From an uncultured Prevotellaceae bacterium (GTDB taxonomy: Bacteria; Bacteroidota; Bacteroidia; Bacteroidales; Bacteroidaceae), in the NCBI GenBank assembly GCA_949299545.1, contig CASGAM010000006.1, positions 124,001 to 188,000 on the forward strand: a DNA stretch of 64,000 bases. Reading direction: 5' to 3'. The notes below the pieces were generated by a model, which was not told where the DNA came from, made no database searches, and saw nothing but the letters and a program-made list of their open reading frames with translations. Numbering within the stretch: the stretch's first letter is position 1; every line of letters starts with the position of its first letter. Of this stretch, positions 1-64,000 are shown one piece after another. A program made the translations under genes and the position numbers.

Positions 1-56
1 CTCATTTTTAGTGTTTGTACTTCTGTTCTGTTCATGTCCTCACAAATCCTTACCGG

Positions 57-64
57 CAAAAATA
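57..64 (-). promoter_or_regulatory. Possible -7 box for a gene left of the window
   Basis: TATTTTTG on the minus strand, directed out of the window; no -33 partner at the right spacing, so weak. Confidence 0.25.
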
Positions 65-129
65 CATAAAAATAATGAAACGTAGAAATAAGTTTTTCAC
101 CAATCCTTTAATAAAAGTATGCTGAAGGA

Positions 130-1131
130 TTAAACTGTTTGATTGCGGTTGCCTACTTTGATGAGCAGTAGTCCGATAGCAATCCAGATTAATTCGCGGA
201 CGCGTGTCAAAAGTCCCATGTAGACGCCATAAGCCGGAGCTATTGTCAATCCACCTACGGCAATAGCAAAACCACCTTCGCGCGCGCCGATGCTCATAGG
301 CATAAAAAAGAACAGATTGGCGAATAGAGAGGTAAATGCTTGAATGAGGATGCAGTTTGCAAATGTGACGTGGTCGGTCAGTATTAACAGTATCAACTGT
401 AATTCGAGGCAGCCAAGCACGCGTGCGCCAAACTCGAGAGTCAGTGCCATGTAAAATGTTGATTTGCGACGGGCATGCAGCTCTGCGATTTGGGTGTCAA
501 CCTTTCGGATACTTTCCTGATGATGCTGGGCAAAATTCCGAATTTTAATTCCAAACCAAGGTAGATGGCTCAAAGTGGAAAGCGATTTCATAGCCAGGCC
601 GTATTTATAGCCTAACATGAAAAAATAGATACCTGCTATACAGAAAATGGCACATATAATAATGAAAACGAGCATTCCCGGTGGCATCGATGAACCGTAA
701 AGCAAAATGTAAAGTAGAATGGAAAAGAACCAAAAGCAGAAATGCGAGAAGATATGCATCATGGCGTAAAGAATGACGCTTGACGTGGCTTTTGAAGCGC
801 CGACATAGGGTGTCAATTCCATAATGCGGTATGGTTCTCCGCCAAGGAGTCCTACAGGTGTGACATAGTTGAGCGCATATCCACTGATAGTGAATTTATA
901 TATCAGTCGGTAAGGGACAGCTGGGTTGTCTCCGTCATTCAGAATCTGCGACCAGGCCTTGGCGTTGAACGCATAGATTATGGCCCACAGTCCTACAACG
1001 GCAGGAAACCAATAACCGGCTTGTCGGATGTTTTGCCATAGCTCCGTGTAAGAGATGTCAGAAGTGCATAACATCAAGATAATGGCAAGGATGCCGATGC
1101 CGAAAAAGATATTGCGGTAAGAGGCTTTCAT
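130..1131 (-). CDS. Flippase-like polytopic membrane protein (LPG synthase TM family)
   Basis: A 333-residue hydrophobic protein with about seven to eight membrane segments. It resembles the transmembrane part of lysylphosphatidylglycerol synthase (AglD/UPF0104 group), seen in the segment around YVTPVGLLGGEPYR near residue 90 and in PMSIGAREGGFA near residue 280, where family members carry conserved Gly-Glu patches. There is no cytosolic synthase domain, so it matches the stand-alone form, probably a lipid or lipid-linked sugar flippase or transport partner; the substrate cannot be told. Its ATG overlaps the end of pdxA by 4 nt, so it is the last gene of the rlmN operon. A 7-bp inverted repeat (102-108 with 125-131) overlaps the stop codon but lacks a good T-run. 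Confidence 0.8.
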   Translation of the reverse strand: MKASYRNIFFGIGILAIILMLCTSDISYTELWQNIRQAGYWFPAVVGLWAIIYAFNAKAWSQILNDGDNPAVPYRLIYKFTISGYALNYVTPVGLLGGEPYRIMELTPYVGASKATSSVILYAMMHIFSHFCFWFFSILLYILLYGSSMPPGMLVFIIICAIFCIAGIYFFMLGYKYGLAMKSLSTLSHLPWFGIKIRNFAQHHQESIRKVDTQIAELHARRKSTFYMALTLEFGARVLGCLELQLILLILTDHVTFANCILIQAFTSLFANLFFFMPMSIGAREGGFAIAVGGLTIAPAYGVYMGLLTRVRELIWIAIGLLLIKVGNRNQTV

Positions 1132-2216
1132 TTTTCTGGTGAGCCGCCGTTGTTTTGTTTTTCCTTGTTCTGTTCTGTCGTTTGTTTGTGCAAAGGGTTG
1201 GCCTTAGCTTCATCGTCGCGTTGACGGTTGCGGAAAATGTCGATGGCAGCGTAAACAGCCTGACGCAATGAGTTTTCATCTGCAGCTCCTTTTCCCGCAA
1301 TGTCAAAAGCGGTGCCGTGGTCGGGAGAAGTCCTGACGACAGGTAATCCTGCTGTATAGTTGACACCCGATGACATGGCCAATGCCTTGAACGGAGCCAG
1401 TCCCTGATCGTGATACATAGCCAATACACCGTCGTATAAACTATAGGCAGCAGTGCCAAAAAAACCATCTGCCGCGAATGGACCGAAACAGTTGATGCCT
1501 TCATCATGAAGCCGGTTGATGGCTGGTATGATGATATTTTTTTCTTCATCGCCTAATAATCCGTTTTCGCCGGCGTGTGGGTTGAGTGAAAGAATTGCGA
1601 TTCGTGGCTTTTTAATGCCAAAATCGCGATCCAACGCTTGTGAAAAGATTCTTGTTTTCCGTATGATTGTTTCTTCCGTGATGGCTTGTGAAATGTCTTT
1701 TAAGGGTAGATGTGTGGTAACGAGTGCTACTTTCAGGAGCTCATTCATTAGAATCATTAAGGCTTCGTTACCTTCTCCCAAACGTTCCTGTATGTATTCT
1801 GTATGGCCGGGGAAATGGAAATTATCGCTTTGTATTGTGGCCTTGTTGATGGGAGCGGTTACCAATACATCGATACCCCCTTGTTTATAATCTTCTACAG
1901 CGCGTTCTAAAGCAGCCAAAGCCGCCTTTCCGCTTTCGGCTGTTGGCTTGCCAAAATCAATTTTGATCTCCTCCTGCATGCAGTCTATAAGGTTCAACTT
2001 TTCGTCGTTAGCTTCGTTGGCTTGTGTGATGGTTAGGAAATTAGTATTGATTTCCATGGCCTTGCGGTGATAAGTCGCTATTTTGGGAGAGCCGTATAGA
2101 ATAGGTGTGCATAATTCCAGCATCATAGGCTCGCTAAACAATTTGAGTATGATTTCATAGCCTACACCATTTGTGTCGCCATGGGTAATACCGACCCGTA
2201 TTTTTCCTGATTTCAT
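1128..2216 (-). CDS. pdxA: 4-hydroxythreonine-4-phosphate dehydrogenase
   Basis: PdxA oxidises 4-phosphohydroxy-L-threonine in the DXP-independent branch of pyridoxal phosphate synthesis. Family motifs are present in order: HGDTNGVGYEI near residue 13, HFPGHTEY near 135, NPHAGENG near 212, YHDQGLAPFKAL near 268 and RTSPDHGTAFDIAGKG near 295, covering the metal-binding histidines and the phosphate site. At 362 residues it is slightly longer than the usual 330, because of a polar Gln/Asn/Lys-rich tail of about 25 residues. It is cytosolic. The stop overlaps the next gene by 4 nt, and 40 nt separate the start from the DUF4837 gene upstream, consistent with one transcript. Confidence 0.96.
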   Translation of the reverse strand: MKSGKIRVGITHGDTNGVGYEIILKLFSEPMMLELCTPILYGSPKIATYHRKAMEINTNFLTITQANEANDEKLNLIDCMQEEIKIDFGKPTAESGKAALAALERAVEDYKQGGIDVLVTAPINKATIQSDNFHFPGHTEYIQERLGEGNEALMILMNELLKVALVTTHLPLKDISQAITEETIIRKTRIFSQALDRDFGIKKPRIAILSLNPHAGENGLLGDEEKNIIIPAINRLHDEGINCFGPFAADGFFGTAAYSLYDGVLAMYHDQGLAPFKALAMSSGVNYTAGLPVVRTSPDHGTAFDIAGKGAADENSLRQAVYAAIDIFRNRQRDDEAKANPLHKQTTEQNKEKQNNGGSPEK

Positions 2217-2256
2217 AATGTTGCTATATCGTTTGGTCTTATAAACTTGTACGGTG

Positions 2257-3303
2257 TTAGTTGTTGTTCGGTGTGATTTCCACTTCGGGGATGTTGATTT
2301 TGATTTGTCTTGCTTGTTCGTCAGGCAGGCAAAGTGTATAGAGGGAACCTTCTACCCGGCGTATCAGTCCCCGTTTCATTTTTTCAGGAGCATATACGAA
2401 TCCTTCAACGACAATGACCGTGTTGCTTAACGTGTCTACACGTGAATGGCTTACAAACGGGCCGCCCATGCCATCATTTTCCATTTGCCAAAGTCCTCGT
2501 GTTTCCATGGCATATTGCCCCCGTACGACAATGGGTCGGACGGATGTACATAACGTGTCGGTGGCCATATACATGTTAGGCAGACTGCCGGGGATGTTGG
2601 CTTTCATGACGGAATCGCGTTTTGCCAGAACGTATTGTTTGTTGAATGTCTGCGGGCCTTCATAAGGATAACTGTACATACAGATGTTTACCATGGATGT
2701 TGCGCCGTTGGAAGATGTCCAGAAGAAATTTTTTCCTTTTTTGTAGCTTTTGATTTCTGATGGTGCCCAAAGTTCGCATTGGAATATTTCACGTGCCAGA
2801 TTAGCTGTCACAACAGAATGTTTCTTCTCCAATTCATTGATGAGGCGGTTCATTTCCACTTTGACAAAAAAGTCTATTATTACGTCTGAATGGTGTTCTA
2901 CGAAACGAGCAAAATCTTCTTCATCGGGACTTTGTATCGTCATGACAACCTGCGGGCTGGCATATAGGTCACGAACATATTTGAATTTTGTCTGGGTATA
3001 TTGTTTGGGATCTATTTCTACCTTGATGATGTTTCTGAAAATGTTTAGGATGCGATTAAGCCGTTGGGGGGAGGTTTGTGAAATGCGGAATGAACGTTCA
3101 GGCTGGGGGAGTCCTGGAATGTCTGTATCAAGCACATCGAACAAAGCCCTTCCGGCAGGACGTTGCCAAAGACTGTCGTCTATAACGACTAATACTTCGT
3201 ATGGTCGGCCACTGGATGTCGGGGTCCCCAAATGGTCGCATGAAGAAAATGTGACGGCCAGAATTGTAGCCATAAAATATAATAGGAATATTTTCTTGGT
3301 CAT
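2257..3303 (-). CDS. DUF4837 family lipoprotein
   Basis: A 348-residue protein of a Bacteroidota-restricted family with unknown function. I place the start at 3303, where ATGA overlaps the rlmN stop. A longer frame reaches 3516, but that part is antisense-quality sequence inside rlmN. From this start the protein has a short hydrophobic signal segment ending in SSCD, a lipobox with Cys near residue 20, then a soluble domain that begins with RPYEVLVVIDDSLW. It is probably anchored to the periplasmic or outer-membrane side. Translational coupling with rlmN and pdxA is clear from the spacing, but gives no functional clue. Confidence 0.85.
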   Translation of the reverse strand: MTKKIFLLYFMATILAVTFSSCDHLGTPTSSGRPYEVLVVIDDSLWQRPAGRALFDVLDTDIPGLPQPERSFRISQTSPQRLNRILNIFRNIIKVEIDPKQYTQTKFKYVRDLYASPQVVMTIQSPDEEDFARFVEHHSDVIIDFFVKVEMNRLINELEKKHSVVTANLAREIFQCELWAPSEIKSYKKGKNFFWTSSNGATSMVNICMYSYPYEGPQTFNKQYVLAKRDSVMKANIPGSLPNMYMATDTLCTSVRPIVVRGQYAMETRGLWQMENDGMGGPFVSHSRVDTLSNTVIVVEGFVYAPEKMKRGLIRRVEGSLYTLCLPDEQARQIKINIPEVEITPNNN

Positions 3304-4358
3304 ATTTTGCTGATTAAAGATGAATCTGTTTCTTGTTTGTTGGCGGTGCTTAATAATCCGCAAGCCGCATAAATGTCTTGTCCTCGTGACGCACGTATGG
3401 TCGTGAATAACCCGTGTGTTGTCAGATAATCGCGGAAGGATAGTATATTTTTTTCTTCTGTACCTTTTAAATCTACACCAGGGACGGGATGGAAGCGTAT
3501 GAGATTTACCCTGCAATTTAGTCCTCTTAGTAATCGTAGCAATTCTTTAGCATGGGCTGTTGTGTCATTGATACTTTTGAACATTATATATTCAAATGAT
3601 AATCGTCGTTGATGAGTAAAATCATATTTGCGTAGCAATTCTATTATTTCACTGAGAGGAAACGAGTTTTCGGCTGGCATTAGATTCCCTCTTTGTTCAT
3701 GAAACGGATTATGCAGACTGATGGCCAAGTGGCAGTCACTCTCATCCAAGAAACGTTTTAGTCCTTTTTTTAGTCCTACTGAAGAAACGGTAATTCTTTT
3801 TGGACTCCATGCGTAGCCATAGTCTGCCGTTAGAATTTCTGTTGCACGCAACACATTGTCTAAATTGTCAAAAGGCTCTCCTTGTCCCATGAAAACAATA
3901 TTGGTCAATGTGTCCCGTTCAGGTAGCGCATATATTTGATTCAAAATATCAGTGACAGTAAGATTGCCTGAGAAACCCTGTTTTCCTGTCATACAGAATC
4001 GGCAATTCATTCTACACCCCACTTGCGAAGACACACACAAGGTTGCACGTTCTCCGTCTGGAATATAAACAGTCTCCACATACCCCCCCGTACTTGTCCG
4101 GTAAAGATATTTTATTGTTCCATCCGCAGAGCATTGGCATTCAGCAGGTGCTGAACAACCAATTGTATAAGAAACTTTGAGTTGTTCACGGCTTTTGGCC
4201 GAAAGGTTGGTCATTCGGTCTATGTCGGGGACATTGTGTTTGTATAGCCATTCTGCCATTTGTTTGGCTGTATAAGCCGGTAATCCGTTTTGGCATGCCA
4301 CTGTTTTCAGTTCTGCTAAAGTCATACCTAAAAGTGGTGTCCTAACATCTTCTGCCAT
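3300..4358 (-). CDS. rlmN: 23S rRNA (adenine-C2)-methyltransferase RlmN
   Basis: Radical SAM enzyme that methylates C2 of A2503 in 23S rRNA and, in studied species, A37 of some tRNAs. The radical SAM cluster motif CRMNCRFC lies near residue 115. The second catalytic cysteine, which forms the methyl-carrying intermediate, is visible in QDIYAACGLL near residue 333. GQGEPFDN, the SAM-binding GEP motif, is near 160. The 352-residue length is normal. It is the first gene of a four-gene leftward operon. A Bacteroidota -7 box on the minus strand (4388-4381) lies just upstream of the ATG. Confidence 0.96.
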   Translation of the reverse strand: MAEDVRTPLLGMTLAELKTVACQNGLPAYTAKQMAEWLYKHNVPDIDRMTNLSAKSREQLKVSYTIGCSAPAECQCSADGTIKYLYRTSTGGYVETVYIPDGERATLCVSSQVGCRMNCRFCMTGKQGFSGNLTVTDILNQIYALPERDTLTNIVFMGQGEPFDNLDNVLRATEILTADYGYAWSPKRITVSSVGLKKGLKRFLDESDCHLAISLHNPFHEQRGNLMPAENSFPLSEIIELLRKYDFTHQRRLSFEYIMFKSINDTTAHAKELLRLLRGLNCRVNLIRFHPVPGVDLKGTEEKNILSFRDYLTTHGLFTTIRASRGQDIYAACGLLSTANKQETDSSLISKI

Positions 4359-4466
4359 AAATACCTTTTGTTTTTTCAGACAAAGTTAATGAAAAAAACA
4401 AAAACATTCATAGGATTTGCACATCTATTCGTATATTTGCATGTAATATTACGCAAATGATATTCT

Positions 4467-7400
4467 ATGAAATTACGACAAACTTCACCTAAAATAGACT
4501 GTTTCTTTCCGATAGTCGCAGAAATATCGGTTGCGGAGACAGTTTCAGCATTCCATAACCAGCCTTTCATAGAAAATATATTTGGTATTTCTGTGAAAGG
4601 TCGCCGTGTAGATGCGATAGATGGCATGTCCGTGATAGAAACAAATTATCTTTATGGAAGTAGTACCATACGATTAGTGGCGAAGCATGGTAATTCGGAT
4701 TTCTGTCTGTTTAGTTTGAAACCTCAACCCATTGAACTGGGTTTCCATGCTATGGAGCGTCTTCTCAATGTGGTAGAAGATACACAAACTGATATGGTAT
4801 ATGCAGATCATTATCGGATCATAGGTAATAAATCTGTTCCACATCCGGTGATAGATTATCAAGTGGGCAGTTTGCGGGACGACTTCGATTTCGGCTCGTT
4901 GGTGCTGATTCGTATGTCGGCTTTGAAAGCCTACGTGGCGCAGTTGACTGTTGATTATAAATATGCCGGATGGTATGATTTGCGACTTTTTCTGAGTCGG
5001 GCAGGTGGTATATTTCATCTGAACGAATTCCTTTATACCGAGATCGAAACAGACTTACGCAAAAGTGGAGAAAAGAATTTTGACTATGTTAATCCAAAGA
5101 ATAGGTCCGTTCAGCAAGAGATGGAGCAGGCTTGTACCGAACATTTGAAGGTTGTCGGTGCTTATCTTCCTCCGGGTGAGTTTGACGATTTAAAATTCGA
5201 TGCTTATGAGTTCCCACGCGAAATGTCAGTAGTCATACCAGTTCGTAACCGTGTGAGAACTATTGAAGACGCTATAAAAAGCGTGTTGGAGCAAAAAACT
5301 GATTTTGATTTTAATTTGTTTGTTGTTGATAACCATTCAACTGACGGTACTTCAGAGATGATTGATAAATATGTCGGTGATGCGCGCGTTGTTCATCTCA
5401 TACCTTCCCGCGAAGATTTGGGTATTGGCGGTTGCTGGAATATGGCTGTCCATCATCCGGAGTGCGGACGTTTTGTTGTTCAGTTGGATTCGGACGATCT
5501 TTACAGTTCACCTCATACCCTTCAGAAAATGAGGGAGTGTTTTTATATAGAAAACGCGGCGATGGTCATCGGTTCTTACAGAATGACCGATTTCAATCTG
5601 AATACCTTGCCGCCTGGATTGATTGATCATAAAGAGTGGACACCCACCAATGGTAGGAATAACGCTCTTCGTATAAACGGATTAGGTGCTCCGCGTGCTT
5701 TCTTTACTCCCATTCTGCGGAAATTGCAAATTCCGAATACCAGCTATGGAGAGGATTATGCGCTTGGTCTTTGCTTTTCGCGTTATTATCGTATCGGTCG
5801 GATTTTTGAGGAACTGTATATTTGTCGCCGTTGGGAAGGTAATTCTGATGCTGCTTTAAGTATAGATAAGGTAAATGCCAACAATTTATATAAAGACCGT
5901 TTGCGTACTATTGAAATTATAGCACGTACGGCATTAGTCAGAGAATGGAATCACCATGCGACCGCAGAAGAAATCAGAGCATTCATAGACAATCAAATTG
6001 CTAACTGGCCTGATGCGCATGCGAGCCACGAGGCTTTGAAAAAAGTGCGGAGCAAAGAATTGTGTTCCGATCCTTATATACTAAATGCTCAATTCAATCC
6101 GGCTAGGTTGTCATCCACAAGTGCGAAGATAGACCGTGAGACGGTGGAGAAGCGTCCTTGTTTTTTATGTACGCGGAATCTCCCGCCGATGCAACAGTCT
6201 TTGGTGATGGAAGGACGTTATCAACTGCTGGTCAATCCGTTCCCGATTCTTCCACTTCATGTGACGATTCCGACAAGACGGCATACCCCGCAGCATATCA
6301 TGCCCCATTTGTCGACCATGCGTAAATTGGCATGGGAATGTCCGGATATGCTGTTTACATACAATGGCCCTGTCTGTGGTGCTTCTGCTCCCGATCACAT
6401 GCACCTGCAGGGGGGGCAGCGCGGTATATTGCCGATTGAGCGGGACTGGAAGAATTATGAAATGGCTATGGAAAAGGTGTTTCCACTGACACCCGAACAA
6501 GAAGAGTCGGTAGAAAATTTACTGGCACAGAATCCCCATTGTGGGCTTTATCTGTTGAAAAGTTACGCTTGTCCTGTGTTTGTTATCCGGTCTTTACCGT
6601 CCGATAAACCATGCCGTTTGTTTGAACAGTTGTATAATGCCTTGCCATTGTATAATGGTGAGTATGAGCCACGCATGAATATTATATGCTGGCGCCAGTC
6701 GTTTGTTACAGGGCGTGAAGACGAACTGATAACGTTAGTTTTCCCGAGGAAAACCCATCGCCCGATGTGTTATTATGCCACGGACGACAGTCAGTTGCTT
6801 ATCAGTCCTGGCGCTATTGATATGGGAGGACTGCTTATAACTCCGCGAGAGAATGATTTTGAGAACTTGACAGCGGAAAAGGCCATAGCCATCCTACGTG
6901 AAGTGACATTGAGCGAAGAAGAATTACAGCCTGTTATCAACCGTATTAAAGGTTTGAATGTACACGATGCAGAAAATATGGCGGCAGGGAAGGCCAAGTC
7001 CGAGTTCAGTCTTGAAAAAGAGCCGGAGGTGAAGGTCGGTATTATGAGTCGCCAGAGGATTCGTTTTTCATTAAACACCGATTATCAGGCAAAAGGCGAA
7101 ATTGTCAGGGGAGAGCAAAAAGTAGAATACAGCGAAGGCGGGATTTTGTGGAATGGCAATTTGTATCGTGAATTGACGTTTACGCCGCAGGAGCAGAATG
7201 CTTCATTCTCGCTTTACGATGTTACGATTGGTGTCAAGTTTCATTGGGAACGTAAAGAAACGCAAATTTTTAGTGGAACACTCAGGTTGGTCGTGGAAGA
7301 AGAAAAAATCGTGGCTATTAACCAACTGCCGGTCGAGGATTATCTTATTAGCGTCATTTCCAGTGAGATGAGTGCCTCTGCTTCTTTGGAGTTCTTGAAA

Positions 7401-8327
7401 GCATCAGCTGTCATCAGCCGCAGTTGGCTGTATGCACAAATGGACAAGCGCGCGAAAATGGCGAATAATGACAGGGGCTTCTTCTCCTTTATAAAGACGG
7501 ACAGTGAGGTGATAAGATGGTATGATCGCGAAGACCATACGATTTTTGATGTTTGTGCTGATGACCATTGTCAGCGCTATCAAGGCATCACCCGTGCAAG
7601 CAATGAAACCGCGATTGATGCCATCAAGGCTACAAGAGGGCAGATTCTGGTATATGGTGATGAAATTTGCGATGCCCGCTTTTCAAAATGTTGCGGTGGT
7701 GCTACCGAGGAATTTGAATACTGTTGGGAGAATGTGCATTATCCATATTTGATGGCGGTCAGGGATAGTCGTGAGGGAGGATCCTTGCCGGACCTTATGC
7801 AAGAAGAAGAAGCCGAAAAATGGATACGGAGTAATCCGAAAGCCTTCTGTAATACAACCGATCCTAACGTGCTGAACCAAGTGCTGAATGATTATGACCG
7901 GGAGACGACTGCTTTTTACCGCTGGCGCGTAGAATATACGCAGGAAGAATTGGCGGAATTGGTTCGGGAGAACCTGAAAACCGATTATGGACAGATACTC
8001 GATCTTGTACCGGTTGAACGTGGAAAAGGCGGCCATTTGAGCAAACTGAAGATTGTTGGTACACATCATACGCTCACGATTGGTAAGGAATTGGAGATAC
8101 GTCGTGTATTGAGTGATACTCATCTTTACAGTTCCGCTTTTATCGTAGAAAAAGAAAACATTGTTGATGGGGTTCCAGGTAAGTTTGTCCTCCTCGGGGC
8201 TGGTTGGGGACATGGCGTAGGCATGTGCCAAATTGGGGCGGCCGTCATGGGCAACGAAGGATACTCGTATGATGAGATTCTGCGGCATTATTACAAAGAT
8301 GCAGATATTAAAAAGATTTATCAGTAA
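4467..8327 (+). CDS. Fusion protein: GT2-like, DUF4922 (GalT/HIT-like) and SpoIID/LytB domains
   Basis: A 1286-residue fusion. Residues 1-240 look like a degenerate GT2 region ([16 protein letters not shown]). Residues 250-470 are a clear GT2 glycosyltransferase: [10 protein letters not shown] near 253, DNHSTDGT, and the metal-binding DSDD near 340. Residues about 550-850 match DUF4922, with a CFLC zinc-type pair near 563 and HMHLQ (the HxHxQ of the GalT/Ap4A phosphorylase group) near 643. Residues about 870-1286 are SpoIID/LytB, with ISSEM near 963 (the Glu is catalytic in SpoIID lytic transglycosylases), KCCGG near 1073 and [10 protein letters not shown] near 1246. No signal peptide is visible, so the SpoIID part would be cytosolic unless exported otherwise. 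The next two genes follow at once and encode an AmpG-like permease and an amino-sugar kinase, so I infer a role in muropeptide salvage. The exact reaction is unknown. Confidence 0.85.
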
Positions 8328-8330
8328 AGA

Positions 8331-9641
8331 ATGAAAGTGGCTTCAATGAAGAATAAAGTTGTCAGACGGAATCCATGGGGATGGATTCCGTCACTCTATT
8401 TTGCCGAGGCATTGCCTTATGTTGCAGTGATGTCGGTCTCATGTATGATGTACAAGCGGCTGGATGTTTCGCATACCGATATAGCTCTTTATACCAGTTG
8501 GCTTTATCTGCCGTGGGTCATCAAACCGCTCTGGAGTCCGTTCATAGATTTGATAAAGACAAAACGCTGGTGGGTGTTGTGCATGGAGCTTCTTGTGGGG
8601 GCCGGTTTGGCTGGTGTGGCTTTTACGATTCCGACTTCGCATTTCTTTCAAGCTTCGTTGGCCTTTTTCTGGCTGATGGCTTTCAGTAGCGCTACGCATG
8701 ACATCGCCGCCGATGGCTTTTATATGTTGGAGCTTTCGCCACATGAACAGGCCCTTTACGTTGGCGTGCGCAGCACGTTCTACCGCATTGCTACCATTGC
8801 GGGGCAAGGATTGCTTATCATGTTGGCCGGTAATTTGGAGACATTTACTCACCGCATTCCTTTCTCGTGGAGTATTACTTTTTATGTTTTGGCCGGTTTC
8901 TTTTTGGCGCTGACGCTCTATCATTTCTTTTATTTACCTAAACCGGTCAGTGATAAGACACGGACTGCCGGTTCTGCTGTGCAATTAATTAAGGATTTCT
9001 TCAATACTTTTGTCGAGTTTTGCCGTAAACCCCAGGCGTTGGTAGCTATTCTTTTCATGCTGTTTTACCGTTTGCCTGAGGCGTTACTTATAAAAGTTTC
9101 GAATTTCTTTCTAATCGACTTGCCAAGCGAAGGTGGTTTAGGGCTTTCAACCCTGGAAGTGGGGCTGGCGCAGGGAACTGTTGGTGTGCTGGGACTTACG
9201 TTAGGGGGTATCATTGGCGGTATTGCTGTTGCGCGCGGCGGACTTAAACGCTGGTTATGGCCGATGGTGTGGAGCATCACATTGCCCGATTTGGTATATG
9301 TTTATCTTAGTTACTATGCCGAACATAGCTTCTTGCTTGTCAATATATTCCTGTTTATCGAACAGTTCGGCTACGGGTTCGGTTTTACGGCTTATATGCT
9401 TTATATGATATATTATTCGCAGGGTGAACATCAAACCGCCCATTATGCCATTTGTACGGCATTTATGGCACTGTCCATGATGCTTCCAGGCATGATCGCC
9501 GGATGGTTGCAGGAACAAGTGGGCTATCTGAACTTTTTCCTGATTGTCATGGCATGCTGTCTTGTCACGGTATTGGTAGCATCGTTATTGCGTATCGACC
9601 CCGAATTTGGACGTAAAGTGGAGGATCAAGGCGATGAATGA
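8331..9641 (+). CDS. AmpG-like MFS permease (muropeptide/amino sugar importer)
   Basis: A 436-residue major facilitator protein with about 12 membrane segments. The start (NPWGWIPSLYFAEALPYV) and the loop WVIKPLWSPFIDL are typical of AmpG homologues, which bring anhydro-muropeptides or MurNAc-containing sugars into the cytosol. It starts 3 nt after the fusion gene; an ATG 15 nt further in is also possible. The frame overlaps the kinase gene by 8 nt. In Tannerella forsythia, related AmpG-type transporters (MurT) take up MurNAc beside a kinase gene, so MurNAc or muropeptide uptake across the inner membrane is the best guess. The substrate is not proven by sequence. Confidence 0.85.
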   Translation: MKVASMKNKVVRRNPWGWIPSLYFAEALPYVAVMSVSCMMYKRLDVSHTDIALYTSWLYLPWVIKPLWSPFIDLIKTKRWWVLCMELLVGAGLAGVAFTIPTSHFFQASLAFFWLMAFSSATHDIAADGFYMLELSPHEQALYVGVRSTFYRIATIAGQGLLIMLAGNLETFTHRIPFSWSITFYVLAGFFLALTLYHFFYLPKPVSDKTRTAGSAVQLIKDFFNTFVEFCRKPQALVAILFMLFYRLPEALLIKVSNFFLIDLPSEGGLGLSTLEVGLAQGTVGVLGLTLGGIIGGIAVARGGLKRWLWPMVWSITLPDLVYVYLSYYAEHSFLLVNIFLFIEQFGYGFGFTAYMLYMIYYSQGEHQTAHYAICTAFMALSMMLPGMIAGWLQEQVGYLNFFLIVMACCLVTVLVASLLRIDPEFGRKVEDQGDE

Positions 9642-10527
9642 TGTTTGCAGGTCATATTGTTTGGTGGCAGACAGTGGCTCTACTAAAACGGCGTGGTGTC
9701 TGTTCGCTGTTTACGGGGAGGCTGAACGGTATGTGATGACCAAAGGACTTAATCCGTCAGTGCAGGACGGCACTGCGATTCAGGCGGTACTCGATGGAGA
9801 GTTGCGGCCACAGATTGACAGAGAACTGAAAAATGCAGAGATGCTGCATATCTTCTTTTTCGGCGCAGGATGTACGGCTGCTGCTGCACCTGAAATGCGT
9901 GAACGTCTGATGTCCCTGCATGATAACGCGTTTGTAGAAGTGCATTCCGACATGTTGGGAGCAGCACGTGCTTTGGCCGGTAACCGCGAGGGTATTGTCT
10001 GTATATTGGGAACAGGCTCCAACTCTTGCCTTTACGATGGTGAAAACATTGTGTGTAATACACCGCCATTAGGCTATGTTCTCGGGGATGAGGGTAGCGG
10101 TGCCGTGCTTGGCAAGACTTTGGTTGGCAACCTGTTGAAAGGTATTTTTCCGTCAACTATGAAAGAGGACTTCCTGTCTCGATTTGGTCTCACAGAGGCT
10201 ACCATCATCGAGAATGTGTACAGACGTCCTGCGGCTAATCGCTTTTTGGCTTCTTTTGCGCCTTTCATTTACGAAAACAAGAAGGTAGATTGTGTACATC
10301 GTATGCTGGTCAAATGTTTTGAAGATTTCTTTGTCAGGAATGTGGATGCTTATGGCCGTAACGAACTGAAGGTAAATTTTGTAGGTAGCATCGCATGTTT
10401 TTTTGAGGAAGAACTGAGGGAAGCGGCTTTGCATACACATCATATTGTGGGAAATATTGTGCAAAATCCGATAGAGCGTTTGGTCGCTTTTTATCACGAA
10501 CGCATGTGCAGAAATAAGTGCGAATAA
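9634..10527 (+). CDS. BadF/BadG-type N-acetylglucosamine/MurNAc kinase
   Basis: A 297-residue kinase of the BadF/BadG/BcrA ATPase superfamily (ASKHA fold), the group containing GlcNAc kinase and MurK. Phosphate-1 motif VADSGSTKTAWCLF is near residue 10, GTGSNSCLY near 130 and LGDEGSGAVLG near 150. I chose ATG 9634, preceded by GGAG, over an upstream ATG at 9607 that would lengthen the overlap with the permease to 35 nt. Expected reaction: ATP-dependent phosphorylation of GlcNAc and/or MurNAc delivered by the neighbouring permease. A hairpin followed by T-rich sequence ends the operon at about 10570. No MurQ etherase gene is present in this window. Confidence 0.85.
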   Translation: MNDVCRSYCLVADSGSTKTAWCLFAVYGEAERYVMTKGLNPSVQDGTAIQAVLDGELRPQIDRELKNAEMLHIFFFGAGCTAAAAPEMRERLMSLHDNAFVEVHSDMLGAARALAGNREGIVCILGTGSNSCLYDGENIVCNTPPLGYVLGDEGSGAVLGKTLVGNLLKGIFPSTMKEDFLSRFGLTEATIIENVYRRPAANRFLASFAPFIYENKKVDCVHRMLVKCFEDFFVRNVDAYGRNELKVNFVGSIACFFEEELREAALHTHHIVGNIVQNPIERLVAFYHERMCRNKCE

Positions 10528-10546
10528 GTATTTTTTAATAATTATC

Positions 10547-10570
10547 CATGTTTTTTTGGAAACATGTTTT
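10547..10570 (+). terminator. Hairpin terminator after the salvage operon
   Basis: CATGTTT (10547-10553) pairs with AAACATG (10560-10566), followed by TTTT. It sits 20 nt after the kinase stop codon. Confidence 0.5.
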
Positions 10571-10587
10571 ATAGCATAAAGAAATGC

Positions 10588-10618
10588 TTGTGTAATGCTT
10601 AAAATGGAACTATCTTTG
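10588..10618 (+). promoter_or_regulatory. Bacteroidota promoter of small transcript A
   Basis: TTG at 10588-10590, 20 nt spacer, then TATCTTTG at 10611-10618, an exact TAnnTTTG -7 box. No coding frame follows; the next element is a terminator 60 nt downstream. Confidence 0.75.
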
Positions 10619-10623
10619 CAACG

Positions 10624-10709
10624 TTATCCTGAAAACAATCTTTTTACCTTAAACAAAACTAATACCTAAAAAACTAGGAAAAAGGGACGCTGTGAAGCGT
10701 CCCTTTTTT
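10624..10709 (+). ncRNA. Small orphan transcript A (about 86 nt)
   Basis: A predicted RNA from about 10624 (about 6 nt after a perfect -7 box) to the T-run at 10709. The 3' end is a strong terminator: GGGACGCT (10684-10691), loop GTGA, AGCGTCCC (10696-10703), six T. The body (10636-10674) contains CAATCTTT, ACCTTAAA, CTAATACC and AAAAAC, each the reverse complement of a block in transcript B at 19405-19443, in the matching order. No ATG lies in it. Promoter-to-terminator units of this form are typical of Bacteroidales small RNAs such as the Bacteroidales-1 family. I cannot confirm membership without a covariance search. Confidence 0.65.
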
Positions 10710-10914
10710 GTGGCATCCTCTTTTGATGCGTATGTGCCAATGTTATGGATGATTTGTAAAACATCCAAACAGAAAGTTGTGACAGTCTCTTTTGCGTGCG
10801 GCAAAGCTTTTTTTCTTGCTGTTCTGTTTTCTTTTATTAACGCTGTAGCTTTGGATTTTATTTTGATTTGTTTTATCTTGCCACTGATATTCAGTAGTCT
10901 AATCTTAAAAACAC
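10710..10914 (+). promoter_or_regulatory. aqpZ upstream region with -7 box
   Basis: TAGCTTTG at 10846-10853 matches the TAnnTTTG -7 consensus. The -33 region, TCTG at 10823-10826 with a 19-nt spacer, is imperfect. It gives a leader of about 55 nt for the aquaporin gene. Nothing else is recognisable between the terminator of transcript A and this promoter. Confidence 0.45.
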
Positions 10915-11595
10915 ATGAACATGAAAAAGTATTTGGCAGAAATGATCGGAACAATGGTTCTGGTGTTAATGGGATGTGGTAGTGCCGTTTTTGCAGGAAG
11001 TGTGGCAGGAACGGTGGGAGCAGGCGTGGGTACAATCGGTGTGGCTTTGGCTTTCGGACTCTCCGTTATTGCCATGGCATATACCATTGGCAATATTTCA
11101 GGTTGCCATATCAATCCCGCCATCACTTTGGGGGTGGCACTTTCCGGGCGGATGTCGGCAAAAGAGGCCGTATTTTACATGATTTCCCAAGTGATAGGTG
11201 CATTCATCGGGTCTGCTATCCTCTACCTTCTAATATCGACCGGCGCCAGTGACGGCCCTACGTTGACTGGTTCCAATACGTTCAATGACGGTGAAATGCT
11301 TCAGGCGTTTCTTGCCGAGACGGTATTTACCTTTATATTTGTCTTTGTCGTGTTAGGTGCTACAGATGAAAAACGTGGTGCAGGTTCTTTTGCGGGACTC
11401 GTAATTGGTTTGACATTGGCATTGATACATATTGTATGTATCCCTATTACGGGAACTTCTGTCAATCCTGCACGGAGTATTGCGCCCGCCGTATTTGAAG
11501 GCGGTGTTGCCCTGTCACAGTTATGGCTGTTTGTTGTTGCTCCGTTTGTGGGGGCGGTCTTGTCCGCTTTGGTATGGAAAGTTTTAAAGGATTAA
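10915..11595 (+). CDS. aqpZ: Aquaporin Z-like water channel
   Basis: A 226-residue MIP-family protein with six membrane helices and the two half-helix motifs HINPAITLG (near residue 63) and SVNPARS (near 183). The N-terminal AEMIGTMVLVLMGCGSAVF resembles E. coli AqpZ. The length and the serine/cysteine-rich pore surroundings favour a water channel over a glycerol facilitator. It lies in the inner membrane. ATG at 10915 and ATG at 10921 are both possible starts. The gene stands alone: its own promoter is upstream and a terminator shared with the opposing rpmA gene is downstream. Confidence 0.93.
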   Translation: MNMKKYLAEMIGTMVLVLMGCGSAVFAGSVAGTVGAGVGTIGVALAFGLSVIAMAYTIGNISGCHINPAITLGVALSGRMSAKEAVFYMISQVIGAFIGSAILYLLISTGASDGPTLTGSNTFNDGEMLQAFLAETVFTFIFVFVVLGATDEKRGAGSFAGLVIGLTLALIHIVCIPITGTSVNPARSIAPAVFEGGVALSQLWLFVVAPFVGAVLSALVWKVLKD

Positions 11596-11747
11596 TACAC
11601 TTGACATGTAAGTTGGTTTTTACCGTAAAGAAATGAACAGAACCAAACAAAGCCAAGCCAAACCAAACCAAACGGGTGGTTATCTCCCAATAACCGTATT
11701 CTATAACTGTTCTTGAAAACCGGAATATGTTTGGCAATAATAAACAA

Positions 11748-11780
11748 AGAGAGGCTGCATCATCAGGATGCAGCCTCTCT
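11748..11780. terminator. Bidirectional terminator between aqpZ and rpmA
   Basis: A perfect 13-bp stem (11748-11760 with 11768-11780) with a 7-nt loop lies between convergent genes. T-containing runs follow in both directions, so it can serve both. Confidence 0.75.
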
Positions 11781-11806
11781 TGTTATTTGTGTTCTGATGC
11801 GTTTTA

Positions 11807-12082
11807 TCAGGCTTCTGCCTGGATCTCAACAGAAACTACGCTTCTGTCCTGACGGCCTCTGTAGTTACATTTCTTGAAATTAACTACACCGTCTACCAAT
11901 GCGTAAAGCGTGTGGTCTTTACCCATGCCAACGTTCTTGCCTGGATAGTGAACTGTACCGCGCTGGCGAACGATGATGTTGCCTGCAATACATTTTTGGC
12001 CACCGAAAATTTTCACGCCTAATCTTTGAGCTGCTGACTCACGGCCGTTCTTAGAACTACCAACACCTTTTTTATGTGCCAT
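11807..12082 (-). CDS. rpmA: 50S ribosomal protein L27
   Basis: A 91-residue bL27. It starts [16 protein letters not shown] with no cleavable N-terminal extension of the kind found in Firmicutes, and contains [17 protein letters not shown] and HPGKN-like [14 protein letters not shown]. The N-terminus reaches the peptidyl-transferase centre. It follows rplU by 20 nt, the usual rplU-rpmA pair. Confidence 0.98.
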
Positions 12083-12102
12083 TTTCTTCTACGTTTTAAT
12101 GA

Positions 12103-12420
12103 TTAAGCAATAACTTTTTTGATGGTTAACTCTGTGAACTGCTGGCGGTGGCCATTCAGTTTACGGTAACCTTTTCTTCTCTTTTTGTGGAACACCAGTA
12201 CTTTGTCGCCTTTTACCAGCGGAGAAACGACTTCGCAAACGACCTTTGCACCTTCTACTGTAGGAGCACCTACGGTGATGTTACCTTCGTTGTCTACCAA
12301 CAACACTTTCTCAAATTCAACAGCCTGGTTAGCTTCGGCATTCTGGATGTGGTGAACAAACAGTTTCTTGCCTTCTTCTGCCTTGAACTGCTGACCGTTA
12401 ATTTCTACAATTGCGTACAT
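12103..12420 (-). CDS. rplU: 50S ribosomal protein L21
   Basis: A 105-residue bL21: starts [20 protein letters not shown] and ends with the rRNA-binding [17 protein letters not shown] segment. It is the first gene of the rplU-rpmA operon. A promoter is visible about 90-120 nt upstream on the minus strand, leaving a leader with a hairpin. Confidence 0.98.
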
Positions 12421-12500
12421 TTTTATTTTTTAATTAAACGGGTTTTTCCAGGAGGCGGTTTCCTTCGTGGAAACGCTTTGTCGAGCCTCGCAGGACTAAA
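12421..12500 (-). promoter_or_regulatory. rplU 5' leader with hairpin
   Basis: The untranslated leader contains a stem formed by GCGTTTCC and GGAAAC-CGC (plus-strand 12456-12476), with one bulged base and a 5-nt loop. Ribosomal protein leaders are often autoregulatory; here that is inference from position only. Confidence 0.35.
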
Positions 12501-12507
12501 TCGGCTG

Positions 12508-12539
12508 CAAATTTACGTTTTTTTTGTGTTATGGCCAAA
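12508..12539 (-). promoter_or_regulatory. rplU promoter
   Basis: On the minus strand, TTTG (12539-12536), 20-nt spacer, TAAATTTG (12515-12508): a full match to the Bacteroidota promoter consensus. Confidence 0.75.
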
Positions 12540-12591
12540 CGTTTCAGGTTTTTTCTAAACCTCAGATTGGTGTTTTTGGTAGGGGAACATT

Positions 12592-13530
12592 TTAAAGTTT
12601 TTGTTCTGCAAGGTATCGCTCGGCCTCAATGGCAGCTTTGCAGCCACTGGCAGCTGCTGTGATGGCCTGGCGGTAATGTGGGTCGGCCACATCTCCTGCA
12701 GCGAATACGCCAGGTATACCGGTACGTGGAGAATCACCTTCGGTGATGATGTAGCCCGTTTCGTCGGTTTTCACCCACGGCTTGAATATGTCGGAGTTGG
12801 GTTTGTGTCCGATGGCTAAGAAGAAACCATCGATGGCGATGTCGTAACGTTGTTCGTCGGCTTCACCCATTCGTTTTACGACATGAGCACCTTCCACACC
12901 GTGTTCGCCAAACAGTCCGATGGTGTTATGTTCAAAAAGAATTTCTATTTTAGGATTCTCCATAACACGTTCCTGCATGATTTTTGAAGCGCGCAGGAAA
13001 GGTTTGCGTACAATAAGATAAACTTTGTTGGCAAGTCCGGCCAGATAGGAGGCTTCCTCGCAAGCCGTGTCCCCACCGCCGACCACGGCGACTGTCTTTT
13101 TACGGTAGAAGAATCCGTCGCAAGTGGCGCATGCGCTGACACCCATGCCGGCATAGCGTTTTTCATCTTCCAGTCCTAAATATTTGGCGGTGGCGCCTGT
13201 GGCAATGATAAGGGAATCGGCTTCCACTTCGTCTCCGTTGTCGAATATTATTTTGTAAGGCACCCTGCTGAGATCTGCTTTTGTGGCTATGGCGCTCCGC
13301 ATGTCGGTGTTGAACTTTTCGGCCTGTCGCCGCAGATCGTCCATCAGTTCCGGCCCGCTGATGCCGTCCGGATAACCCGGGAAATTCTCCACTTCCGTAG
13401 TGGTGGTAAGTTGTCCGCCAGGTTGTATTCCTTCATATAATACGGGGTTGAGGTTGGCACGTCCTGCATAGATGGCTGCCGTATAGCCGGCCGGTCCCGA
13501 ACCGATAATTAAGCATCTGATATGTTCCAT
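12592..13530 (-). CDS. trxB: Thioredoxin-disulfide reductase
   Basis: A 312-residue low-molecular-weight flavoprotein that reduces thioredoxin with NADPH. It shows the FAD site GSGPAGYTAAIYA near residue 9, the redox pair CATC near residue 134, the NADPH site VGGGDTACEEA near 150, and the C-terminal FAD motif GVFAAGDVADPHYRQ near 275. It is cytosolic. It lies 35 nt downstream of the LolA-like gene and may be in the same transcript as ftsK. Confidence 0.97.
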   Translation of the reverse strand: MEHIRCLIIGSGPAGYTAAIYAGRANLNPVLYEGIQPGGQLTTTTEVENFPGYPDGISGPELMDDLRRQAEKFNTDMRSAIATKADLSRVPYKIIFDNGDEVEADSLIIATGATAKYLGLEDEKRYAGMGVSACATCDGFFYRKKTVAVVGGGDTACEEASYLAGLANKVYLIVRKPFLRASKIMQERVMENPKIEILFEHNTIGLFGEHGVEGAHVVKRMGEADEQRYDIAIDGFFLAIGHKPNSDIFKPWVKTDETGYIITEGDSPRTGIPGVFAAGDVADPHYRQAITAAASGCKAAIEAERYLAEQKL

Positions 13531-13565
13531 AATGATGGTATTGTTTGGTTATTGTAAGAATATGT

Positions 13566-14201
13566 TTAGCGCAGGTCGATGATTTCCGCTTGTGGAAAGT
13601 CATGCCGGTTGAACTCAAAGTGGTTTGCAGGGAAAGATTGTTTGTCCTCATAGCTTTGGATAGTGATGCGTGTCCAGGTTTGAGCATCATGCTGTAGGCG
13701 TACGCATAAGGGGATACGGTTGCCCTTTTCGATGTCGAGGATAATTGTCGGCAGGCTGCTTTTTTTGTCTTGTGCAATGAGAGTCACTTCGTAACAGGCT
13801 TTGCCGCGCAAGGTCGTTTCGCGCATGCTATAGTTGTAGCCTTTCTTATAGATGTTTACAAAAGCGTATGGGTTGATGTTCTGTTGCTCTTCTTCTGTTG
13901 GAGTGCTGATGTTGACCTCCTCGTTGTTTAAGACATAGCTCCATTGTGTCTGTCCGTTGTACCACGTGATCATGTCCGGGGTTGTTATCTTGAATTTGTT
14001 GCCGGAAATCTGCATGTTGCCGAAAGCACTTCCGTTTTGTTGTCCGGATGTGAACTGGTCGGCTTTGAACGACAGTTGTATGTCGCCGTTTCGTGTCAGT
14101 TTGTCTGCAGTGGCGTCCAATACCTTTTTGGCGCTCGTCTGTCCTGCCGCAGTCAGCGTGCAGAAGACGGCTGCGAGAATGGTGCTGAGGATTTTCTTCA
14201 T
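13566..14201 (-). CDS. LolA-like outer-membrane lipoprotein carrier
   Basis: A 211-residue exported protein with a signal peptide of about 20 residues ending TAAGQ. It is followed by a LolA-type sheet domain that begins SAKKVLDATADKLTRNGDIQLSF and contains SGNKFKITTPDMITWYNGQ, the conserved turn seen in LolA relatives. The role would be carrying lipoproteins across the periplasm. It sits 16 nt after ftsK, an arrangement also common in proteobacteria (ftsK-lolA), which supports the assignment. Confidence 0.85.
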   Translation of the reverse strand: MKKILSTILAAVFCTLTAAGQTSAKKVLDATADKLTRNGDIQLSFKADQFTSGQQNGSAFGNMQISGNKFKITTPDMITWYNGQTQWSYVLNNEEVNISTPTEEEQQNINPYAFVNIYKKGYNYSMRETTLRGKACYEVTLIAQDKKSSLPTIILDIEKGNRIPLCVRLQHDAQTWTRITIQSYEDKQSFPANHFEFNRHDFPQAEIIDLR

Positions 14202-14217
14202 GTTGTTTTGTATAAGT

Positions 14218-16710
14218 TTATCGCATGTTACTGAGTTTCATCTCTAGGTCCGTGTCATCAATGCACATGACTTCGCGCGGCTTGCTGCCTTGTGCGGCAC
14301 CCACTATGCCGGCTCTTTCCAGTTGGTCCATCAGACGTCCGGCCCGGTTGTAACCAATGGCAAACTTGCGTTGTATCATGGATGTGGACCCTTGTTGTGT
14401 GGCAACGATGAGGCGTGCAGCCTCTTCAAAAAGCGGATCTAAATGGGTCATGTCCACATCGCCCATGCCGCCGCCTTCGTCGCCTTCCATCTCAACCTTC
14501 GGCAGCTCAAACGGACCCAGATAGCTTTGTTGACGGGCGATGTAAGAGGCGATACGCTCCACCTCCGGCGTGTCGACGAAGGCGCATTGTACACGCACAG
14601 GTTCACTGCCGCTGAGGAACAGCATGTCGCCACGGCCTATCAGCTGGTTGGCACCGGGGCGGTCTAAGATGGTGCGTGAGTCAATCATGGCGCTGACCTT
14701 GAAAGCCATACGTGCCGGGAAGTTGGCTTTGATCGTACCGGTGATGATGTTGGTTGTCGGACGTTGCGTCGCGATAATCATGTGGATACCGACGGCGCGG
14801 GCCAGCTGTGCGATGCGGGCGATGGGCAGTTCCACTTCCTTGCCGGCCGTCATGATGAGGTCGCCAAACTCGTCGATGATGACCACGATGTAAGGCATGA
14901 AACGGTGCCCGTTTTCCGGGTTCAGTTGGCGGCTTTTGAATTTGGCGTTATATTCCTTGATATTTCTTGCTTTTGCCTTTTTCAGTAAGTCGTAACGCGT
15001 GTCCATTTCGCAACAAAGGCTTTTCAGGGTTTGTACCACCTTGTTGACATCGGTAATAATCGGTTCGCTGTTTTCATCAGCTACTTTGGCTAAGAAATGG
15101 TTTTCGATGGGTGCGTATATGCTGAATTCCACTTTTTTGGGGTCAACCATGACGAACTTCAGTTCTGCCGGATGTTTCTTGTAAAGCAGTGAGGTGATAA
15201 TGGCGTTCAGACCGACGGATTTACCTTGCCCAGTGGCACCCGCAACCAGTAGATGAGGCATCTTGGCGAGGTCTACCATGAATACTTCGTTGGTGATGGT
15301 CTTTCCGAGGGCAATCGGCAGTTCATATTCAGACTCGCGGAATTTGCGGCTGTTCAGGATGCTTTCCATCGAGACGATGTGTGGCTTGGCGTTCGGCACC
15401 TCTATGCCTATGGTTCCTTTTCCGGGGATGGGAGCAATGATTCTGATACCCAATGCGCTGAGGCTGAGTGCTATGTCGTCCTCAAGGTTGCGTATGCGTG
15501 AGATTCGTACGCCCTTTGCCGGTGTAATCTCGTAAAGGGTAATGGTCGGGCCGACCGTGGCCTTGATGGAAGAGATGCCGACGCCGAAATTTTGCAGAAC
15601 TTCGATAATCTGATCTTTGTTTTTGTTCTGCTCCTCCATGTCGATGGGGATGTTGTCGTCTGGCCGTTTATCGAGCAGTTCCAATGTGGGGTAGGCATAG
15701 TTCTCAAGGTCTAACTTGGGGTCGAACGGTTCCAATGTGCCGACGCTGTCTTTGCTCGCCACTTCCTCTTCCGTAATGGGGGCTATGTCCAGGCTGACGG
15801 CCGGCGTGCTGCCATTTTGTTGTCCGTCGGCTGCGGCCGGCTGCTCGGTTATATATTCTTCTTCCTCCTCCTCTGCGTCAGTAAATGAAGATTTCGGTAA
15901 TTCAAAATCGATGGTCTTGACGGAGTCAGTCTCGTCCGTATTGTCTTCGGGAATGTTTTGGATGGTAGTGGGGATGGGTTCTACAGGCTCTTTGCCCTCA
16001 TCGCTCTCGGTTTTCTTGTTGTTTTGTTTTGACTTGATGTAGTCCACCGGGTTCAGCAGTCTGCGCACCCAGCGTATGGTGCGCCGGCTCAGGTAAGTGA
16101 GGTAACACAAGGCAATGAATACAAGCAGTATGAATGTGCCGATAGTTCCGATGCTGCTGCCGAGCCACCCACAGACATATTGCCCGTGTCCGCCTCCGGG
16201 ATTGATGAAATTCCAGTTTTCGGAGTTTTCAAAAATGTTTTGTAAGAAAAAAGAACCTGCAACGGAAACCCAGATGGTCAGGAATGCACAGTGCAGGAAC
16301 CATCTCCAAAGTTTTACTTTATAGGCGCCCGTCAGCTTCATGGCTGCCACAAGCATGAAGATGGTGATGAAAACGGTGGCAAGTCCGAATCCGTTGGTGA
16401 AAAAATAGGCGGCGCAATAGGCTCCCAAGGCGCCTGCGTAGTTGGAAAAGCCTTCGGTGGCTGATTGTTCAAGCAATATTTGGTCTTCGGCGCCGGTGAA
16501 AAGATATGACGTATAGGCCAGCAGCATGATGAGCGAAACGACCAATAACAACAGTCCGGAGAAGAAACGTATCGTTTCATTGCGGCTGAAAGCCTTGTCG
16601 TCGTTCCCGTTTTTGTCTTTGGAGTTGCCCTTCGTCTGTTTCTGTGTTTTTTTTCCGGAAATCTGGTTGCCTAATTTGGTGGTTTGTATCGTTGCGTCTT
16701 TCTTGCCCAT
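14218..16710 (-). CDS. ftsK: DNA translocase FtsK/SpoIIIE
   Basis: An 830-residue membrane-anchored DNA pump that clears the chromosome from the division septum and activates XerCD. Residues about 50-215 hold four to five membrane helices. An acidic linker (about 230-350, with a run of glutamates) follows, then the motor: Walker A GATGQGKS near residue 490, Walker B VVIIDEFGDLI near 615, and a C-terminal winged-helix gamma domain (about 765-825) that reads polar DNA signals. The N-terminal 35 residues are Lys/Gln-rich. A -7 box (TACTTTTG, 16746-16739) lies just upstream. Confidence 0.96.
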   Translation of the reverse strand: MGKKDATIQTTKLGNQISGKKTQKQTKGNSKDKNGNDDKAFSRNETIRFFSGLLLLVVSLIMLLAYTSYLFTGAEDQILLEQSATEGFSNYAGALGAYCAAYFFTNGFGLATVFITIFMLVAAMKLTGAYKVKLWRWFLHCAFLTIWVSVAGSFFLQNIFENSENWNFINPGGGHGQYVCGWLGSSIGTIGTFILLVFIALCYLTYLSRRTIRWVRRLLNPVDYIKSKQNNKKTESDEGKEPVEPIPTTIQNIPEDNTDETDSVKTIDFELPKSSFTDAEEEEEEYITEQPAAADGQQNGSTPAVSLDIAPITEEEVASKDSVGTLEPFDPKLDLENYAYPTLELLDKRPDDNIPIDMEEQNKNKDQIIEVLQNFGVGISSIKATVGPTITLYEITPAKGVRISRIRNLEDDIALSLSALGIRIIAPIPGKGTIGIEVPNAKPHIVSMESILNSRKFRESEYELPIALGKTITNEVFMVDLAKMPHLLVAGATGQGKSVGLNAIITSLLYKKHPAELKFVMVDPKKVEFSIYAPIENHFLAKVADENSEPIITDVNKVVQTLKSLCCEMDTRYDLLKKAKARNIKEYNAKFKSRQLNPENGHRFMPYIVVIIDEFGDLIMTAGKEVELPIARIAQLARAVGIHMIIATQRPTTNIITGTIKANFPARMAFKVSAMIDSRTILDRPGANQLIGRGDMLFLSGSEPVRVQCAFVDTPEVERIASYIARQQSYLGPFELPKVEMEGDEGGGMGDVDMTHLDPLFEEAARLIVATQQGSTSMIQRKFAIGYNRAGRLMDQLERAGIVGAAQGSKPREVMCIDDTDLEMKLSNMR

Positions 16711-16738
16711 GCTTGTCTTTTGTTGCTTAAATCATCTG

Positions 16739-16746
16739 CAAAAGTA
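16739..16746 (-). promoter_or_regulatory. ftsK -7 box
   Basis: TACTTTTG on the minus strand, about 30 nt before the ftsK ATG; no good -33 box at the right spacing. Confidence 0.4.
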
Positions 16747-16789
16747 TATGAAAAACCTCAAAGATTCTATTTTTTTGCATTATTTTTTG

Positions 16790-16797
16790 TAGCTTTG
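16790..16797 (+). promoter_or_regulatory. -7 box of the DUF5063 operon
   Basis: TAGCTTTG matches TAnnTTTG, 33 nt before the chosen ATG. The -33 element is not convincing. Confidence 0.4.
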
Positions 16798-16829
16798 CGA
16801 CTTTTAGAACAGACCTTTTGACAAGTTAC

Positions 16830-17411
16830 ATGAAAGAAAACGTACATGATATTGTATATTCCCACAATACGGTGGAATTTGTGACCGTAGCGGCGGAATT
16901 CTGTGCCTATATGGAGCAGTCTGAGGGACGTCCGTGCCGGGAATTCGTAGATACGGTCCTTAAATTGCTGCCTTTGCTGTATCTGAAGGCATCGCTCCTC
17001 GAAGCGGTGGAGGCAATGGATGATTTCTATCCCGAAGAGTTCGTTTCGGAGCATGACTATGAATTTGTACGGCAGACGGTTGCCGCCATCATGGGCGACA
17101 AGGATGATTTCCTGGATTTGGGGCACGATGATGAAGTGCGGTTCAGTGATGAGCCGGTTATGAAGGCCATCTCCGAAGAGTTGGCGGACATCTATCAGCC
17201 GGTCAGGAATTTTGTGGAAACGTACAGGTTGGGCATCGAACCGAATATGGCAGAAGCGCTTGCCATGGTGCGCGAACAGTTTGAGCTGTATTGGGGGCAG
17301 CGGTTGGTGGATGCCATGCGCGAATTGCACCGGATAAAATGCCGGCCGGATGAAGGCGATGAAGACGGAAGCGGCGCCGCCGGCAGTTGGGGATGTTGTG
17401 ATGAGGATTAG
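16830..17411 (+). CDS. DUF5063 family protein
   Basis: A 193-residue acidic, probably all-helical cytosolic protein of the Bacteroidota DUF5063 family, of unknown function. The typical family start HDIVYSHNTVEFVTVAAEFC follows directly after ATG 16830; an in-frame ATG 12 nt earlier is possible. The C-terminus is a short Asp/Gly-rich tail. It is the first of three adjacent genes with an exonuclease and an rRNA methyltransferase (12-nt and 15-nt gaps), an order common in this phylum. That hints at RNA metabolism but does not show it. Confidence 0.8.
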   Translation: MKENVHDIVYSHNTVEFVTVAAEFCAYMEQSEGRPCREFVDTVLKLLPLLYLKASLLEAVEAMDDFYPEEFVSEHDYEFVRQTVAAIMGDKDDFLDLGHDDEVRFSDEPVMKAISEELADIYQPVRNFVETYRLGIEPNMAEALAMVREQFELYWGQRLVDAMRELHRIKCRPDEGDEDGSGAAGSWGCCDED

Positions 17412-17423
17412 CAGGAAGACGGT

Positions 17424-18107
17424 ATGAAGGTTCTTTATAATAAGATAGACAAGCAATCCATTCAGGAAATGCCGAGAGCGCTGTTTGAAGGACGTATTTT
17501 TGTCATTCAGACAGAAGGAGAGGCCGAGCGTGCGGTGTCGTATCTGGAAGGTTTCCCGGTATTGGGGATTGATACGGAGACAAAACCATCGTTCAAGAAA
17601 GGACAGATGAACAAGGTGGCACTGCTCCAGGTGGCCACTGACGACACATGTTTTCTTTTTCGTCTGAACAGGATAGGGCTGCCGCAGGCGTTGACCCGTT
17701 TGTTGGAAGATGACAGGATGACTAAGGTGGGGTTGTCGCTCCATGATGATTTTGTGTCGTTGCAGCGAAGGGCGTCTTTTCAACCCCGTTCATTTGTGGA
17801 ATTACAACAGAAAGTTCGTGAGATCGGAATTGAGGACATGAGCCTGCAGAAACTTTATGCCAACTTTTTCGGTCATAAGATATCAAAAGGACAACAGCTG
17901 ACCAACTGGGAGGCCGACGTGCTGAACGAAAAACAGCAACGCTATGCTGCGACCGACGCATGGGCGTGTGTGAAAATTTACAGGGAACTGGAACTGCTGG
18001 AGCGCACGAAAGAATATCGGTTGGAAATCGTTCCGGAAGAAGAAAAGGCTGAAGAACCGTCCCATGTTTCGGACGATGCCCGTTTGGCGTCAGAGAATGA
18101 AAAATGA
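17424..18107 (+). CDS. 3'-5' exonuclease (RNase D-like DEDDy family)
   Basis: A 227-residue exonuclease-domain protein. DEDD motifs are visible: GIDTETKPSF near residue 49 (Exo I), VGLSLHDDFVSLQ near 105 (Exo II) and RYAATDAWACVKIY near 173, the DEDDy-type Exo III with YxxxD. It lacks an HRDC domain, so it is shorter than RNase D and resembles the stand-alone exonuclease domain proteins of Bacteroidota. The substrate (RNA or DNA 3' ends) is unknown. The gene is followed after 15 nt by an rRNA methyltransferase, which makes an RNA role plausible. Confidence 0.88.
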   Translation: MKVLYNKIDKQSIQEMPRALFEGRIFVIQTEGEAERAVSYLEGFPVLGIDTETKPSFKKGQMNKVALLQVATDDTCFLFRLNRIGLPQALTRLLEDDRMTKVGLSLHDDFVSLQRRASFQPRSFVELQQKVREIGIEDMSLQKLYANFFGHKISKGQQLTNWEADVLNEKQQRYAATDAWACVKIYRELELLERTKEYRLEIVPEEEKAEEPSHVSDDARLASENEK

Positions 18108-18122
18108 ATCACATTATTTATT

Positions 18123-19304
18123 ATGTATAAGAATTTATATCTCAAGAGAGGAAAAGAAGAAAGTCTGAAACGCTTTCACCCGTGGGTATTCTCGGGGGCT
18201 GTACAAACTATCGAAGGTGAACCGCAAGAGGGCGAAGTGGTGCGGGTCCTGACCGCGGAAGGCGGTTTCATCGCTGTCGGCCATTGGCAAATCGGTTCCA
18301 TCGCTGTGCGTGTGTTGAGTTTTGAAGATGAGGTCATCGATGCTGCTTTCTGGAAGAAACGCATTCAGGTGGCATACGACTTGCGGCTGGCCATGCGTGT
18401 TGCCGGGCGCGAGGACAATGACATGTTCCGTCTGGTGCATGGTGAAGGTGATTTCTTGCCCGGTCTGATTGTGGACGTGTACGGCAATACGGCGGTCATG
18501 CAGGCGCACAGTGTGGGCATGCATGTCAGCAGGATGGACATAGCCCGTGCCATCGTTGAAGTGACGGGGGGAGGAGTTTCCCATGTCTATTATAAGAGTG
18601 AAACCACGTTGCCATTTAAAGCCGACCTTGAGCCGGAAAATGATTTTATCATTGGCGGACATGACCGGAACGTGGCAACCGAGAACGGACTCAGGTTTTA
18701 CATCGACTGGCTGAAAGGGCAGAAGACCGGGTTTTTTGTCGACCAGCGAGACAACCGTGCCTTGTTGGAAACTTATGCCCGTGGGCGTTCTGTCCTGAAC
18801 ATGTTCTGTTATACGGGCGGTTTCAGTGTCTATGCCATGCGCGGAGGTGCAAAAACAGTCCATTCGGTGGACAGTTCCGCCAAGGCGATAGACTTGACCA
18901 ACCGGAACATTGAGATGAACTTTCCCGGTGACGGCCGTCATGAGGCGTTTGCCGAGGATGCGTTTAAGTATCTTGATGCGATGGGCAGCCAGTACGACCT
19001 TGTTATCCTCGACCCTCCCGCATTTGCCAAACATAAAGATGCGTTGCGTCAGGCATTGAAAGGTTATACGCGCTTAAATGCCAAGGCTTTCGAGAAGATA
19101 AAGCCGGGCGGGATACTGTTTACGTTCAGTTGTTCGCAGGTGGTCAGCAAGGACCATTTCAGAATGGCAGTCTTTACTGCAGCGGCGCAGAGCGGCCGTC
19201 GTGTTCGCATCCTTCATCAGCTGCATCAGCCGGCCGATCATCCGATAAACATCTATCATCCTGAAGGCGAGTATCTTAAGGGGCTGGTGTTATATGTGGA
19301 ATAA
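18123..19304 (+). CDS. RlmI-type 23S rRNA (cytosine-C5) methyltransferase
   Basis: A 393-residue class I SAM-dependent methyltransferase with an N-terminal PUA domain (about residues 1-75, LKRGKEESLKRFHPWVFSGAV), a middle EEHEE-like region, and a Rossmann domain from about 200. Visible motifs are VLNMFCYTGGFSVYAMRGGA (SAM loop), VDSSAKAIDL, and the catalytic-site DPPAFAKHKDAL near residue 297, as in RlmI (m5C1962 of 23S rRNA). It is cytosolic and the last gene of the DUF5063 cluster. I leave the symbol open because paralogues with other targets exist. Confidence 0.9.
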   Translation: MYKNLYLKRGKEESLKRFHPWVFSGAVQTIEGEPQEGEVVRVLTAEGGFIAVGHWQIGSIAVRVLSFEDEVIDAAFWKKRIQVAYDLRLAMRVAGREDNDMFRLVHGEGDFLPGLIVDVYGNTAVMQAHSVGMHVSRMDIARAIVEVTGGGVSHVYYKSETTLPFKADLEPENDFIIGGHDRNVATENGLRFYIDWLKGQKTGFFVDQRDNRALLETYARGRSVLNMFCYTGGFSVYAMRGGAKTVHSVDSSAKAIDLTNRNIEMNFPGDGRHEAFAEDAFKYLDAMGSQYDLVILDPPAFAKHKDALRQALKGYTRLNAKAFEKIKPGGILFTFSCSQVVSKDHFRMAVFTAAAQSGRRVRILHQLHQPADHPINIYHPEGEYLKGLVLYVE

Positions 19305-19367
19305 TCCGATCTGAATATGGATATACCTGTTAAATATGTTAAATAACATATTTTTCTGCCGATTTTG
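19305..19367. other. Start of a 686-nt gene-free region
   Basis: No gene is seen between 19305 and 19990. The region holds promoter and transcript B (19368-19471), a palindromic repeat (19705-19783), a 29-nt element shared with 21884-21912, and a promoter before the next gene. Confidence 0.6.
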
Positions 19368-19398
19368 TTTGCAGATAAGAATAAAAGCCTTACCTTTG
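19368..19398 (+). promoter_or_regulatory. Bacteroidota promoter of small transcript B
   Basis: TTTG at 19368-19371, 19-nt spacer, TACCTTTG at 19391-19398: a perfect consensus match with no full-length gene behind it. Confidence 0.8.
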
Positions 19399-19403
19399 CA
19401 TCG

Positions 19404-19471
19404 TGTTTTTCATGGTATTAGATTTAAGGTTAATTAAAGATTGGTTGTCGTGATGACAACCTTCTTTTTTT
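19404..19471 (+). ncRNA. Small orphan transcript B (about 68 nt)
   Basis: A predicted RNA from about 19404 to the T-run ending at 19471. The terminator is GGTTGTC (19443-19449), loop GTGAT, GACAACC (19455-19461), then TTC and seven T. The body contains GTTTTT, GGTATTAG, TTTAAGGT and AAAGATTG (19405-19443), all complementary to blocks of transcript A at 10636-10674. It also contains a 13-codon frame (ATG at 19412, TGA at 19451) whose stop falls in the terminator loop, so a leader-peptide role cannot be excluded. I favour a small RNA because no gene follows closely. Confidence 0.65.
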
Positions 19472-19704
19472 GTATATACTCCTTTCGCGAAAATAATTCC
19501 TGTTTTTGTTTGGATTCAGCGCAATAGTTTTCTGTAGAACGTCATTTCAAGTTCATTTGTAGCAGGTGCGTGAGTGGAAAATCTGCACCGGTTTTCCAGA
19601 GAGCCTTTCATATTCCGTCCTGTGGATGGATGGCTGTTTTTCTCCTGTTCCGGAAACGTCTGACGGCCTGTTTTGGCAGCCTGCAATGACGTCTCAAAAT
19701 GCAA

Positions 19705-19783
19705 GCGGTCGCAGCATTTGCTGCGTGCGGTCGCCTTGTAGCAGCGACAGGTAGAAAATTTTGTTGCGACCGCTCGCAATTTT
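19705..19783. repeat. Palindromic intergenic repeat, copy 1
   Basis: Segment 19729-19783 aligns without gaps to 48536-48590 with about 6 mismatches in 55 positions. It holds four GCGGTCGC/GCGACAGG/GCGACCGC-type half-sites, starting at 19705, 19727, 19744 and 19766; the first two face opposite to the last two. A small inverted repeat GCAGC-ATTT-GCTGC (19711-19724) lies inside. Confidence 0.7.
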
Positions 19784-19878
19784 GTGTAAAAAGTCGAGAT
19801 TGTAATTTGCTGATATTATTTGATTTATATTGTAAAAACATTCTCGTGCTGTTTCGAGCTTCTTGATTGTTTTTAGTT

Positions 19879-19907
19879 TGTATCAAATAATTGCTTATAT
19901 GTAACAA
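19879..19907 (+). repeat. 29-nt upstream element shared by the tandem paralogues, copy 1
   Basis: TGTATCAAATAATTGCTTAT and the following 9 nt match 21884-21912 at 26 of 29 positions. Each copy lies 80-115 nt before one of two paralogous genes. Confidence 0.65.
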
Positions 19908-19934
19908 ATTGCATAGTTGACAAGATTACTTATG

Positions 19935-19964
19935 TTGGTTTGTATTTTTATAGTATTATATTTG
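19935..19964 (+). promoter_or_regulatory. Promoter of the first tandem paralogue
   Basis: TTG at 19935-19937, 19-nt spacer, TATATTTG at 19957-19964, 27 nt before the ATG at 19991. Confidence 0.6.
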
Positions 19965-19990
19965 GGAAAAATTTAATTTCGATTTAATGT

Positions 19991-20599
19991 ATGAAAATTT
20001 TAGTAAACGAGCAAAGCGTATTTTCAAAATTTATAGTATTAATTTTATTCATTACTGTTTCGGAATACTTACCGGCAGCAGTGGACGAAAGAGGTGCTTT
20101 TTCAGGTCGTCCGGACTATATCTATTCAAATTTTCCAGACTTTAAATTACATAATGTAGAATTAACGGCTGATACGACGAGGCTTACGTTCCGGATACCG
20201 CAGGGCTTGAACGTCGAACATTTTTTTGCCAACAGTTTTCTTGTTGATGAGAAAGGTAAACGTTATCCGGTGAATGACAAAGGAACTCCTCGTTTCATAC
20301 CGGTACCGGAAGAAGAGGATTGTTTCTGTTCGGAATTCCTTTTGACGTTTCCTGCTTTTCCTGATAATACAACGAGTTTTGATTTTATCGGTGGATACGA
20401 GAAGGGCGCGTTGCAGATTTACGGCATACATCATCCTGAAGAATATTCTGTTGGAAGATCTGAGAATCTTGACTTGCAGAAATTCAAGACATCCGAATGG
20501 GGAACATTTGCCAAAGATACAGTTTGTATTCGTGGACGTATAACCATAGATGGTAGAGGTGACCTTATTTACCCGGTGGCGATACCCAATGTAGGTTAG
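19991..20599 (+). CDS. N-terminal part of a frameshifted secreted protein (thioredoxin-like paralogue)
   Basis: A 202-residue fragment with a hydrophobic signal segment (residues 13-30). Its region FLVDEKGKRYPVNDKGTPRF and GALQIYGIHHP parallels YLIDEEGKRY and GMFRIYGIHDA in the 663-residue protein encoded at 21995. Reading stops at TAG 20597-20599, and homology resumes in another frame just downstream (20617 onward). The two frames differ by one nucleotide lost (or two gained) between 20563 and 20599, most likely near 20593-20598. This is the front half of one broken gene or of a sequencing error. The function is unknown; it was probably a periplasmic or surface protein. Confidence 0.7.
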   Translation: MKILVNEQSVFSKFIVLILFITVSEYLPAAVDERGAFSGRPDYIYSNFPDFKLHNVELTADTTRLTFRIPQGLNVEHFFANSFLVDEKGKRYPVNDKGTPRFIPVPEEEDCFCSEFLLTFPAFPDNTTSFDFIGGYEKGALQIYGIHHPEEYSVGRSENLDLQKFKTSEWGTFAKDTVCIRGRITIDGRGDLIYPVAIPNVG

Positions 20600-20616
20600 A
20601 CTATATTCTTCCCAGA

Positions 20617-21840
20617 TTGCGCTATGAGCAGTCGGTATTTATTCATCTTGATGCGGACGGCAATTTTGAAACGCGTTTTGTGACGGATCATCCCATTTGG
20701 AATTATATTTCATGCGTATATAAAGGACAGGAATACCTGATACCGTTCTATGTACGTCCGGGTGAAACGTTGCAGATAGAAGCTCAAAACATTCACCGCT
20801 CCGACAGGAGTATCCGTTACAGCGGATCGAATCGTAAGCATTACGAGAATTTGCTTCTGAATGCACCCATATTCTTTACAGATCCGCAAAGAGATGATAC
20901 CAACACAGAGGGAAAACTTCGCTCTTTGGCCTTGTACATCGGCAAAAAATACAAGCTCTCCAAAGAAGAACAACATCTGTGGAATCTGGCCTGCCTGTTG
21001 GAAACGAGCAAGCGGACGAACGATGATTCAGGTCTAAGGGTTTTGCCGGCTGATGACATGGCCATGGAAATCATACCGACTTATGCCAGTTATCTCCGAA
21101 ACAGGACCGGCAATGTATATGTTGCAAGCCGACAGCAGACAGTGACAGAAATTGTAGGAACAGAGGATTTGCAGACAGTTTTGCAAGACATGTTCGGCAT
21201 CTTTAACGATAAATATGGTGCGTCATCCCATGCCCCGTCTAATATTGTACAAGCAAGTGTGATTGCGCAGTTGCCTCAGTTTAAGTTCGTTTGTGGCGGT
21301 GACGGAGCGACGCTGACAAATATGTTGGATAAATTTTTCTTCTCGGAATATTATAAAGTAAAAGCGCAGACAGTCATCGACCGACTGATACAATATGAGG
21401 ATTTTCACTATGTTTTGTCGAACAAGAGGGCTCAAGAACTGTTAGACAGTATCGCCAGACCTTTTTCTGGAAAATATGTGATTATTACGCAGATTGACGC
21501 CAGACGTGACTATGAGTTTATGTTACGTTGGGAGGCAATGCGTTATGATTTCCGTAATCATCCGGACATACAGCTGGTATTCATTTCTGATGACGGCAGA
21601 CGCTATCCGTCAGAACCGCAATTTATGGATAATTTACTGGAGGAAGACTGTTATATAAAGTTGGGTACAGATGATTTCAGACTGTTGTGCGAGCAGTTGG
21701 GGATAGCTTATGGATTTGCGCCGACATCTGTTATGCTTGACCGTTCGGGACAACTTTGCAATGGATATGCTCCACCATTTTACAGCGAACTTGCTTTCAG
21801 GCAGTCTGTCCGGGAGCTTTTGAACGGAGAAACGGAATGA
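20617..21840 (+). CDS. C-terminal part of the frameshifted secreted protein
   Basis: A 407-codon continuation with no ATG near its beginning (the first possible start is TTG at 20617) and no ribosome site, so it is unlikely to be translated alone. YEQSVFIHLDADGNF and PFYVRPGETLQIEA match the middle of the 663-residue paralogue (PISFYVRPGDTLDITA). The YVRPGDTL turn is usual in the N-terminal domains of Bacteroidota TlpA-type proteins. The C-terminal 130 residues (KYVIITQIDARRDYEFML, FAPTSVMLDRSG) look like a thioredoxin fold that has lost the CxxC redox pair. Confidence 0.65.
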   Translation: MRYEQSVFIHLDADGNFETRFVTDHPIWNYISCVYKGQEYLIPFYVRPGETLQIEAQNIHRSDRSIRYSGSNRKHYENLLLNAPIFFTDPQRDDTNTEGKLRSLALYIGKKYKLSKEEQHLWNLACLLETSKRTNDDSGLRVLPADDMAMEIIPTYASYLRNRTGNVYVASRQQTVTEIVGTEDLQTVLQDMFGIFNDKYGASSHAPSNIVQASVIAQLPQFKFVCGGDGATLTNMLDKFFFSEYYKVKAQTVIDRLIQYEDFHYVLSNKRAQELLDSIARPFSGKYVIITQIDARRDYEFMLRWEAMRYDFRNHPDIQLVFISDDGRRYPSEPQFMDNLLEEDCYIKLGTDDFRLLCEQLGIAYGFAPTSVMLDRSGQLCNGYAPPFYSELAFRQSVRELLNGETE

Positions 21841-21883
21841 CAAATTGGTCAAGAGGCATTTTTATGCGTCCTGATTTTTAATC

Positions 21884-21912
21884 TGTATCAAATAATTACT
21901 TATGTGTAATAA
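21884..21912 (+). repeat. 29-nt upstream element shared by the tandem paralogues, copy 2
   Basis: Matches 19879-19907 at 26 of 29 positions; lies 83 nt before the ATG of the second paralogue. Confidence 0.65.
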
Positions 21913-21950
21913 GTTAAAAAGACGGTTTTTTTTTATTCGTAAGTAAGTCT

Positions 21951-21958
21951 TAACTTTG
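21951..21958 (+). promoter_or_regulatory. -7 box of the second tandem paralogue
   Basis: TAACTTTG matches TAnnTTTG, 36 nt before the ATG; the -33 position is a T-run without a clear TTTG. Confidence 0.45.
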
Positions 21959-21994
21959 AAATATTTCTTTTGATAACTTTAAGTCTAATAATTT

Positions 21995-23986
21995 ATGAAA
22001 AAGAAAAGTATTTTATGGTTGCTCATCCTGTTGCCACTTATCGCGCAGGGTAAGCGTGAAGTCGTATATACCCGTTTGCAGTCGTTGTATTCCAATGCGG
22101 GGATTCTGACGATGGACAAGGTGGCGTTGTCCGATACGGCCACGGTCATGTATTTTACAGCAAAAGGGGCTATCAACAGTGGTTTCCAATTTGCTCCGAC
22201 AACCTATTTGATTGATGAGGAGGGTAAACGCTATTCCTTAAAAGGGGCAGTGGGACTGACCGTCGGCAAACCAAGTTATATTCCCAAGACCGGACAAATG
22301 GAATTCAGTCTGCTCTTTGAGCCGATGCCGACGGATACGAAACTATTTGATCTGGTGGAAGGGGCAGATGAGGGCATGTTCCGCATTTATGGTATCCATG
22401 ACGCCAAGGTCAATGTGAAGATTCCGGTCGCTGAAGAAGTAATAGATCCGGAGGAAACGGCGGAAGCAATGTTCCGAAAGGGGACGGCCGTGGTGCGCGG
22501 TAAAATCGAGTGGAATACCGACAACCGGAATGCCGGACTCATGTTCTTTAATTTTGCGAAGATGGGTGAGGCCGACATCGTGCCTTACGAGATGACCCGG
22601 CAGTGTGCGATCCTGCAAAAGGACGGGACATTTTATGCGGAACTTTCCTTAGACCATCCGGTGTGGGCGGATATGACGCTGAAAGGGATGAGCCCCATTT
22701 CCTTTTATGTGCGTCCCGGCGACACGCTCGACATTACGGCCAAAAAGACGGCAGCCAACGATATGGCGGCAGAGTATGCCAGCAGTCATCCGAAAGGGTG
22801 TTATGCCAGTTTGTTGAAACATCAGGATGTACCGTTCGTCCTTTACAGTTGGGAGCGTCTGACACAAAACGAACAGAACCTCAGTAATGAGCATTTCCTG
22901 AAAGAAGTTGAGGCATGTGTGGCTGAAAATATGAGGCTTTGCGATTACTTTGCATGGAAATACCGGTTTTCTCCGTGGGAAACACATCTCCTGAAGAACC
23001 GGCAGCGGCTCGTTTTGACAGAAAGAAATCTTTTGTTAGCCTCTCGCTTGTTTGAAACCCATGTGCAAGTTCCGCGGAACAGGGTCGTGGAAGCGGAAGA
23101 TTTTATCGGTTACGATTATTCGGCTTTTAAGCTGTTGAATATATTCCCGTCTTTGGATGACCCGTCTTTGTCTTTCATGCCTGACGCTTTGGGTTATCCG
23201 TCGGTGTTGAATAAGGTACCGCCCGTCACCTTTGCGACATCGTATGCTTCTTTCAATAAATCTCCGGAAGGGGTCGATGTTCCGTCTGCCAGGGATTATA
23301 CCATGATGGAAACGGTGCGCTTGCAGGTGGAGGCCATACGCGACCTGACCGGAATGGAAGGTGTGCCATGGGCGGTGCAGGCTTTCCTTACTTCCATGAT
23401 TACACGGCTCTATGATTTTATGGGACCTGAAGAGCGCGAAAACTTTGTGTCGTATGTGTCTTCCTATTTGACATATCCTTTTTTCCAGAAAAAAATCGTG
23501 GAGCTGAACCGTTTGATAGAACGTTCGGCGTCATGGCTTTATGAGTTGCCGGAAGGGAAAGGTTATCAAAGCATAAAGAACGCGTTGGATGACTATAAAG
23601 GACGGTATGTGCAAATGGTATTTCTGGATTCACCAAAAGAGGATTACCGGTTTTATAACAGCACATCGGTGAGAAACCTGGCATTAGACTATAATAAGAA
23701 CAATTCTGACTTAGTATTTCTTGTGATTGTCAATCGGGATGTCTATGCCGGAACGAAGGAGCTTGATAGGTTGCAGACTGGGCTGAATCGTCCGCGGCTA
23801 ATGTGGTTTGACAATGAGACTTTCTTGGAAATGCAAAGTCTGCTCAGATTTTCCGGGGTTGCGGCGCAAAGGACTTTCGACCGCAACGGGCTGGTGTTCA
23901 AACGGTCGCTTGACATGACAAACGAAACTTATTTCCGTCAGTGTTTACGCAATATATTGGAGGCAGAAAATAAAATGCCTAAATAA
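21995..23986 (+). CDS. Secreted protein with degenerate thioredoxin-like C-terminus
   Basis: A 663-residue exported protein with signal peptide MKKKSILWLLILLPLIAQG. The N-terminal part (20-270) contains YLIDEEGKRY, MFRIYGIHDA and the SFYVRPGDTL turn known from TlpA/DUF4369-like Bacteroidota proteins. A helical middle part follows. The last 130 residues (RYVQMVFLDSPKEDYRFYN, RNGLVFKRSLDM) have thioredoxin-like spacing but no CxxC, so disulfide chemistry is not expected. It is the intact paralogue of the frameshifted gene upstream; the two arose by tandem duplication, including their upstream element. The function is unknown. A terminator follows 55 nt after the stop. Confidence 0.75.
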   Translation: MKKKSILWLLILLPLIAQGKREVVYTRLQSLYSNAGILTMDKVALSDTATVMYFTAKGAINSGFQFAPTTYLIDEEGKRYSLKGAVGLTVGKPSYIPKTGQMEFSLLFEPMPTDTKLFDLVEGADEGMFRIYGIHDAKVNVKIPVAEEVIDPEETAEAMFRKGTAVVRGKIEWNTDNRNAGLMFFNFAKMGEADIVPYEMTRQCAILQKDGTFYAELSLDHPVWADMTLKGMSPISFYVRPGDTLDITAKKTAANDMAAEYASSHPKGCYASLLKHQDVPFVLYSWERLTQNEQNLSNEHFLKEVEACVAENMRLCDYFAWKYRFSPWETHLLKNRQRLVLTERNLLLASRLFETHVQVPRNRVVEAEDFIGYDYSAFKLLNIFPSLDDPSLSFMPDALGYPSVLNKVPPVTFATSYASFNKSPEGVDVPSARDYTMMETVRLQVEAIRDLTGMEGVPWAVQAFLTSMITRLYDFMGPEERENFVSYVSSYLTYPFFQKKIVELNRLIERSASWLYELPEGKGYQSIKNALDDYKGRYVQMVFLDSPKEDYRFYNSTSVRNLALDYNKNNSDLVFLVIVNRDVYAGTKELDRLQTGLNRPRLMWFDNETFLEMQSLLRFSGVAAQRTFDRNGLVFKRSLDMTNETYFRQCLRNILEAENKMPK

Positions 23987-24040
23987 CGGATTGTATAATA
24001 AATAACAGACGGACAGGTAATCTGCATCATTTGTTATATG

Positions 24041-24079
24041 TTTACCCCCAAAGCGCTTCAATAGCCTTTTGGGGGTAAA
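24041..24079 (+). terminator. Terminator after the 663-residue gene
   Basis: TTTACCCCCAAA (24041-24052) pairs with TTTGGGGGTAAA (24068-24079), 12 bp, with further inner pairing; T-rich sequence follows on the plus strand. Confidence 0.6.
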
Positions 24080-24146
24080 TGGTTGTTTTTGTCGTTATCA
24101 TTGTTATAATTGTAGAGTTGCGGGATGAAGAGTCGGAAAAGTTTTT

Positions 24147-24154
24147 TATATTTG
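24147..24154 (+). promoter_or_regulatory. -7 box of the seven-gene operon
   Basis: TATATTTG matches the -7 consensus and would give a leader of about 115 nt before the BFN gene. No clear -33 box. This is the only promoter-like signal I see before the operon. Confidence 0.4.
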
Positions 24155-24274
24155 CAGATAATTTTTCCGGCTGTTTATTCCGCCTTTTTGTTTGGTGGCG
24201 TACGGCTGCCGCAGGCGGGTGGTATGATAGGTTTTGTCTGTGCCGTATCGGCATAAAATAACAATGCAGATGAA

Positions 24275-24832
24275 ATGGATGAAAGTGTAAGAGAACTGAA
24301 TATTATTTCCGTAACCAAGTGTACGAGAGACGGCGGTGCGTATATGGCTATTCTTAAAGAGAAAGGCGGCCAGCGGATCATGCCGGTGTTGATGGAGCGG
24401 AGTGACGCCTTCCAGCTGCTGATGAAGATGAAGGGAGCGCGCCTGATGGGCATGCCCTTGAACATAGCGGATATTATGCGTTCGGTGTTCTCCCAGTCGG
24501 AGATGGATATTGTCGAGGTACGTATAGCAGCTGTCCAGGCGGGCATTACTTATTGCCATATCCTTTTCAGGGAACACGGCACTTTCAGGATGGTGCGTTT
24601 TTGCAAGGCGGCGGACGGGTTGATATTGGCATATACGTTCGGCAGCCGTATTACCATCAATGAGGGGTTGCTGGCGCAGCAGTATATGCGTGATTTGGGC
24701 GACGGCGCATATTCCATGCCGGTCAACTCGGTGAATGTGGAGGCGTTGGAGGAAGCCCTGAAACGGGTCGTAGAGGAAGAGAATTATGAACTGGCATCGC
24801 AGTTGCGCGATGAAATTAACCGACGTAAATGA
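24275..24832 (+). CDS. Bifunctional nuclease-domain protein (BFN/DUF151) with UvrB/UvrC motif
   Basis: A 185-residue protein. Residues about 8-135 are a BFN (DUF151) domain, with MDESVRELNIISVTKC at the start and HSLLLxxLL-like region DAFQLLMKMKGARLMG; family members have been reported to degrade DNA and RNA. Residues about 150-185 form a UvrB/UvrC-type helical motif (LKRVVEEENYELASQLRDEI), used for protein contacts. It is cytosolic. It opens a tight operon; its TGA overlaps the rsmE ATG by 4 nt (24829-24832). The biological role in Bacteroidales is not established. Confidence 0.88.
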   Translation: MDESVRELNIISVTKCTRDGGAYMAILKEKGGQRIMPVLMERSDAFQLLMKMKGARLMGMPLNIADIMRSVFSQSEMDIVEVRIAAVQAGITYCHILFREHGTFRMVRFCKAADGLILAYTFGSRITINEGLLAQQYMRDLGDGAYSMPVNSVNVEALEEALKRVVEEENYELASQLRDEINRRK

Positions 24833-25596
24833 AAGAAATCAGATATTTTTATGCACCGGATGCGCCGGACAGCCTTTTGCTGCCGCCGGACGAAGCGGCA
24901 CATTGTGTCAGGGTGCTCCGACTGGCGGAAGGGGATACCATCTGCCTGACAGACGGCAAGGGCCTGTTCCTTGAAGGGGAGATAGTGGCGGCAACGCCCA
25001 AAAAATGTATGTTTCGCGTTGTGCGTGAGGAAATGAAAGAACGGGAGTGGAGCGGACATCTGCACATAGCCGTGGCGCCGACCAAGAACAGTGACCGTAT
25101 GGAGTGGTTGGCAGAGAAGGCGACGGAAATTGGTTTTGACGAGCTGACCTTTTTGGATTGCAAGAACTCGGAGCGCAAGGTCGTAAAGACGGAACGTATT
25201 GACAAGATATTGGTTTCGGCCATGAAACAAAGCCACAAGGCTTATAAACCGCAGTTGAACGGCATGACGGATTTTATGCGGTTCATTTCGCAGGAATGGC
25301 CCGGGCAGAAGTTCATCGCCCATTGTTATGATGAGGCTGATGTGCTGGGCAAGGAGCAAAAAGAAGAGCGGGAAAAGGAGATGACGGTCGGTAAGCCTTT
25401 TCTGCCGGACGTCCTTGACCCGCAGCAGGATGCGCTGGTCATGGTGGGGCCGGAAGGTGATTTCAGTATTGAAGAGGTGCAGGCTGCTCACAGACATGGG
25501 TTCCGTTCCGTCAGTCTGGGGCGCTGCCGTTTGCGTACGGAGACAGCAGCTTTGGTGGCGGTGCATCTGATGAATCTTAAACATGCTTTGGAATAG
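24829..25596 (+). CDS. rsmE: 16S rRNA (uracil-N3)-methyltransferase RsmE
   Basis: A 255-residue SPOUT (trefoil-knot) methyltransferase that modifies U1498 of 16S rRNA. The N-terminal PUA-like part contains HCVRVLRLAEGDTICLTDGKG (split by the family turn). The knot motifs are APTKNSDRMEWLAEKATEIGFDE near residue 83, VMVGPEGDFSIEE near 204 and SLGRCRLRTETAALVA near 226. An insertion of about 20 charged residues (KEQKEERE) precedes the knot. It overlaps the BFN gene by 4 nt and is followed after 16 nt by the DUF4836 gene. Confidence 0.95.
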   Translation: MKEIRYFYAPDAPDSLLLPPDEAAHCVRVLRLAEGDTICLTDGKGLFLEGEIVAATPKKCMFRVVREEMKEREWSGHLHIAVAPTKNSDRMEWLAEKATEIGFDELTFLDCKNSERKVVKTERIDKILVSAMKQSHKAYKPQLNGMTDFMRFISQEWPGQKFIAHCYDEADVLGKEQKEEREKEMTVGKPFLPDVLDPQQDALVMVGPEGDFSIEEVQAAHRHGFRSVSLGRCRLRTETAALVAVHLMNLKHALE

Positions 25597-25612
25597 TATA
25601 TAAATAAAAACG

Positions 25613-27073
25613 ATGAAGAATAAAAAGGGGTTATATATAGTCTTGTTCGTGTTGTGCTGTACGCTCGTTTGGGCATATTACAGTTTTGTGTGGAGTGATT
25701 ATCTGGCTGTTTTGCCATCTCATCCCAAGGCTCTGGCGACTGTCAATATCGAGCAGTTGGCGAAAGAGTCTGGTTTGGAAGCCGCTGATGCGGAACATTT
25801 CGGTCTGACACCCCAAGATATGGAACGTATAGGGGTAAACTGGTCAAAAGATGTTTTTTCTTTTATCACGGCGAAGGAGTATGTCGGACTGTTGGCGGCT
25901 GTAGCAGATGAGGATAAGTTGACGGCTTTTTTTGAGTCTTTGAATGAAAGGGACATTTGTGGTGCAGTAGAAAAGGTTCGTGGAGTCCGGTGGGTTGTTT
26001 TGCATGAGAACTGGTTGATCGGTTATGATGACGAAGCATTATTATTGATGGGGCCGGCTGTCGGGGCGGATATTAATATGTTACGTCAGGAAATGTTACG
26101 TTGTTTTCGTCAGGACTCAGAAGAGAGCGGGTGTAACTCTCCGCTTTATGACGAAGTGAAAACACGTCGAAGTTCCGTATCACTGATAACGACCCTCGAT
26201 GCCCTGCCGGCTGCATATAATGAAAAATTCAGGTTAGGGCTTCCTGAACATGCGACGCTCGGTGACATTACTGTGGTGGCAGATTTCCTTTTCGAGCCAT
26301 CCAAACTGACGCTGAATTGTGAAATCGGTTCCCGTAATGAAGAAATCAATAAGTATTATGAGAAGTTAGCGGTGATAGACGACAAAATTCACGGACGTTT
26401 CATATCGGCTGCGGACAGTACGACCCTGTTGTGGGGAAGTACCCATATCGAGGGGCAGGCCTTGCTGGAGGAATTGCGGAAAGATCCGTCGATTCGGACG
26501 TTTCTTTTAGGGCTGAACATGAGTTTGGATGCCGACCTCATTATCCGTAGTATAAACGGTGATGCAGTTTTCAGATTGGATTCTATCGATGAGCAGGATA
26601 AACTATCTTATACCATGATGACAGAGATTGATGATAAGTCTTTTCTGGATGGCGTAGATTATTGGACAAAGTCTTCACCGGTGCATGGAGGCATAAGATT
26701 TAGCGTGTTGCAAGATGATGATTTTCGTTTGGATATACAAAACCGTGCGATTTACATTGGTGTGAAGGATGATTGTTTTTATATGTCGTCGCATAGTGAG
26801 GAGGCGGCAGTCTTACTGCTTGACGAGCCCGGTGTGTTGTCGCCATGGTCGAAAGCTATTTGCGACAGCCGTTACTTTGTGTGGGTGAACATGGAACAAC
26901 TCGCACGAACACCGTTTGTTGAACGTCGATTGTCAGGTCCGGCATATGCTTATTGGGCGCAGCGTCTCGCTACAGTCGGTTCATTCGTTTTGTATTCCAA
27001 GGATCCGCAGCATATTGCTTTTGAGATGACAACAAAGGATAACGAGAATCTGATAAAGGCATTTTTAGAATGA
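25613..27073 (+). CDS. DUF4836-like membrane-anchored protein
   Basis: A 486-residue protein with one N-terminal membrane anchor (residues 7-25) and a large extracytoplasmic part. The beginning of the mature region (VLPSHPKALATVNIEQLAKESGL) resembles DUF4836 proteins of Bacteroidales, whose function is unknown; membership is my judgement. The domain appears to be an internal duplication of a beta-rich unit (regions about 40-230 and 250-470). Its TGA overlaps the ATG of an ABC ATPase by 4 nt, and the permease follows. It may therefore be the periplasmic partner of that ABC pair. Confidence 0.65.
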   Translation: MKNKKGLYIVLFVLCCTLVWAYYSFVWSDYLAVLPSHPKALATVNIEQLAKESGLEAADAEHFGLTPQDMERIGVNWSKDVFSFITAKEYVGLLAAVADEDKLTAFFESLNERDICGAVEKVRGVRWVVLHENWLIGYDDEALLLMGPAVGADINMLRQEMLRCFRQDSEESGCNSPLYDEVKTRRSSVSLITTLDALPAAYNEKFRLGLPEHATLGDITVVADFLFEPSKLTLNCEIGSRNEEINKYYEKLAVIDDKIHGRFISAADSTTLLWGSTHIEGQALLEELRKDPSIRTFLLGLNMSLDADLIIRSINGDAVFRLDSIDEQDKLSYTMMTEIDDKSFLDGVDYWTKSSPVHGGIRFSVLQDDDFRLDIQNRAIYIGVKDDCFYMSSHSEEAAVLLLDEPGVLSPWSKAICDSRYFVWVNMEQLARTPFVERRLSGPAYAYWAQRLATVGSFVLYSKDPQHIAFEMTTKDNENLIKAFLE

Positions 27074-27714
27074 ATACGATTACATTGAAGCAGACTTTGC
27101 CGGAGGTGTTTTCCTCCCGTGATGATATACGGAGCGATATTTGGCATCAGGAACTATCATTCCGGAAAGGCGAGATTTGTCTGATAGAGGCTGGTTCAGG
27201 GAAAGGCAAGTCGTCTTTATGCAGTTATATATACGGGTACAGGGATGATTATCAAGGTCTGATCTGTTTTGATGGGAAGAACATCCGTAATTTTGTTGTA
27301 AAGGACTGGGTAGAGATGCGTAAAAAGTCATTGAGCCTGTTATTTCAGGAACTGCGCCTTTTCCCGGAACTGACGGCATACGAGAACGTAGCGGTAAAAA
27401 ACAGTCTGACAGGTTATAAAACACGTCGTCAGATTGAGGAATGGTTTGAGAGGTTGGGATTGGCGGATAAAATGCAGGCGCCTGTTGCGCGGATGAGTTT
27501 CGGTCAGCAACAGCGGGTTGCCATGATGCGCGCACTGGCGCAGCCTTTTGACTTTCTGCTTGTTGACGAGCCGGTAAGTCACCTTGACGAAGAGAACAGC
27601 CGTATTATGGGGGAAATGATGTTGGAGGAAGTCAGGAAACAGGGAGCCGGTGTAGTTGCTACCAGCATAGGCAAACACATGATATTGGAATACGATAAAA
27701 TATTCAAGTTATGA
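27070..27714 (+). CDS. ABC transporter ATP-binding protein (LolD/FtsE/MacB-like)
   Basis: A 214-residue ATPase. Walker A is EAGSGKGKSS near residue 40, the Q-loop is LLFQELRLF near 92, the signature is MSFGQQQRVAMMRA near 140, Walker B is FDFLLVDEP near 160, and the D-loop is SHLDE. Where LolD/MacB relatives have the switch histidine (VTHD), this sequence reads ATSIGK, so the H-loop His is replaced by Ser. The signature is MSFGQ in place of LSGGQ. It is coupled by 4-nt overlaps on both sides to the DUF4836-like gene and the permease. The size and pairing fit the MacB/LolCDE/FtsEX class, which performs mechanical work across the membrane and does not transport in the classical way. Confidence 0.88.
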   Translation: MNTITLKQTLPEVFSSRDDIRSDIWHQELSFRKGEICLIEAGSGKGKSSLCSYIYGYRDDYQGLICFDGKNIRNFVVKDWVEMRKKSLSLLFQELRLFPELTAYENVAVKNSLTGYKTRRQIEEWFERLGLADKMQAPVARMSFGQQQRVAMMRALAQPFDFLLVDEPVSHLDEENSRIMGEMMLEEVRKQGAGVVATSIGKHMILEYDKIFKL

Positions 27715-28910
27715 ATTTGGTTTGGAAATTATTGCGCAGGCATGTCAGTGTCGCCCAGTTGGCCGGTTTTTTCTTGGCTAACTTGTTTGGCATGCTGGTT
27801 GTTTTGTTGAGTGTGCAGTTCTATTCTGATGTGATACCGGTGTTTACTCAGGGGGACAGCTTTATAAAGAAAGATTATCTGATTGTTTCAAAACCTGTCA
27901 GTATGATGGGTACGTTGACTGGGCACGGGAATGTGTTCAGTGACACTGATATAGGGGATATCCGCCGTCAGCGTTTTTGTAAGAGCGTAGGTGCGTTTAC
28001 GGCTGCGCAATATGATGTGGCTGCCAGGGTGACAGTCAGGGGGATGGCATCGTTCAGTACGGACATGTTTTTTGAGTCTGTGCCTGACGAATATGTGGAC
28101 GTGAATGTGAATAACTGGAAGTTTGATGAAAAGGAGAACATTATTCCCATTATACTGCCAAGGAGCTACCTCAGCGTTTATAACTTCGGATTTGCCCAAA
28201 GCAGATCGCTGCCAAAATTGTCCGAAGGGGTTATCGGCATGCTGGCTTTTGATGTATGGCTGAGGGGTGGTGGAAAAGAACGGTTAATGAAAGGAAAAGT
28301 CGTCGGGTTTAGTAACCGTCTGAATACGATTTTGGTTCCCAGTGATTTTATGGCATGGAGCAACGCCCAATTCGCGTATGGCAATAATGGGCGGCCGGCT
28401 CGGTTGATTGTGGAAGTTTATAACCCGGCCGATGAAAATATAGCTCTTTATTTTCAGGACAAAGGGTATGAAGTGGAGTCGGATAAGCTGGATGCGGGAA
28501 AAACGACCTTTTTCCTGAGGGTGGTTTCCGGAATAGTGCTGGCTGTAGGATTGCTTATCAGTGCGTTGTCATTTTATATTCTCATGCTCAGCATTTATCT
28601 GTTGGTTCAGAAAAATGCGGATAAATTGCAGAACCTTCTGCTTATAGGATATTCGCCTGCAAGGGTCAGCCTCCCTTATCAGACACTTACCATATTGATG
28701 AATCTGGCGGTTTTACTCATTGCAACCGGTCTGTTGGTTTTTATCCGGCAATATTATATGGATACGATATTGCTCCTTTTTCCGGGGATGGAAGTTACAG
28801 GGATATGGCCCGCATTGGCGGTCGGGCTTGTCTTGTTCGTTATCGTGAGTCTGATTAACATGTGGGCAGTGAAATCGAAAGTGATATCTATCTGGAAGCA
28901 AAATTCGTGA
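27711..28910 (+). CDS. FtsX/MacB-like ABC permease
   Basis: A 399-residue membrane protein: one N-terminal helix (about 20-42), an extracytoplasmic domain of about 230 residues, then three C-terminal helices (about 270-300, 325-345, 365-390). This is the four-helix layout of FtsX/MacB/LolC-type permeases. YILMLSIYLLVQKNADKLQNLLLIGYSP matches the coupling region of that family when split at its turn. It overlaps the ATPase gene by 4 nt. The target is unknown; with the DUF4836-like partner a periplasmic cargo or enzyme could be controlled. Confidence 0.8.
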   Translation: MNLVWKLLRRHVSVAQLAGFFLANLFGMLVVLLSVQFYSDVIPVFTQGDSFIKKDYLIVSKPVSMMGTLTGHGNVFSDTDIGDIRRQRFCKSVGAFTAAQYDVAARVTVRGMASFSTDMFFESVPDEYVDVNVNNWKFDEKENIIPIILPRSYLSVYNFGFAQSRSLPKLSEGVIGMLAFDVWLRGGGKERLMKGKVVGFSNRLNTILVPSDFMAWSNAQFAYGNNGRPARLIVEVYNPADENIALYFQDKGYEVESDKLDAGKTTFFLRVVSGIVLAVGLLISALSFYILMLSIYLLVQKNADKLQNLLLIGYSPARVSLPYQTLTILMNLAVLLIATGLLVFIRQYYMDTILLLFPGMEVTGIWPALAVGLVLFVIVSLINMWAVKSKVISIWKQNS

Positions 28911-28914
28911 TTTA

Positions 28915-30453
28915 ATGGAAAAACTGATTAAACTTTACAGAACATGGGCCGGACGTGAACCGGTAAAGGTCGAACCTATTCCCGGAGCAGGCAGTAACCG
29001 TGCTTATTATCGGTTCTTTTCACCGGAGGGACAGACTGTTATTGGGGTCGTGGGTACATCAGCTGATGAAAACAAGGCGTTTGTATATTTGACGGATCAT
29101 TTTAATTTGCGCCAGCTGCCGGTTCCAAAGATATTGGCCGTTTCGGATAGCTGTATGCGATATTTGCAAACAGATCTGGGACACCGCTCTCTGTTTGATG
29201 CCTTGTCAAAAGGACGGGAAAGCGGAGGGCGTTATAATGCCTACGAAAAGGAGTTGTTGCGTCGGACGATTGTGGAACTTCCGAATCTTCAAATCAGAGG
29301 GGCACGCGGGTTGGACTTTTCACGTTGTTACCCTCAACCGGAAATGGATATGACCAATATCTTTTTTGATTTGAATTATTTCAAATATTGTTTCTTAAAA
29401 CCGGTCGACATTGACTTTCATGAATTGAAACTGGAGGCTGACTTCCGACTGTTGGCAAAAGAATTGATGATGGAGGGGACAGAGGCGTTTCTGTATCGGG
29501 ATTTTCAGGCTCGCAATGTGATGCTCGATGACGAGGACAATCCTTTTTTCATAGATTATCAAGGAGGGCGCAGAGGGCCGGTGGAATATGACGTAGCCAG
29601 TTTCCTATGGCAGGCTTCAGCACATTATTCCGCGGAACTTCGTCTTGAGCTGATTGATGATTATATTGAAGCCATGCGGCAGTATGTTGAGGTGGATGCG
29701 GTACATTTCAGGGAGCGCTTGAAACGGTTCGTGCTTTTCCGCACGATGCAGGTTTTGGGGGCTTATGGCTTTCGCGGTTATTTTGAGCGGAAACAACATT
29801 TTCTTGACAGTATCCATCCTGCCATACAGAATTTGCGTGAATTATTGGCAGAAGAGTCGTGCCCATATCCCTATCTTAGGAATTTGCTGAAACGGCTTAC
29901 GGAAATGCCGCGGTTTCAACCGCAAAAGGAAGAACTTCGGCCAAGGACGGATGGTTTGAAAACAGCCGAAATGTCTGACACGTTCAAAACCCATAAATCA
30001 GACGGACCTGCAACTTTTTCAAAATATGACGGTAAAGGACCTTTGGTTGTCAGGGTTTACAGTTTTTCTTATCACAAAGGAATTCCTGCTGATGAGAGTG
30101 GAAATGGCGGCGGTTATGTGTTTGATTGTCGTAGCACGCATAATCCGGGACGTTACGAACCATACAAGAAATTAACTGGGCTGGATGAGCCGGTCATTCG
30201 TTTTTTGGAAGATGACGGAGAGATTTTGGCGTTTCTTGAACATGTTTATCAGTTGGCCGATGCTCATGTGGAAAGATATATCCAACGTGGGTTTACGGAT
30301 TTGATGTTTTCATTCGGATGTACTGGCGGCCAGCATCGGAGTGTGTATTCCGCCCAGCATTTGGCAGAGCATATACATGACAAGTTCAGAATAGAAGTGC
30401 GTTTGTTCCATCGTGAACAGAATATACGACAGTGTTTCCCTTCGAATAAGTGA
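28915..30453 (+). CDS. APH-family sugar kinase (AmgK-like) fused to RapZ C-terminal domain
   Basis: A 512-residue fusion. Residues 1-330 are an aminoglycoside phosphotransferase/choline-kinase fold: SNRAYYRFF near 23, catalytic-loop YRDFQARNVML near 195 and metal-site FIDYQGGRRGPVEYDVAS near 212. The last two resemble AmgK, the anomeric MurNAc/GlcNAc kinase of Pseudomonas. Residues about 373-505 match the C-terminal domain of RapZ, with SFSYHKGIP, DCRSTHNPGR and FGCTGGQHRSV near 466. In E. coli this domain binds glucosamine-6-phosphate; the P-loop half of RapZ is absent. A nucleotidyltransferase follows directly, as MurU follows AmgK. I infer a cell-wall sugar kinase with possible GlcN6P control; the substrate is unproven. 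Confidence 0.8.
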   Translation: MEKLIKLYRTWAGREPVKVEPIPGAGSNRAYYRFFSPEGQTVIGVVGTSADENKAFVYLTDHFNLRQLPVPKILAVSDSCMRYLQTDLGHRSLFDALSKGRESGGRYNAYEKELLRRTIVELPNLQIRGARGLDFSRCYPQPEMDMTNIFFDLNYFKYCFLKPVDIDFHELKLEADFRLLAKELMMEGTEAFLYRDFQARNVMLDDEDNPFFIDYQGGRRGPVEYDVASFLWQASAHYSAELRLELIDDYIEAMRQYVEVDAVHFRERLKRFVLFRTMQVLGAYGFRGYFERKQHFLDSIHPAIQNLRELLAEESCPYPYLRNLLKRLTEMPRFQPQKEELRPRTDGLKTAEMSDTFKTHKSDGPATFSKYDGKGPLVVRVYSFSYHKGIPADESGNGGGYVFDCRSTHNPGRYEPYKKLTGLDEPVIRFLEDDGEILAFLEHVYQLADAHVERYIQRGFTDLMFSFGCTGGQHRSVYSAQHLAEHIHDKFRIEVRLFHREQNIRQCFPSNK

Positions 30454-30479
30454 TAAGCCAGTTTATGGAGAAAGAAAAT

Positions 30480-31223
30480 ATGAAAGCAATGATTTTTGCG
30501 GCGGGTTTAGGAACCCGTCTGAAACCGTTGACCGACAGAATGCCGAAGGCGTTGGTACCTGTAGCAGGAAAACCTTTGTTGCAGATACAGATGGAGAAAC
30601 TTAAAGCCGCTGGTTTTACTGATGTTGTGATAAATGTACACCATTTCTCAACCCAGATAATCAGATTCATAGAAGAGAATCATGCTTTTGGACTGCGTGT
30701 CAGTTTTAGTGATGAAACCGCCAGTCTGCTTGAAACGGGAGGTGCGGTGAAAAAGGCAGCCCGTTTGCTGGCAACAGATGGTGAGGAGCCGTTCCTTATT
30801 CACAATGTGGACATCTTGAGCAATGTCGATTTGCATCGGTTTTGTTCGCGAGAAGCTATGGGACATGCTGCGTCTTTACTGGTTAGCCGGCGTCCATCCA
30901 AGAGACAGTTGCTGTTTGATGAGGACAACCGTTTGGTGGGATGGCAAAATATAGAAACAGGTGAGGTGCGTACGCCATATTCAGACCTTGACGTATTGCA
31001 TTGCAGTCAATATGCTTTTTCGGGTATCCATTTATTTTCACCGCGGCTTTTCCGATATTTCCCTGACTGGCCGGATAAGTTTTCCATTGTTGATTTTTAT
31101 CTGTCGCTTTGTGCAAAAGAGCCTATTTACGGTATACCATTGCAAGGACTTAAATTGATGGATGTGGGTAAGTTAGATACATTGACCATGGCGGATCAAT
31201 TCTTGTTGAATGAGTGTTGTTAG
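30480..31223 (+). CDS. Sugar-1-phosphate nucleotidyltransferase (MurU/GlmU-N-like)
   Basis: A 247-residue nucleotidyltransferase. The signature AAGLGTRLKPLTDRMPKAL is at the N-terminus, followed by PVAGKPLLQ, and HNVDILSNVD near residue 108 gives the metal Asp. It lacks a left-handed helix acyltransferase domain, like MurU (MurNAc-1-P uridylyltransferase) and stand-alone mannose-1-P guanylyltransferases. I chose ATG 30480, which has GGAG at 30467-30470, over ATG 30465 and a GTG at 30450 that overlaps the kinase stop. With the AmgK-like kinase it could make UDP-MurNAc or another activated sugar. It is the last gene of the operon. Confidence 0.85.
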   Translation: MKAMIFAAGLGTRLKPLTDRMPKALVPVAGKPLLQIQMEKLKAAGFTDVVINVHHFSTQIIRFIEENHAFGLRVSFSDETASLLETGGAVKKAARLLATDGEEPFLIHNVDILSNVDLHRFCSREAMGHAASLLVSRRPSKRQLLFDEDNRLVGWQNIETGEVRTPYSDLDVLHCSQYAFSGIHLFSPRLFRYFPDWPDKFSIVDFYLSLCAKEPIYGIPLQGLKLMDVGKLDTLTMADQFLLNECC

Positions 31224-31247
31224 AATGAAATATTTATTGTACTTTTG
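31216..31247 (+). promoter_or_regulatory. guaA promoter
   Basis: GTTG (31216-31219), 20-nt spacer, TACTTTTG (31240-31247), 28 nt before the guaA ATG; it overlaps the stop of the preceding gene. Confidence 0.65.
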
Positions 31248-31274
31248 TACAGCAAAACAGACAAATAACTTTAT

Positions 31275-32798
31275 ATGCAGCAGAAAATCATTATTTTAGA
31301 CTTCGGTTCGCAAACAACTCAACTCATTGGGCGCCGTGTGCGCGAGTTGGACACTTTTTGTGAGATCCTGCCTTATAACAAGTTTCCTAAAAATGATCCT
31401 TCCGTTATCGGCGTAATTTTAAGCGGTTCTCCATTTAGCGTGTATGACAAGGAGGCTTTTAAAATAAATTTAGATGAAATCCGCGGGAAATATCCGATTC
31501 TTGGGATCTGTTACGGCGCTCAGTTTATGAGTTACACGTTAGGCGGAAAAGTAGAACCGGCCGAAACACGTGAGTATGGACGCGCTAATTTGGCTACATT
31601 TGACAAGGAAAATCCATTGTTTAAAGGATTTGAAGAGAATTCCCAAGTGTGGATGAGTCACGGTGATACGATTACTCTTTTGCCGGATCATTTTAAGGTT
31701 ATCGCATCTACAGACAAGGTAAAAAATGCGGCATATCAGGCTGAAGGTGAAAAATTGTGGGGCGTACAGTTTCATCCCGAGGTGTTCCATTCCGTGCAGG
31801 GTACGCAGTTGCTGAAAAATTTCGTGGTAGATATTTGTGGTGGTAAACAAGATTGGAGTGCGGCTTCATTTGTTGATACTACGGTGGCAGAATTGAAAGC
31901 GCAGCTTGGAAATGACCGCGTGATACTCGGTTTAAGTGGTGGAGTTGATTCTTCAGTGGCTGCCGTGCTGTTAAACCGTGCCATTGGAAAGAATCTGACT
32001 TGTATTTTTGTAGATCATGGCATGCTGCGCAAGAATGAGTTTAAGAATGTTCTGCATGATTATGAATGTTTGGGACTGAATGTAATAGGTGTTGATGCAA
32101 GCGAGAAGTTCTTCAAGGATCTTGCCGGTGTGACAGATCCAGAGCAGAAACGTAAAATCATTGGGCGAGATTTTGTTGAAGTATTTGATGCAGAAGCAAA
32201 AAAAATAACAGATGCCAAGTGGCTGGCCCAAGGTACAATATACCCGGATAGGATTGAAAGTCTGAATATTACCGGTAAGACCATTAAAAGCCACCATAAT
32301 GTAGGAGGGCTGCCGGAAGAGATGCATTTGCAACTGTGTGAACCTTTACAGTGGCTTTTTAAGGACGAAGTGCGTAGGGTAGGACGCCAGTTGGGTATGC
32401 CGGAACATCTTATAACGCGTCATCCTTTTCCGGGACCCGGGTTGGCAGTTCGCATCTTGGGCGATATTACCCCGGAGAAAGTCCGTATTTTGCAAGATGC
32501 AGATGATATATTTATTCAGGGGCTGCGTGATTGGGGATTGTATGACAAGGTTTGGCAAGCGGGTGTTATCTTGTTACCGATAAAAAGTGTAGGTGTGATG
32601 GGAGATGAACGCACTTATGAACGTGCTGTTGCACTTCGTGCAGTTACAAGTACCGATGCAATGACAGCTGACTGGGCGCATCTGCCTTATGACTTTATGG
32701 CAAAGGTTAGCAATGACATAATTAATAAGGTAAAAGGCGTAAATCGTGTTTGCTATGATATTTCTTCAAAACCGCCTTCAACAATCGAATGGGAATAA
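31275..32798 (+). CDS. guaA: GMP synthase (glutamine-hydrolysing)
   Basis: A 507-residue two-domain enzyme that converts XMP to GMP. The glutamine amidotransferase domain (1-190) has the nucleophile in GICYGAQF near residue 79 and FHPEVFHS near 168. The ATP pyrophosphatase domain has the PP-loop LSGGVDSS near 218, and the C-terminal dimer/XMP domain has KPPSTIEWE at the end. It is cytosolic and monocistronic by appearance, with its own promoter. Confidence 0.97.
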
Positions 32799-33008
32799 AA
32801 TGCATTGCGGTTGCTTTGCAATAATCTGTATGACTATTTTATTGATAGATGTTTAAGGATGTATGTTCAAGAAGACGGTAGTTATTGACATGTGTGTGTA
32901 TGGCCAAATATATGACCGTTAAAAAAGTCGCTTCATATTTGAAAGTCAGAAAAATTCCTTGGATAGCATTTTTTTTCAATAAATGTAGGAAGTGTCGAAG
33001 AATTTTCA

Positions 33009-33016
33009 TAAATTTG
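33009..33016 (+). promoter_or_regulatory. gapA -7 box
   Basis: TAAATTTG matches TAnnTTTG and predicts a leader of about 105 nt; the -33 region is poor. The 329-nt gap between guaA and gapA (32799-33127) shows no convincing gene. Confidence 0.45.
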
Positions 33017-33028
33017 CAGTGCAAAAAA

Positions 33029-33063
33029 GAGCCTATATTTTGTTCCAGGATGCAAAATGGCTC
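33029..33063 (+). promoter_or_regulatory. Hairpin in the gapA 5' leader
   Basis: GAGCC (33029-33033) pairs with GGCTC (33059-33063), and ATTTTG (33037-33042) with CAAAAT (33053-33058), with a 3-nt bulge: 11 bp in an A/T-rich leader. No T-run follows, so it is not a terminator. It may affect mRNA stability or translation. Confidence 0.35.
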
Positions 33064-33115
33064 GAATGCAAAAATGGATAGAGTTAAATAACACATATTT
33101 AAACCTTTATTTTAA

Positions 33116-34138
<1,023 letters not shown>

Positions 34139-34156
34139 TATATAACCTTAACAGGT

Positions 34157-34190
34157 AAAAAAGGCTGCCTCATTCAAGGTGGCCTTTTTT
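34157..34190 (+). terminator. gapA terminator
   Basis: A-rich stem AAAAAAGGC (34157-34165) pairs with GCCTTTTTT (34182-34190), extended inside by CCT/AGG pairing to a 6-nt loop. Confidence 0.85.
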
Positions 34191-34250
34191 ATTTCAGGCA
34201 GTATTGAGATTTACAGATTCGACAGTAAACATTAAACTATATAGACAGTA

Positions 34251-35168
34251 ATGAAAAATGATATTTTGGCGATAGTTGGTCCGACTGCTTCCGGTAAAAC
34301 TGTCCTGGCTGCTCATGTTGCCAAAGAAATAGGTGCTGAGATTATCAGTGGAGATAGTCGTCAGGTTTATCGTAGGATGGATCTCGGAACTGGAAAAGAT
34401 TTGTGTGATTACGATGTTGATGGATATCATGTTCCGTATCATCTAATTGACATTGTTGAACCAGGGACTAAATATAATGTTTTTCAGTTTCAGCAAGATT
34501 TTTTGTCGGCTTATATGCAGATTTTATCTAGAGGCTGTTTCCCTATATTGTGTGGAGGGACGGGAATGTATGCCGAAGCTGTTTTGCGTGGTTATAATTT
34601 GTTGCCGGTACCAGAAAATCCGGAACTGAGGGCACGACTGTCCAATAAGACATTGGAAGAACTTACAGATATATTGAAAGGGTACAAAACGTTACATAAC
34701 ACGACAGATGTTGACACTGTGAATCGGGCACTCAGGGCTATTGAGATAGAAGAATATACTTGTAAGCATTCGGTAGCGAGGCAGGATTTTCCTAAATTGA
34801 ACGCTTTGATAATCGGTGTTGGCGTTTCTCGGGAGATTCGTCGTGAACGCATTTCCAGACGTTTGAAACAACGGCTTGACGAAGGAATGATAGATGAGGT
34901 GAAGAGATTGCTTGCAGAGGGCATTCCTGCTGAGAACCTGATATATTATGGTCTTGAATACAAGTATCTTACACTTTATGTCACGGGGAAACTTACATTT
35001 GATGAGATGTACAAAGGGCTTGAAATTGCTATTCATCAATTTGCTAAACGGCAGATGACATGGTTTAGAGGAATGGAACGGCGTGGCTTGCACATTCATT
35101 GGTTGGATGGGAATCTTCCGTTAGAAGAAAAGGTTAAACGAGTTGTGGAAATGCTGGCGGAGAAATAA
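34251..35168 (+). CDS. miaA: tRNA dimethylallyltransferase
   Basis: A 305-residue enzyme that transfers a dimethylallyl group to N6 of A37 in tRNAs reading UNN codons. The P-loop GPTASGKT is near residue 10, SGDSRQVYRRMDLGTGK near 35 (DSxQ motif), and GGTGMYAEAVLRG near 103. The C-terminal FAKRQMTWFRG is the usual end motif. The length is normal. The gene starts 60 nt after the gapA terminator, without a clear promoter box. Confidence 0.96.
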   Translation: MKNDILAIVGPTASGKTVLAAHVAKEIGAEIISGDSRQVYRRMDLGTGKDLCDYDVDGYHVPYHLIDIVEPGTKYNVFQFQQDFLSAYMQILSRGCFPILCGGTGMYAEAVLRGYNLLPVPENPELRARLSNKTLEELTDILKGYKTLHNTTDVDTVNRALRAIEIEEYTCKHSVARQDFPKLNALIIGVGVSREIRRERISRRLKQRLDEGMIDEVKRLLAEGIPAENLIYYGLEYKYLTLYVTGKLTFDEMYKGLEIAIHQFAKRQMTWFRGMERRGLHIHWLDGNLPLEEKVKRVVEMLAEK

Positions 35169-35179
35169 TCAGATATAAT

Positions 35180-35211
35180 TTTGTGCGATAAGCATGAAAA
35201 ACTTATTTTTG
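35180..35211 (+). promoter_or_regulatory. Promoter of the lipid kinase gene
   Basis: TTTG (35180-35183), 20-nt spacer, TATTTTTG (35204-35211), 19 nt before the ATG: a full consensus match. Confidence 0.75.
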
Positions 35212-35230
35212 TAACCTAAAATACTTTTAT

Positions 35231-36166
35231 ATGTCAGTAGAAGCTAAGAGGTGGGGAATTATATACTGTCCCAAGGAAGGAGTCAGAAAGATTCACAAAC
35301 AATGGGAGGACATTTGTTCTTATCTTACGGAAAAGAAGGTGGCGTATGATTTCGTACAAAGTGAAGACAGCCATTCTGTTGAGCGTTTAGCTGCCATGCT
35401 GGCTGCCAATGGCTATTCCATGATCGTAGTCGTGGGAGGTGACGCAGCTTTGAACAGGGCTCTGAATGGTATCTTGTCACAAGGTGATGAAGTGAGAAAA
35501 CGCGTTGCTTTAGGGGTAATACCAAATGGATGGGGCAATGATTTCGCTCACTTTTGGGGGATTGACGAAGGGGATTATAAACGTGCTGTCGATTGGTTGA
35601 TTGAAAGGCGTACAAGAAAGGTAGATGTCGGTTACTGTACATTGCGAGATGGAGAAAGCTCGTCAACTCGCTATTTCTTGAATTGCGTTAATGTCGGGCT
35701 TGTTGCAAATATAATGAGTATTAAACATCGGACAAGACGTTTTTGGGGTGTTATGACATTGGCTCATTTGGCTTCAATGTTTCTTCTGCTTTTTCAACGA
35801 ATAGAGCATAAAATGTATTTTCGGATTAATCAGGACGAGATTAATCGTAAGATAATGACTGTGTGTGTAGGAAGCGCGCATGGTTATGGTCAAACTCCGA
35901 GTGGGGTTCCTTATAATGGATGGTTAGACGTTTCTGTGGTGGAGCATCAGAAAGTCATGCAGTTTTTCAATGCCCTATGGATGCTTTTTAATGGTCGGTT
36001 CTTGAATCATAGGTCTGTTAAGTCATATAGGACAAAGAAGGTGGAGTTTTATGATACAGGGAAAGCTATGATTAGTTTGGATGGGGCGGCATGGCGTGAT
36101 GCGTCAGCTCCAATGGCTGTCGGAATTCATTCCGAGTGGATTGATTTTGTTATTCCATCATTCTAA
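35231..36166 (+). CDS. Diacylglycerol kinase-family lipid kinase
   Basis: A 311-residue protein of the DAGK/YegS/sphingosine kinase family. An N-terminal catalytic fold has VVVGGDAALNRALNG near residue 64 and IPNGWGNDFAHFWGI near 95, and a C-terminal beta domain has the metal-binding region SLDGAAWRD near 283. Compared with the usual GGDGTxNE and GTGNDFA, the first motif reads GGDAALNR and the second GWGNDFA. Activity or substrate may therefore differ from canonical diacylglycerol kinases. No signal peptide; it probably acts at the inner face of the membrane. Monocistronic. Confidence 0.85.
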   Translation: MSVEAKRWGIIYCPKEGVRKIHKQWEDICSYLTEKKVAYDFVQSEDSHSVERLAAMLAANGYSMIVVVGGDAALNRALNGILSQGDEVRKRVALGVIPNGWGNDFAHFWGIDEGDYKRAVDWLIERRTRKVDVGYCTLRDGESSSTRYFLNCVNVGLVANIMSIKHRTRRFWGVMTLAHLASMFLLLFQRIEHKMYFRINQDEINRKIMTVCVGSAHGYGQTPSGVPYNGWLDVSVVEHQKVMQFFNALWMLFNGRFLNHRSVKSYRTKKVEFYDTGKAMISLDGAAWRDASAPMAVGIHSEWIDFVIPSF

Positions 36167-36183
36167 GAAAAATAAACTAATAA

Positions 36184-36885
36184 CTAACCTATCCTTGAAA
36201 TTTTTTCTAACTTTTCTTCATCGATGATTTTAATTTTTCGACCATCGATGGCAATAATTTTTTCTGTTGCAAAATTTGAGAGCGTGCGTATGGCGTTAGA
36301 CGTTGTCATGTTAGAAAGGTTGGCCAGATCTTCACGGGAAAGATATATACTTAATGTACATTTGTCCTCTTCTAACCCATAACTTTCCTTTAGGAAAAGT
36401 ATTGATTCTGCAAGTCTGCCGCGAATATGTTTTTGTGTAAGATTTACGGTTCGTTCATCAGAGATACCTAAGTCAATGGATAATTGTTTGATAAAAAACC
36501 ATGCTAGATTATTGTTTTGACTTACCAATTCAGCAATGGTATTCATTGGTATCATTCCAATTGTAGATGTTTCAAATGCAGCAGCAGCAGTAACGAATGT
36601 TTGGTTGGCAAAATAGGCTCTATATGCAAAGTATTCTACAGGTTTTATAACGCGAATTATTTGATTTCTGTTTCCTACACCATTTTTAAAAATCTTAACT
36701 TTCCCGGATAAAAGGCACATCAAATGTATAGGCTGTTCACCTTCACTGTAGATGGGTTCATTTTTTTTAAATGTTCGTATTGTCAGGTGTTTGTTGAGGA
36801 GGTTTCTTTGCTCGTCATTCAGAGGGTTACACAAATCAGAAATTTTGGCTAAAGCCTCTTCTTTGCTGATATCCTTTTTTACCAT
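36184..36885 (-). CDS. Crp/Fnr-family transcriptional regulator
   Basis: A 233-residue regulator with a cyclic-nucleotide-binding-type beta-barrel (about residues 25-135; EPIYSEGEQPIHLMCLLSGKVKIF) and a winged-helix DNA-binding domain (about 160-225; LSREDLANLSNMTTSNAIRTLSNFA). No N-terminal cysteine cluster is present, so it is not an iron-sulfur FNR. It faces away from the glycogen locus and shares 229 nt of upstream DNA with it. Control of that locus is plausible but unproven. Confidence 0.92.
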   Translation of the reverse strand: MVKKDISKEEALAKISDLCNPLNDEQRNLLNKHLTIRTFKKNEPIYSEGEQPIHLMCLLSGKVKIFKNGVGNRNQIIRVIKPVEYFAYRAYFANQTFVTAAAAFETSTIGMIPMNTIAELVSQNNNLAWFFIKQLSIDLGISDERTVNLTQKHIRGRLAESILFLKESYGLEEDKCTLSIYLSREDLANLSNMTTSNAIRTLSNFATEKIIAIDGRKIKIIDEEKLEKISRIG

Positions 36886-36923
36886 AACTAAAAATACTAC
36901 TGGAAAAACTATGTTTTACGACA

Positions 36924-36931
36924 CAAAATTA
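36924..36931 (-). promoter_or_regulatory. -7 box of the Crp/Fnr gene
   Basis: TAATTTTG on the minus strand, 39 nt before the ATG; no clear -33 box. Confidence 0.4.
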
Positions 36932-37046
36932 GCATTTTTGTGATGATTATGAAAATTTGTTCTGAAAAAAAGATATTTTTCAGCAGTTTTTTATGTTCTA
37001 ATTAAAATATTTTATGAATTAATTTTTAGAATCTCTCTCTTTTTAC

Positions 37047-37054
37047 TATTTTTG
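37047..37054 (+). promoter_or_regulatory. -7 box of the glycogen operon
   Basis: TATTTTTG matches TAnnTTTG, giving a leader of about 55 nt before the debranching enzyme gene; the -33 region is weak, as would fit an activator-dependent promoter. Confidence 0.45.
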
Positions 37055-37114
37055 AAAGGAATAACACGATAAAATTCAATTAAGAAATTAAGAACCTTAT
37101 AATATTCTAAGACT

Positions 37115-39070
37115 ATGAGTTATATCAAGTTTGACAAAACTCTGATGACGAATCTGGAAGAATCTTTGCCTAAGGAGATTCTCCGTTCCAATCGTTCTGG
37201 AGCCTATTCTTGTTCTACAATTGTTGATTGTAACACAAGAAAGTATCATGGTTTACTGGTGGTTCCCATACCTGATTTGAATGATGAGAATTATGTTTTA
37301 CTGTCTTCTCTTGATGAAACAGTGGAGCAGCATGGTGCAGAATTTAATCTGGGGCTTCATAAGTATCAGGGAAACAATTTCAGTCCCCAGGGACACAAGT
37401 ACATTAGGGAATTTAATTGTGATAAAGTTCCGACAACTATTTATCGCGTTGGTGGTGTATTGTTAAAGAAAGAAAAAGTGTTTCAGCATTATGAGAATCG
37501 TATAATTATACGATATACATTGTTGGATGCACATTCTGAGACTACGTTAAAATTGAGACCGTTTCTGGCATTCAGGAGCGTAAGAGAGTACACTCATGAG
37601 AATGCTTTGATAAACAAAGATTACCAGTCTGTACCGAACGGCATCAAAACTCGGCTTTATGAGGGGTATCCCGATTTGTATATGCAGTTGAACAAGAAAA
37701 ATGACTTTGTATTTCAGCCGGACTGGTACAGGGGAGTGGAGTATCCTAAGGAACTGGAACGAGGCTATGCGTTTACGGAGGATTTGTATGTTCCCGGTTA
37801 TTTTGAATTTAAAATAAAGAAAGGTGAGAGCGTAGTATTTTCTGCCGGCCTTTCTGAAATTAAGACCAGTCAGTTGAAACAAATTGCAGATTTTGAAGTT
37901 GATATAAGAACGCCACGTGACAATTTCTATCACTGTTTGGTTAATTCTGCCCATCAGTTCTATTATCATATGGATAATGAGAACTATATATTGGCAGGTT
38001 ATCCTTGGTTTAAGAGTCGTGCACGTGACATGTTTATTTCTTTACCGGGCTTGACTTTGGCGAATGATGAATATGACCAGTTTGAACTTTGCATGGCCAC
38101 TGCAGAAAAGGCCATTAGGGATTTCATGAATGAAAAGCCTTTATCCGTGAAGATTTATGAAATGGAGCAGCCGGATGTTTTGCTTTGGGCTGTTTGGTGC
38201 ATGCAACAGTATGCAAAAATCGTTTCAATGGATAAGTGTGTAAGTAAATATGGGACGCTGTTGAAAGACATCGTTTATTATATAAAAAGCAGTTCGCATC
38301 CTAATCTTAAATTGATGGAAAATGGACTGTTACATTCACAAGGAAAGAAAACGGCTGTAACTTGGATGAATTCAACAGCAAACGGGCGTCCAATTGTGCC
38401 GAGAAGTGGATATATTGTCGAATTTAATGCGCTTTGGTATAATGCCTTAAGGTTTAGTGAAGAGGTGTGTCGTAAGATTGGTAAGGACGGCGAGGCTGAT
38501 GAATTTGCTTCAATGGCTACAACAGTTGCGGCGTCTTTCCATGATGTGTTCCTCAACCAGTATGGTTATCTTTTTGATTATGTAGATGAAACGAATGACA
38601 CGCAAGATTGGAGCGTGCGTCCTAATATGATTTTTGCTGTAGCGTTCGATTATTCGCCGCTGACTTTGGCCGAGAAAAAGCATGTGTTTGATATTTGCAC
38701 AAAAGAGCTCCTTACTCCAAAAGGTTTACGTTCGTTAAGTCCCAAAAGTGGCGGTTATAATCCGATGTATGTTGGCCCGCAAATACAGCGTGACTATGCT
38801 TACCATCAAGGAACTGCCTGGCCATGGCTTGGAGGATTCTATATGGAAGCATGCTTGCGTATTTATAAGTATAGTAGGATCAGTTTCATTGACCGTTTGT
38901 TGGTTGGTTTTGAGGAAGAAATGTTCTCGCATTGTGTCGGTACAATACCAGAATTGTTTGATGGAAATCCTCCTTTCAATGCCCGTGGTGCTATTTCTTT
39001 TGCCATGAATGTCAGTGAAATCCTGCGAGTGGTTAAATTGTTGGAGAAGTATAATATGGAAGAAAAGTAG
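37115..39070 (+). CDS. Glycogen debranching enzyme (amylo-alpha-1,6-glucosidase type)
   Basis: A 651-residue protein with an N-terminal debranching-enzyme domain (about residues 15-230; SNRSGAYSCSTIVDCNTRKYHGLLV) and a C-terminal alpha/alpha-barrel glucosidase domain (about 280-640; AGYPWFKSRARDMFISLPGL and HQGTAWPWLGGFY). There is no signal peptide, so it acts on cytosolic glycogen by hydrolysing alpha-1,6 branches. It is the first gene of a three-gene operon with a GT4 and a GH57 protein (12- and 16-nt gaps). Confidence 0.92.
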   Translation: MSYIKFDKTLMTNLEESLPKEILRSNRSGAYSCSTIVDCNTRKYHGLLVVPIPDLNDENYVLLSSLDETVEQHGAEFNLGLHKYQGNNFSPQGHKYIREFNCDKVPTTIYRVGGVLLKKEKVFQHYENRIIIRYTLLDAHSETTLKLRPFLAFRSVREYTHENALINKDYQSVPNGIKTRLYEGYPDLYMQLNKKNDFVFQPDWYRGVEYPKELERGYAFTEDLYVPGYFEFKIKKGESVVFSAGLSEIKTSQLKQIADFEVDIRTPRDNFYHCLVNSAHQFYYHMDNENYILAGYPWFKSRARDMFISLPGLTLANDEYDQFELCMATAEKAIRDFMNEKPLSVKIYEMEQPDVLLWAVWCMQQYAKIVSMDKCVSKYGTLLKDIVYYIKSSSHPNLKLMENGLLHSQGKKTAVTWMNSTANGRPIVPRSGYIVEFNALWYNALRFSEEVCRKIGKDGEADEFASMATTVAASFHDVFLNQYGYLFDYVDETNDTQDWSVRPNMIFAVAFDYSPLTLAEKKHVFDICTKELLTPKGLRSLSPKSGGYNPMYVGPQIQRDYAYHQGTAWPWLGGFYMEACLRIYKYSRISFIDRLLVGFEEEMFSHCVGTIPELFDGNPPFNARGAISFAMNVSEILRVVKLLEKYNMEEK

Positions 39071-39082
39071 GAGGAATAAGAT

Positions 39083-40366
39083 ATGAAAGTATTAATGTTT
39101 GGATGGGAGTTTCCTCCTCATATTCTAGGAGGTCTCGGTACTGCCAGTTACGGCCTGACAAAGGGTTTGTCATTGCAGCCTGATATGGATATAACTTTTT
39201 GTATACCAAAGCCATGGGGCGATGAAGACCAAAGTTTTATGAAGATTATCGGTATGAACAGTGTCCCCATCGTTTGGAAAGATGTTGAGTGGAATTATGT
39301 CGAAAGTAGAGTGGGCAGTTATATGGATCCGCAGTTGTATTATGATTTGCGTAATCATATTTATGCAGATTTCTCATATATGTATGTTAATGATTTGGGA
39401 TGTATGGAGTTTTCGGGACGTTATCCTGATAACCTGCACGAAGAAATCAATAACTATTCCATAGTAGCCGGCGTGGTAGCACGCCAACAGCAGTTTGACA
39501 TTATCCATGCCCATGATTGGTTGACATATCCGGCGGGCATTCATGCTAAACAAGTGAGCGGGAAACCCTTGGTTATACATGTGCATGCCACAGACTTTGA
39601 CCGCAGCCGTGGTAATGTTAACCCTACAGTATATGGCATTGAAAAGAACGGTATGGATCATGCAGATTGCATCATGTGTGTGAGTGAGCTCACCCGTCAG
39701 ACAGTCATCAATCATTATCATCAAGATCCGGCCAAATGTTTTGCCATGCACAATGCGGTTTATCCCTTGGCTCCAGATTTGCAAGCTATTGTCGATCAGC
39801 GTAAGCCAAGTAACGAGCGTAAGGAAAAAGTCGTGACATTCTTAGGGCGTATTACCATGCAAAAGGGGCCGGAATATTTTATAGAGGCAGCCAAACGAGT
39901 GCTTGATCGTACGCGTAACATACGATTCTGTTTTGCCGGTAGCGGTGATATGATGAGTTCCATGATCGAAATGGCAGCCGCTTATGGCATAGCCGATCGT
40001 TGTCATTTCCCTGGATTTATGAAAGGAAAACAAGTCTTTGAATGTTTCAGAGACAGCGATGTTTATGTTATGCCTTCTGTTTCAGAACCTTTCGGCATTT
40101 CTCCGCTCGAGGCTATGCAGAGTGGTGTGCCGTCTATTATCAGCAAACAGTCCGGTTGTGCGGAGATTCTAGATAAATGTATAAAGATTGATTATTGGGA
40201 CATTGATGCAATGGCAGATGCCATGTATGCGCTTTGCACATATCCGTCTTTACATGAATATTTGCAGGTTGAGGGAAAGAAAGAGGTTGACGGTATAACG
40301 TGGGAGAAAGTCGGTTTACGCATTCGTAAACTTTACGATGAGACTATTCAAAAATGTAAATGTTAA
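39083..40366 (+). CDS. GT4-family glycosyltransferase, probable glycogen synthase
   Basis: A 427-residue GT-B glycosyltransferase. The N-terminal starch-synthase-like domain begins MFGWEFPPHILGGLGTASYGL, with HAHDWLTYPAG near residue 146. The nucleotide-sugar half has VTFLGRITMQKGPEYFIEAA near 252 and PSVSEPFGISPLEAMQSG near 330, the E-x7-E motif. Sitting between debranching and GH57 genes, it most likely elongates glycogen from a nucleotide glucose. The donor (ADP- or UDP-glucose) cannot be read from the sequence. Confidence 0.9.
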   Translation: MKVLMFGWEFPPHILGGLGTASYGLTKGLSLQPDMDITFCIPKPWGDEDQSFMKIIGMNSVPIVWKDVEWNYVESRVGSYMDPQLYYDLRNHIYADFSYMYVNDLGCMEFSGRYPDNLHEEINNYSIVAGVVARQQQFDIIHAHDWLTYPAGIHAKQVSGKPLVIHVHATDFDRSRGNVNPTVYGIEKNGMDHADCIMCVSELTRQTVINHYHQDPAKCFAMHNAVYPLAPDLQAIVDQRKPSNERKEKVVTFLGRITMQKGPEYFIEAAKRVLDRTRNIRFCFAGSGDMMSSMIEMAAAYGIADRCHFPGFMKGKQVFECFRDSDVYVMPSVSEPFGISPLEAMQSGVPSIISKQSGCAEILDKCIKIDYWDIDAMADAMYALCTYPSLHEYLQVEGKKEVDGITWEKVGLRIRKLYDETIQKCKC

Positions 40367-40382
40367 TAAATAGATTTAGTAT

Positions 40383-41747
40383 ATGAAAACCATTTGTTTG
40401 TATTTTGAGATTCATCAGAATATTCATTTGAAGCGTTACCGTTTCTTTGATATTGGTACAGACCATTATTATTATGATGATTACGAAAATGAGCGTAGCA
40501 TTACGGAAACTGCGGAGCGTTCTTACATTCCGGCCTTGAATGCCTTGATTCAAATGGCCAAAGAAAACCCAGGTTTTTTCAAAGTTGCCATTTCCATGTC
40601 AGGTTGTGCAGTGGAACAACTTGAAAACCATGCGCCTGTAGTTATTGAACTATTGCAGGAATTAAATGAGACGGGTTGCGTAGAATTCTTAGCTGAGCCC
40701 TATTCTCATGGATTGTCATCATTAGCCAACGAGGAAGCATTTAAAGAGGAAACCCTCAGAATGTCGCAGAAAGTAAAGGAACTTTTTGGACAAACACCTA
40801 AAGTGTTCAGAAATTCATCGTTGATTTATTCTGATGATATAGGTGGCGTTGTGGCTTCAATGGGATTTAAAGGCATACTGACAGAGGGCGCCAAACATAT
40901 CTTAGGTTGGAAGAGTCCGCATTTTGTTTATCATTGTGCGCAGAATCATGACCTCAAGTTGTTGCTGAGAGATTACAAACTCTCTGATGACATTTCTTTA
41001 CGTTTCAATAATTCGACATGGAGCGAGTATCCGCTATTTGCTGATACCTATATGAACTGGATTGCTTCGATGCCAGAGGAAGAGCAGGTTATCAACATCT
41101 TTATGGAGTTATGTGCCTTAGGAATGTTCCAACCATTGTCATCCAATATATTGGAGTTCCTCAAAGCATTGCCGGCTTGTGCGAAGGAAAGGAATATAAC
41201 TTTCTCAACACCATCAGAGATTATAGCCAATTATCCTTCTGTCGATGCATTGGAAGTGCCTTATCCATTGTCATGGGTAGATGAGGAAAGAGATATCAGT
41301 TGCTGGTTGGGTAATGGTATGCAGCGTGAGGCTTTTAATAAACTTTACAGCGTAGCCGATCGCGTGCGTATTTGTAATGACCGTCGTATTAAATTAGATT
41401 GGGATTATTTGCAGGCCAGCAATAATTTCCGTTTTATGACGACTAAGCCGAGTAGTTGGAACATGTATCGCGGTATATATGATTCGCCTTATGATGCATT
41501 TACAAACTATATGAATATTTTAGGCGATTTCATCAATCGTGTTAACAGTATGTATCCTTCTGAAATAGAGAATGAAGAGTTGAATGCTTTGTTGACAACT
41601 ATCAGAAACCAGGGTGAAGAAATAGAAATCAAGAATAAGGAGATAGAACGTTTAAATACAAGGCTTAAGAAATTGCAGTCGCAGGAAACAGAGAAACCTG
41701 CCAAAAAAACTGCAGTCCGCAAAACTACCACAAAAAAAGATGCCTGA
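40383..41747 (+). CDS. GH57 family glycoside hydrolase with coiled-coil and basic tail
   Basis: A 454-residue protein. Residues 1-390 form a GH57-type barrel: MKTICLYFEIHQNIHLKRY at the start, SMSGCAVEQLENHAP near 75, and FLAEPYSHGLSSL near 103, where GH57 enzymes place a conserved region. Residues about 405-435 predict a coiled coil (EEIEIKNKEIERLNTRLKKL), and the last 18 residues are Lys/Thr/Ala-rich. No signal peptide, so it is cytosolic. GH57 members include alpha-amylases and branching enzymes; beside the debranching enzyme and GT4, a role in glycogen structure or breakdown is likely. A terminator follows. Confidence 0.88.
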   Translation: MKTICLYFEIHQNIHLKRYRFFDIGTDHYYYDDYENERSITETAERSYIPALNALIQMAKENPGFFKVAISMSGCAVEQLENHAPVVIELLQELNETGCVEFLAEPYSHGLSSLANEEAFKEETLRMSQKVKELFGQTPKVFRNSSLIYSDDIGGVVASMGFKGILTEGAKHILGWKSPHFVYHCAQNHDLKLLLRDYKLSDDISLRFNNSTWSEYPLFADTYMNWIASMPEEEQVINIFMELCALGMFQPLSSNILEFLKALPACAKERNITFSTPSEIIANYPSVDALEVPYPLSWVDEERDISCWLGNGMQREAFNKLYSVADRVRICNDRRIKLDWDYLQASNNFRFMTTKPSSWNMYRGIYDSPYDAFTNYMNILGDFINRVNSMYPSEIENEELNALLTTIRNQGEEIEIKNKEIERLNTRLKKLQSQETEKPAKKTAVRKTTTKKDA

Positions 41748-41788
41748 TATTTAGAACTACTTTCTTATAATTAGATATCGTGAATTAT

Positions 41789-41828
41789 AGTGGGATGTGC
41801 TTGTAATCCAAGAACATCCCACTTTTTG
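41789..41828 (+). terminator. Terminator of the glycogen operon
   Basis: AGTGGGATGT (41789-41798) pairs with ACATCCCACT (41814-41823), 10 bp, followed by TTTTTG. Confidence 0.85.
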
Positions 41829-42193
41829 TGTTCGGAATATAAGAAGCCTTTCATTTTATGTTATCTAAATCATTAAAATTAGCCAAATTTAGTATAGTGC
41901 AAGTGTGGGAGTCTTTTTATGCTTTTGTTTAAACTTGTTAAGAATGATTGAATATATAAAATGAAATAAAACAGATATTAAATCTCGTGGATTTATTATT
42001 GAAGAAATGAGATTTTTGAGATAATATATCTTATATTTGTAAGAGGCTTTGGGATGCAGTCTTTTTAGGTTTATATCTCAGTGATAACTGACTAGTGAAT
42101 CATGGTTATTTCTGTAAGGGAGGTTATTTAAGGTATAAAGCAGTTTGAAGCTACCAAAGGCATTTAATGTTGTTTTACTTTAAATTTGGTATT
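41829..42193 (+). promoter_or_regulatory. Long A/T-rich upstream region of the GH43-GH8 gene
   Basis: No gene is seen. TATATTTG at 42032-42039 matches the -7 box and would leave a leader of about 150 nt; no -33 box at the usual spacing. Apart from this the region holds nothing I recognise. Confidence 0.4.
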
Positions 42194-44719
42194 ATGAAAT
42201 TTAGGGAAAAGATTTTTTTCGTATTATGGTCATTCGCGGCAACGGGAGCTGTAGCGCAAAACCCGATTATCAGGAACCAATTTTCGGCAGATCCGACAGC
42301 AAGGGTGTTTGATGGAAAAATGTATGTTTATCCTTCACATGATATTCCGAGTCCGATAGAATCTTTGAAAGAGTGGTTCTGTATGGCTGATTATCATGTG
42401 TTTTCATCTGAAGATTTAGTAGACTGGACAGATCATGGGGTTATACTCAGTCAGGAACGTGTTCCATGGGTGCAGCCTGATTCTTACTCAATGTGGGCAC
42501 CTGATTGTGTCTGTAAAGATGGGACTTATTATTTTTATTTCCCTTCAAAACCGAGAGGGGAAAACGCGCGTGGTTTTTCGATAGGAGTTGCTGTTTCCGA
42601 TCGGCCTGAAGGGCCGTTCAGACCCCAGCGGAGAGCTATTGAAGGTGTAAACGGAATAGATCCTTGTGTGTTGATTGATACCGATGGACAAGGCTATATC
42701 TATTGGTCGGGGCGTGGTATGTCCGTGGCCCGTTTGAAAGACAATATGCTGGAGTTGGCATCCGAGCCGGTTACGGTAAAGGGACTTCCTGAAGGATTTA
42801 AAGAAGGCCCGTTCGTATTTGAGCGGAACGGTAAATATTATTTCACGTTCCCCTGGGTGAGGGATAAGACCGAAACCTTGGCTTATGCAATGGGTGATAA
42901 CCCAATGGGACCTTTTGAATTCAAAGGTGTCATTATGGAAGAGTCACCCACCGGTTGCTGGACTAATCATCATTCCATTGTGGAATATAAAGGGCAGTGG
43001 TATTTGTTTTACCATCATAATGATTATTCTCCGGAATTTGATAAGAACAGGTCTGTGAGGGTTGATTCCTTGTTTTTTAATGCGGACGGTACTATCAAAC
43101 CGGTACGGCCAACATTGCGTGGGGTTGGCATAACCGATGCTCACACACGAATCCAAACAGATCGTTATAGCGCCATTGATTCAAAAGGAGTATCTATTGC
43201 TTTCTTGGATGAGAAAAACAAGTTTGAGGGTTGGAAGGCTGTTTTTGATAAGAAAAACGCCTCATTACGGTACAATCGGGTGGATTTTGGGAGTCAGGCC
43301 GTTCAGACTATTACAGTTAGGGCTAAGTCTTCAAAGGGAAACCGACTGGAGGTTCGCGTGGCAGGCGAAAAAGGAAAGGTCATAGCAACTGTCAATATTC
43401 CGCGTACTGAAGAATGGAAAGAGGTTCGGGTACCGATAGATTATTCACCTTCAGGTGTTGTTGACCTGAATTTGAAGTCATGTAAAAATGGACGTCTGGA
43501 AGTTGATTGGATTGGTTTCGATGGCCTCCCATGGGAGGCCGGTGCTTTTGAAACCGGAAAGTATCGGAATTTGTTTGCAGAAATGGGGTATAGTCAAGCT
43601 GAGATTGATGCCAAGGTGACAGAAGTGTTTGAGAGCGTGTTTACGGGACCAAACAAAGTCTATTTTGAGGTTGGAGATTCGCTTGCTTATATCACTGATA
43701 TAAAGAATCATGATGTCCGGTCGGAAGGTATGTCTTATGGCATGATGATAGCAGTTCAGTTTGACCGAAAAGATATATTTGATCGTTTATGGCGCTGGAG
43801 CCGTAAATATATGCAACAAACAGATGGGCCGTTAAAAGGCTATTTTGCATGGAGTTGCAAGACAGACGGAACACGTAACGCACAGGGGCCGGCATCTGAT
43901 GGAGAGTTATATTTTATTACTTCACTAATCTTTGCGTCAAACCGTTGGGGAAACGATACTGGAATTAATTATCTTGCAGAAGCCCAGCATATATTGGATT
44001 GTTCCATGCAGAAAGTAGGTATGGAACGTGTAGCTCCGCTTATTAATATTGAGCATCAGTTGATTACCTTTACACCTGACCCATGGGGCGGTAGTTTTAC
44101 AGATCCTTCTTATCATTTGCCGGCTTTTTACGAAGTATGGGCACGCTGGGCTGAAGATGGCAGGTCCACATTCTGGAAAGAATGTGCCAGAAAAAGTCGT
44201 GAATACTTACATAAATGTGTCCATCCGGAAACAGGATTGAATCCTGATTACAGTCATTACGATGGAACCTTGATGGGAGGCCGGGGCATTATAGGGGATG
44301 CCTTTAGGTTTGATTCTTGGCGAGTTCCAATGAATATTGCTTTGGATTATTCGTGGTCTTGTGCAGATCGTGAATGGCAGCAGGAGTATGGTAACAAGAT
44401 ACAGCGGTTTTTATATAATCAAGGCATTGATGAGTTCGTCGACCAATATAATGTGGATGGGACTCAGGTCGAAAATATCTTAGGTGCAGGAGGTTATAAG
44501 GCTTTGCGTCATTCATTGGGTTTGGTGGCTACGTCTGCAGCGGTTTCTCTTACATGTACGCATAGTATCGGCCAGGAGTTTGTGGAACGTTTGTGGAATG
44601 CAAAGCATGTGCCTTACGACGATGGATATTTTGATGCTTATTATGATGGGTTATTGCGTTTGTTCGCATTTATGCACCTTAGTGGAAGGTACCAGATTAT
44701 AACGCCCGTTGGCGAATAA
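42194..44719 (+). CDS. Secreted GH43-CBM6-GH8 xylanolytic fusion enzyme
   Basis: An 841-residue exported enzyme. I start at ATG 42194, where a signal peptide ending GAVAQ begins; an in-frame ATG 27 nt earlier adds a non-signal stretch. Residues 25-330 are a GH43 beta-propeller, with the base in SADPTARVFDGKMYVY and the acid in FKEGPFVFERNG. Residues about 335-470 look like a CBM6-type module. Residues about 480-840 are GH8: SEGMSYGMMIAV (acid Glu), ASDGELYFITSLIF and DSWRVPMNIALDYSW, close to reducing-end xylose-releasing exo-oligoxylanases. Together they should trim arabinoxylan oligosaccharides from both ends. No susC/susD pair is nearby; the broken AraC gene is next. Confidence 0.9.
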   Translation: MKFREKIFFVLWSFAATGAVAQNPIIRNQFSADPTARVFDGKMYVYPSHDIPSPIESLKEWFCMADYHVFSSEDLVDWTDHGVILSQERVPWVQPDSYSMWAPDCVCKDGTYYFYFPSKPRGENARGFSIGVAVSDRPEGPFRPQRRAIEGVNGIDPCVLIDTDGQGYIYWSGRGMSVARLKDNMLELASEPVTVKGLPEGFKEGPFVFERNGKYYFTFPWVRDKTETLAYAMGDNPMGPFEFKGVIMEESPTGCWTNHHSIVEYKGQWYLFYHHNDYSPEFDKNRSVRVDSLFFNADGTIKPVRPTLRGVGITDAHTRIQTDRYSAIDSKGVSIAFLDEKNKFEGWKAVFDKKNASLRYNRVDFGSQAVQTITVRAKSSKGNRLEVRVAGEKGKVIATVNIPRTEEWKEVRVPIDYSPSGVVDLNLKSCKNGRLEVDWIGFDGLPWEAGAFETGKYRNLFAEMGYSQAEIDAKVTEVFESVFTGPNKVYFEVGDSLAYITDIKNHDVRSEGMSYGMMIAVQFDRKDIFDRLWRWSRKYMQQTDGPLKGYFAWSCKTDGTRNAQGPASDGELYFITSLIFASNRWGNDTGINYLAEAQHILDCSMQKVGMERVAPLINIEHQLITFTPDPWGGSFTDPSYHLPAFYEVWARWAEDGRSTFWKECARKSREYLHKCVHPETGLNPDYSHYDGTLMGGRGIIGDAFRFDSWRVPMNIALDYSWSCADREWQQEYGNKIQRFLYNQGIDEFVDQYNVDGTQVENILGAGGYKALRHSLGLVATSAAVSLTCTHSIGQEFVERLWNAKHVPYDDGYFDAYYDGLLRLFAFMHLSGRYQIITPVGE

Positions 44720-44758
44720 GGAAAACGGGAACGATTATAGAGAAAGTGGCATGGTATA

Positions 44759-45669
44759 TTAGCTGTCTTGTTGCAGAGAATGTACCAATGCCATTTTTCT
44801 GTATTCCAATGCCGGGAGTCCCATGTTGCGTTTGAAGAATTTACAGAATCCGGATGTGTCCTTGAAGTACAAGCGAGTGGCAACTTCGTTTACAGACAGT
44901 TTATGGTTTTCCAGTAATACACGTGCTTCCATAGTCAGCAGCTCTGTTATGATTTTACTGACTGTTTTCCCTGTTGCCTCTCGTACGATGCGTGAAAGGT
45001 ATTGTTCACTGATGGCTAAATGATTGGCATAAAAATGAATGAAATGCTCTTCGCGGAAATGGCGTGTCACCAAGGCATAAAATTCCTGCAGGACATGTTC
45101 TTTGGGACTGATGTTTTTTTAATGATTGTTTTGCGTGCGAGGAAATCTGCGATGTCAAGGAAAATAGCATTGCATGTGGCCTGAACGCGGCGGAACATGA
45201 ACTTGTGGTCCGATCTCAATAATCTCATAAGTTCGTGAAGTTCCTTGGATAAGGTCGATGTTTCGTCAATAGTCAGTTTGACGGTGTGTTGCATATTTCT
45301 TCTCATGGTCGCCAGCACCAGAGCTGTGGTCTGGGTGAGATAAGAATCATTTGTAAGCATAGCCTCGGAAACAGACAACGTAATGAATCGAATATCTTCA
45401 GAGGAGCGGATATGGTTGGTCAGGAAATTTGCGCTATGGATTAACAAGGTGCCTGCTTCCATGATGATATGCTCTCCGTTAAGTTGTATTTCCGATTCCC
45501 CGGCAAGAATCAGAATCATATAAAGTTCACGGTTAAAATAGGCGGAGTTCAGAGGGTAATTGCGATTTCCGTATTTGCTCTCGAAGCAGACTACATCTTC
45601 GCGGTAATGAGGAATCTCCGGATGCCTGTAAAGCATGAGTGAGTTATCAAATATATTCGATTCTTCCAT
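44759..45669 (-). pseudogene. AraC-family regulator split by a frameshift at a homopolymer
   Basis: Reading from 45669, 200 codons encode an AraC-type N-terminal cupin domain (IQLNGEHIIMEAGTLLIHSANF) and linker before a TGA at 45067-45069. The remaining part, including the DNA-binding domain (HLAISEQYLSRIVREATGKT, then VNEVATRLYFKDTSGFCKFFKRNMG), continues in another frame to 44759. The break lies at a run of seven A on the coding strand (plus-strand T7, 45114-45120). One extra A would restore a protein of about 303 residues (KKNISPKEHVLQEFYALVTRHF). It may be a sequencing artefact, a recent mutation or a slippery phase switch. It is convergent with the GH43-GH8 gene and divergent from the YczE-like gene. 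Confidence 0.85.
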
Positions 45670-45691
45670 TTTATGGAAGGTTTTTGTGTCG

Positions 45692-45722
45692 CAAATATAT
45701 GTTTTGTTTCGTAATATACAAA
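45692..45722 (-). promoter_or_regulatory. Promoter of the AraC-type gene
   Basis: On the minus strand TTTG (45722-45719), 19-nt spacer, TATATTTG (45699-45692): full consensus, 23 nt before the ATG. Confidence 0.75.
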
Positions 45723-45739
45723 AAATGTTCCGTAATATA
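45710..45739. promoter_or_regulatory. Direct repeat CGTAATATA at 21-bp spacing (possible AraC operator)
   Basis: CGTAATATA occurs at 45710-45718 and again at 45731-45739, exactly 21 bp apart, each preceded by a T/C-rich base set. AraC-family proteins typically bind direct half-sites about two helical turns apart. The repeat overlaps the -33 box of the araC promoter and lies upstream of the divergent gene. Confidence 0.5.
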
Positions 45740-45780
45740 TAATCATATCACAGCAATCTTTGCGAAATTTGCAGTCGATT

Positions 45781-46488
45781 ATGAGTAAAGGTAGAAAGAT
45801 GAAAAGAAACAGTTTAGTGAAAAGGTATCTTGTTTTTGTTTTAGGGCTTTATTTTCTTGCAGCCGGAGTGGTGATGATTGTACGTTCTGCGCTTGGAACA
45901 ACGCCCATATCAAGTGTCAATTATGTTATGAGCCTTAATACGCCTTTAACGTTGGGAACTTGTACGTTTATCATCAACATGTTGCTTATATTGGGACAGT
46001 TCTGGCTTGTGCGTGGCCGTGGGAATAAGCAAGATGTGGTGGAAATCCTGCTTCAGATACCTTTTTCGTTCATATTTTCTGCATTCATAGACATGAATAT
46101 GCTGATGGCACAAAATATAGTCCCTTTAAACTATGGAATGTCATTGGTCTTGTTGTTGGCCGGTTGCCTTGTACAGTCTGTCGGGGTTGTGCTTGAACTA
46201 AAGCCGCGGGTAGCCATGATGAGTGCTGAGGCTTTTGTGAAATATACGTCCTGGCGTTATAATAAGGACTTTGGACGTACAAAGGTTATCTTTGATGTTA
46301 CCTTGGTTTCATTGGCTGTATTGCTATCTTTGGCTTTTACGCATACCGTGGAAGGTGTACGTGAAGGTTCTTTGATTGCAGCCGGTATTACGGGTTATAT
46401 CGTGACGTTTCTTAATCATAGAATCATGACACGCAAGACATTGTCTCGTTTTGTACCTGTCTTAAAACCTGAACGTTATTTATGGTAA
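45781..46488 (+). CDS. YczE/YitT-like membrane protein (DUF6198 type)
   Basis: A 235-residue inner-membrane protein with about five to six helices. It resembles the YczE/YyaS/YitT group through GLYFLAAGVVMIVRSALGTTPISSVNYVMS when split at its turn, with the conserved LGTTP motif near residue 38, and TLGTCTFIINMLLILGQ. I take ATG 45781; ATG 45799 is also possible, and a TTG at 45760 is unlikely. The function of the family is poorly known; some members lie beside peptide or efflux genes. It is divergent from the AraC pseudogene and separated by the 21-bp direct repeat, so it may be its target. Confidence 0.8.
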   Translation: MSKGRKMKRNSLVKRYLVFVLGLYFLAAGVVMIVRSALGTTPISSVNYVMSLNTPLTLGTCTFIINMLLILGQFWLVRGRGNKQDVVEILLQIPFSFIFSAFIDMNMLMAQNIVPLNYGMSLVLLLAGCLVQSVGVVLELKPRVAMMSAEAFVKYTSWRYNKDFGRTKVIFDVTLVSLAVLLSLAFTHTVEGVREGSLIAAGITGYIVTFLNHRIMTRKTLSRFVPVLKPERYLW

Positions 46489-46535
46489 AGTCTCCATTTG
46501 CGAGTGTATAGCTCGTTGGCAGGACTGTTCTGTCT

Positions 46536-48227
46536 TTACTCAGGGAAGTCTTTTTTATCTATGAGATCCTTGGCCAGAGTGTCGCCGAGCGTGGCAGCTT
46601 TCTGCAGGTTTGCCATTCCTTCTTCGCGTTTCTTATTGTAGACCTGGCAGATACCCATGATACGATAGGCATCTGCATATTGTGGAGCCAATTTGATGGC
46701 ATTCTGGCAAGACTTGATAGCTTCCTCAAATTCTCCGATGCGGTAAAAGATGACAGCTCTTTCGGCGTGGTACAGCGGCTCGGTCGGTGCCATGCGTATG
46801 GCACGGTCAATGTCATCCATAGCCTGCTGATACATGCGGCTTTTCATCTCGGCCTGCTCCCTTATATAGTAGAAATTGGCATTTAGGTCGTTGGACATCA
46901 AACGTTCGTATGCGTTCAAGTCTATTATTGCTTCCTTGTAACGTTTGAGTTGGAGTAATGTATTAGCTCTTGACATGAGCGATTGGGCTGCTGCTTGAGG
47001 ATAAGGCTGTTTGAAGCATGCCACGGCACTGTCTTGCAATGCCAATATCTCCAGAGTGTCAGCGTCCATCATGGTTTTGCATTGGGCAGCATAAAGGAAC
47101 AGATCGGCCGATCTCATGTTGGTTTTGGTCAGTTCGACAAACTGGGCGTATGCTTTTTCATATGCTTTAAGTGCATAGTTGATCAGTCCGGCTTGGTAGA
47201 CATACAAGGGAAGGGAGTCCCGTTTGATGGCTTCTTCTGCCATGCTGATGGCTTTTTCCATATTCCAGTCTTTGTAAATCTGGTAATCCGGACGCAGGTT
47301 CAGTTGGTAAAGCATTTTGCCAAATGTGTAGTAAGTTTCTGCACTGTTGTTGTTCTTTTCTAAACTTGTTTCAATGTCGGCTTCCGCCTTTGCATAATTT
47401 CCATGGGCTAAATAGAAGTCAGCTCGTTGGGTATATGCATTCGGATTGGTTGGGAATTGTTCAATAAAAGCATCCAGATATTGCTGGTAGCTTGCGGAAT
47501 CGCTCATGCCGGCTGCCATATACAAGAATGTAGCTGCTTCGTCTTCTTCATCGGGAAGGGCTTTGCGGATGTGGATGCCGTTAAGGTCATTATCAGATGC
47601 AGACATCGCATTAATGCACAATGACGCGCCGTAGTTTACACCTATGGCATAGCCGTTGGATGAATTGCCGGTGGCTTGTTGTTGTATCATGGCCAGCAGT
47701 TCGCCTTCCTCGGTGAAGACAGGGCAGTTGACATATTTGTCATCAAACCCATTTTTCAGAGTGTAGTAATGGTAATCGTTGTTGAATGTTTGGATGTTCA
47801 GGAGTGTGTCACAGTGGCAGCCCGGACGTTCGCTTGTAGGGTAGGGCATGATGTAGACCGCTTCATGCTTTACCCCGGCTCTGTCGGCCATCTTCAGTGT
47901 AGCCGTCTTTTTGGGTGTCTCAACTTTAAACTTAACGACATCGTAAAGTGAACTGGCACCCATGATGGCTGACACGGGGTATTCCTTACCACCGGCATCG
48001 ATGACTTTGGCCGATGACGCACCTTTAAACAGCTGGTAGTTGGCTAAGGCAATACCGTCTTCACTGATATAGAATCCATTGCCGGAATGTAATAGATTGT
48101 CGTCCTGATCAAATGTGAAAACGGTGATTTGTGTTTTTTTTGCTTTTTTATACCATTTGGGTGTTTGTGCAGACATGCAAACGGTAGAGATGGCAATACA
48201 TGCCGTGATAAGTATTCTTTTTATCAT
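46536..48227 (-). CDS. Secreted pseudo-protease (trypsin-like fold) with TPR repeats
   Basis: A 563-residue exported protein with signal peptide MIKRILITACIAISTVCMSAQ. Residues about 30-215 resemble an HtrA-type chymotrypsin fold (SGNGFYISEDGIALANYQLF). The catalytic His position reads Gln, and the Ser region reads YVNCPVF where GNSGGP would stand; only the Asp (SLYDVVKFKV) is kept, so it should be inactive. Residues about 240-560 contain at least five TPR-like units (for example AYTQRADFYLAHGNYAKAEAD and AERAVIFYRIGEFEEAIKS, each split at the helix turn). A binding or scaffold role in the periplasm is likelier than proteolysis. It has its own promoter. Confidence 0.8.
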   Translation of the reverse strand: MIKRILITACIAISTVCMSAQTPKWYKKAKKTQITVFTFDQDDNLLHSGNGFYISEDGIALANYQLFKGASSAKVIDAGGKEYPVSAIMGASSLYDVVKFKVETPKKTATLKMADRAGVKHEAVYIMPYPTSERPGCHCDTLLNIQTFNNDYHYYTLKNGFDDKYVNCPVFTEEGELLAMIQQQATGNSSNGYAIGVNYGASLCINAMSASDNDLNGIHIRKALPDEEDEAATFLYMAAGMSDSASYQQYLDAFIEQFPTNPNAYTQRADFYLAHGNYAKAEADIETSLEKNNNSAETYYTFGKMLYQLNLRPDYQIYKDWNMEKAISMAEEAIKRDSLPLYVYQAGLINYALKAYEKAYAQFVELTKTNMRSADLFLYAAQCKTMMDADTLEILALQDSAVACFKQPYPQAAAQSLMSRANTLLQLKRYKEAIIDLNAYERLMSNDLNANFYYIREQAEMKSRMYQQAMDDIDRAIRMAPTEPLYHAERAVIFYRIGEFEEAIKSCQNAIKLAPQYADAYRIMGICQVYNKKREEGMANLQKAATLGDTLAKDLIDKKDFPE

Positions 48228-48367
48228 GTTTTGATTTGGTTTTGTTAAGTTTTAATTGGCCGGCAATGGATATGGTTGCCGTTTGTGGAAAATGAAGGCG
48301 GTGTTTGTTGGCAAATTGTTTGTGTCCACATGAAGTTTGACCGTCTTAAACGTGCATTCCTATTAAA

Positions 48368-48398
48368 CAAAGGTATAACAAATCTATGAAAATATCAA
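48368..48398 (-). promoter_or_regulatory. Promoter of the pseudo-protease/TPR gene
   Basis: On the minus strand GTTG (about 48399-48396), 20-nt spacer, TACCTTTG (48375-48368). The leader would be about 135 nt. Confidence 0.65.
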
Positions 48399-48508
48399 CC
48401 GGAATTTCAGAAATTCAGTAGTAATGCTTGTGAAAATGCCACTGAGTGTTCGGAGATCCGTTCGGCTGAACAGACTTCTTTTTTAAGGGTATTTATAGCC
48501 ATTCTGCT

Positions 48509-48590
48509 GCGACCTGTCGCTTCTACAACACGACCTGTCGCCTTGTAGAAGCGACAGGTCGTAAATTTTGTTGCGACAGGTCGCAATTTT
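48509..48590. repeat. Palindromic intergenic repeat, copy 2
   Basis: A perfect 19-bp inverted repeat (48510-48528 with 48543-48561) encloses a 14-nt loop. CGACCTGTCG occurs at 48510 and 48531, and its reverse complement CGACAGGTCG at 48552 and 48574: four half-sites spaced 21, 21 and 22 bp. Segment 48536-48590 aligns with copy 1 at 19729-19783. Confidence 0.75.
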
Positions 48591-48627
48591 ATAGCATGCC
48601 GGCCCTGCTTTTCATAATCAAAATAGT

Positions 48628-48660
48628 GGCATTTCCCCGATGCAGAAAATGCCTCTTTTT
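48628..48660. terminator. Hairpin with T-run downstream of recN
   Basis: GGCATTT (48628-48634) pairs with AAATGCC (48647-48653), followed on the plus strand by TCTTTTT. No plus-strand gene ends here. For recN, which reads leftwards, the T-tract is weaker (ACTATTTTG). The 505-nt gap 48228-48732 holds only this, the repeat and the promoter above. Confidence 0.35.
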
Positions 48661-48732
48661 ACCAAAGGACATGTACGCTTTTTATGGAGAAAAAAGATTA
48701 TGAGCAGTGGTGACCCTCCGTCGCATGATGTT

Positions 48733-50397
48733 TTATTGGGAACTTAGCAATGCTTTTGCATTGTTTATTGCAGCCTCAGTCAGATTCGTGCCACTAAGCA
48801 TGTGGGCTATTTCTTCTATACGTTGGTCTTCCGACAGACGAACTATATGGCTGGTAGTGCCATCTTCGTTGTCTTCTTTGTAGACTTTGTAGTGAACCTT
48901 GCCCCGCGCCGCGATTTGTGGCAGGTGTGTGATACTGATGACTTGCCGGTCGTGGGCACCCATTTCCTGCATGATCAGTGCCATTTTTTCTGCGATGCTT
49001 CCGGATACCCCTGTGTCTATTTCATCAAAGATGATGGTTGGCAGTTTGACTGCTCCGGTTATCATAGCTTTCAGTGAGAGCATGACGCGTGCAATTTCTC
49101 CCCCGGAGGCTACCTGTGTGATGGGCTGCAGGGGCATATTGCGGTTGGCGCTGAACAAGAAACAGACACGGTCCATGCCGGAGTCGTCGGGCTGCTCACG
49201 TTTTGACAGTTCTACTTTAAATTGTACATTGGGAATGCCCAGCGGTATTAATCTTTGCTGCATGCCGGCCTCGACTTTTTTTGCAGCTTCCGTCCGACGG
49301 GCGGTCAGGATGGCTGCTTGTGCGGTCAACGCTTTGTAGGCTTCATCAACTTTTCTTTTCAGTGAGGCTATTCGTTCGTCACCGTTGGTGATGGCGGACA
49401 GTTTCATGCGGAAGTCTTCTTCAATGGCGATTAACTCGTCGCAACTGTTGACGTGATGTTTTTGTTGGAGCGAATAGATTGTGTTCAAACGCTCTTCCAC
49501 AAAGGCCTGTCGTTCAGGATCGAAATCGATGCGTTCCACTTCGCTTGAGATGCTGTTGGCAATATCTTTCAGTTCGATGTAACATGATTCGATGCGCGAT
49601 GCCAACTCTCCTGACTGGGCATGGACTTTTCCGGTACGTGACAGCAAGGTGCTGCATTCTTTCAGCGCGTTGACAACACCGCCTTGTTCATTTTCCAGCA
49701 GGTTGTCTGCTTGGTAAAGAGCCTGTTTGATTTCTTCCGCATGCGTAAGCAAGTCGGCTTCTTGTTCCAGTTCATTTTGTTCGCCGGGTTTTAACGATGC
49801 TTTTTCCAGTTGTTCGAGCTGGAACACCAAATAATCCTCGTCTTCTTTGGCTTTCAGAACTTGCGTCTCGGCTTCTTCAAGGGCTTTGGCTGCCTGCCGG
49901 TATTTGCTGTATAACTTACTGTATGTGTCGCGTTCGGGTTTGTCACCGGCCAGTATGTCGATGACATTCAGTTGGAAGTCTTCTTTGTTGAGTAAAAGGT
50001 TTTGATGTTGTGAATGGATGTCAATAAGCATTTCCCCCAGTTCTTTTAGCAGACTGACTTGTATGGGGGTGTCGTTGACGAAAGCTCTGCTTTTTCCTGC
50101 TGCTGTCACTTCTCTTCGGATGATACATTCGCAACCGTCAAATTCCAGGTCGTTTTGTTCAAAGAATGCATCCATGGCGTAAGCTGACAGGTCGAAGCGG
50201 GCTTCTATGATACATTTGCCGGCATCTCCCTTGACGGTTTTGCTGTCTGCACGTTGGCCGAGCAATAGACCGATGGCGCCGAGGATAATTGACTTTCCGG
50301 CACCTGTTTCGCCGGTAATGACTGAAAAACCTTTCTCGAAGCGGATGTCTAAAGTGTCTATGAGTGCATAGTTCTTTATGAACAATGATTTTAGCAT
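48733..50397 (-). CDS. recN: DNA repair protein RecN
   Basis: A 554-residue SMC-like ATPase that acts early in double-strand break repair. The Walker A region GETGAGKSIILGAIGLLLGQ is near residue 29. Two long helical arms (about 150-210 and 310-375) flank the hinge. The signature QVASGGEIARVMLSLK is near 435 and Walker B TIIFDEIDTGVSG near 460. It is the last gene of the dnaN-exonuclease-coaBC-DUF4835-recN series, 6 nt after DUF4835. Confidence 0.96.
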   Translation of the reverse strand: MLKSLFIKNYALIDTLDIRFEKGFSVITGETGAGKSIILGAIGLLLGQRADSKTVKGDAGKCIIEARFDLSAYAMDAFFEQNDLEFDGCECIIRREVTAAGKSRAFVNDTPIQVSLLKELGEMLIDIHSQHQNLLLNKEDFQLNVIDILAGDKPERDTYSKLYSKYRQAAKALEEAETQVLKAKEDEDYLVFQLEQLEKASLKPGEQNELEQEADLLTHAEEIKQALYQADNLLENEQGGVVNALKECSTLLSRTGKVHAQSGELASRIESCYIELKDIANSISSEVERIDFDPERQAFVEERLNTIYSLQQKHHVNSCDELIAIEEDFRMKLSAITNGDERIASLKRKVDEAYKALTAQAAILTARRTEAAKKVEAGMQQRLIPLGIPNVQFKVELSKREQPDDSGMDRVCFLFSANRNMPLQPITQVASGGEIARVMLSLKAMITGAVKLPTIIFDEIDTGVSGSIAEKMALIMQEMGAHDRQVISITHLPQIAARGKVHYKVYKEDNEDGTTSHIVRLSEDQRIEEIAHMLSGTNLTEAAINNAKALLSSQ

Positions 50398-50403
50398 GGT
50401 TTC

Positions 50404-51330
50404 TTATTTCTTGATTTTTTCCCAATAGGTGCTTTGGGATGCGTTGATGGAGAACACGATGTCATAAACGCGTTCTTTTTCTTCTTTGGTTCCTTTACCG
50501 CTATATATGCTGACAAGTTCGTCGCGTTTGATGTCGGTTATGATCTGCGGTAACAGGCTTTGAGTTTTGTTCGTGTGGGCTGTCTTTAGTAGCTCCATTG
50601 CTGTTGTGATGGCTGTTCGTGCGGTATCCGTATTCTCCGCCATACGGTCTAGCCCCATCCGGTAGTACTGGTAGTTCATCTGACGGATAGGTTCCAGCCC
50701 GCCGTCCATATAGTCGTTGATGATGGCGAACCTGTTACGGCTGTCTTCAAAGGCTTTCCAACCCGGATAACCGAGATTTTGGGAATTGTTGGCCACGTCC
50801 ATGGCTGATTGTAGGACGTCTGTACCGCCGAGCGGCGACATGGTATCCATATCCATGCCGATGATAAGGTAAGCATAGTAAGCCAGCATGGCCGTAAGGT
50901 TGTTGTCAACTTGTTCCGGACGGAACTCTAACTGGTCAAATTGTTGGAAGTTGAAGTTGAAATTCTCGTCCTGTATGTTGAAGACCGTTGTTGAGTAGTT
51001 AGAGTTGTATACCGGGCGTGTGCTTTGTACCTGTATGCTGCCGGTGAAAGAATTGTCGGTTTCGCTGTATGTCTTCAGCGTTATGCTGAATGTGCAGTTA
51101 ATGCGTTCAAAGTCTTCATAAGTCATTCCTGTCCACTGTCGGTCGTTAAGAAAGGCTTTCACGGCGTTTTCCAAAGCCTCAAAGACCGCCTCCGTCGTGT
51201 TGGAGATCTGCGAACGGTTGATGACGACCCGTGCATTGAGTTCCTGAGAATATGCGGGGTGGGTGGTTTCTGTCAGCAGTGAAAGAAACGCAACGAGCAG
51301 GTGTGAATATCGCTTTAACGCAAGTTTCAT
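50404..51330 (-). CDS. DUF4835 family exported protein
   Basis: A 308-residue protein with a signal peptide (about residues 1-29, ending YSQ) and an extracytoplasmic domain that begins ELNARVVINRSQISNTTEAVF. The Bacteroidota DUF4835 family usually sits between coaBC and recN, as here (10-nt and 6-nt gaps). Its function is unknown; the conserved place in a DNA-metabolism operon is not explained by its export. Confidence 0.88.
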   Translation of the reverse strand: MKLALKRYSHLLVAFLSLLTETTHPAYSQELNARVVINRSQISNTTEAVFEALENAVKAFLNDRQWTGMTYEDFERINCTFSITLKTYSETDNSFTGSIQVQSTRPVYNSNYSTTVFNIQDENFNFNFQQFDQLEFRPEQVDNNLTAMLAYYAYLIIGMDMDTMSPLGGTDVLQSAMDVANNSQNLGYPGWKAFEDSRNRFAIINDYMDGGLEPIRQMNYQYYRMGLDRMAENTDTARTAITTAMELLKTAHTNKTQSLLPQIITDIKRDELVSIYSGKGTKEEKERVYDIVFSINASQSTYWEKIKK

Positions 51331-51340
51331 ATACGGTTCT

Positions 51341-52534
51341 TTAAAGCAGGCTTGCTAAATAGTTGACAATATCTTTGGCGACTTCTTTCTTGTTCTTCAG
51401 AGGGAATGGGATGTTTTCAGTCGCGCTGATGATGGAAATCTTGTTGGTGTCGTGGCGGAAGCCGGCGCCTTTGTCATTCAAAGAGTTGAGAACGATGAAA
51501 TCAAGGTTCTTTTTTTCAAGTTTCTGTCTGGCATGGTCTGCTTCGTCGTGTGTTTCCAGCGCGAAGCCTACGAGCCGCTGTTTGGACGTTTTCATTTGTC
51601 CCAAGGCTTGTGCTATATCTCGGGTAGGCTTGAGATGTATGGTCAGGTCATCGCTGCCACGTTTGATTTTTTGTTCTGCGGTTTCAGCCGGTGTAAAGTC
51701 GGCTACGGCGGCGCATAGGATGGCGGCATCCATGTTCGGAAAATGTTTGGTGGATGCTTCATACATTTCTTCTGCAGACTCAACGTTAAAGCGCCGTATG
51801 TTGGGATGGACGGTTGTCAGAGAAACGGGGCCGCTGACGAGGGTTACTTCCGCCCCTTTGTCAGCACAGGCTTCAGCCAATGCATAACCCATTTTGCCGG
51901 ATGAATAGTTGCCGATAAAACGTACTGGATCGATTTTTTCATAAGTTGGGCCGGCCGTTATCAGTATTTTTTTACCGTGCATGCTGTTACTTTCAGCGAA
52001 AAAGTCTTCTAAGATCCTGATGATTTTTTCCGGCTCTTCCATTCGCCCTTTTCCTTCGAGATGGCTTGCAAGTTCGCCGCATGTAGGCTCAATGATATGA
52101 TTCCCATACCGTCGGAGCGTTGCAAGGTTGGTTTGCGTTGACGGGTGCGCATACATGTCCAAATCCATGGCCGGTGCCAAAAAGACCGGTGCTTTCATGG
52201 ACAAGTAAGTTGTTATGAGCATGTTGTCGGCTATGCCATTAGCCATTTTCCCGATAGTGGAGGCCGTAGCCGGAGCTATGACCATGGCATCGGCCCACAG
52301 ACCTATGTCGACGTGGCTGTTCCACGTCCCGTCACGTTGCGAAAAAAATTCGCTGATGACGGGTTTGCTCGTAAGTGCCGACAAAGTGATAGGGGTGATA
52401 AATTCCTTGCCGGCCGGTGTTATGACCACCTGCACTTCGGCACCTTTCTTTATAAGACCTCTTATAAGGTAACATGCTTTGTATGCGGCAATGCTTCCGG
52501 TTATACCCAGTACGATTTTTTTTCCTTTCAACAT
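51341..52534 (-). CDS. coaBC: Bifunctional phosphopantothenoylcysteine decarboxylase/synthase
   Basis: A 397-residue coenzyme A biosynthesis enzyme. The N-terminal CoaC flavodoxin-like part has GITGSIAAYKACYLIRGL near residue 9 and APAMDLDMY near 119. The C-terminal CoaB part has ITAGPTYEKIDPVRFIGNYS near 191 and SSGKMGYALAEA. It condenses phosphopantothenate with cysteine using CTP, then decarboxylates the product. It lies 10 nt after the exonuclease gene in the dnaN operon. Confidence 0.96.
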   Translation of the reverse strand: MLKGKKIVLGITGSIAAYKACYLIRGLIKKGAEVQVVITPAGKEFITPITLSALTSKPVISEFFSQRDGTWNSHVDIGLWADAMVIAPATASTIGKMANGIADNMLITTYLSMKAPVFLAPAMDLDMYAHPSTQTNLATLRRYGNHIIEPTCGELASHLEGKGRMEEPEKIIRILEDFFAESNSMHGKKILITAGPTYEKIDPVRFIGNYSSGKMGYALAEACADKGAEVTLVSGPVSLTTVHPNIRRFNVESAEEMYEASTKHFPNMDAAILCAAVADFTPAETAEQKIKRGSDDLTIHLKPTRDIAQALGQMKTSKQRLVGFALETHDEADHARQKLEKKNLDFIVLNSLNDKGAGFRHDTNKISIISATENIPFPLKNKKEVAKDIVNYLASLL

Positions 52535-52544
52535 GTCGGTTGTG

Positions 52545-53315
52545 TTATCTTTTTATGGCTTCAAGACGGATTTGTGTCAATACTTGTTTGGTATTACGGG
52601 CGAAATCGCCTTGTATCATCCAGCCGTAATAACCGGGGTCGACCTTTAATATGTCAGCAACCTTTTGGCCCTTGTATTTTCCGAAATTGAAAACTATTTC
52701 ACCTTTTTCGTTATAGACCATGCGCCCGGCAAAATCAACATTGTCGCTCATGCGTGAAAATTCAGATAAAAAGGTCATGTCGTTCTGAAGTTCCTCAGGA
52801 TAATGGTCGAGTTGAGCCATGAGGACTTCGTATGTGGCCCGTGTGTCGGCAAGTGCCGAATGGGCGTTTTCAAGGTCTTTGTTACAATAGAACTTATAGG
52901 CAGCACTCAGGGTGCGGCGTTCTAATTTGTGGTATATGTTTTGTACGTCTATGAATTTACGTTTACGCAGATCGATGTCTATCCCGACGCGGAGAAATTC
53001 TTCAACAAGTAGAGGAACATCAAACCGATTGGAGTTGAAGCCTGCGATGTCACAGCCTTCAAATGTATTTGCAAGAGTCTTGGCTATATCTTTGAACGTC
53101 GGACAATCGACCACGTCAGCATCATAAATACCGTGTATGGCTGAAGAACTTTCCGGTATGTGCATTTCCGGATTGATTCGCATGCTTTTCGATTCCTCAT
53201 TACCATTGGGGTAAACCTTGATGTAGCATAGTTCTACGATTCTATCAAATACAATATTTGTACCTGTCGTCTCCAGGTCGAAAAAGATGATGGGGACTTT
53301 CAAATTTAGTTTCAT
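52545..53315 (-). CDS. DEDDh 3'-5' exonuclease (DNA pol III epsilon/ExoX-like)
   Basis: A 256-residue exonuclease. Exo I reads FFDLETTGTNIVFDRIVELC near residue 11, Exo II GFNSNRFDVPLLVEEF near 98, and Exo III HSALADTRATYEVL near 154, the His-containing DEDDh form. The last 60 residues carry FNFGKYKGQKV, a short C-terminal DNA-binding region also seen in ExoX-like proteins. Placed 15 nt after dnaN, it may be a proofreading subunit or a clamp-associated exonuclease. Confidence 0.9.
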   Translation of the reverse strand: MKLNLKVPIIFFDLETTGTNIVFDRIVELCYIKVYPNGNEESKSMRINPEMHIPESSSAIHGIYDADVVDCPTFKDIAKTLANTFEGCDIAGFNSNRFDVPLLVEEFLRVGIDIDLRKRKFIDVQNIYHKLERRTLSAAYKFYCNKDLENAHSALADTRATYEVLMAQLDHYPEELQNDMTFLSEFSRMSDNVDFAGRMVYNEKGEIVFNFGKYKGQKVADILKVDPGYYGWMIQGDFARNTKQVLTQIRLEAIKR

Positions 53316-53330
53316 TGTGTAGCAGCTGTT

Positions 53331-54455
53331 TTATTCATTCAACATCATAGGCATCAGGAGCATCAGCATTTCTTCATTTTCATTTTGCTCTACGGGAACA
53401 AGAACGCCGGCACGACTCGGGTCTGCCAATTCGATAAGTACGTTATCTCCTACCAAGTTGTTAAGAATGTCGACAAGGAATGTTCCGCTGAAACCAATAT
53501 TGATGACGTTACCTTGATAACTGCATGGCAACATTTCTTCTGCTGACGTCGAAAAGTCGAAGTCTTGTCCGGATACGATGATTTTGTTGTCTTCAAGATG
53601 CAACTTGACGAGAGCACTGCTTTGACTGGAGAATACCAATATACGCTTGATGGTACTCAGGAATGCTTGACGATCGACGGTTACATGATAAGGGTTTTGA
53701 GTCGGGATGACAGAATTGTAGTTTGGATATCTACCTTCTATCAACCTACATATAAGTTTTGCGGACTCTAAATGTATGACTGCATTTCTTTGGTTGAAGT
53801 TTATTTTTACGTCGTTACTTTCCTTTGGCAGAAGGTTTTTCAAGAGAGAAGCTGGTTTTGGAGGCAAAATGAAATTGGATGGTGCATTGCCTTGTATGCT
53901 TGTGTTCTTTATCCTGACTAATTTACGACCGTCGGTTGCAACAAAGTATACGCCATCCGGTTGTATATCAAAATAAATGCCGTTCATTACTTGCCTGATC
54001 TCATCGTTTCCTGTAGCAAAAGTACAGTGACTGATGCCACTTAATAGAGCTTCGGGCTGGAATAAGACAGTTTCCATGTCTTCTTCGTTGATTGGCATTA
54101 TAGGGTATTCGTCAGCGTTTTGTCCGACAATATTGAAATGCCCGTTCTGGTAGTTTGCTGTGATTTCCATGTTGTCGAGATTTATTTCAAACTCGATGGG
54201 TTGCTCGGCAATTTCTTTCATGGATTCCTGAAGCGTGCGGGCATTTATGCAGAAACTGGCGTCACTGTCGTTGTCTATGATGTCAAGCCACGTAATTAAC
54301 GTAGTTTCGCTGTCTGAAGCAGTAATGGTGAGGGTCTTATCTTTGATTTCAAAAAGGAAACAGTCTAAGATAGGAATCGGACTCTTGGAGTTGATGACGC
54401 GACCGATTGACTGTAAACGAGTGAACAGTGTTGTACTGGATAATACAAATTTCAT
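53331..54455 (-). CDS. dnaN: DNA polymerase III subunit beta (sliding clamp)
   Basis: A 374-residue three-domain clamp. I start at ATG 54455 (MKFVLSSTTLFTRLQSIGRV), the family start; a longer in-frame extension to 54545 would be hydrophobic and overlap the promoter. Other recognisable segments are FATGNDEIRQVMNGIYFD near residue 152 and the C-terminal LLMPMMLNE, like the usual VVMPMRL end that forms the partner-binding pocket. It is the first gene of a five-gene leftward operon with a consensus promoter. Confidence 0.97.
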   Translation of the reverse strand: MKFVLSSTTLFTRLQSIGRVINSKSPIPILDCFLFEIKDKTLTITASDSETTLITWLDIIDNDSDASFCINARTLQESMKEIAEQPIEFEINLDNMEITANYQNGHFNIVGQNADEYPIMPINEEDMETVLFQPEALLSGISHCTFATGNDEIRQVMNGIYFDIQPDGVYFVATDGRKLVRIKNTSIQGNAPSNFILPPKPASLLKNLLPKESNDVKINFNQRNAVIHLESAKLICRLIEGRYPNYNSVIPTQNPYHVTVDRQAFLSTIKRILVFSSQSSALVKLHLEDNKIIVSGQDFDFSTSAEEMLPCSYQGNVINIGFSGTFLVDILNNLVGDNVLIELADPSRAGVLVPVEQNENEEMLMLLMPMMLNE

Positions 54456-54485
54456 GTTATAGGGCTTTATTTGTTTTCTTATCAA

Positions 54486-54517
54486 CAAAAATACATATAA
54501 TAGAATTATTGTACAAA
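54486..54517 (-). promoter_or_regulatory. dnaN promoter
   Basis: On the minus strand TTTG (54517-54514), 20-nt spacer, TATTTTTG (54493-54486), 31 nt before the dnaN ATG. Confidence 0.7.
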
Positions 54518-54588
54518 AAAAACAATTAAAAATTGGTGAAACCAAAATTTTAATCGTAACTTCGCCGTGCTAATAATAATGGAATAAT

Positions 54589-54963
54589 ATGGAAATTACA
54601 GGTAAGATTATAGCCGTATTGCCCGCACGTAGCGGAACATCAGCCCGTACCGGAGCTGAATGGAAAGTGCAGGAATATGTGTTAGAAACGCAAGAGCAGT
54701 ATCCACGTAAGATGTGTTTTGACGTTTTCGGTTCAGACAAAATAGATCAGTTTGCCATACAGTTGGGTGAAACGTTGACCGTGTCGTTTGATGTGGATGC
54801 CCGAGAGTATCAGGGACGTTGGTACAACAGTATCAGGGCATGGAAGATTGAGCGTGCAGCCGCTCCACAAGAAGCGCCTGCCGGTATGACGCCTTTCCCA
54901 CCGGTAACAGAGGCTCCGGTAGATTTCTCTGCGGGGGCATCTAATGATGACCTTCCTTTTTGA
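54589..54963 (+). CDS. DUF3127 family OB-fold protein with SSB-like acidic tip
   Basis: A 124-residue protein. Residues 1-90 are a DUF3127 domain (MEITGKIIAVLPARSGTSART, split; then WKVQEYVLETQEQYPRKMCFDVFG), a small OB-like fold found mostly in Bacteroidota. A Pro/Ala-rich linker follows, and the protein ends ASNDDLPF. That acidic tip copies the DDDIPF end of SSB, used to recruit DNA-repair and replication enzymes. It is divergent from the dnaN operon. A nucleic-acid role is plausible by inference; the family has no established function. A terminator follows. Confidence 0.85.
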   Translation: MEITGKIIAVLPARSGTSARTGAEWKVQEYVLETQEQYPRKMCFDVFGSDKIDQFAIQLGETLTVSFDVDAREYQGRWYNSIRAWKIERAAAPQEAPAGMTPFPPVTEAPVDFSAGASNDDLPF

Positions 54964-54986
54964 TAGTAAACGATGGATTGTCATAG

Positions 54987-55017
54987 CCGGCTTGCAGAAA
55001 TGTGAGCCGGTTTTTTT
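54987..55017 (+). terminator. Terminator of the DUF3127 gene
   Basis: CCGGCT (54987-54992) pairs with AGCCGG (55005-55010), followed by seven T. Confidence 0.8.
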
Positions 55018-55083
55018 ATCGCGTAAAAGAGGAGCTATGGTACTAAATGAGGAAATTTAAAGCCATGTTCTGAATATAGAAAA

Positions 55084-55116
55084 GGGGAGAGTTGCCTTAA
55101 TATGGCAATTCTCCCC
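55084..55116 (-). terminator. Terminator of the RND efflux operon
   Basis: A 13-bp stem GGGGAGA-GTTGCC/GGCAATTCTCCCC with one G-T pair and a 7-nt loop, followed on the minus strand by TTTTCTAT; 33 nt after the last gene. Confidence 0.75.
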
Positions 55117-55148
55117 AACGAATGAAAATGAGATATTGACTGTTTAAC

Positions 55149-56510
55149 TTATTCTATACCTCCGCCTAAAGCCTGATAAAGTTCTATGGCAGCTTGGATC
55201 AGACTGAAGTCGTTATTGATTTTTGAGAGTTGGGCGCTAAGTAATGTTTGTTCTGCCGTCAATACTTCAAGATAATTGGTAGAAGAGTTCATCATCAACG
55301 CCTTGGTGCTTTTTACTGCAGTCTCGAGAGAGGCGATTTGTTTGTTGTAGAGTTCTTGTTTTTCTTGTGAACTTTGAATCTTTGTCAACGCCGAATTAAC
55401 CTCAGCACCGGCATCTAACAGTGTTTGTTGGAAGGTTAATTTAGCCTGTTCCTGTTGTGCTTTTGATATTTTAAGTTGTGCGCGTAATTTACCATTTTGC
55501 AAGAGTGGCTGTGTGAGGGCTGCCGTCGCATTCCATATCCATTTGCCTGGATTGATAACTGTTCCGAGATCATTGGTCCATCCTAAAAGTCCGCTCAAAT
55601 TTAATACCGGATAGAATGCCGCACGGCTTTCATTGGTGGTATAAAATGCCGCAGCTAATTGTGATTCTGCCATTTTGACGTCGGGGCGGTTTGAGAGGGC
55701 ATAGGCCGGTATGCCGCCGGAGAGGTCGGGGGTTTGCCAGTCGCTGAGCGCCCCTATGTTGTAATTCTGTGGCGTATCTCCAAGAAGTGCGGCAAATTCA
55801 AAGTTAAGGTTGCTGATTTGGTCACGAAGGTCGGTGATTTGGGCGCATACGCTGTAATACGTAGCTTCAGTTTGCGAAACAGCAGCCATATTGCTTTGTC
55901 CTGCCTGCATCAATGCTCTCATCATTTCTACATTCTCCTTCCAGTTCTTTTGGGTTTCAAGGCTGATGCGCATTTGTTCGTTGAGCATTGCGAGACTGTA
56001 GTAATAATTGGCAATGGCACTAATGAGCTGTGTTTGTACAGCATCTTTGTATGCTTGGCTGTTGGCGAGTTGCATTTGGGCGCGTCGTTTGGCGTTTCTG
56101 AGACTACCGAATACATCGATCTGCCATGAAGCGCTGACAGGGATGGAATATGTTTTGGACGGTTTGCTCCAGTCGATGCTGCTTAATGAACCTTGAGGGG
56201 CAAACGCAAAACTTGGTACGTAAGCCCATTTGGCTGCCATAAGGCTGGCTTCAGCTTGTTGAATTTGCAACTGGGCATTTTGCATGTCAGTATTCTGTGA
56301 CAACCCTTTCTCGATAAGTGCTTGTAGTTGCGGGTCCGTAAAAACTTCACGCCAGGAAAGGCTTGCCATTCCTAATGAGTCGCCTGCCTGTGTATTGGTG
56401 CTTTGGTACAGCGAATCAATCTTTATGTCTTCTGGGCGCTCATAGCTTGTGTAGAGACCGCAGCTGCTTAATAGAGCAGCTGCCGTCACGGTCATTATGA
56501 TATGTTTCAT
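55149..56510 (-). CDS. TolC/OprM-like outer membrane efflux lipoprotein
   Basis: A 453-residue NodT/OprM-family channel. It starts with a lipoprotein signal ending LLSSC (Cys near residue 17). It then has the duplicated TolC pattern of long helices and strands: LQIQQAEASLMAAKWAYVPS near 85 and AESQLAAAFYTTNESRAAFYP near 290, each split. It forms the outer-membrane exit of the RND pump encoded upstream. Its ATG overlaps the pump gene stop by 1 nt. Confidence 0.93.
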   Translation of the reverse strand: MKHIIMTVTAAALLSSCGLYTSYERPEDIKIDSLYQSTNTQAGDSLGMASLSWREVFTDPQLQALIEKGLSQNTDMQNAQLQIQQAEASLMAAKWAYVPSFAFAPQGSLSSIDWSKPSKTYSIPVSASWQIDVFGSLRNAKRRAQMQLANSQAYKDAVQTQLISAIANYYYSLAMLNEQMRISLETQKNWKENVEMMRALMQAGQSNMAAVSQTEATYYSVCAQITDLRDQISNLNFEFAALLGDTPQNYNIGALSDWQTPDLSGGIPAYALSNRPDVKMAESQLAAAFYTTNESRAAFYPVLNLSGLLGWTNDLGTVINPGKWIWNATAALTQPLLQNGKLRAQLKISKAQQEQAKLTFQQTLLDAGAEVNSALTKIQSSQEKQELYNKQIASLETAVKSTKALMMNSSTNYLEVLTAEQTLLSAQLSKINNDFSLIQAAIELYQALGGGIE

Positions 56511-59500
56511 TATTTTTTGTCTTTATTATCCTGGTTAAACATACTGCGTTCTTGTAGGCTCCTTTCGCGTTCAGCCGCAAATTGCGGATCGGCTTCTTCA
56601 TGCATTGCCGGACGGATCTTTTCCTGCCAGTATTGGAAGAACACGAAGAATACAGGTGTAATGAAAAGCAGTGCCAGTGTGCCGACAAGCATACCGCCGA
56701 CAACGCCTGTTCCCAAAGAACTGTTTCCGTTCGCACCAGCTCCGCTTGCAAACATCAATGGCAACATACCGAAAATCATGGTTAATACCGTCATCAATAT
56801 AGGGCGGAAACGGGCTTGTGCTGCAGCATAGGCTGCCTCGATGATACCCATTCCTTTGCGGCGGCGTTCAGAAGCAAACTCAGTAATCAGAATGGCTGTT
56901 TTTGCAAGAAGTCCTATCAACATGATGACACCCGTTTGCAGGTAAATATTGTTCTCTAGCCCGAATAATTTCGCGAAGAGAAATGAACCCATCAAACCAC
57001 ATGGTACTGAGAGGATGACAGCCATCGGTACGAGGAAACTTTCGTATAAACATGAGAGGATGAGGTATATAAGTACGATACAGATGATGTATATGAAAAC
57101 TGTATCATTAGAACCTACAGTCTCAGCTTCCTCACGTGAAATACCGCCGTACTCGTATGTATAACGGCTTGGCAATGTCTGTTCTGCGACTTCTTCTATA
57201 GCCTTCATAGCTTCACCAGTAGAATATTGGGGGTTGACATTGACATTACATGCAATGGCATCGAAAAGGTTGAAACGTTTGGTTACTTCAGGTCCCATTC
57301 CTTTCTTAATAGAAACAAATTGGCTGAGAGGAGCCATTTCTGTGCCTACGCGCACATACATATTGTTTAGAGAGTGTTCATCAAGACGGTATTGCGGATC
57401 GGCTTGAATCATCACACGGTACACCTTAGAGAATTGGTTGAAATTGGATGCATAAATACCTCCGCAATATCCTCCCAATACATCCAATACTTCTGAAGGA
57501 GAGATGCCGGCACGTTTGCACTTGGCTGCATCGACGTCAACATCGTATTGTGGGAAATTCATGTTAAATGACGTGTATGCCATTGAAATTTCCGGGCGTT
57601 GATTCAGGGCTCCTATGAATTTCATTGCATTGGTATAGAATGTTTGCATGTCTCCACCGATACGGTCTTGTAGTTGTAGGTCGATGGAGTTTCCCATACC
57701 ATAACCAGGTATCATACCAGGCTGGAAAGCGAATACTTGTGCCTCTTTTACACTTTGTAGCATGAAATTCAGCTTGTTAAGAACAGATTGAGCATCCTGA
57801 CCATCGTCTGTTCGTTCATCCCAGTTTTTCAGTCGGATAATAAATGAACCGTATGAGGTTCCTTGGCCGGCAATAAATCCATAACCGGAAATCTTAGAAT
57901 AGTGGTCTATTTCAGGAATTTGTTTAATGATAGCTTCGGCTTTATTCATCGTATTTTCTGTTGTAGCCAAACTGCTGCCGGGGGCAACACTGACATTAAC
58001 CATGATAGTACCTTGGTCTTCTTGTGGAACAAGTCCTGTTTTTGTTGTTTTCATAAAATAAACTAACAGTACTACAGATACGACTAATGACATCCAGCCA
58101 ACCCATCGATGATGAATAAAAAACATAACACCTTTTTTGTATTTACTCATCATGGCATTGAATGAAGCATTATAAGCTGCACGTACACGACCATTAATGC
58201 TTTTCGGGCTTTTTGTTCCATCAGATGGTTTTAACCACATGGCACATAAGGCGGGGCAGAGAGTAAGGGCACAAATACAAGAAAGTCCTACTGCTGTAGC
58301 CATTGTAACGCCAAATTGGGTATAGAAAATACCGGATGTACCCCCCATGAAAGTAACTGGAATAAATACGGCCATGAACACAAGCGTACAAGAGATGACG
58401 GCCATTGTTACATCAGATAATGCATCTTTTGTTGCTAAATATGGCGATTTGTAACCTACATCAAATTTTGCTTGGACTGCTTCAACAACCACAATAGCGT
58501 CATCAACTACGGTACCAATGGCTAAAACAAGGGCAAACAAGGTAAGAATGTTGATACTGAAACCGGCAATTTGCAAGCACGCAAATGTTCCGATAAGTGA
58601 AACGATGATGGAGATAGACGGAATTAAGGTGCTCTTGAGATCCTGAAGGAAGAAATAAACCACCAGAACGACAAGAATGATGGCGATAATCAGAGTTTCA
58701 ACCACTTCATGTATTGATGCAAACAGAAAGTCGTTTGAACTCATCATGGTCATGAACTCTGTTCCTGCCGGTAGATCTTTGCTTAACTCATCCAATAGGT
58801 TACTGATGCGTCCGTTTACTTCTGTTGCATTGGAACCTGCGACTTGAAATACCATGAAAGTACAACTAGGGTGACCATCTACAGTGCCATCGAAACTGTA
58901 TGACAAAGATCCTAATTCAACGTTGGCCACATCTTTTACCCTGAGGACATTTCCATTGTCTAGAGAACGGACAACAATGTTCTCGAACTCGCTGATATCT
59001 GTCAGACGGCCTTTATATTTCATGGTAAATTGGAATGTATTTTCCGAATTTTCACCGAGTGCGCCTGTTGGAGCTTCCAAGTTTTGTTCACTTAAAACGG
59101 CTGTAATATCAGAAGGGACAAGGTTATACTGAGCCATGACGTCTGGTTTAAGCCATATACGCAAACTGTATGTGTCACCCATGGCCATAACATCGCCTAC
59201 ACCTTCGATACGTTTTATTTGAGGAACAACGTTGATGTCGAGATAATTAGCTAGGAATGTTTTGTCATAGCGATCATTAGGGCTGTAGAGGGCACCGATT
59301 TGTAGGAAACTTGTTTGCCGTTTTTGTGTTGTGACACCGATACGTGTTACTTCTGCTGGCAATAAACCTTGTGCTTTTGATACGCGGGTTTGTACGTTAA
59401 CGGCAGCCATGTCTGGGTCTGTGCCTTGTTTGAAAAATACTTGGATTTCTGCAGAACCGGAGTTGGTGGCTGTAGATTGCATGTAGGTCATGTTTTCTAC

Positions 59501-59716
59501 ACCGTTGATACTTTCTTCCAATGGCTGGATTACACTTTTCATGACAGCATCAGCACTTGCGCCCGTATATGAAGCGGAAACACGGACGGTAGGGGGAGCT
59601 ATGTCTGGGTATTGTTCAACAGGAAGCGTGCCCAAAGAAATGAATCCTACGATGAGGATTAGAATGGAGATGGATAAAGCCATCACCGGGCGTTTAATAA
59701 ATATATTTCCTTTCAT
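56510..59716 (-). CDS. RND multidrug efflux pump (HAE1/AcrB-like)
   Basis: A 1068-residue proton-driven pump with 12 membrane helices and two large periplasmic loops. It starts MKGNIFIKRPVMALSISILI, and NFNMNFPQYDVDVD marks the porter region. The proton-relay residues are present: the Asp pair in LAIGTVVDDAIVVVE (helix 4) and Lys in LIGLLAKTAILITEFA (helix 10). It moves drugs, bile salts or other amphiphiles from the periplasm through the outer-membrane channel; the substrate range is not readable. It lies between adaptor and channel genes. Confidence 0.96.
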   Translation of the reverse strand: MKGNIFIKRPVMALSISILILIVGFISLGTLPVEQYPDIAPPTVRVSASYTGASADAVMKSVIQPLEESINGVENMTYMQSTATNSGSAEIQVFFKQGTDPDMAAVNVQTRVSKAQGLLPAEVTRIGVTTQKRQTSFLQIGALYSPNDRYDKTFLANYLDINVVPQIKRIEGVGDVMAMGDTYSLRIWLKPDVMAQYNLVPSDITAVLSEQNLEAPTGALGENSENTFQFTMKYKGRLTDISEFENIVVRSLDNGNVLRVKDVANVELGSLSYSFDGTVDGHPSCTFMVFQVAGSNATEVNGRISNLLDELSKDLPAGTEFMTMMSSNDFLFASIHEVVETLIIAIILVVLVVYFFLQDLKSTLIPSISIIVSLIGTFACLQIAGFSINILTLFALVLAIGTVVDDAIVVVEAVQAKFDVGYKSPYLATKDALSDVTMAVISCTLVFMAVFIPVTFMGGTSGIFYTQFGVTMATAVGLSCICALTLCPALCAMWLKPSDGTKSPKSINGRVRAAYNASFNAMMSKYKKGVMFFIHHRWVGWMSLVVSVVLLVYFMKTTKTGLVPQEDQGTIMVNVSVAPGSSLATTENTMNKAEAIIKQIPEIDHYSKISGYGFIAGQGTSYGSFIIRLKNWDERTDDGQDAQSVLNKLNFMLQSVKEAQVFAFQPGMIPGYGMGNSIDLQLQDRIGGDMQTFYTNAMKFIGALNQRPEISMAYTSFNMNFPQYDVDVDAAKCKRAGISPSEVLDVLGGYCGGIYASNFNQFSKVYRVMIQADPQYRLDEHSLNNMYVRVGTEMAPLSQFVSIKKGMGPEVTKRFNLFDAIACNVNVNPQYSTGEAMKAIEEVAEQTLPSRYTYEYGGISREEAETVGSNDTVFIYIICIVLIYLILSCLYESFLVPMAVILSVPCGLMGSFLFAKLFGLENNIYLQTGVIMLIGLLAKTAILITEFASERRRKGMGIIEAAYAAAQARFRPILMTVLTMIFGMLPLMFASGAGANGNSSLGTGVVGGMLVGTLALLFITPVFFVFFQYWQEKIRPAMHEEADPQFAAERERSLQERSMFNQDNKDKK

Positions 59717-59751
59717 TGTTTTCTGGACTATATCTTTTTTACCTTATAATA

Positions 59752-60855
59752 TTATTTGCTGCTAACTGGTGTACCTTCACGAACGAGTCCGGCACCGTCA
59801 GCTATGATAACATCGCCTACATTTAATCCGCCCGTTACGATATACTCTTTTCCATTATCGTTAGGAGCGACTTCAATGTTAGCACTTATTGCTTTTCCGT
59901 CGATAACCTTGTAGGCCAGTATCTTGTCTTGAAGCTCAAATGTAGCAGCTTGAGGAATGACAATTACATTTGAATAAATCATCGGAATTTCTACGTTACC
60001 GTTGGCGCCACTGTGTAATAGGTGGCTTTTGTTCGGGAATGCAGCACGAACACTTACAGAACCTGTTGAACGGTCAATGACACCACTGATTGATTCTATG
60101 CGACCAGAGTCGGGTAGGACGCTGCCGTCGCTGAGAATTAGTTTTAAGTCAGGCATTTGTTCGATGGAGTTCTCTATGCTACCATATTGGCGTATCATGC
60201 TGAGGAGTTGTGTTTCATTCATAGAGAAATAAACATACATTTGGTTGTTGTCAGAAACCGTTGTCAAAGGTCGTGGTATGTTGCTGCTTACCAAAGCTCC
60301 TTGACGATAGGGGAGTTCGCCAACCACACCATCGGCCGGGCTTTTAACTTCTGTATAAGATAGGTTGTTTTGAGCGTTTACCAACTGCGCTTCCATCTGA
60401 GCTACGGTTGCTTTGGCGCTGAGCATGCTATTTTCTGACTTTTGAAGGTCAAATTCTGAAACAACTTTCTCTTCAAACAGACGTTGTGTACTTTGATAAG
60501 TTAGTTCTGCAGTCGCAAGTGCGGCTTTCGCAGCTTCAAGGTTAGCTTTAGCTGTATTTAAAGCCGCTTTGTAAGGCACTTGGTCAATAACGAATAATAA
60601 CTGTCCTTTTTTTACTCGTTCACCTTCAGTGACACAAAGACGTTGTAAAGTGCCACTTACTTGGGGGTAGATTTCAATGTCCTGGCATCCGCGAATTGTG
60701 GCTGAATAGCGCATTGGAAGTACTCTTGAATCAGTTTTAACACTCATTGTTTTGTAACTTCCCATGTCAGTTTGAGGTTGTTCGTTTTTACAACCGCAAA
60801 GTGCAATAATGCAACATAATACTGATGTTGCAACAGTCTTGATACCTCTGTTCAT
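59752..60855 (-). CDS. RND efflux periplasmic adaptor (AcrA/MexA-like lipoprotein)
   Basis: A 367-residue membrane fusion protein with a lipoprotein signal ending IALCGC (Cys near residue 22). It has a lipoyl/barrel-sandwich part (GCQDIEIYPQVSGTLQRL, VKKGQLLFVIDQVPYKA), a helical hairpin (about 95-160; ANLEAAKAALATAELTYQST) and a beta-barrel (VSVRAAFPNKSHLLHSGANG). It links the inner-membrane pump to the outer-membrane channel. It is the first gene of the three-gene operon, divergent from an AraC regulator. Confidence 0.95.
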   Translation of the reverse strand: MNRGIKTVATSVLCCIIALCGCKNEQPQTDMGSYKTMSVKTDSRVLPMRYSATIRGCQDIEIYPQVSGTLQRLCVTEGERVKKGQLLFVIDQVPYKAALNTAKANLEAAKAALATAELTYQSTQRLFEEKVVSEFDLQKSENSMLSAKATVAQMEAQLVNAQNNLSYTEVKSPADGVVGELPYRQGALVSSNIPRPLTTVSDNNQMYVYFSMNETQLLSMIRQYGSIENSIEQMPDLKLILSDGSVLPDSGRIESISGVIDRSTGSVSVRAAFPNKSHLLHSGANGNVEIPMIYSNVIVIPQAATFELQDKILAYKVIDGKAISANIEVAPNDNGKEYIVTGGLNVGDVIIADGAGLVREGTPVSSK

Positions 60856-60890
60856 ACTATAAAATTAAAATATTACCTTAAATGTGGGTG

Positions 60891-60898
60891 CAAAATTA
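60891..60898 (-). promoter_or_regulatory. -7 box of the efflux operon
   Basis: TAATTTTG on the minus strand, 36 nt before the adaptor ATG. No -33 match at the right spacing, consistent with activator dependence. Confidence 0.5.
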
Positions 60899-60941
60899 CA
60901 CTAAGAATTCGACTTTTTAGGCAGTAAAACCACCTATGTTT

Positions 60942-60958
60942 TGTTCATTTTGGGAACA
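60942..60958. promoter_or_regulatory. Inverted repeat in the efflux/araC intergenic region
   Basis: TGTTC (60942-60946) and GAACA (60954-60958) with a 7-nt gap lie between the two divergent promoters; a possible regulator site. Confidence 0.3.
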
Positions 60959-60962
60959 TGTC

Positions 60963-60993
60963 TTGTATTTTAGTATTATTCTACTTAATTTTG
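60963..60993 (+). promoter_or_regulatory. Promoter of the divergent AraC regulator
   Basis: TTG (60963-60965), 20-nt spacer, TAATTTTG (60986-60993), 30 nt before the ATG. Confidence 0.6.
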
Positions 60994-61022
60994 TTTATAA
61001 TTAACGTTCTAATGGTTGCAAA

Positions 61023-61925
61023 ATGAATGAGAAACAGCGCAGACAATTTAAAAAGGATTATTTTTTATTGACCTCAAATCTGGATTTCTTGAAAAAAGAG
61101 GTGGTAAGTATTGAGCGCTTTGTGGTACTTTTTGTAGAGCGTGGCAGTGCAAAGGTGAGAGTCGCCGGTAAAGAATATACGGTCAACCAGGCACGTTTTC
61201 TTATGGTCAGGCCCTTGCTTTCATTGCATATTACAGATGCGTCCGATGATTTTAAGGCTAATGTCATAGGTTTTCCATCAACGATGCTGCATGAGAATAC
61301 AACTCGGATTGAACCGCCTTATTTTATGCTGATGTATACCAAAATGTTATGGCCGATTTCACGGCGGGATCGTAATTTGGTTCATAATTTTATCACGTTA
61401 TTTCGTTTTGCGGTAGCAGATGATACTAAAGCAGTTTATCAGCGCGAATTGGTTTTGGCGCTGATTACGACTTTTGTGTATGGCTTATATTCGTTTACAT
61501 ATCGTTTTACAGAGAATATTTTGTCTGAGGATTCTTCTCGTTCTAGAGAACTCTTTGGAAGGTTCGTAAAGTTATTGAATGAGAATTATACGCAACATCA
61601 TCAAGTGGCTTTTTATGCTGAAGAACTTTGTATTTCCGCTAAATATCTCACACAAATTTCCCGTCGGATGGTAGGTCGTACGCCAAAGCAGATTATAGAT
61701 GAGCGGTTGGTTTATGAGGCTTCTGTTATGCTGACAAAACACGATTGCAGTATTCAGGAAATTAGCAACAAACTGGGTTTTATTGATCAATCATATTTTG
61801 GTCGCTTTTTTAAAAGGTTTAAGAACGTTTCCCCGCAAGAATATCGTTTAAGGCCAAAACAAGATGATATAGCCTATCCGCAGGATATTAGAACGAAAAT
61901 ACGTGGTATGGAAAAAACCGTTTGA
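61023..61925 (+). CDS. AraC-family regulator of the efflux operon
   Basis: A 300-residue regulator with an N-terminal cupin-like sensor (about residues 20-170; VLFVERGSAKVRVAGKEY) and a C-terminal double helix-turn-helix (about 185-285). The latter has AEELCISAKYLTQISRRMVG, TPKQIIDERLVYEA and the well-conserved IQEISNKLGFIDQSYFGRFF. It is divergent from the RND operon, with 167 nt between start codons, so it is the likely local regulator; the effector is unknown. Its 3' end overlaps the hairpin that terminates rho transcription on the other strand. Confidence 0.92.
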   Translation: MNEKQRRQFKKDYFLLTSNLDFLKKEVVSIERFVVLFVERGSAKVRVAGKEYTVNQARFLMVRPLLSLHITDASDDFKANVIGFPSTMLHENTTRIEPPYFMLMYTKMLWPISRRDRNLVHNFITLFRFAVADDTKAVYQRELVLALITTFVYGLYSFTYRFTENILSEDSSRSRELFGRFVKLLNENYTQHHQVAFYAEELCISAKYLTQISRRMVGRTPKQIIDERLVYEASVMLTKHDCSIQEISNKLGFIDQSYFGRFFKRFKNVSPQEYRLRPKQDDIAYPQDIRTKIRGMEKTV

Positions 61926-61953
61926 GAACCTTTATGATAAAGGACTCAAACGG
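61912..61953 (-). terminator. rho terminator inside the 3' end of the AraC gene
   Basis: CCGTTTGAG/CTCAAACGG (61918-61926 with 61945-61953) plus inner CCTTT/AAAGG form a strong hairpin. On the minus strand six T follow at once (61917-61912). It ends rho transcripts and overlaps the last codons of the convergent AraC gene. Confidence 0.85.
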
Positions 61954-61990
61954 GTAGGAATAATTAAGGGTAATTCTATTGTCAGTTAGT

Positions 61991-63871
61991 TTATGAGTTC
62001 ATATTCATAAGAAATTCTTCGTTGTTTTTGGTGTTTTCTAATTTTTCTTTTATAAAATTCATTGCTTCTATAGGATTCATATCAGAAAGGAATTTGCGAA
62101 GAATCCACATGCGATCGAGTGTTTGTTTATCGTGAAGCAAATCGTCACGACGCGTACTTGAGGCAACGATGTTTACAGCTGGAAATATTCGTTTATTACT
62201 CAATGTACGATCTAGCTGTAGTTCCATATTGCCGGTACCTTTAAATTCTTCAAAAATCACTTCATCCATTTTGCTGCCTGTATCAATTAAGGCTGTTGCT
62301 ATAATTGTTAGCGAACCACCTCCTTCAATGTTACGGGCTGCTCCAAAAAATCTTTTGGGCTTATGTAATGCGTTGGCGTCTACGCCACCAGAAAGTACTT
62401 TGCCACTGGCTGGCGAAACCGTGTTATAAGCTCGTGCAAGTCGAGTAATTGAATCAAGGAAGATAACAACATCATGCCCACACTCAACCATACGTTTGGC
62501 TTTTTCAAGTACGATTCCTGCTATTTTGACATGACGTTCTGCCGGTTCATCAAAAGTGGAAGCTATAACTTCTGCATTTACCGTACGAGCCATATCCGTA
62601 ACTTCCTCTGGGCGTTCGTCTATTAATAACATAATAAGATATGCTTCCGGATGGTTAGCTGCAATGGCATTGGCGATGTCTTTCATCAAGATAGTTTTGC
62701 CTGTTTTGGGTTGAGCTACTAATAATGCGCGTTGGCCTTTGCCTATCGGAGCAAACAAATCTACAACGCGTGCAGAAAGGTTGTCGTTGACACCTTTGCA
62801 TAGTTTGAATTTCTCATCGGGGAACAGCGGCGTGAGATGTTCAAACGGAACACGGTCGCGTATCTCATTCGGTTCGCGCCCATTAATTTTAGTTACTTTT
62901 ATTAGGGGGAAAAATTTTTCACCTGGTTTAGGTGGGCGTACTGGTCCTTCGATGACATCGCCTGTTTTTATGCCGAATAACTTGATTTGAGACGCACTGA
63001 CATAGATGTCATCTGGTGAAGAAAGATAATTATAGTCGCTTGAACGTAAGAAACCATAACCGTCAGGCATGATTTCTAGAACACCCTGTCCGTTAAGGAT
63101 GTCTCCAAAATCATAGGACAGTTCTGTATCTTTGGTATGTGTTCCTTCGTATGGGTTGGTCGTTTTTTCTTCAGAATTAACGAACTGAGTTTCTGAAATA
63201 TTGTCGTTGAAAAAGACAGTGTTATTTATTTCAGGAACATCTACGATAGTAACAAAATCTGGTTCAGGTGCAGAAAAAAATGCGTTGATGTTTTCTGTGT
63301 TATCTTCTTGTTGTTTGTCGTTTTTTTCTAATTCAGCAGGTTGCGGTTCATCTTGCAGGATGATTTCGGTTTGATTGTCGTTTATAAGGGTTTCTGTTAC
63401 CAAATCGATTAGAGGCTCAGGCCCTTCGTTCGTGTTGTCTGCTGTTTCTGTTGTATTATTAGTTTCGGCTTTTGTCTTTTTTCTTTGTTTTTTGATGGGA
63501 ACTTCAGTCGATTTTTCTCCATTTTCATTAGTGCCTTGATCTTCTACAGAAATAGTATTTTCACCGTCAGTCGACAGTACACCCTCTGATTGAGTCTTTT
63601 TTGTTCTCTTCTTTTTTATGTCGAAATTTTCTCCATTCACTTGGTTTGCGGAGTAAACTTTATCCACTTCTTTTTTCTTGGAGATTCTTGTACGTTTTTT
63701 AGGTGTCTCTACTTCGGTTTTTGAGGATGTCAGCCTAATGGATTCTTCATCAATAATTCGATAAATGAGTTCCATTTGGTCATCGTCTTTTGAAGCTTCT
63801 ATACCTAGTTTTTTGGCAATGTCTTGTAGTTCGTCAAAAGACATGGCTTCCAATTCGCTTTTTTTATACAT
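61991..63871 (-). CDS. rho: Transcription termination factor Rho
   Basis: A 626-residue RNA helicase. Residues 1-45 are the Rho N-terminal helical domain ([20 protein letters not shown]). Residues about 50-250 are a low-complexity insert rich in Lys, Thr, Glu and Asn, absent from E. coli Rho (419 residues) but usual in Bacteroidota. The RNA-binding cold-shock-like domain follows (about 255-330; [20 protein letters not shown]). The motor contains Walker A AQPKTGKT near residue 395, [15 protein letters not shown] near 428, Walker [17 protein letters not shown] near 475 and the Q/R-loop region. It ends about 130 nt before the window edge. Confidence 0.97.
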
Positions 63872-64000
63872 GTTAATATAGTGGTTTTATCAAATAGTTT
63901 GACAAGTCTGAAAAGGCTTGTTGATGTTTATTCGAGGGCGTGTTTAGAAAATAAATAAGGTTGTATGATTGGTAGGAAGGTGTGCTGCCATCATTTATTT
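63872..64000. other. Upstream region of rho, window end
   Basis: No gene and no exact TAnnTTTG box recognised. Confidence 0.4.

Follow-up and report, generated by a model that had tools for sequence, protein, structure and literature searches.

What are two small RNA genes of an uncultured Prevotellaceae bacterium that carry complementary blocks in reverse order, and do their products act on each other? The window, i.e. the whole stretch of 64,000 nucleotides that was analysed (G000:C6:124001-188000, from an assembly of 2.32 Mb that is 79% complete), holds two such units, A and B, which the original prediction described as orphan transcripts with collinear complementary blocks. All four blocks were read back in the sequence as exact antiparallel complements, amounting to 30 bp. 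The promoter and terminator claimed for each unit were recovered as well, as TAnnTTTG -7 boxes (10611-10618 and 19391-19398) and as 3' hairpins in both folds. The features are the following.

10587 to 10590, plus strand: -33-like box of A, CTTG, read by eye, 20 nt upstream of the -7 box
10611 to 10618, plus strand: -7 box of A, TATCTTTG, of the TAnnTTTG form
about 10623 to 10710, plus strand: A, a BTnc060-like small RNA and candidate FopS antagonist, both ends inferred and the start set by analogy with FopS
10636 to 10643, plus strand: block 1 of A, CAATCTTT, complement of 19436-19443
10646 to 10653, plus strand: block 2 of A, ACCTTAAA, complement of 19423-19430
10659 to 10666, plus strand: block 3 of A, CTAATACC, complement of 19414-19421
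10669 to 10674, plus strand: block 4 of A, AAAAAC, complement of 19405-19410
10679 to 10710, plus strand: terminator-like hairpin of A, from the plus-strand fold
19391 to 19398, plus strand: -7 box of B, TACCTTTG, of the TAnnTTTG form
19403 to 19474, plus strand: B, a FopS small RNA (RF04319)
19405 to 19443, plus strand: FopS region with the four complements of A
19405 to 19410, plus strand: B block, GTTTTT
19414 to 19421, plus strand: B block, GGTATTAG
19423 to 19430, plus strand: B block, TTTAAGGT
19436 to 19443, plus strand: B block, AAAGATTG
19443 to 19471, plus strand: terminator hairpin and T-run of B, read in the sequence; it folds

Identity and anatomy of the two small RNAs

The check with covariance models and Rfam that had been suggested was carried out, and the description as orphans did not survive it: B exceeds the cut-off of the FopS family (RF04319), A resembles BTnc060 (RF04184), and a model of our own, R1, finds homologues of A. 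B scored 84.7 bits (E 4.9e-11), above the curated gathering cut-off of 56, and is, on sequence grounds, a member of the FopS family; the genome of the window has four FopS matches, three of them above the cut-off. In Bacteroides thetaiotaomicron, 14 FopS sRNAs repress susC-type and other glycan genes via the R1' seed, and the seed as a whole comprises R1 and its 3' extension R1' (PMC11697453). B has the seed region, the single-stranded 5' part and the terminator in common with the family, and no notable difference was seen from the part of that description covered here (RF04319; PMC11697453). Its seed lies in a single-stranded 5' stretch that is followed by an intrinsic terminator, the 3' side of the seed being partly in weak pairing in the predicted fold. 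Downstream of the gene, at 19711-19780 of the window, repeated and inverted GCGGTCGC-like stretches were noticed by eye.

The match of A to RF04184 runs from 10514 to 10710 (87.3 bits, E 2.4e-14), under the gathering cut-off of 228.9. It spans the whole model, and close similarity is confined to the last ~88 nt; the Rfam model also takes in ~120 nt that precede the conserved -7 box and are poorly alignable with A. The conserved 3' 88 nt of BTnc060, which in our own description (not that of Rfam) consist of TTATCCTGAAAACAATCTTTTTACCTTAAA..CTAATACC and a terminator, are present in A, and the two RNAs are near-identical in the 5' half of this portion. A is a homologue of the last ~88 nt of BTnc060. 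Matches to RF04184 at E of at most 1 occurred in 123 of 151 genomes of the family, the cut-off being reached in none of the 151. No function of BTnc060 was found in print in the main texts of open-licence papers.

The pattern scan gave no sigma-70 promoter at A, sigma-70 not being the Bacteroides promoter type; the CTTG of A resembles the TTTG box of Bacteroides only weakly. The 3' hairpin has 13 pairs in the plus-strand fold. On the plus strand the stem absorbs most of the T-run and the hairpin escapes the pattern scan, which listed it for the minus strand alone.

In an alignment of 27 homologues, the 5' half of the A family is near-invariant (TTATCCTGAAAACAATCTTTTTACCTTAA) and is followed first by an A-rich linker, whose length varies, and then by CTAATACCTATTGAAAAC. 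The terminator stem was rebuilt, with two-sided changes that keep the pairing in nine of ten stem pairs. The AAAAAC form of block 4 is common to two genus siblings (L033 and L036), and most other homologues have TATTGAAAAC. A constant single-stranded stretch joined to an interchangeable terminator, as read from this alignment, corresponds to the architecture of base-pairing sRNAs. A full TAnnTTTG box lies upstream of 51 of 104 parsed A copies, and by eye the other 53 retain TTTG. Of the 104, 99 passed a rough terminator test; one copy was too short and four failed, among them a mis-parsed copy (L031) and two with good hairpins in which TTT is absent at the expected place.

The genes around A vary between lineages, as a comparison of 58 A loci revealed: by eye, A lies on the glnS and phoU side in Bacteroides-like genera and on the glgB side in other families, and in the window it is flanked by genes for a BadF-type ATPase and an aquaporin (Pfam). 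This variation over the 58 loci ruled out A as a cis element of an adjacent gene and fits a trans-acting RNA. A second copy in the genome of the window (G000:C29:143719-143802, found with R1) is, by eye, next to glnS, the position that A has in Bacteroides-like genera. Two irregular arrangements were also seen: in L031 (G097) the 5' half of A is tandemly duplicated ahead of a complete copy, and one genome (G023) has four degenerate A-like copies (L181-L184) with block 3 damaged or lost.

Complementarity to the FopS seed and rival partners

The four blocks of A cover the R1/R1' seed region of FopS. A collinear 30-bp chain with B was not obtained in any of 3000 dinucleotide shuffles of A (mean 9.6, maximum 25). 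The energy of the A-B duplex, -26.5 kcal/mol, was attained by 2 of 3000 shuffles, and that of the second A copy with B, -32.4 kcal/mol, by none of 3000. Once the second A copy and strands antisense to FopS are excluded, eight of 46,274 60-nt windows in 464 kb of the same genome still outrank A as partner of B by energy alone. In the same 464 kb, B pairs best with the second A copy if strands antisense to FopS are disregarded, and FopS B is the top trans partner of A as well as of the second copy. A chance likeness of two AT-rich small RNAs could draw on the two shuffles that attain the A-B energy and on the eight unrelated windows that score lower. The chain length, absent from all 3000 shuffles, speaks against it, as do the z-scores below -3 (mononucleotide shuffles) of 73 of 77 A copies with the FopS of their own genome, these 77, out of the 104 parsed copies, being those of the 73 genomes from which FopS sequence was also taken. 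The co-occurrence of the two RNAs, presented below, points the same way, and chance, already disfavoured by these comparative data, is hardly credible as an explanation.

Native A-FopS pairs, at -26.59 kcal/mol, were only slightly better than swapped pairs, at -26.38 (p 0.026, relatedness ignored), and native-versus-swapped pairing was dropped as a sign of strong covariation, the effect being only ~0.2 kcal/mol. With two forms of FopS, the BTnc060 consensus gives duplexes of -26.5 and -24.2 kcal/mol, and with GibS one of -23.4, its match to GibS being more interrupted than that to FopS; discrimination of FopS against GibS by BTnc060 would be modest at best.

The genome of the window has 16 susC-type matches, eight of them over the family cut-off, and none of the eight start regions (0/8) pairs strongly, so they were set aside as obvious FopS targets. 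The best of them reached -20.6 kcal/mol with two FopS copies; the values for these two are -26.5 and -21.2 with A, and -32.4 and -27.4 with its second copy; with the second FopS form, A barely beats the susC start regions (-21.2 vs -20.6). One other site is predicted in the window, at an ORF for which no Pfam family was found at E 0.001.

21961 to 22020, plus strand: possible FopS mRNA target (prediction), start region of the 663-aa ORF at 21995; duplex with B, -28.9 kcal/mol

A could instead be an ordinary mRNA-targeting sRNA with targets of its own, their leaders being like TTAAGGTAAAAAGATTG, in which case the FopS match would be a by-product or FopS would sponge A. The most conserved 17 nt of A are the exact complement of TTAAGGTAAAAAGATTG, and the match to FopS is interrupted and looser; FopS pairing also fails to account for the first ~12 nt of A, which are conserved. 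The leader of an ORF for a hydrophobic 33-aa product (L453, G000:C25:71279-71295) has one mismatch to the complement of the 17-nt core and reaches -37.1 kcal/mol with A, compared with -31.7 for B, and two more sites, each with two mismatches, are located at CDS starts or immediately ahead of them. This ORF, however, is not conserved in the genus, with no convincing homologue in 17 other genomes, and its leader was dropped as a conserved A target. Sites with up to three mismatches number 17 genome-wide, against 12 for the reversed control, and the only exact matches are on the strands antisense to the two A copies. Block 3, moreover, fits FopS and would be superfluous under mRNA targeting. Taken with the viral counts below, which are at control level, this makes mRNA targeting by A a rather unlikely main role.

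Among viral contigs, 11 contain the 17-nt core, and several of these have its complement in a gene leader; two control patterns of the same composition yielded 11 and 17 viral contigs, and a phage link of A was rejected as chance. A 22-mer of the FopS seed was present in 42 viral contigs (L409-L450; raw count), in agreement with reported phage FopS. No A element was found in these fetched stretches carrying the FopS seed, and both motifs together occurred in none of 53 viral stretches (L398-L450; partial contigs).

Co-occurrence with FopS and drift of the pairing blocks

At the family level, R1 detected A in 113 of 151 genomes and FopS was found in 142, above the cut-off in 127; none of the nine FopS-negative genomes was among the 113 with A, whose sequences were read in 64. 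At the order level, R1 matched in 38 of 295 genomes and FopS in 67, of which 56 were above the cut-off. One R1 match (G233) consisted of the terminator only and was removed, and the remaining 37 A genomes, all read, had FopS without exception (37/37; Fisher 6e-29, relatedness ignored). Counted by families, all 15 that bear A fall inside the 27 that bear FopS, of ~112. The converse fails: 30 of 67 FopS-positive genomes at the order level and 29 of 142 at the family level gave no A match, including three f88 genomes with strong FopS matches, although absence is unproven, as the A searches were strictly filtered, with few candidates scored in each genome, and many of the genomes are incomplete. 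A is mostly present in one or two copies, with up to four listed per genome.

The distance between the two genes differs among genomes. In a genus sibling of the genome of the window (L207:440-900, G048:C22), a tandem of A and a FopS gene occupies one strand, with ~110 nt between the two; the distance is 1.3 kb in G087:C42, 1.8 kb in G146:C40, and 9 kb in the window.

The 104 parsed A copies also allow the drift of the pairing blocks to be followed, in homologues that come from a model search and are biased to the model consensus. Block 1 is present in all 104, a constancy that is partly by construction since it served as the parsing anchor. The first 7 nt of block 2 are exact in 86 copies, altered in a G-U-preserving manner only in 10, and broken or affected by an indel in 8. 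Block 3 is exact in 57 copies, changed in a G-U-preserving manner only in 38, and broken or affected by an indel in 9; hence, in 38 of the 47 altered copies, the only changes are C-to-T or A-to-G, which retain the pairing as G-U. These tallies count copies, not independent events. Four of the broken copies are the degenerate ones of G023, and two copies were corrected by hand in the block counts: the mis-parsed half-copy L031, and L200, whose block 3 was reset to CTGATATT.

All six possible G-U-preserving changes of block 3 are present, in several lineages (C1T, A3G, A4G, A6G, C7T and C8T), and the variants TTAATACC, CTGATACC, CTAGTATC, CTAATGCC, CTAGTACC and TTAATACT belong to different families or genera. 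Outside the degenerate and indel copies, the sole breaking type is C8G (G004). By hand arithmetic, this distribution of substitution types has a probability of 5e-5 if changes are random among 24 types, a figure that leaves out the four G023 copies, three f26 deletion copies and L195 (an insertion), and of 0.036 if only transitions are considered; it weakens to 0.06, likewise by hand, when degenerate and indel copies are included. Counted by eye as lineage events, 20 preserving changes stand against 4 breaking ones (binomial 2e-9 to 9e-5, according to the transition share), in a list that omits the same copies and also the indels of L197 and L202.

A second, named sample of at least 120 stretches, chosen by exact blocks 1 and 2 and overlapping the first, in which the lengths of five of its contigs recur, had 100 exact copies of block 3, 10 with preserving changes only, 1 break, 7 in which the block was unrecognisable, some of which may be broken block 3, and 2 that were cut off.

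FopS seeds are mostly alike, with two types, GGTATTAG and AGTATTAG, and some spacer insertions. In genus g30 (G030, G053 and G134), FopS (L239, L247, L240, L248, L241 and L250) is altered opposite block 2, with GGTATTAGATTTTTAAAGTT or similar instead of GGTATTAGATTTAAGGTTA, and A is unaltered. A comparison of the FopS seeds with the A copies gave no clear case of two-sided compensation, the changes being one-sided and mostly G-U-preserving. The expectation that base changes in one RNA would be matched in the other was thus not clearly borne out, as in g30, where FopS changed and A did not follow. The idea of two RNAs meant to pair, with A as a sponge, nevertheless remains the best fit, as regards the constant presence of FopS in A genomes and the G-U-preserving nature of most changes; it is clear compensation that it lacks.

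Three genomes, G066 (L169/L170), G029 (L173/L174) and G014 (L178/L179), have two types of A each, one CTAATACC-like and one with TTAATACT. Both FopS types, GGTATTAG and AGTATTAG, occur in G014, G017 and G021. G017 and G021 gave one A match each, of the TTAATACT type, which leaves a one-to-one match of A and FopS types unproven.

The alternative offered originally, one element cloned in opposite orientations, finds no support as a recent event, since A and FopS are separate families across many families of the order; an ancient origin of both from susC-like starts is conceivable. If both RNAs derive from susC-type start regions, in sense and antisense, their complementarity might be inherited rather than functional, and the reverse complement of FopS and A do each resemble a susC start region by eye. 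Inherited complementarity would be expected to decay, yet the 5' region of A is near-invariant while its terminator stems were rebuilt, and the block-3 changes lean to G-U-preserving types. No FopS-free lineage with a freely drifting A was found. We therefore regard mere shared ancestry as improbable.

A candidate antagonist of FopS

A pairing partner of FopS that acts in trans is suggested by several features in combination: complementarity to the FopS seed, detection of A only alongside FopS, drift that mostly keeps the pairing, transcription signals of its own and shifting neighbours. A sponge is the most economical role for such an RNA, because FopS is usually multicopy with known targets in a relative and A is mostly present in one or two copies. 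On balance, we favour a role of A as a conserved sponge, a trans-acting FopS antagonist that perhaps mimics FopS target sites. The action might also run in the reverse direction, or A might have an extra mRNA role.

In such a mechanism, A would be a stand-alone sRNA that uses its 5' half, which is largely unstructured, to pair with the seed region of FopS. The seed would be occupied by A, FopS would perhaps be destabilised, and A would relieve the FopS repression of susC-type mRNAs. The FopS-complementary part of A resembles the start regions that FopS is suited to bind: the reverse complement of FopS, ACCTTAAATCTAATACyATGAAAAAC, and the A homologues, ACCTTAAA(A)nCTAATACCTATTGAAAAC, have the same order of elements, and the ATG is absent in A. 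Homology, promoter and terminator anatomy, complementarity, co-occurrence and substitutions leaning to pairing-preserving types are computed results; transcription of the RNAs in this bacterium, their pairing in the cell, an action of A on FopS and not the other way round, and an effect on sugar uptake are inferred.

To our knowledge, QrrX is the closest known analogue of A. QrrX of Vibrio cholerae is also stand-alone, has its own promoter, and pairs with a sequence common to Qrr1-4, as A is predicted to do with FopS; in the account covered here, it is experimentally shown and Hfq-bound, whereas A is predicted only (PMC9732341). Of the properties of a QrrX-type sponge, A has complementarity to the FopS seed and co-occurrence with FopS (113/113 and 37/37 genomes). 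Bacteroides has been reported to be without classical sRNA chaperones (PMC11697453). In B. thetaiotaomicron, the RbpB protein binds FopS and counteracts it, possibly by titration (PMC11697453). RbpB is a protein and A an RNA that would have an equal net effect on FopS. As far as that report was covered, RbpB is the only FopS antagonist named in it (PMC11697453). sRNA sponges are mentioned in general terms in PMC7366714. Neither a FopS sponge nor BTnc060 was found in the portions of main text covered in the open-licence literature, including PMC11697453, PMC7366714, PMC10994844, PMC10861873, PMC13370916 and PMC10294740.

More tentatively, and with somewhat less than even confidence, BTnc060-like RNAs might constitute a sponge family dedicated to FopS across Bacteroidales, a mimic of the susC start region devoid of a start codon, through which one or a few genes would tune the activity of up to 14 FopS genes and, with it, much of glycan uptake. 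Some genera may have sponges of two types (CTAATACC-like and TTAATACT) that match the FopS types (GGTATTAG and AGTATTAG), an idea that arises from the presence of both kinds of each together in G014.

In a major gut symbiont, FopS sRNAs repress glycan importers at the level of translation (PMC11697453). If the proposed role of A is true, this would be the first RNA sponge proposed in Bacteroidota, as far as the open-licence literature shows, and an RNA antagonist would add an input to the glycan-importer switch and give BTnc060 a function.
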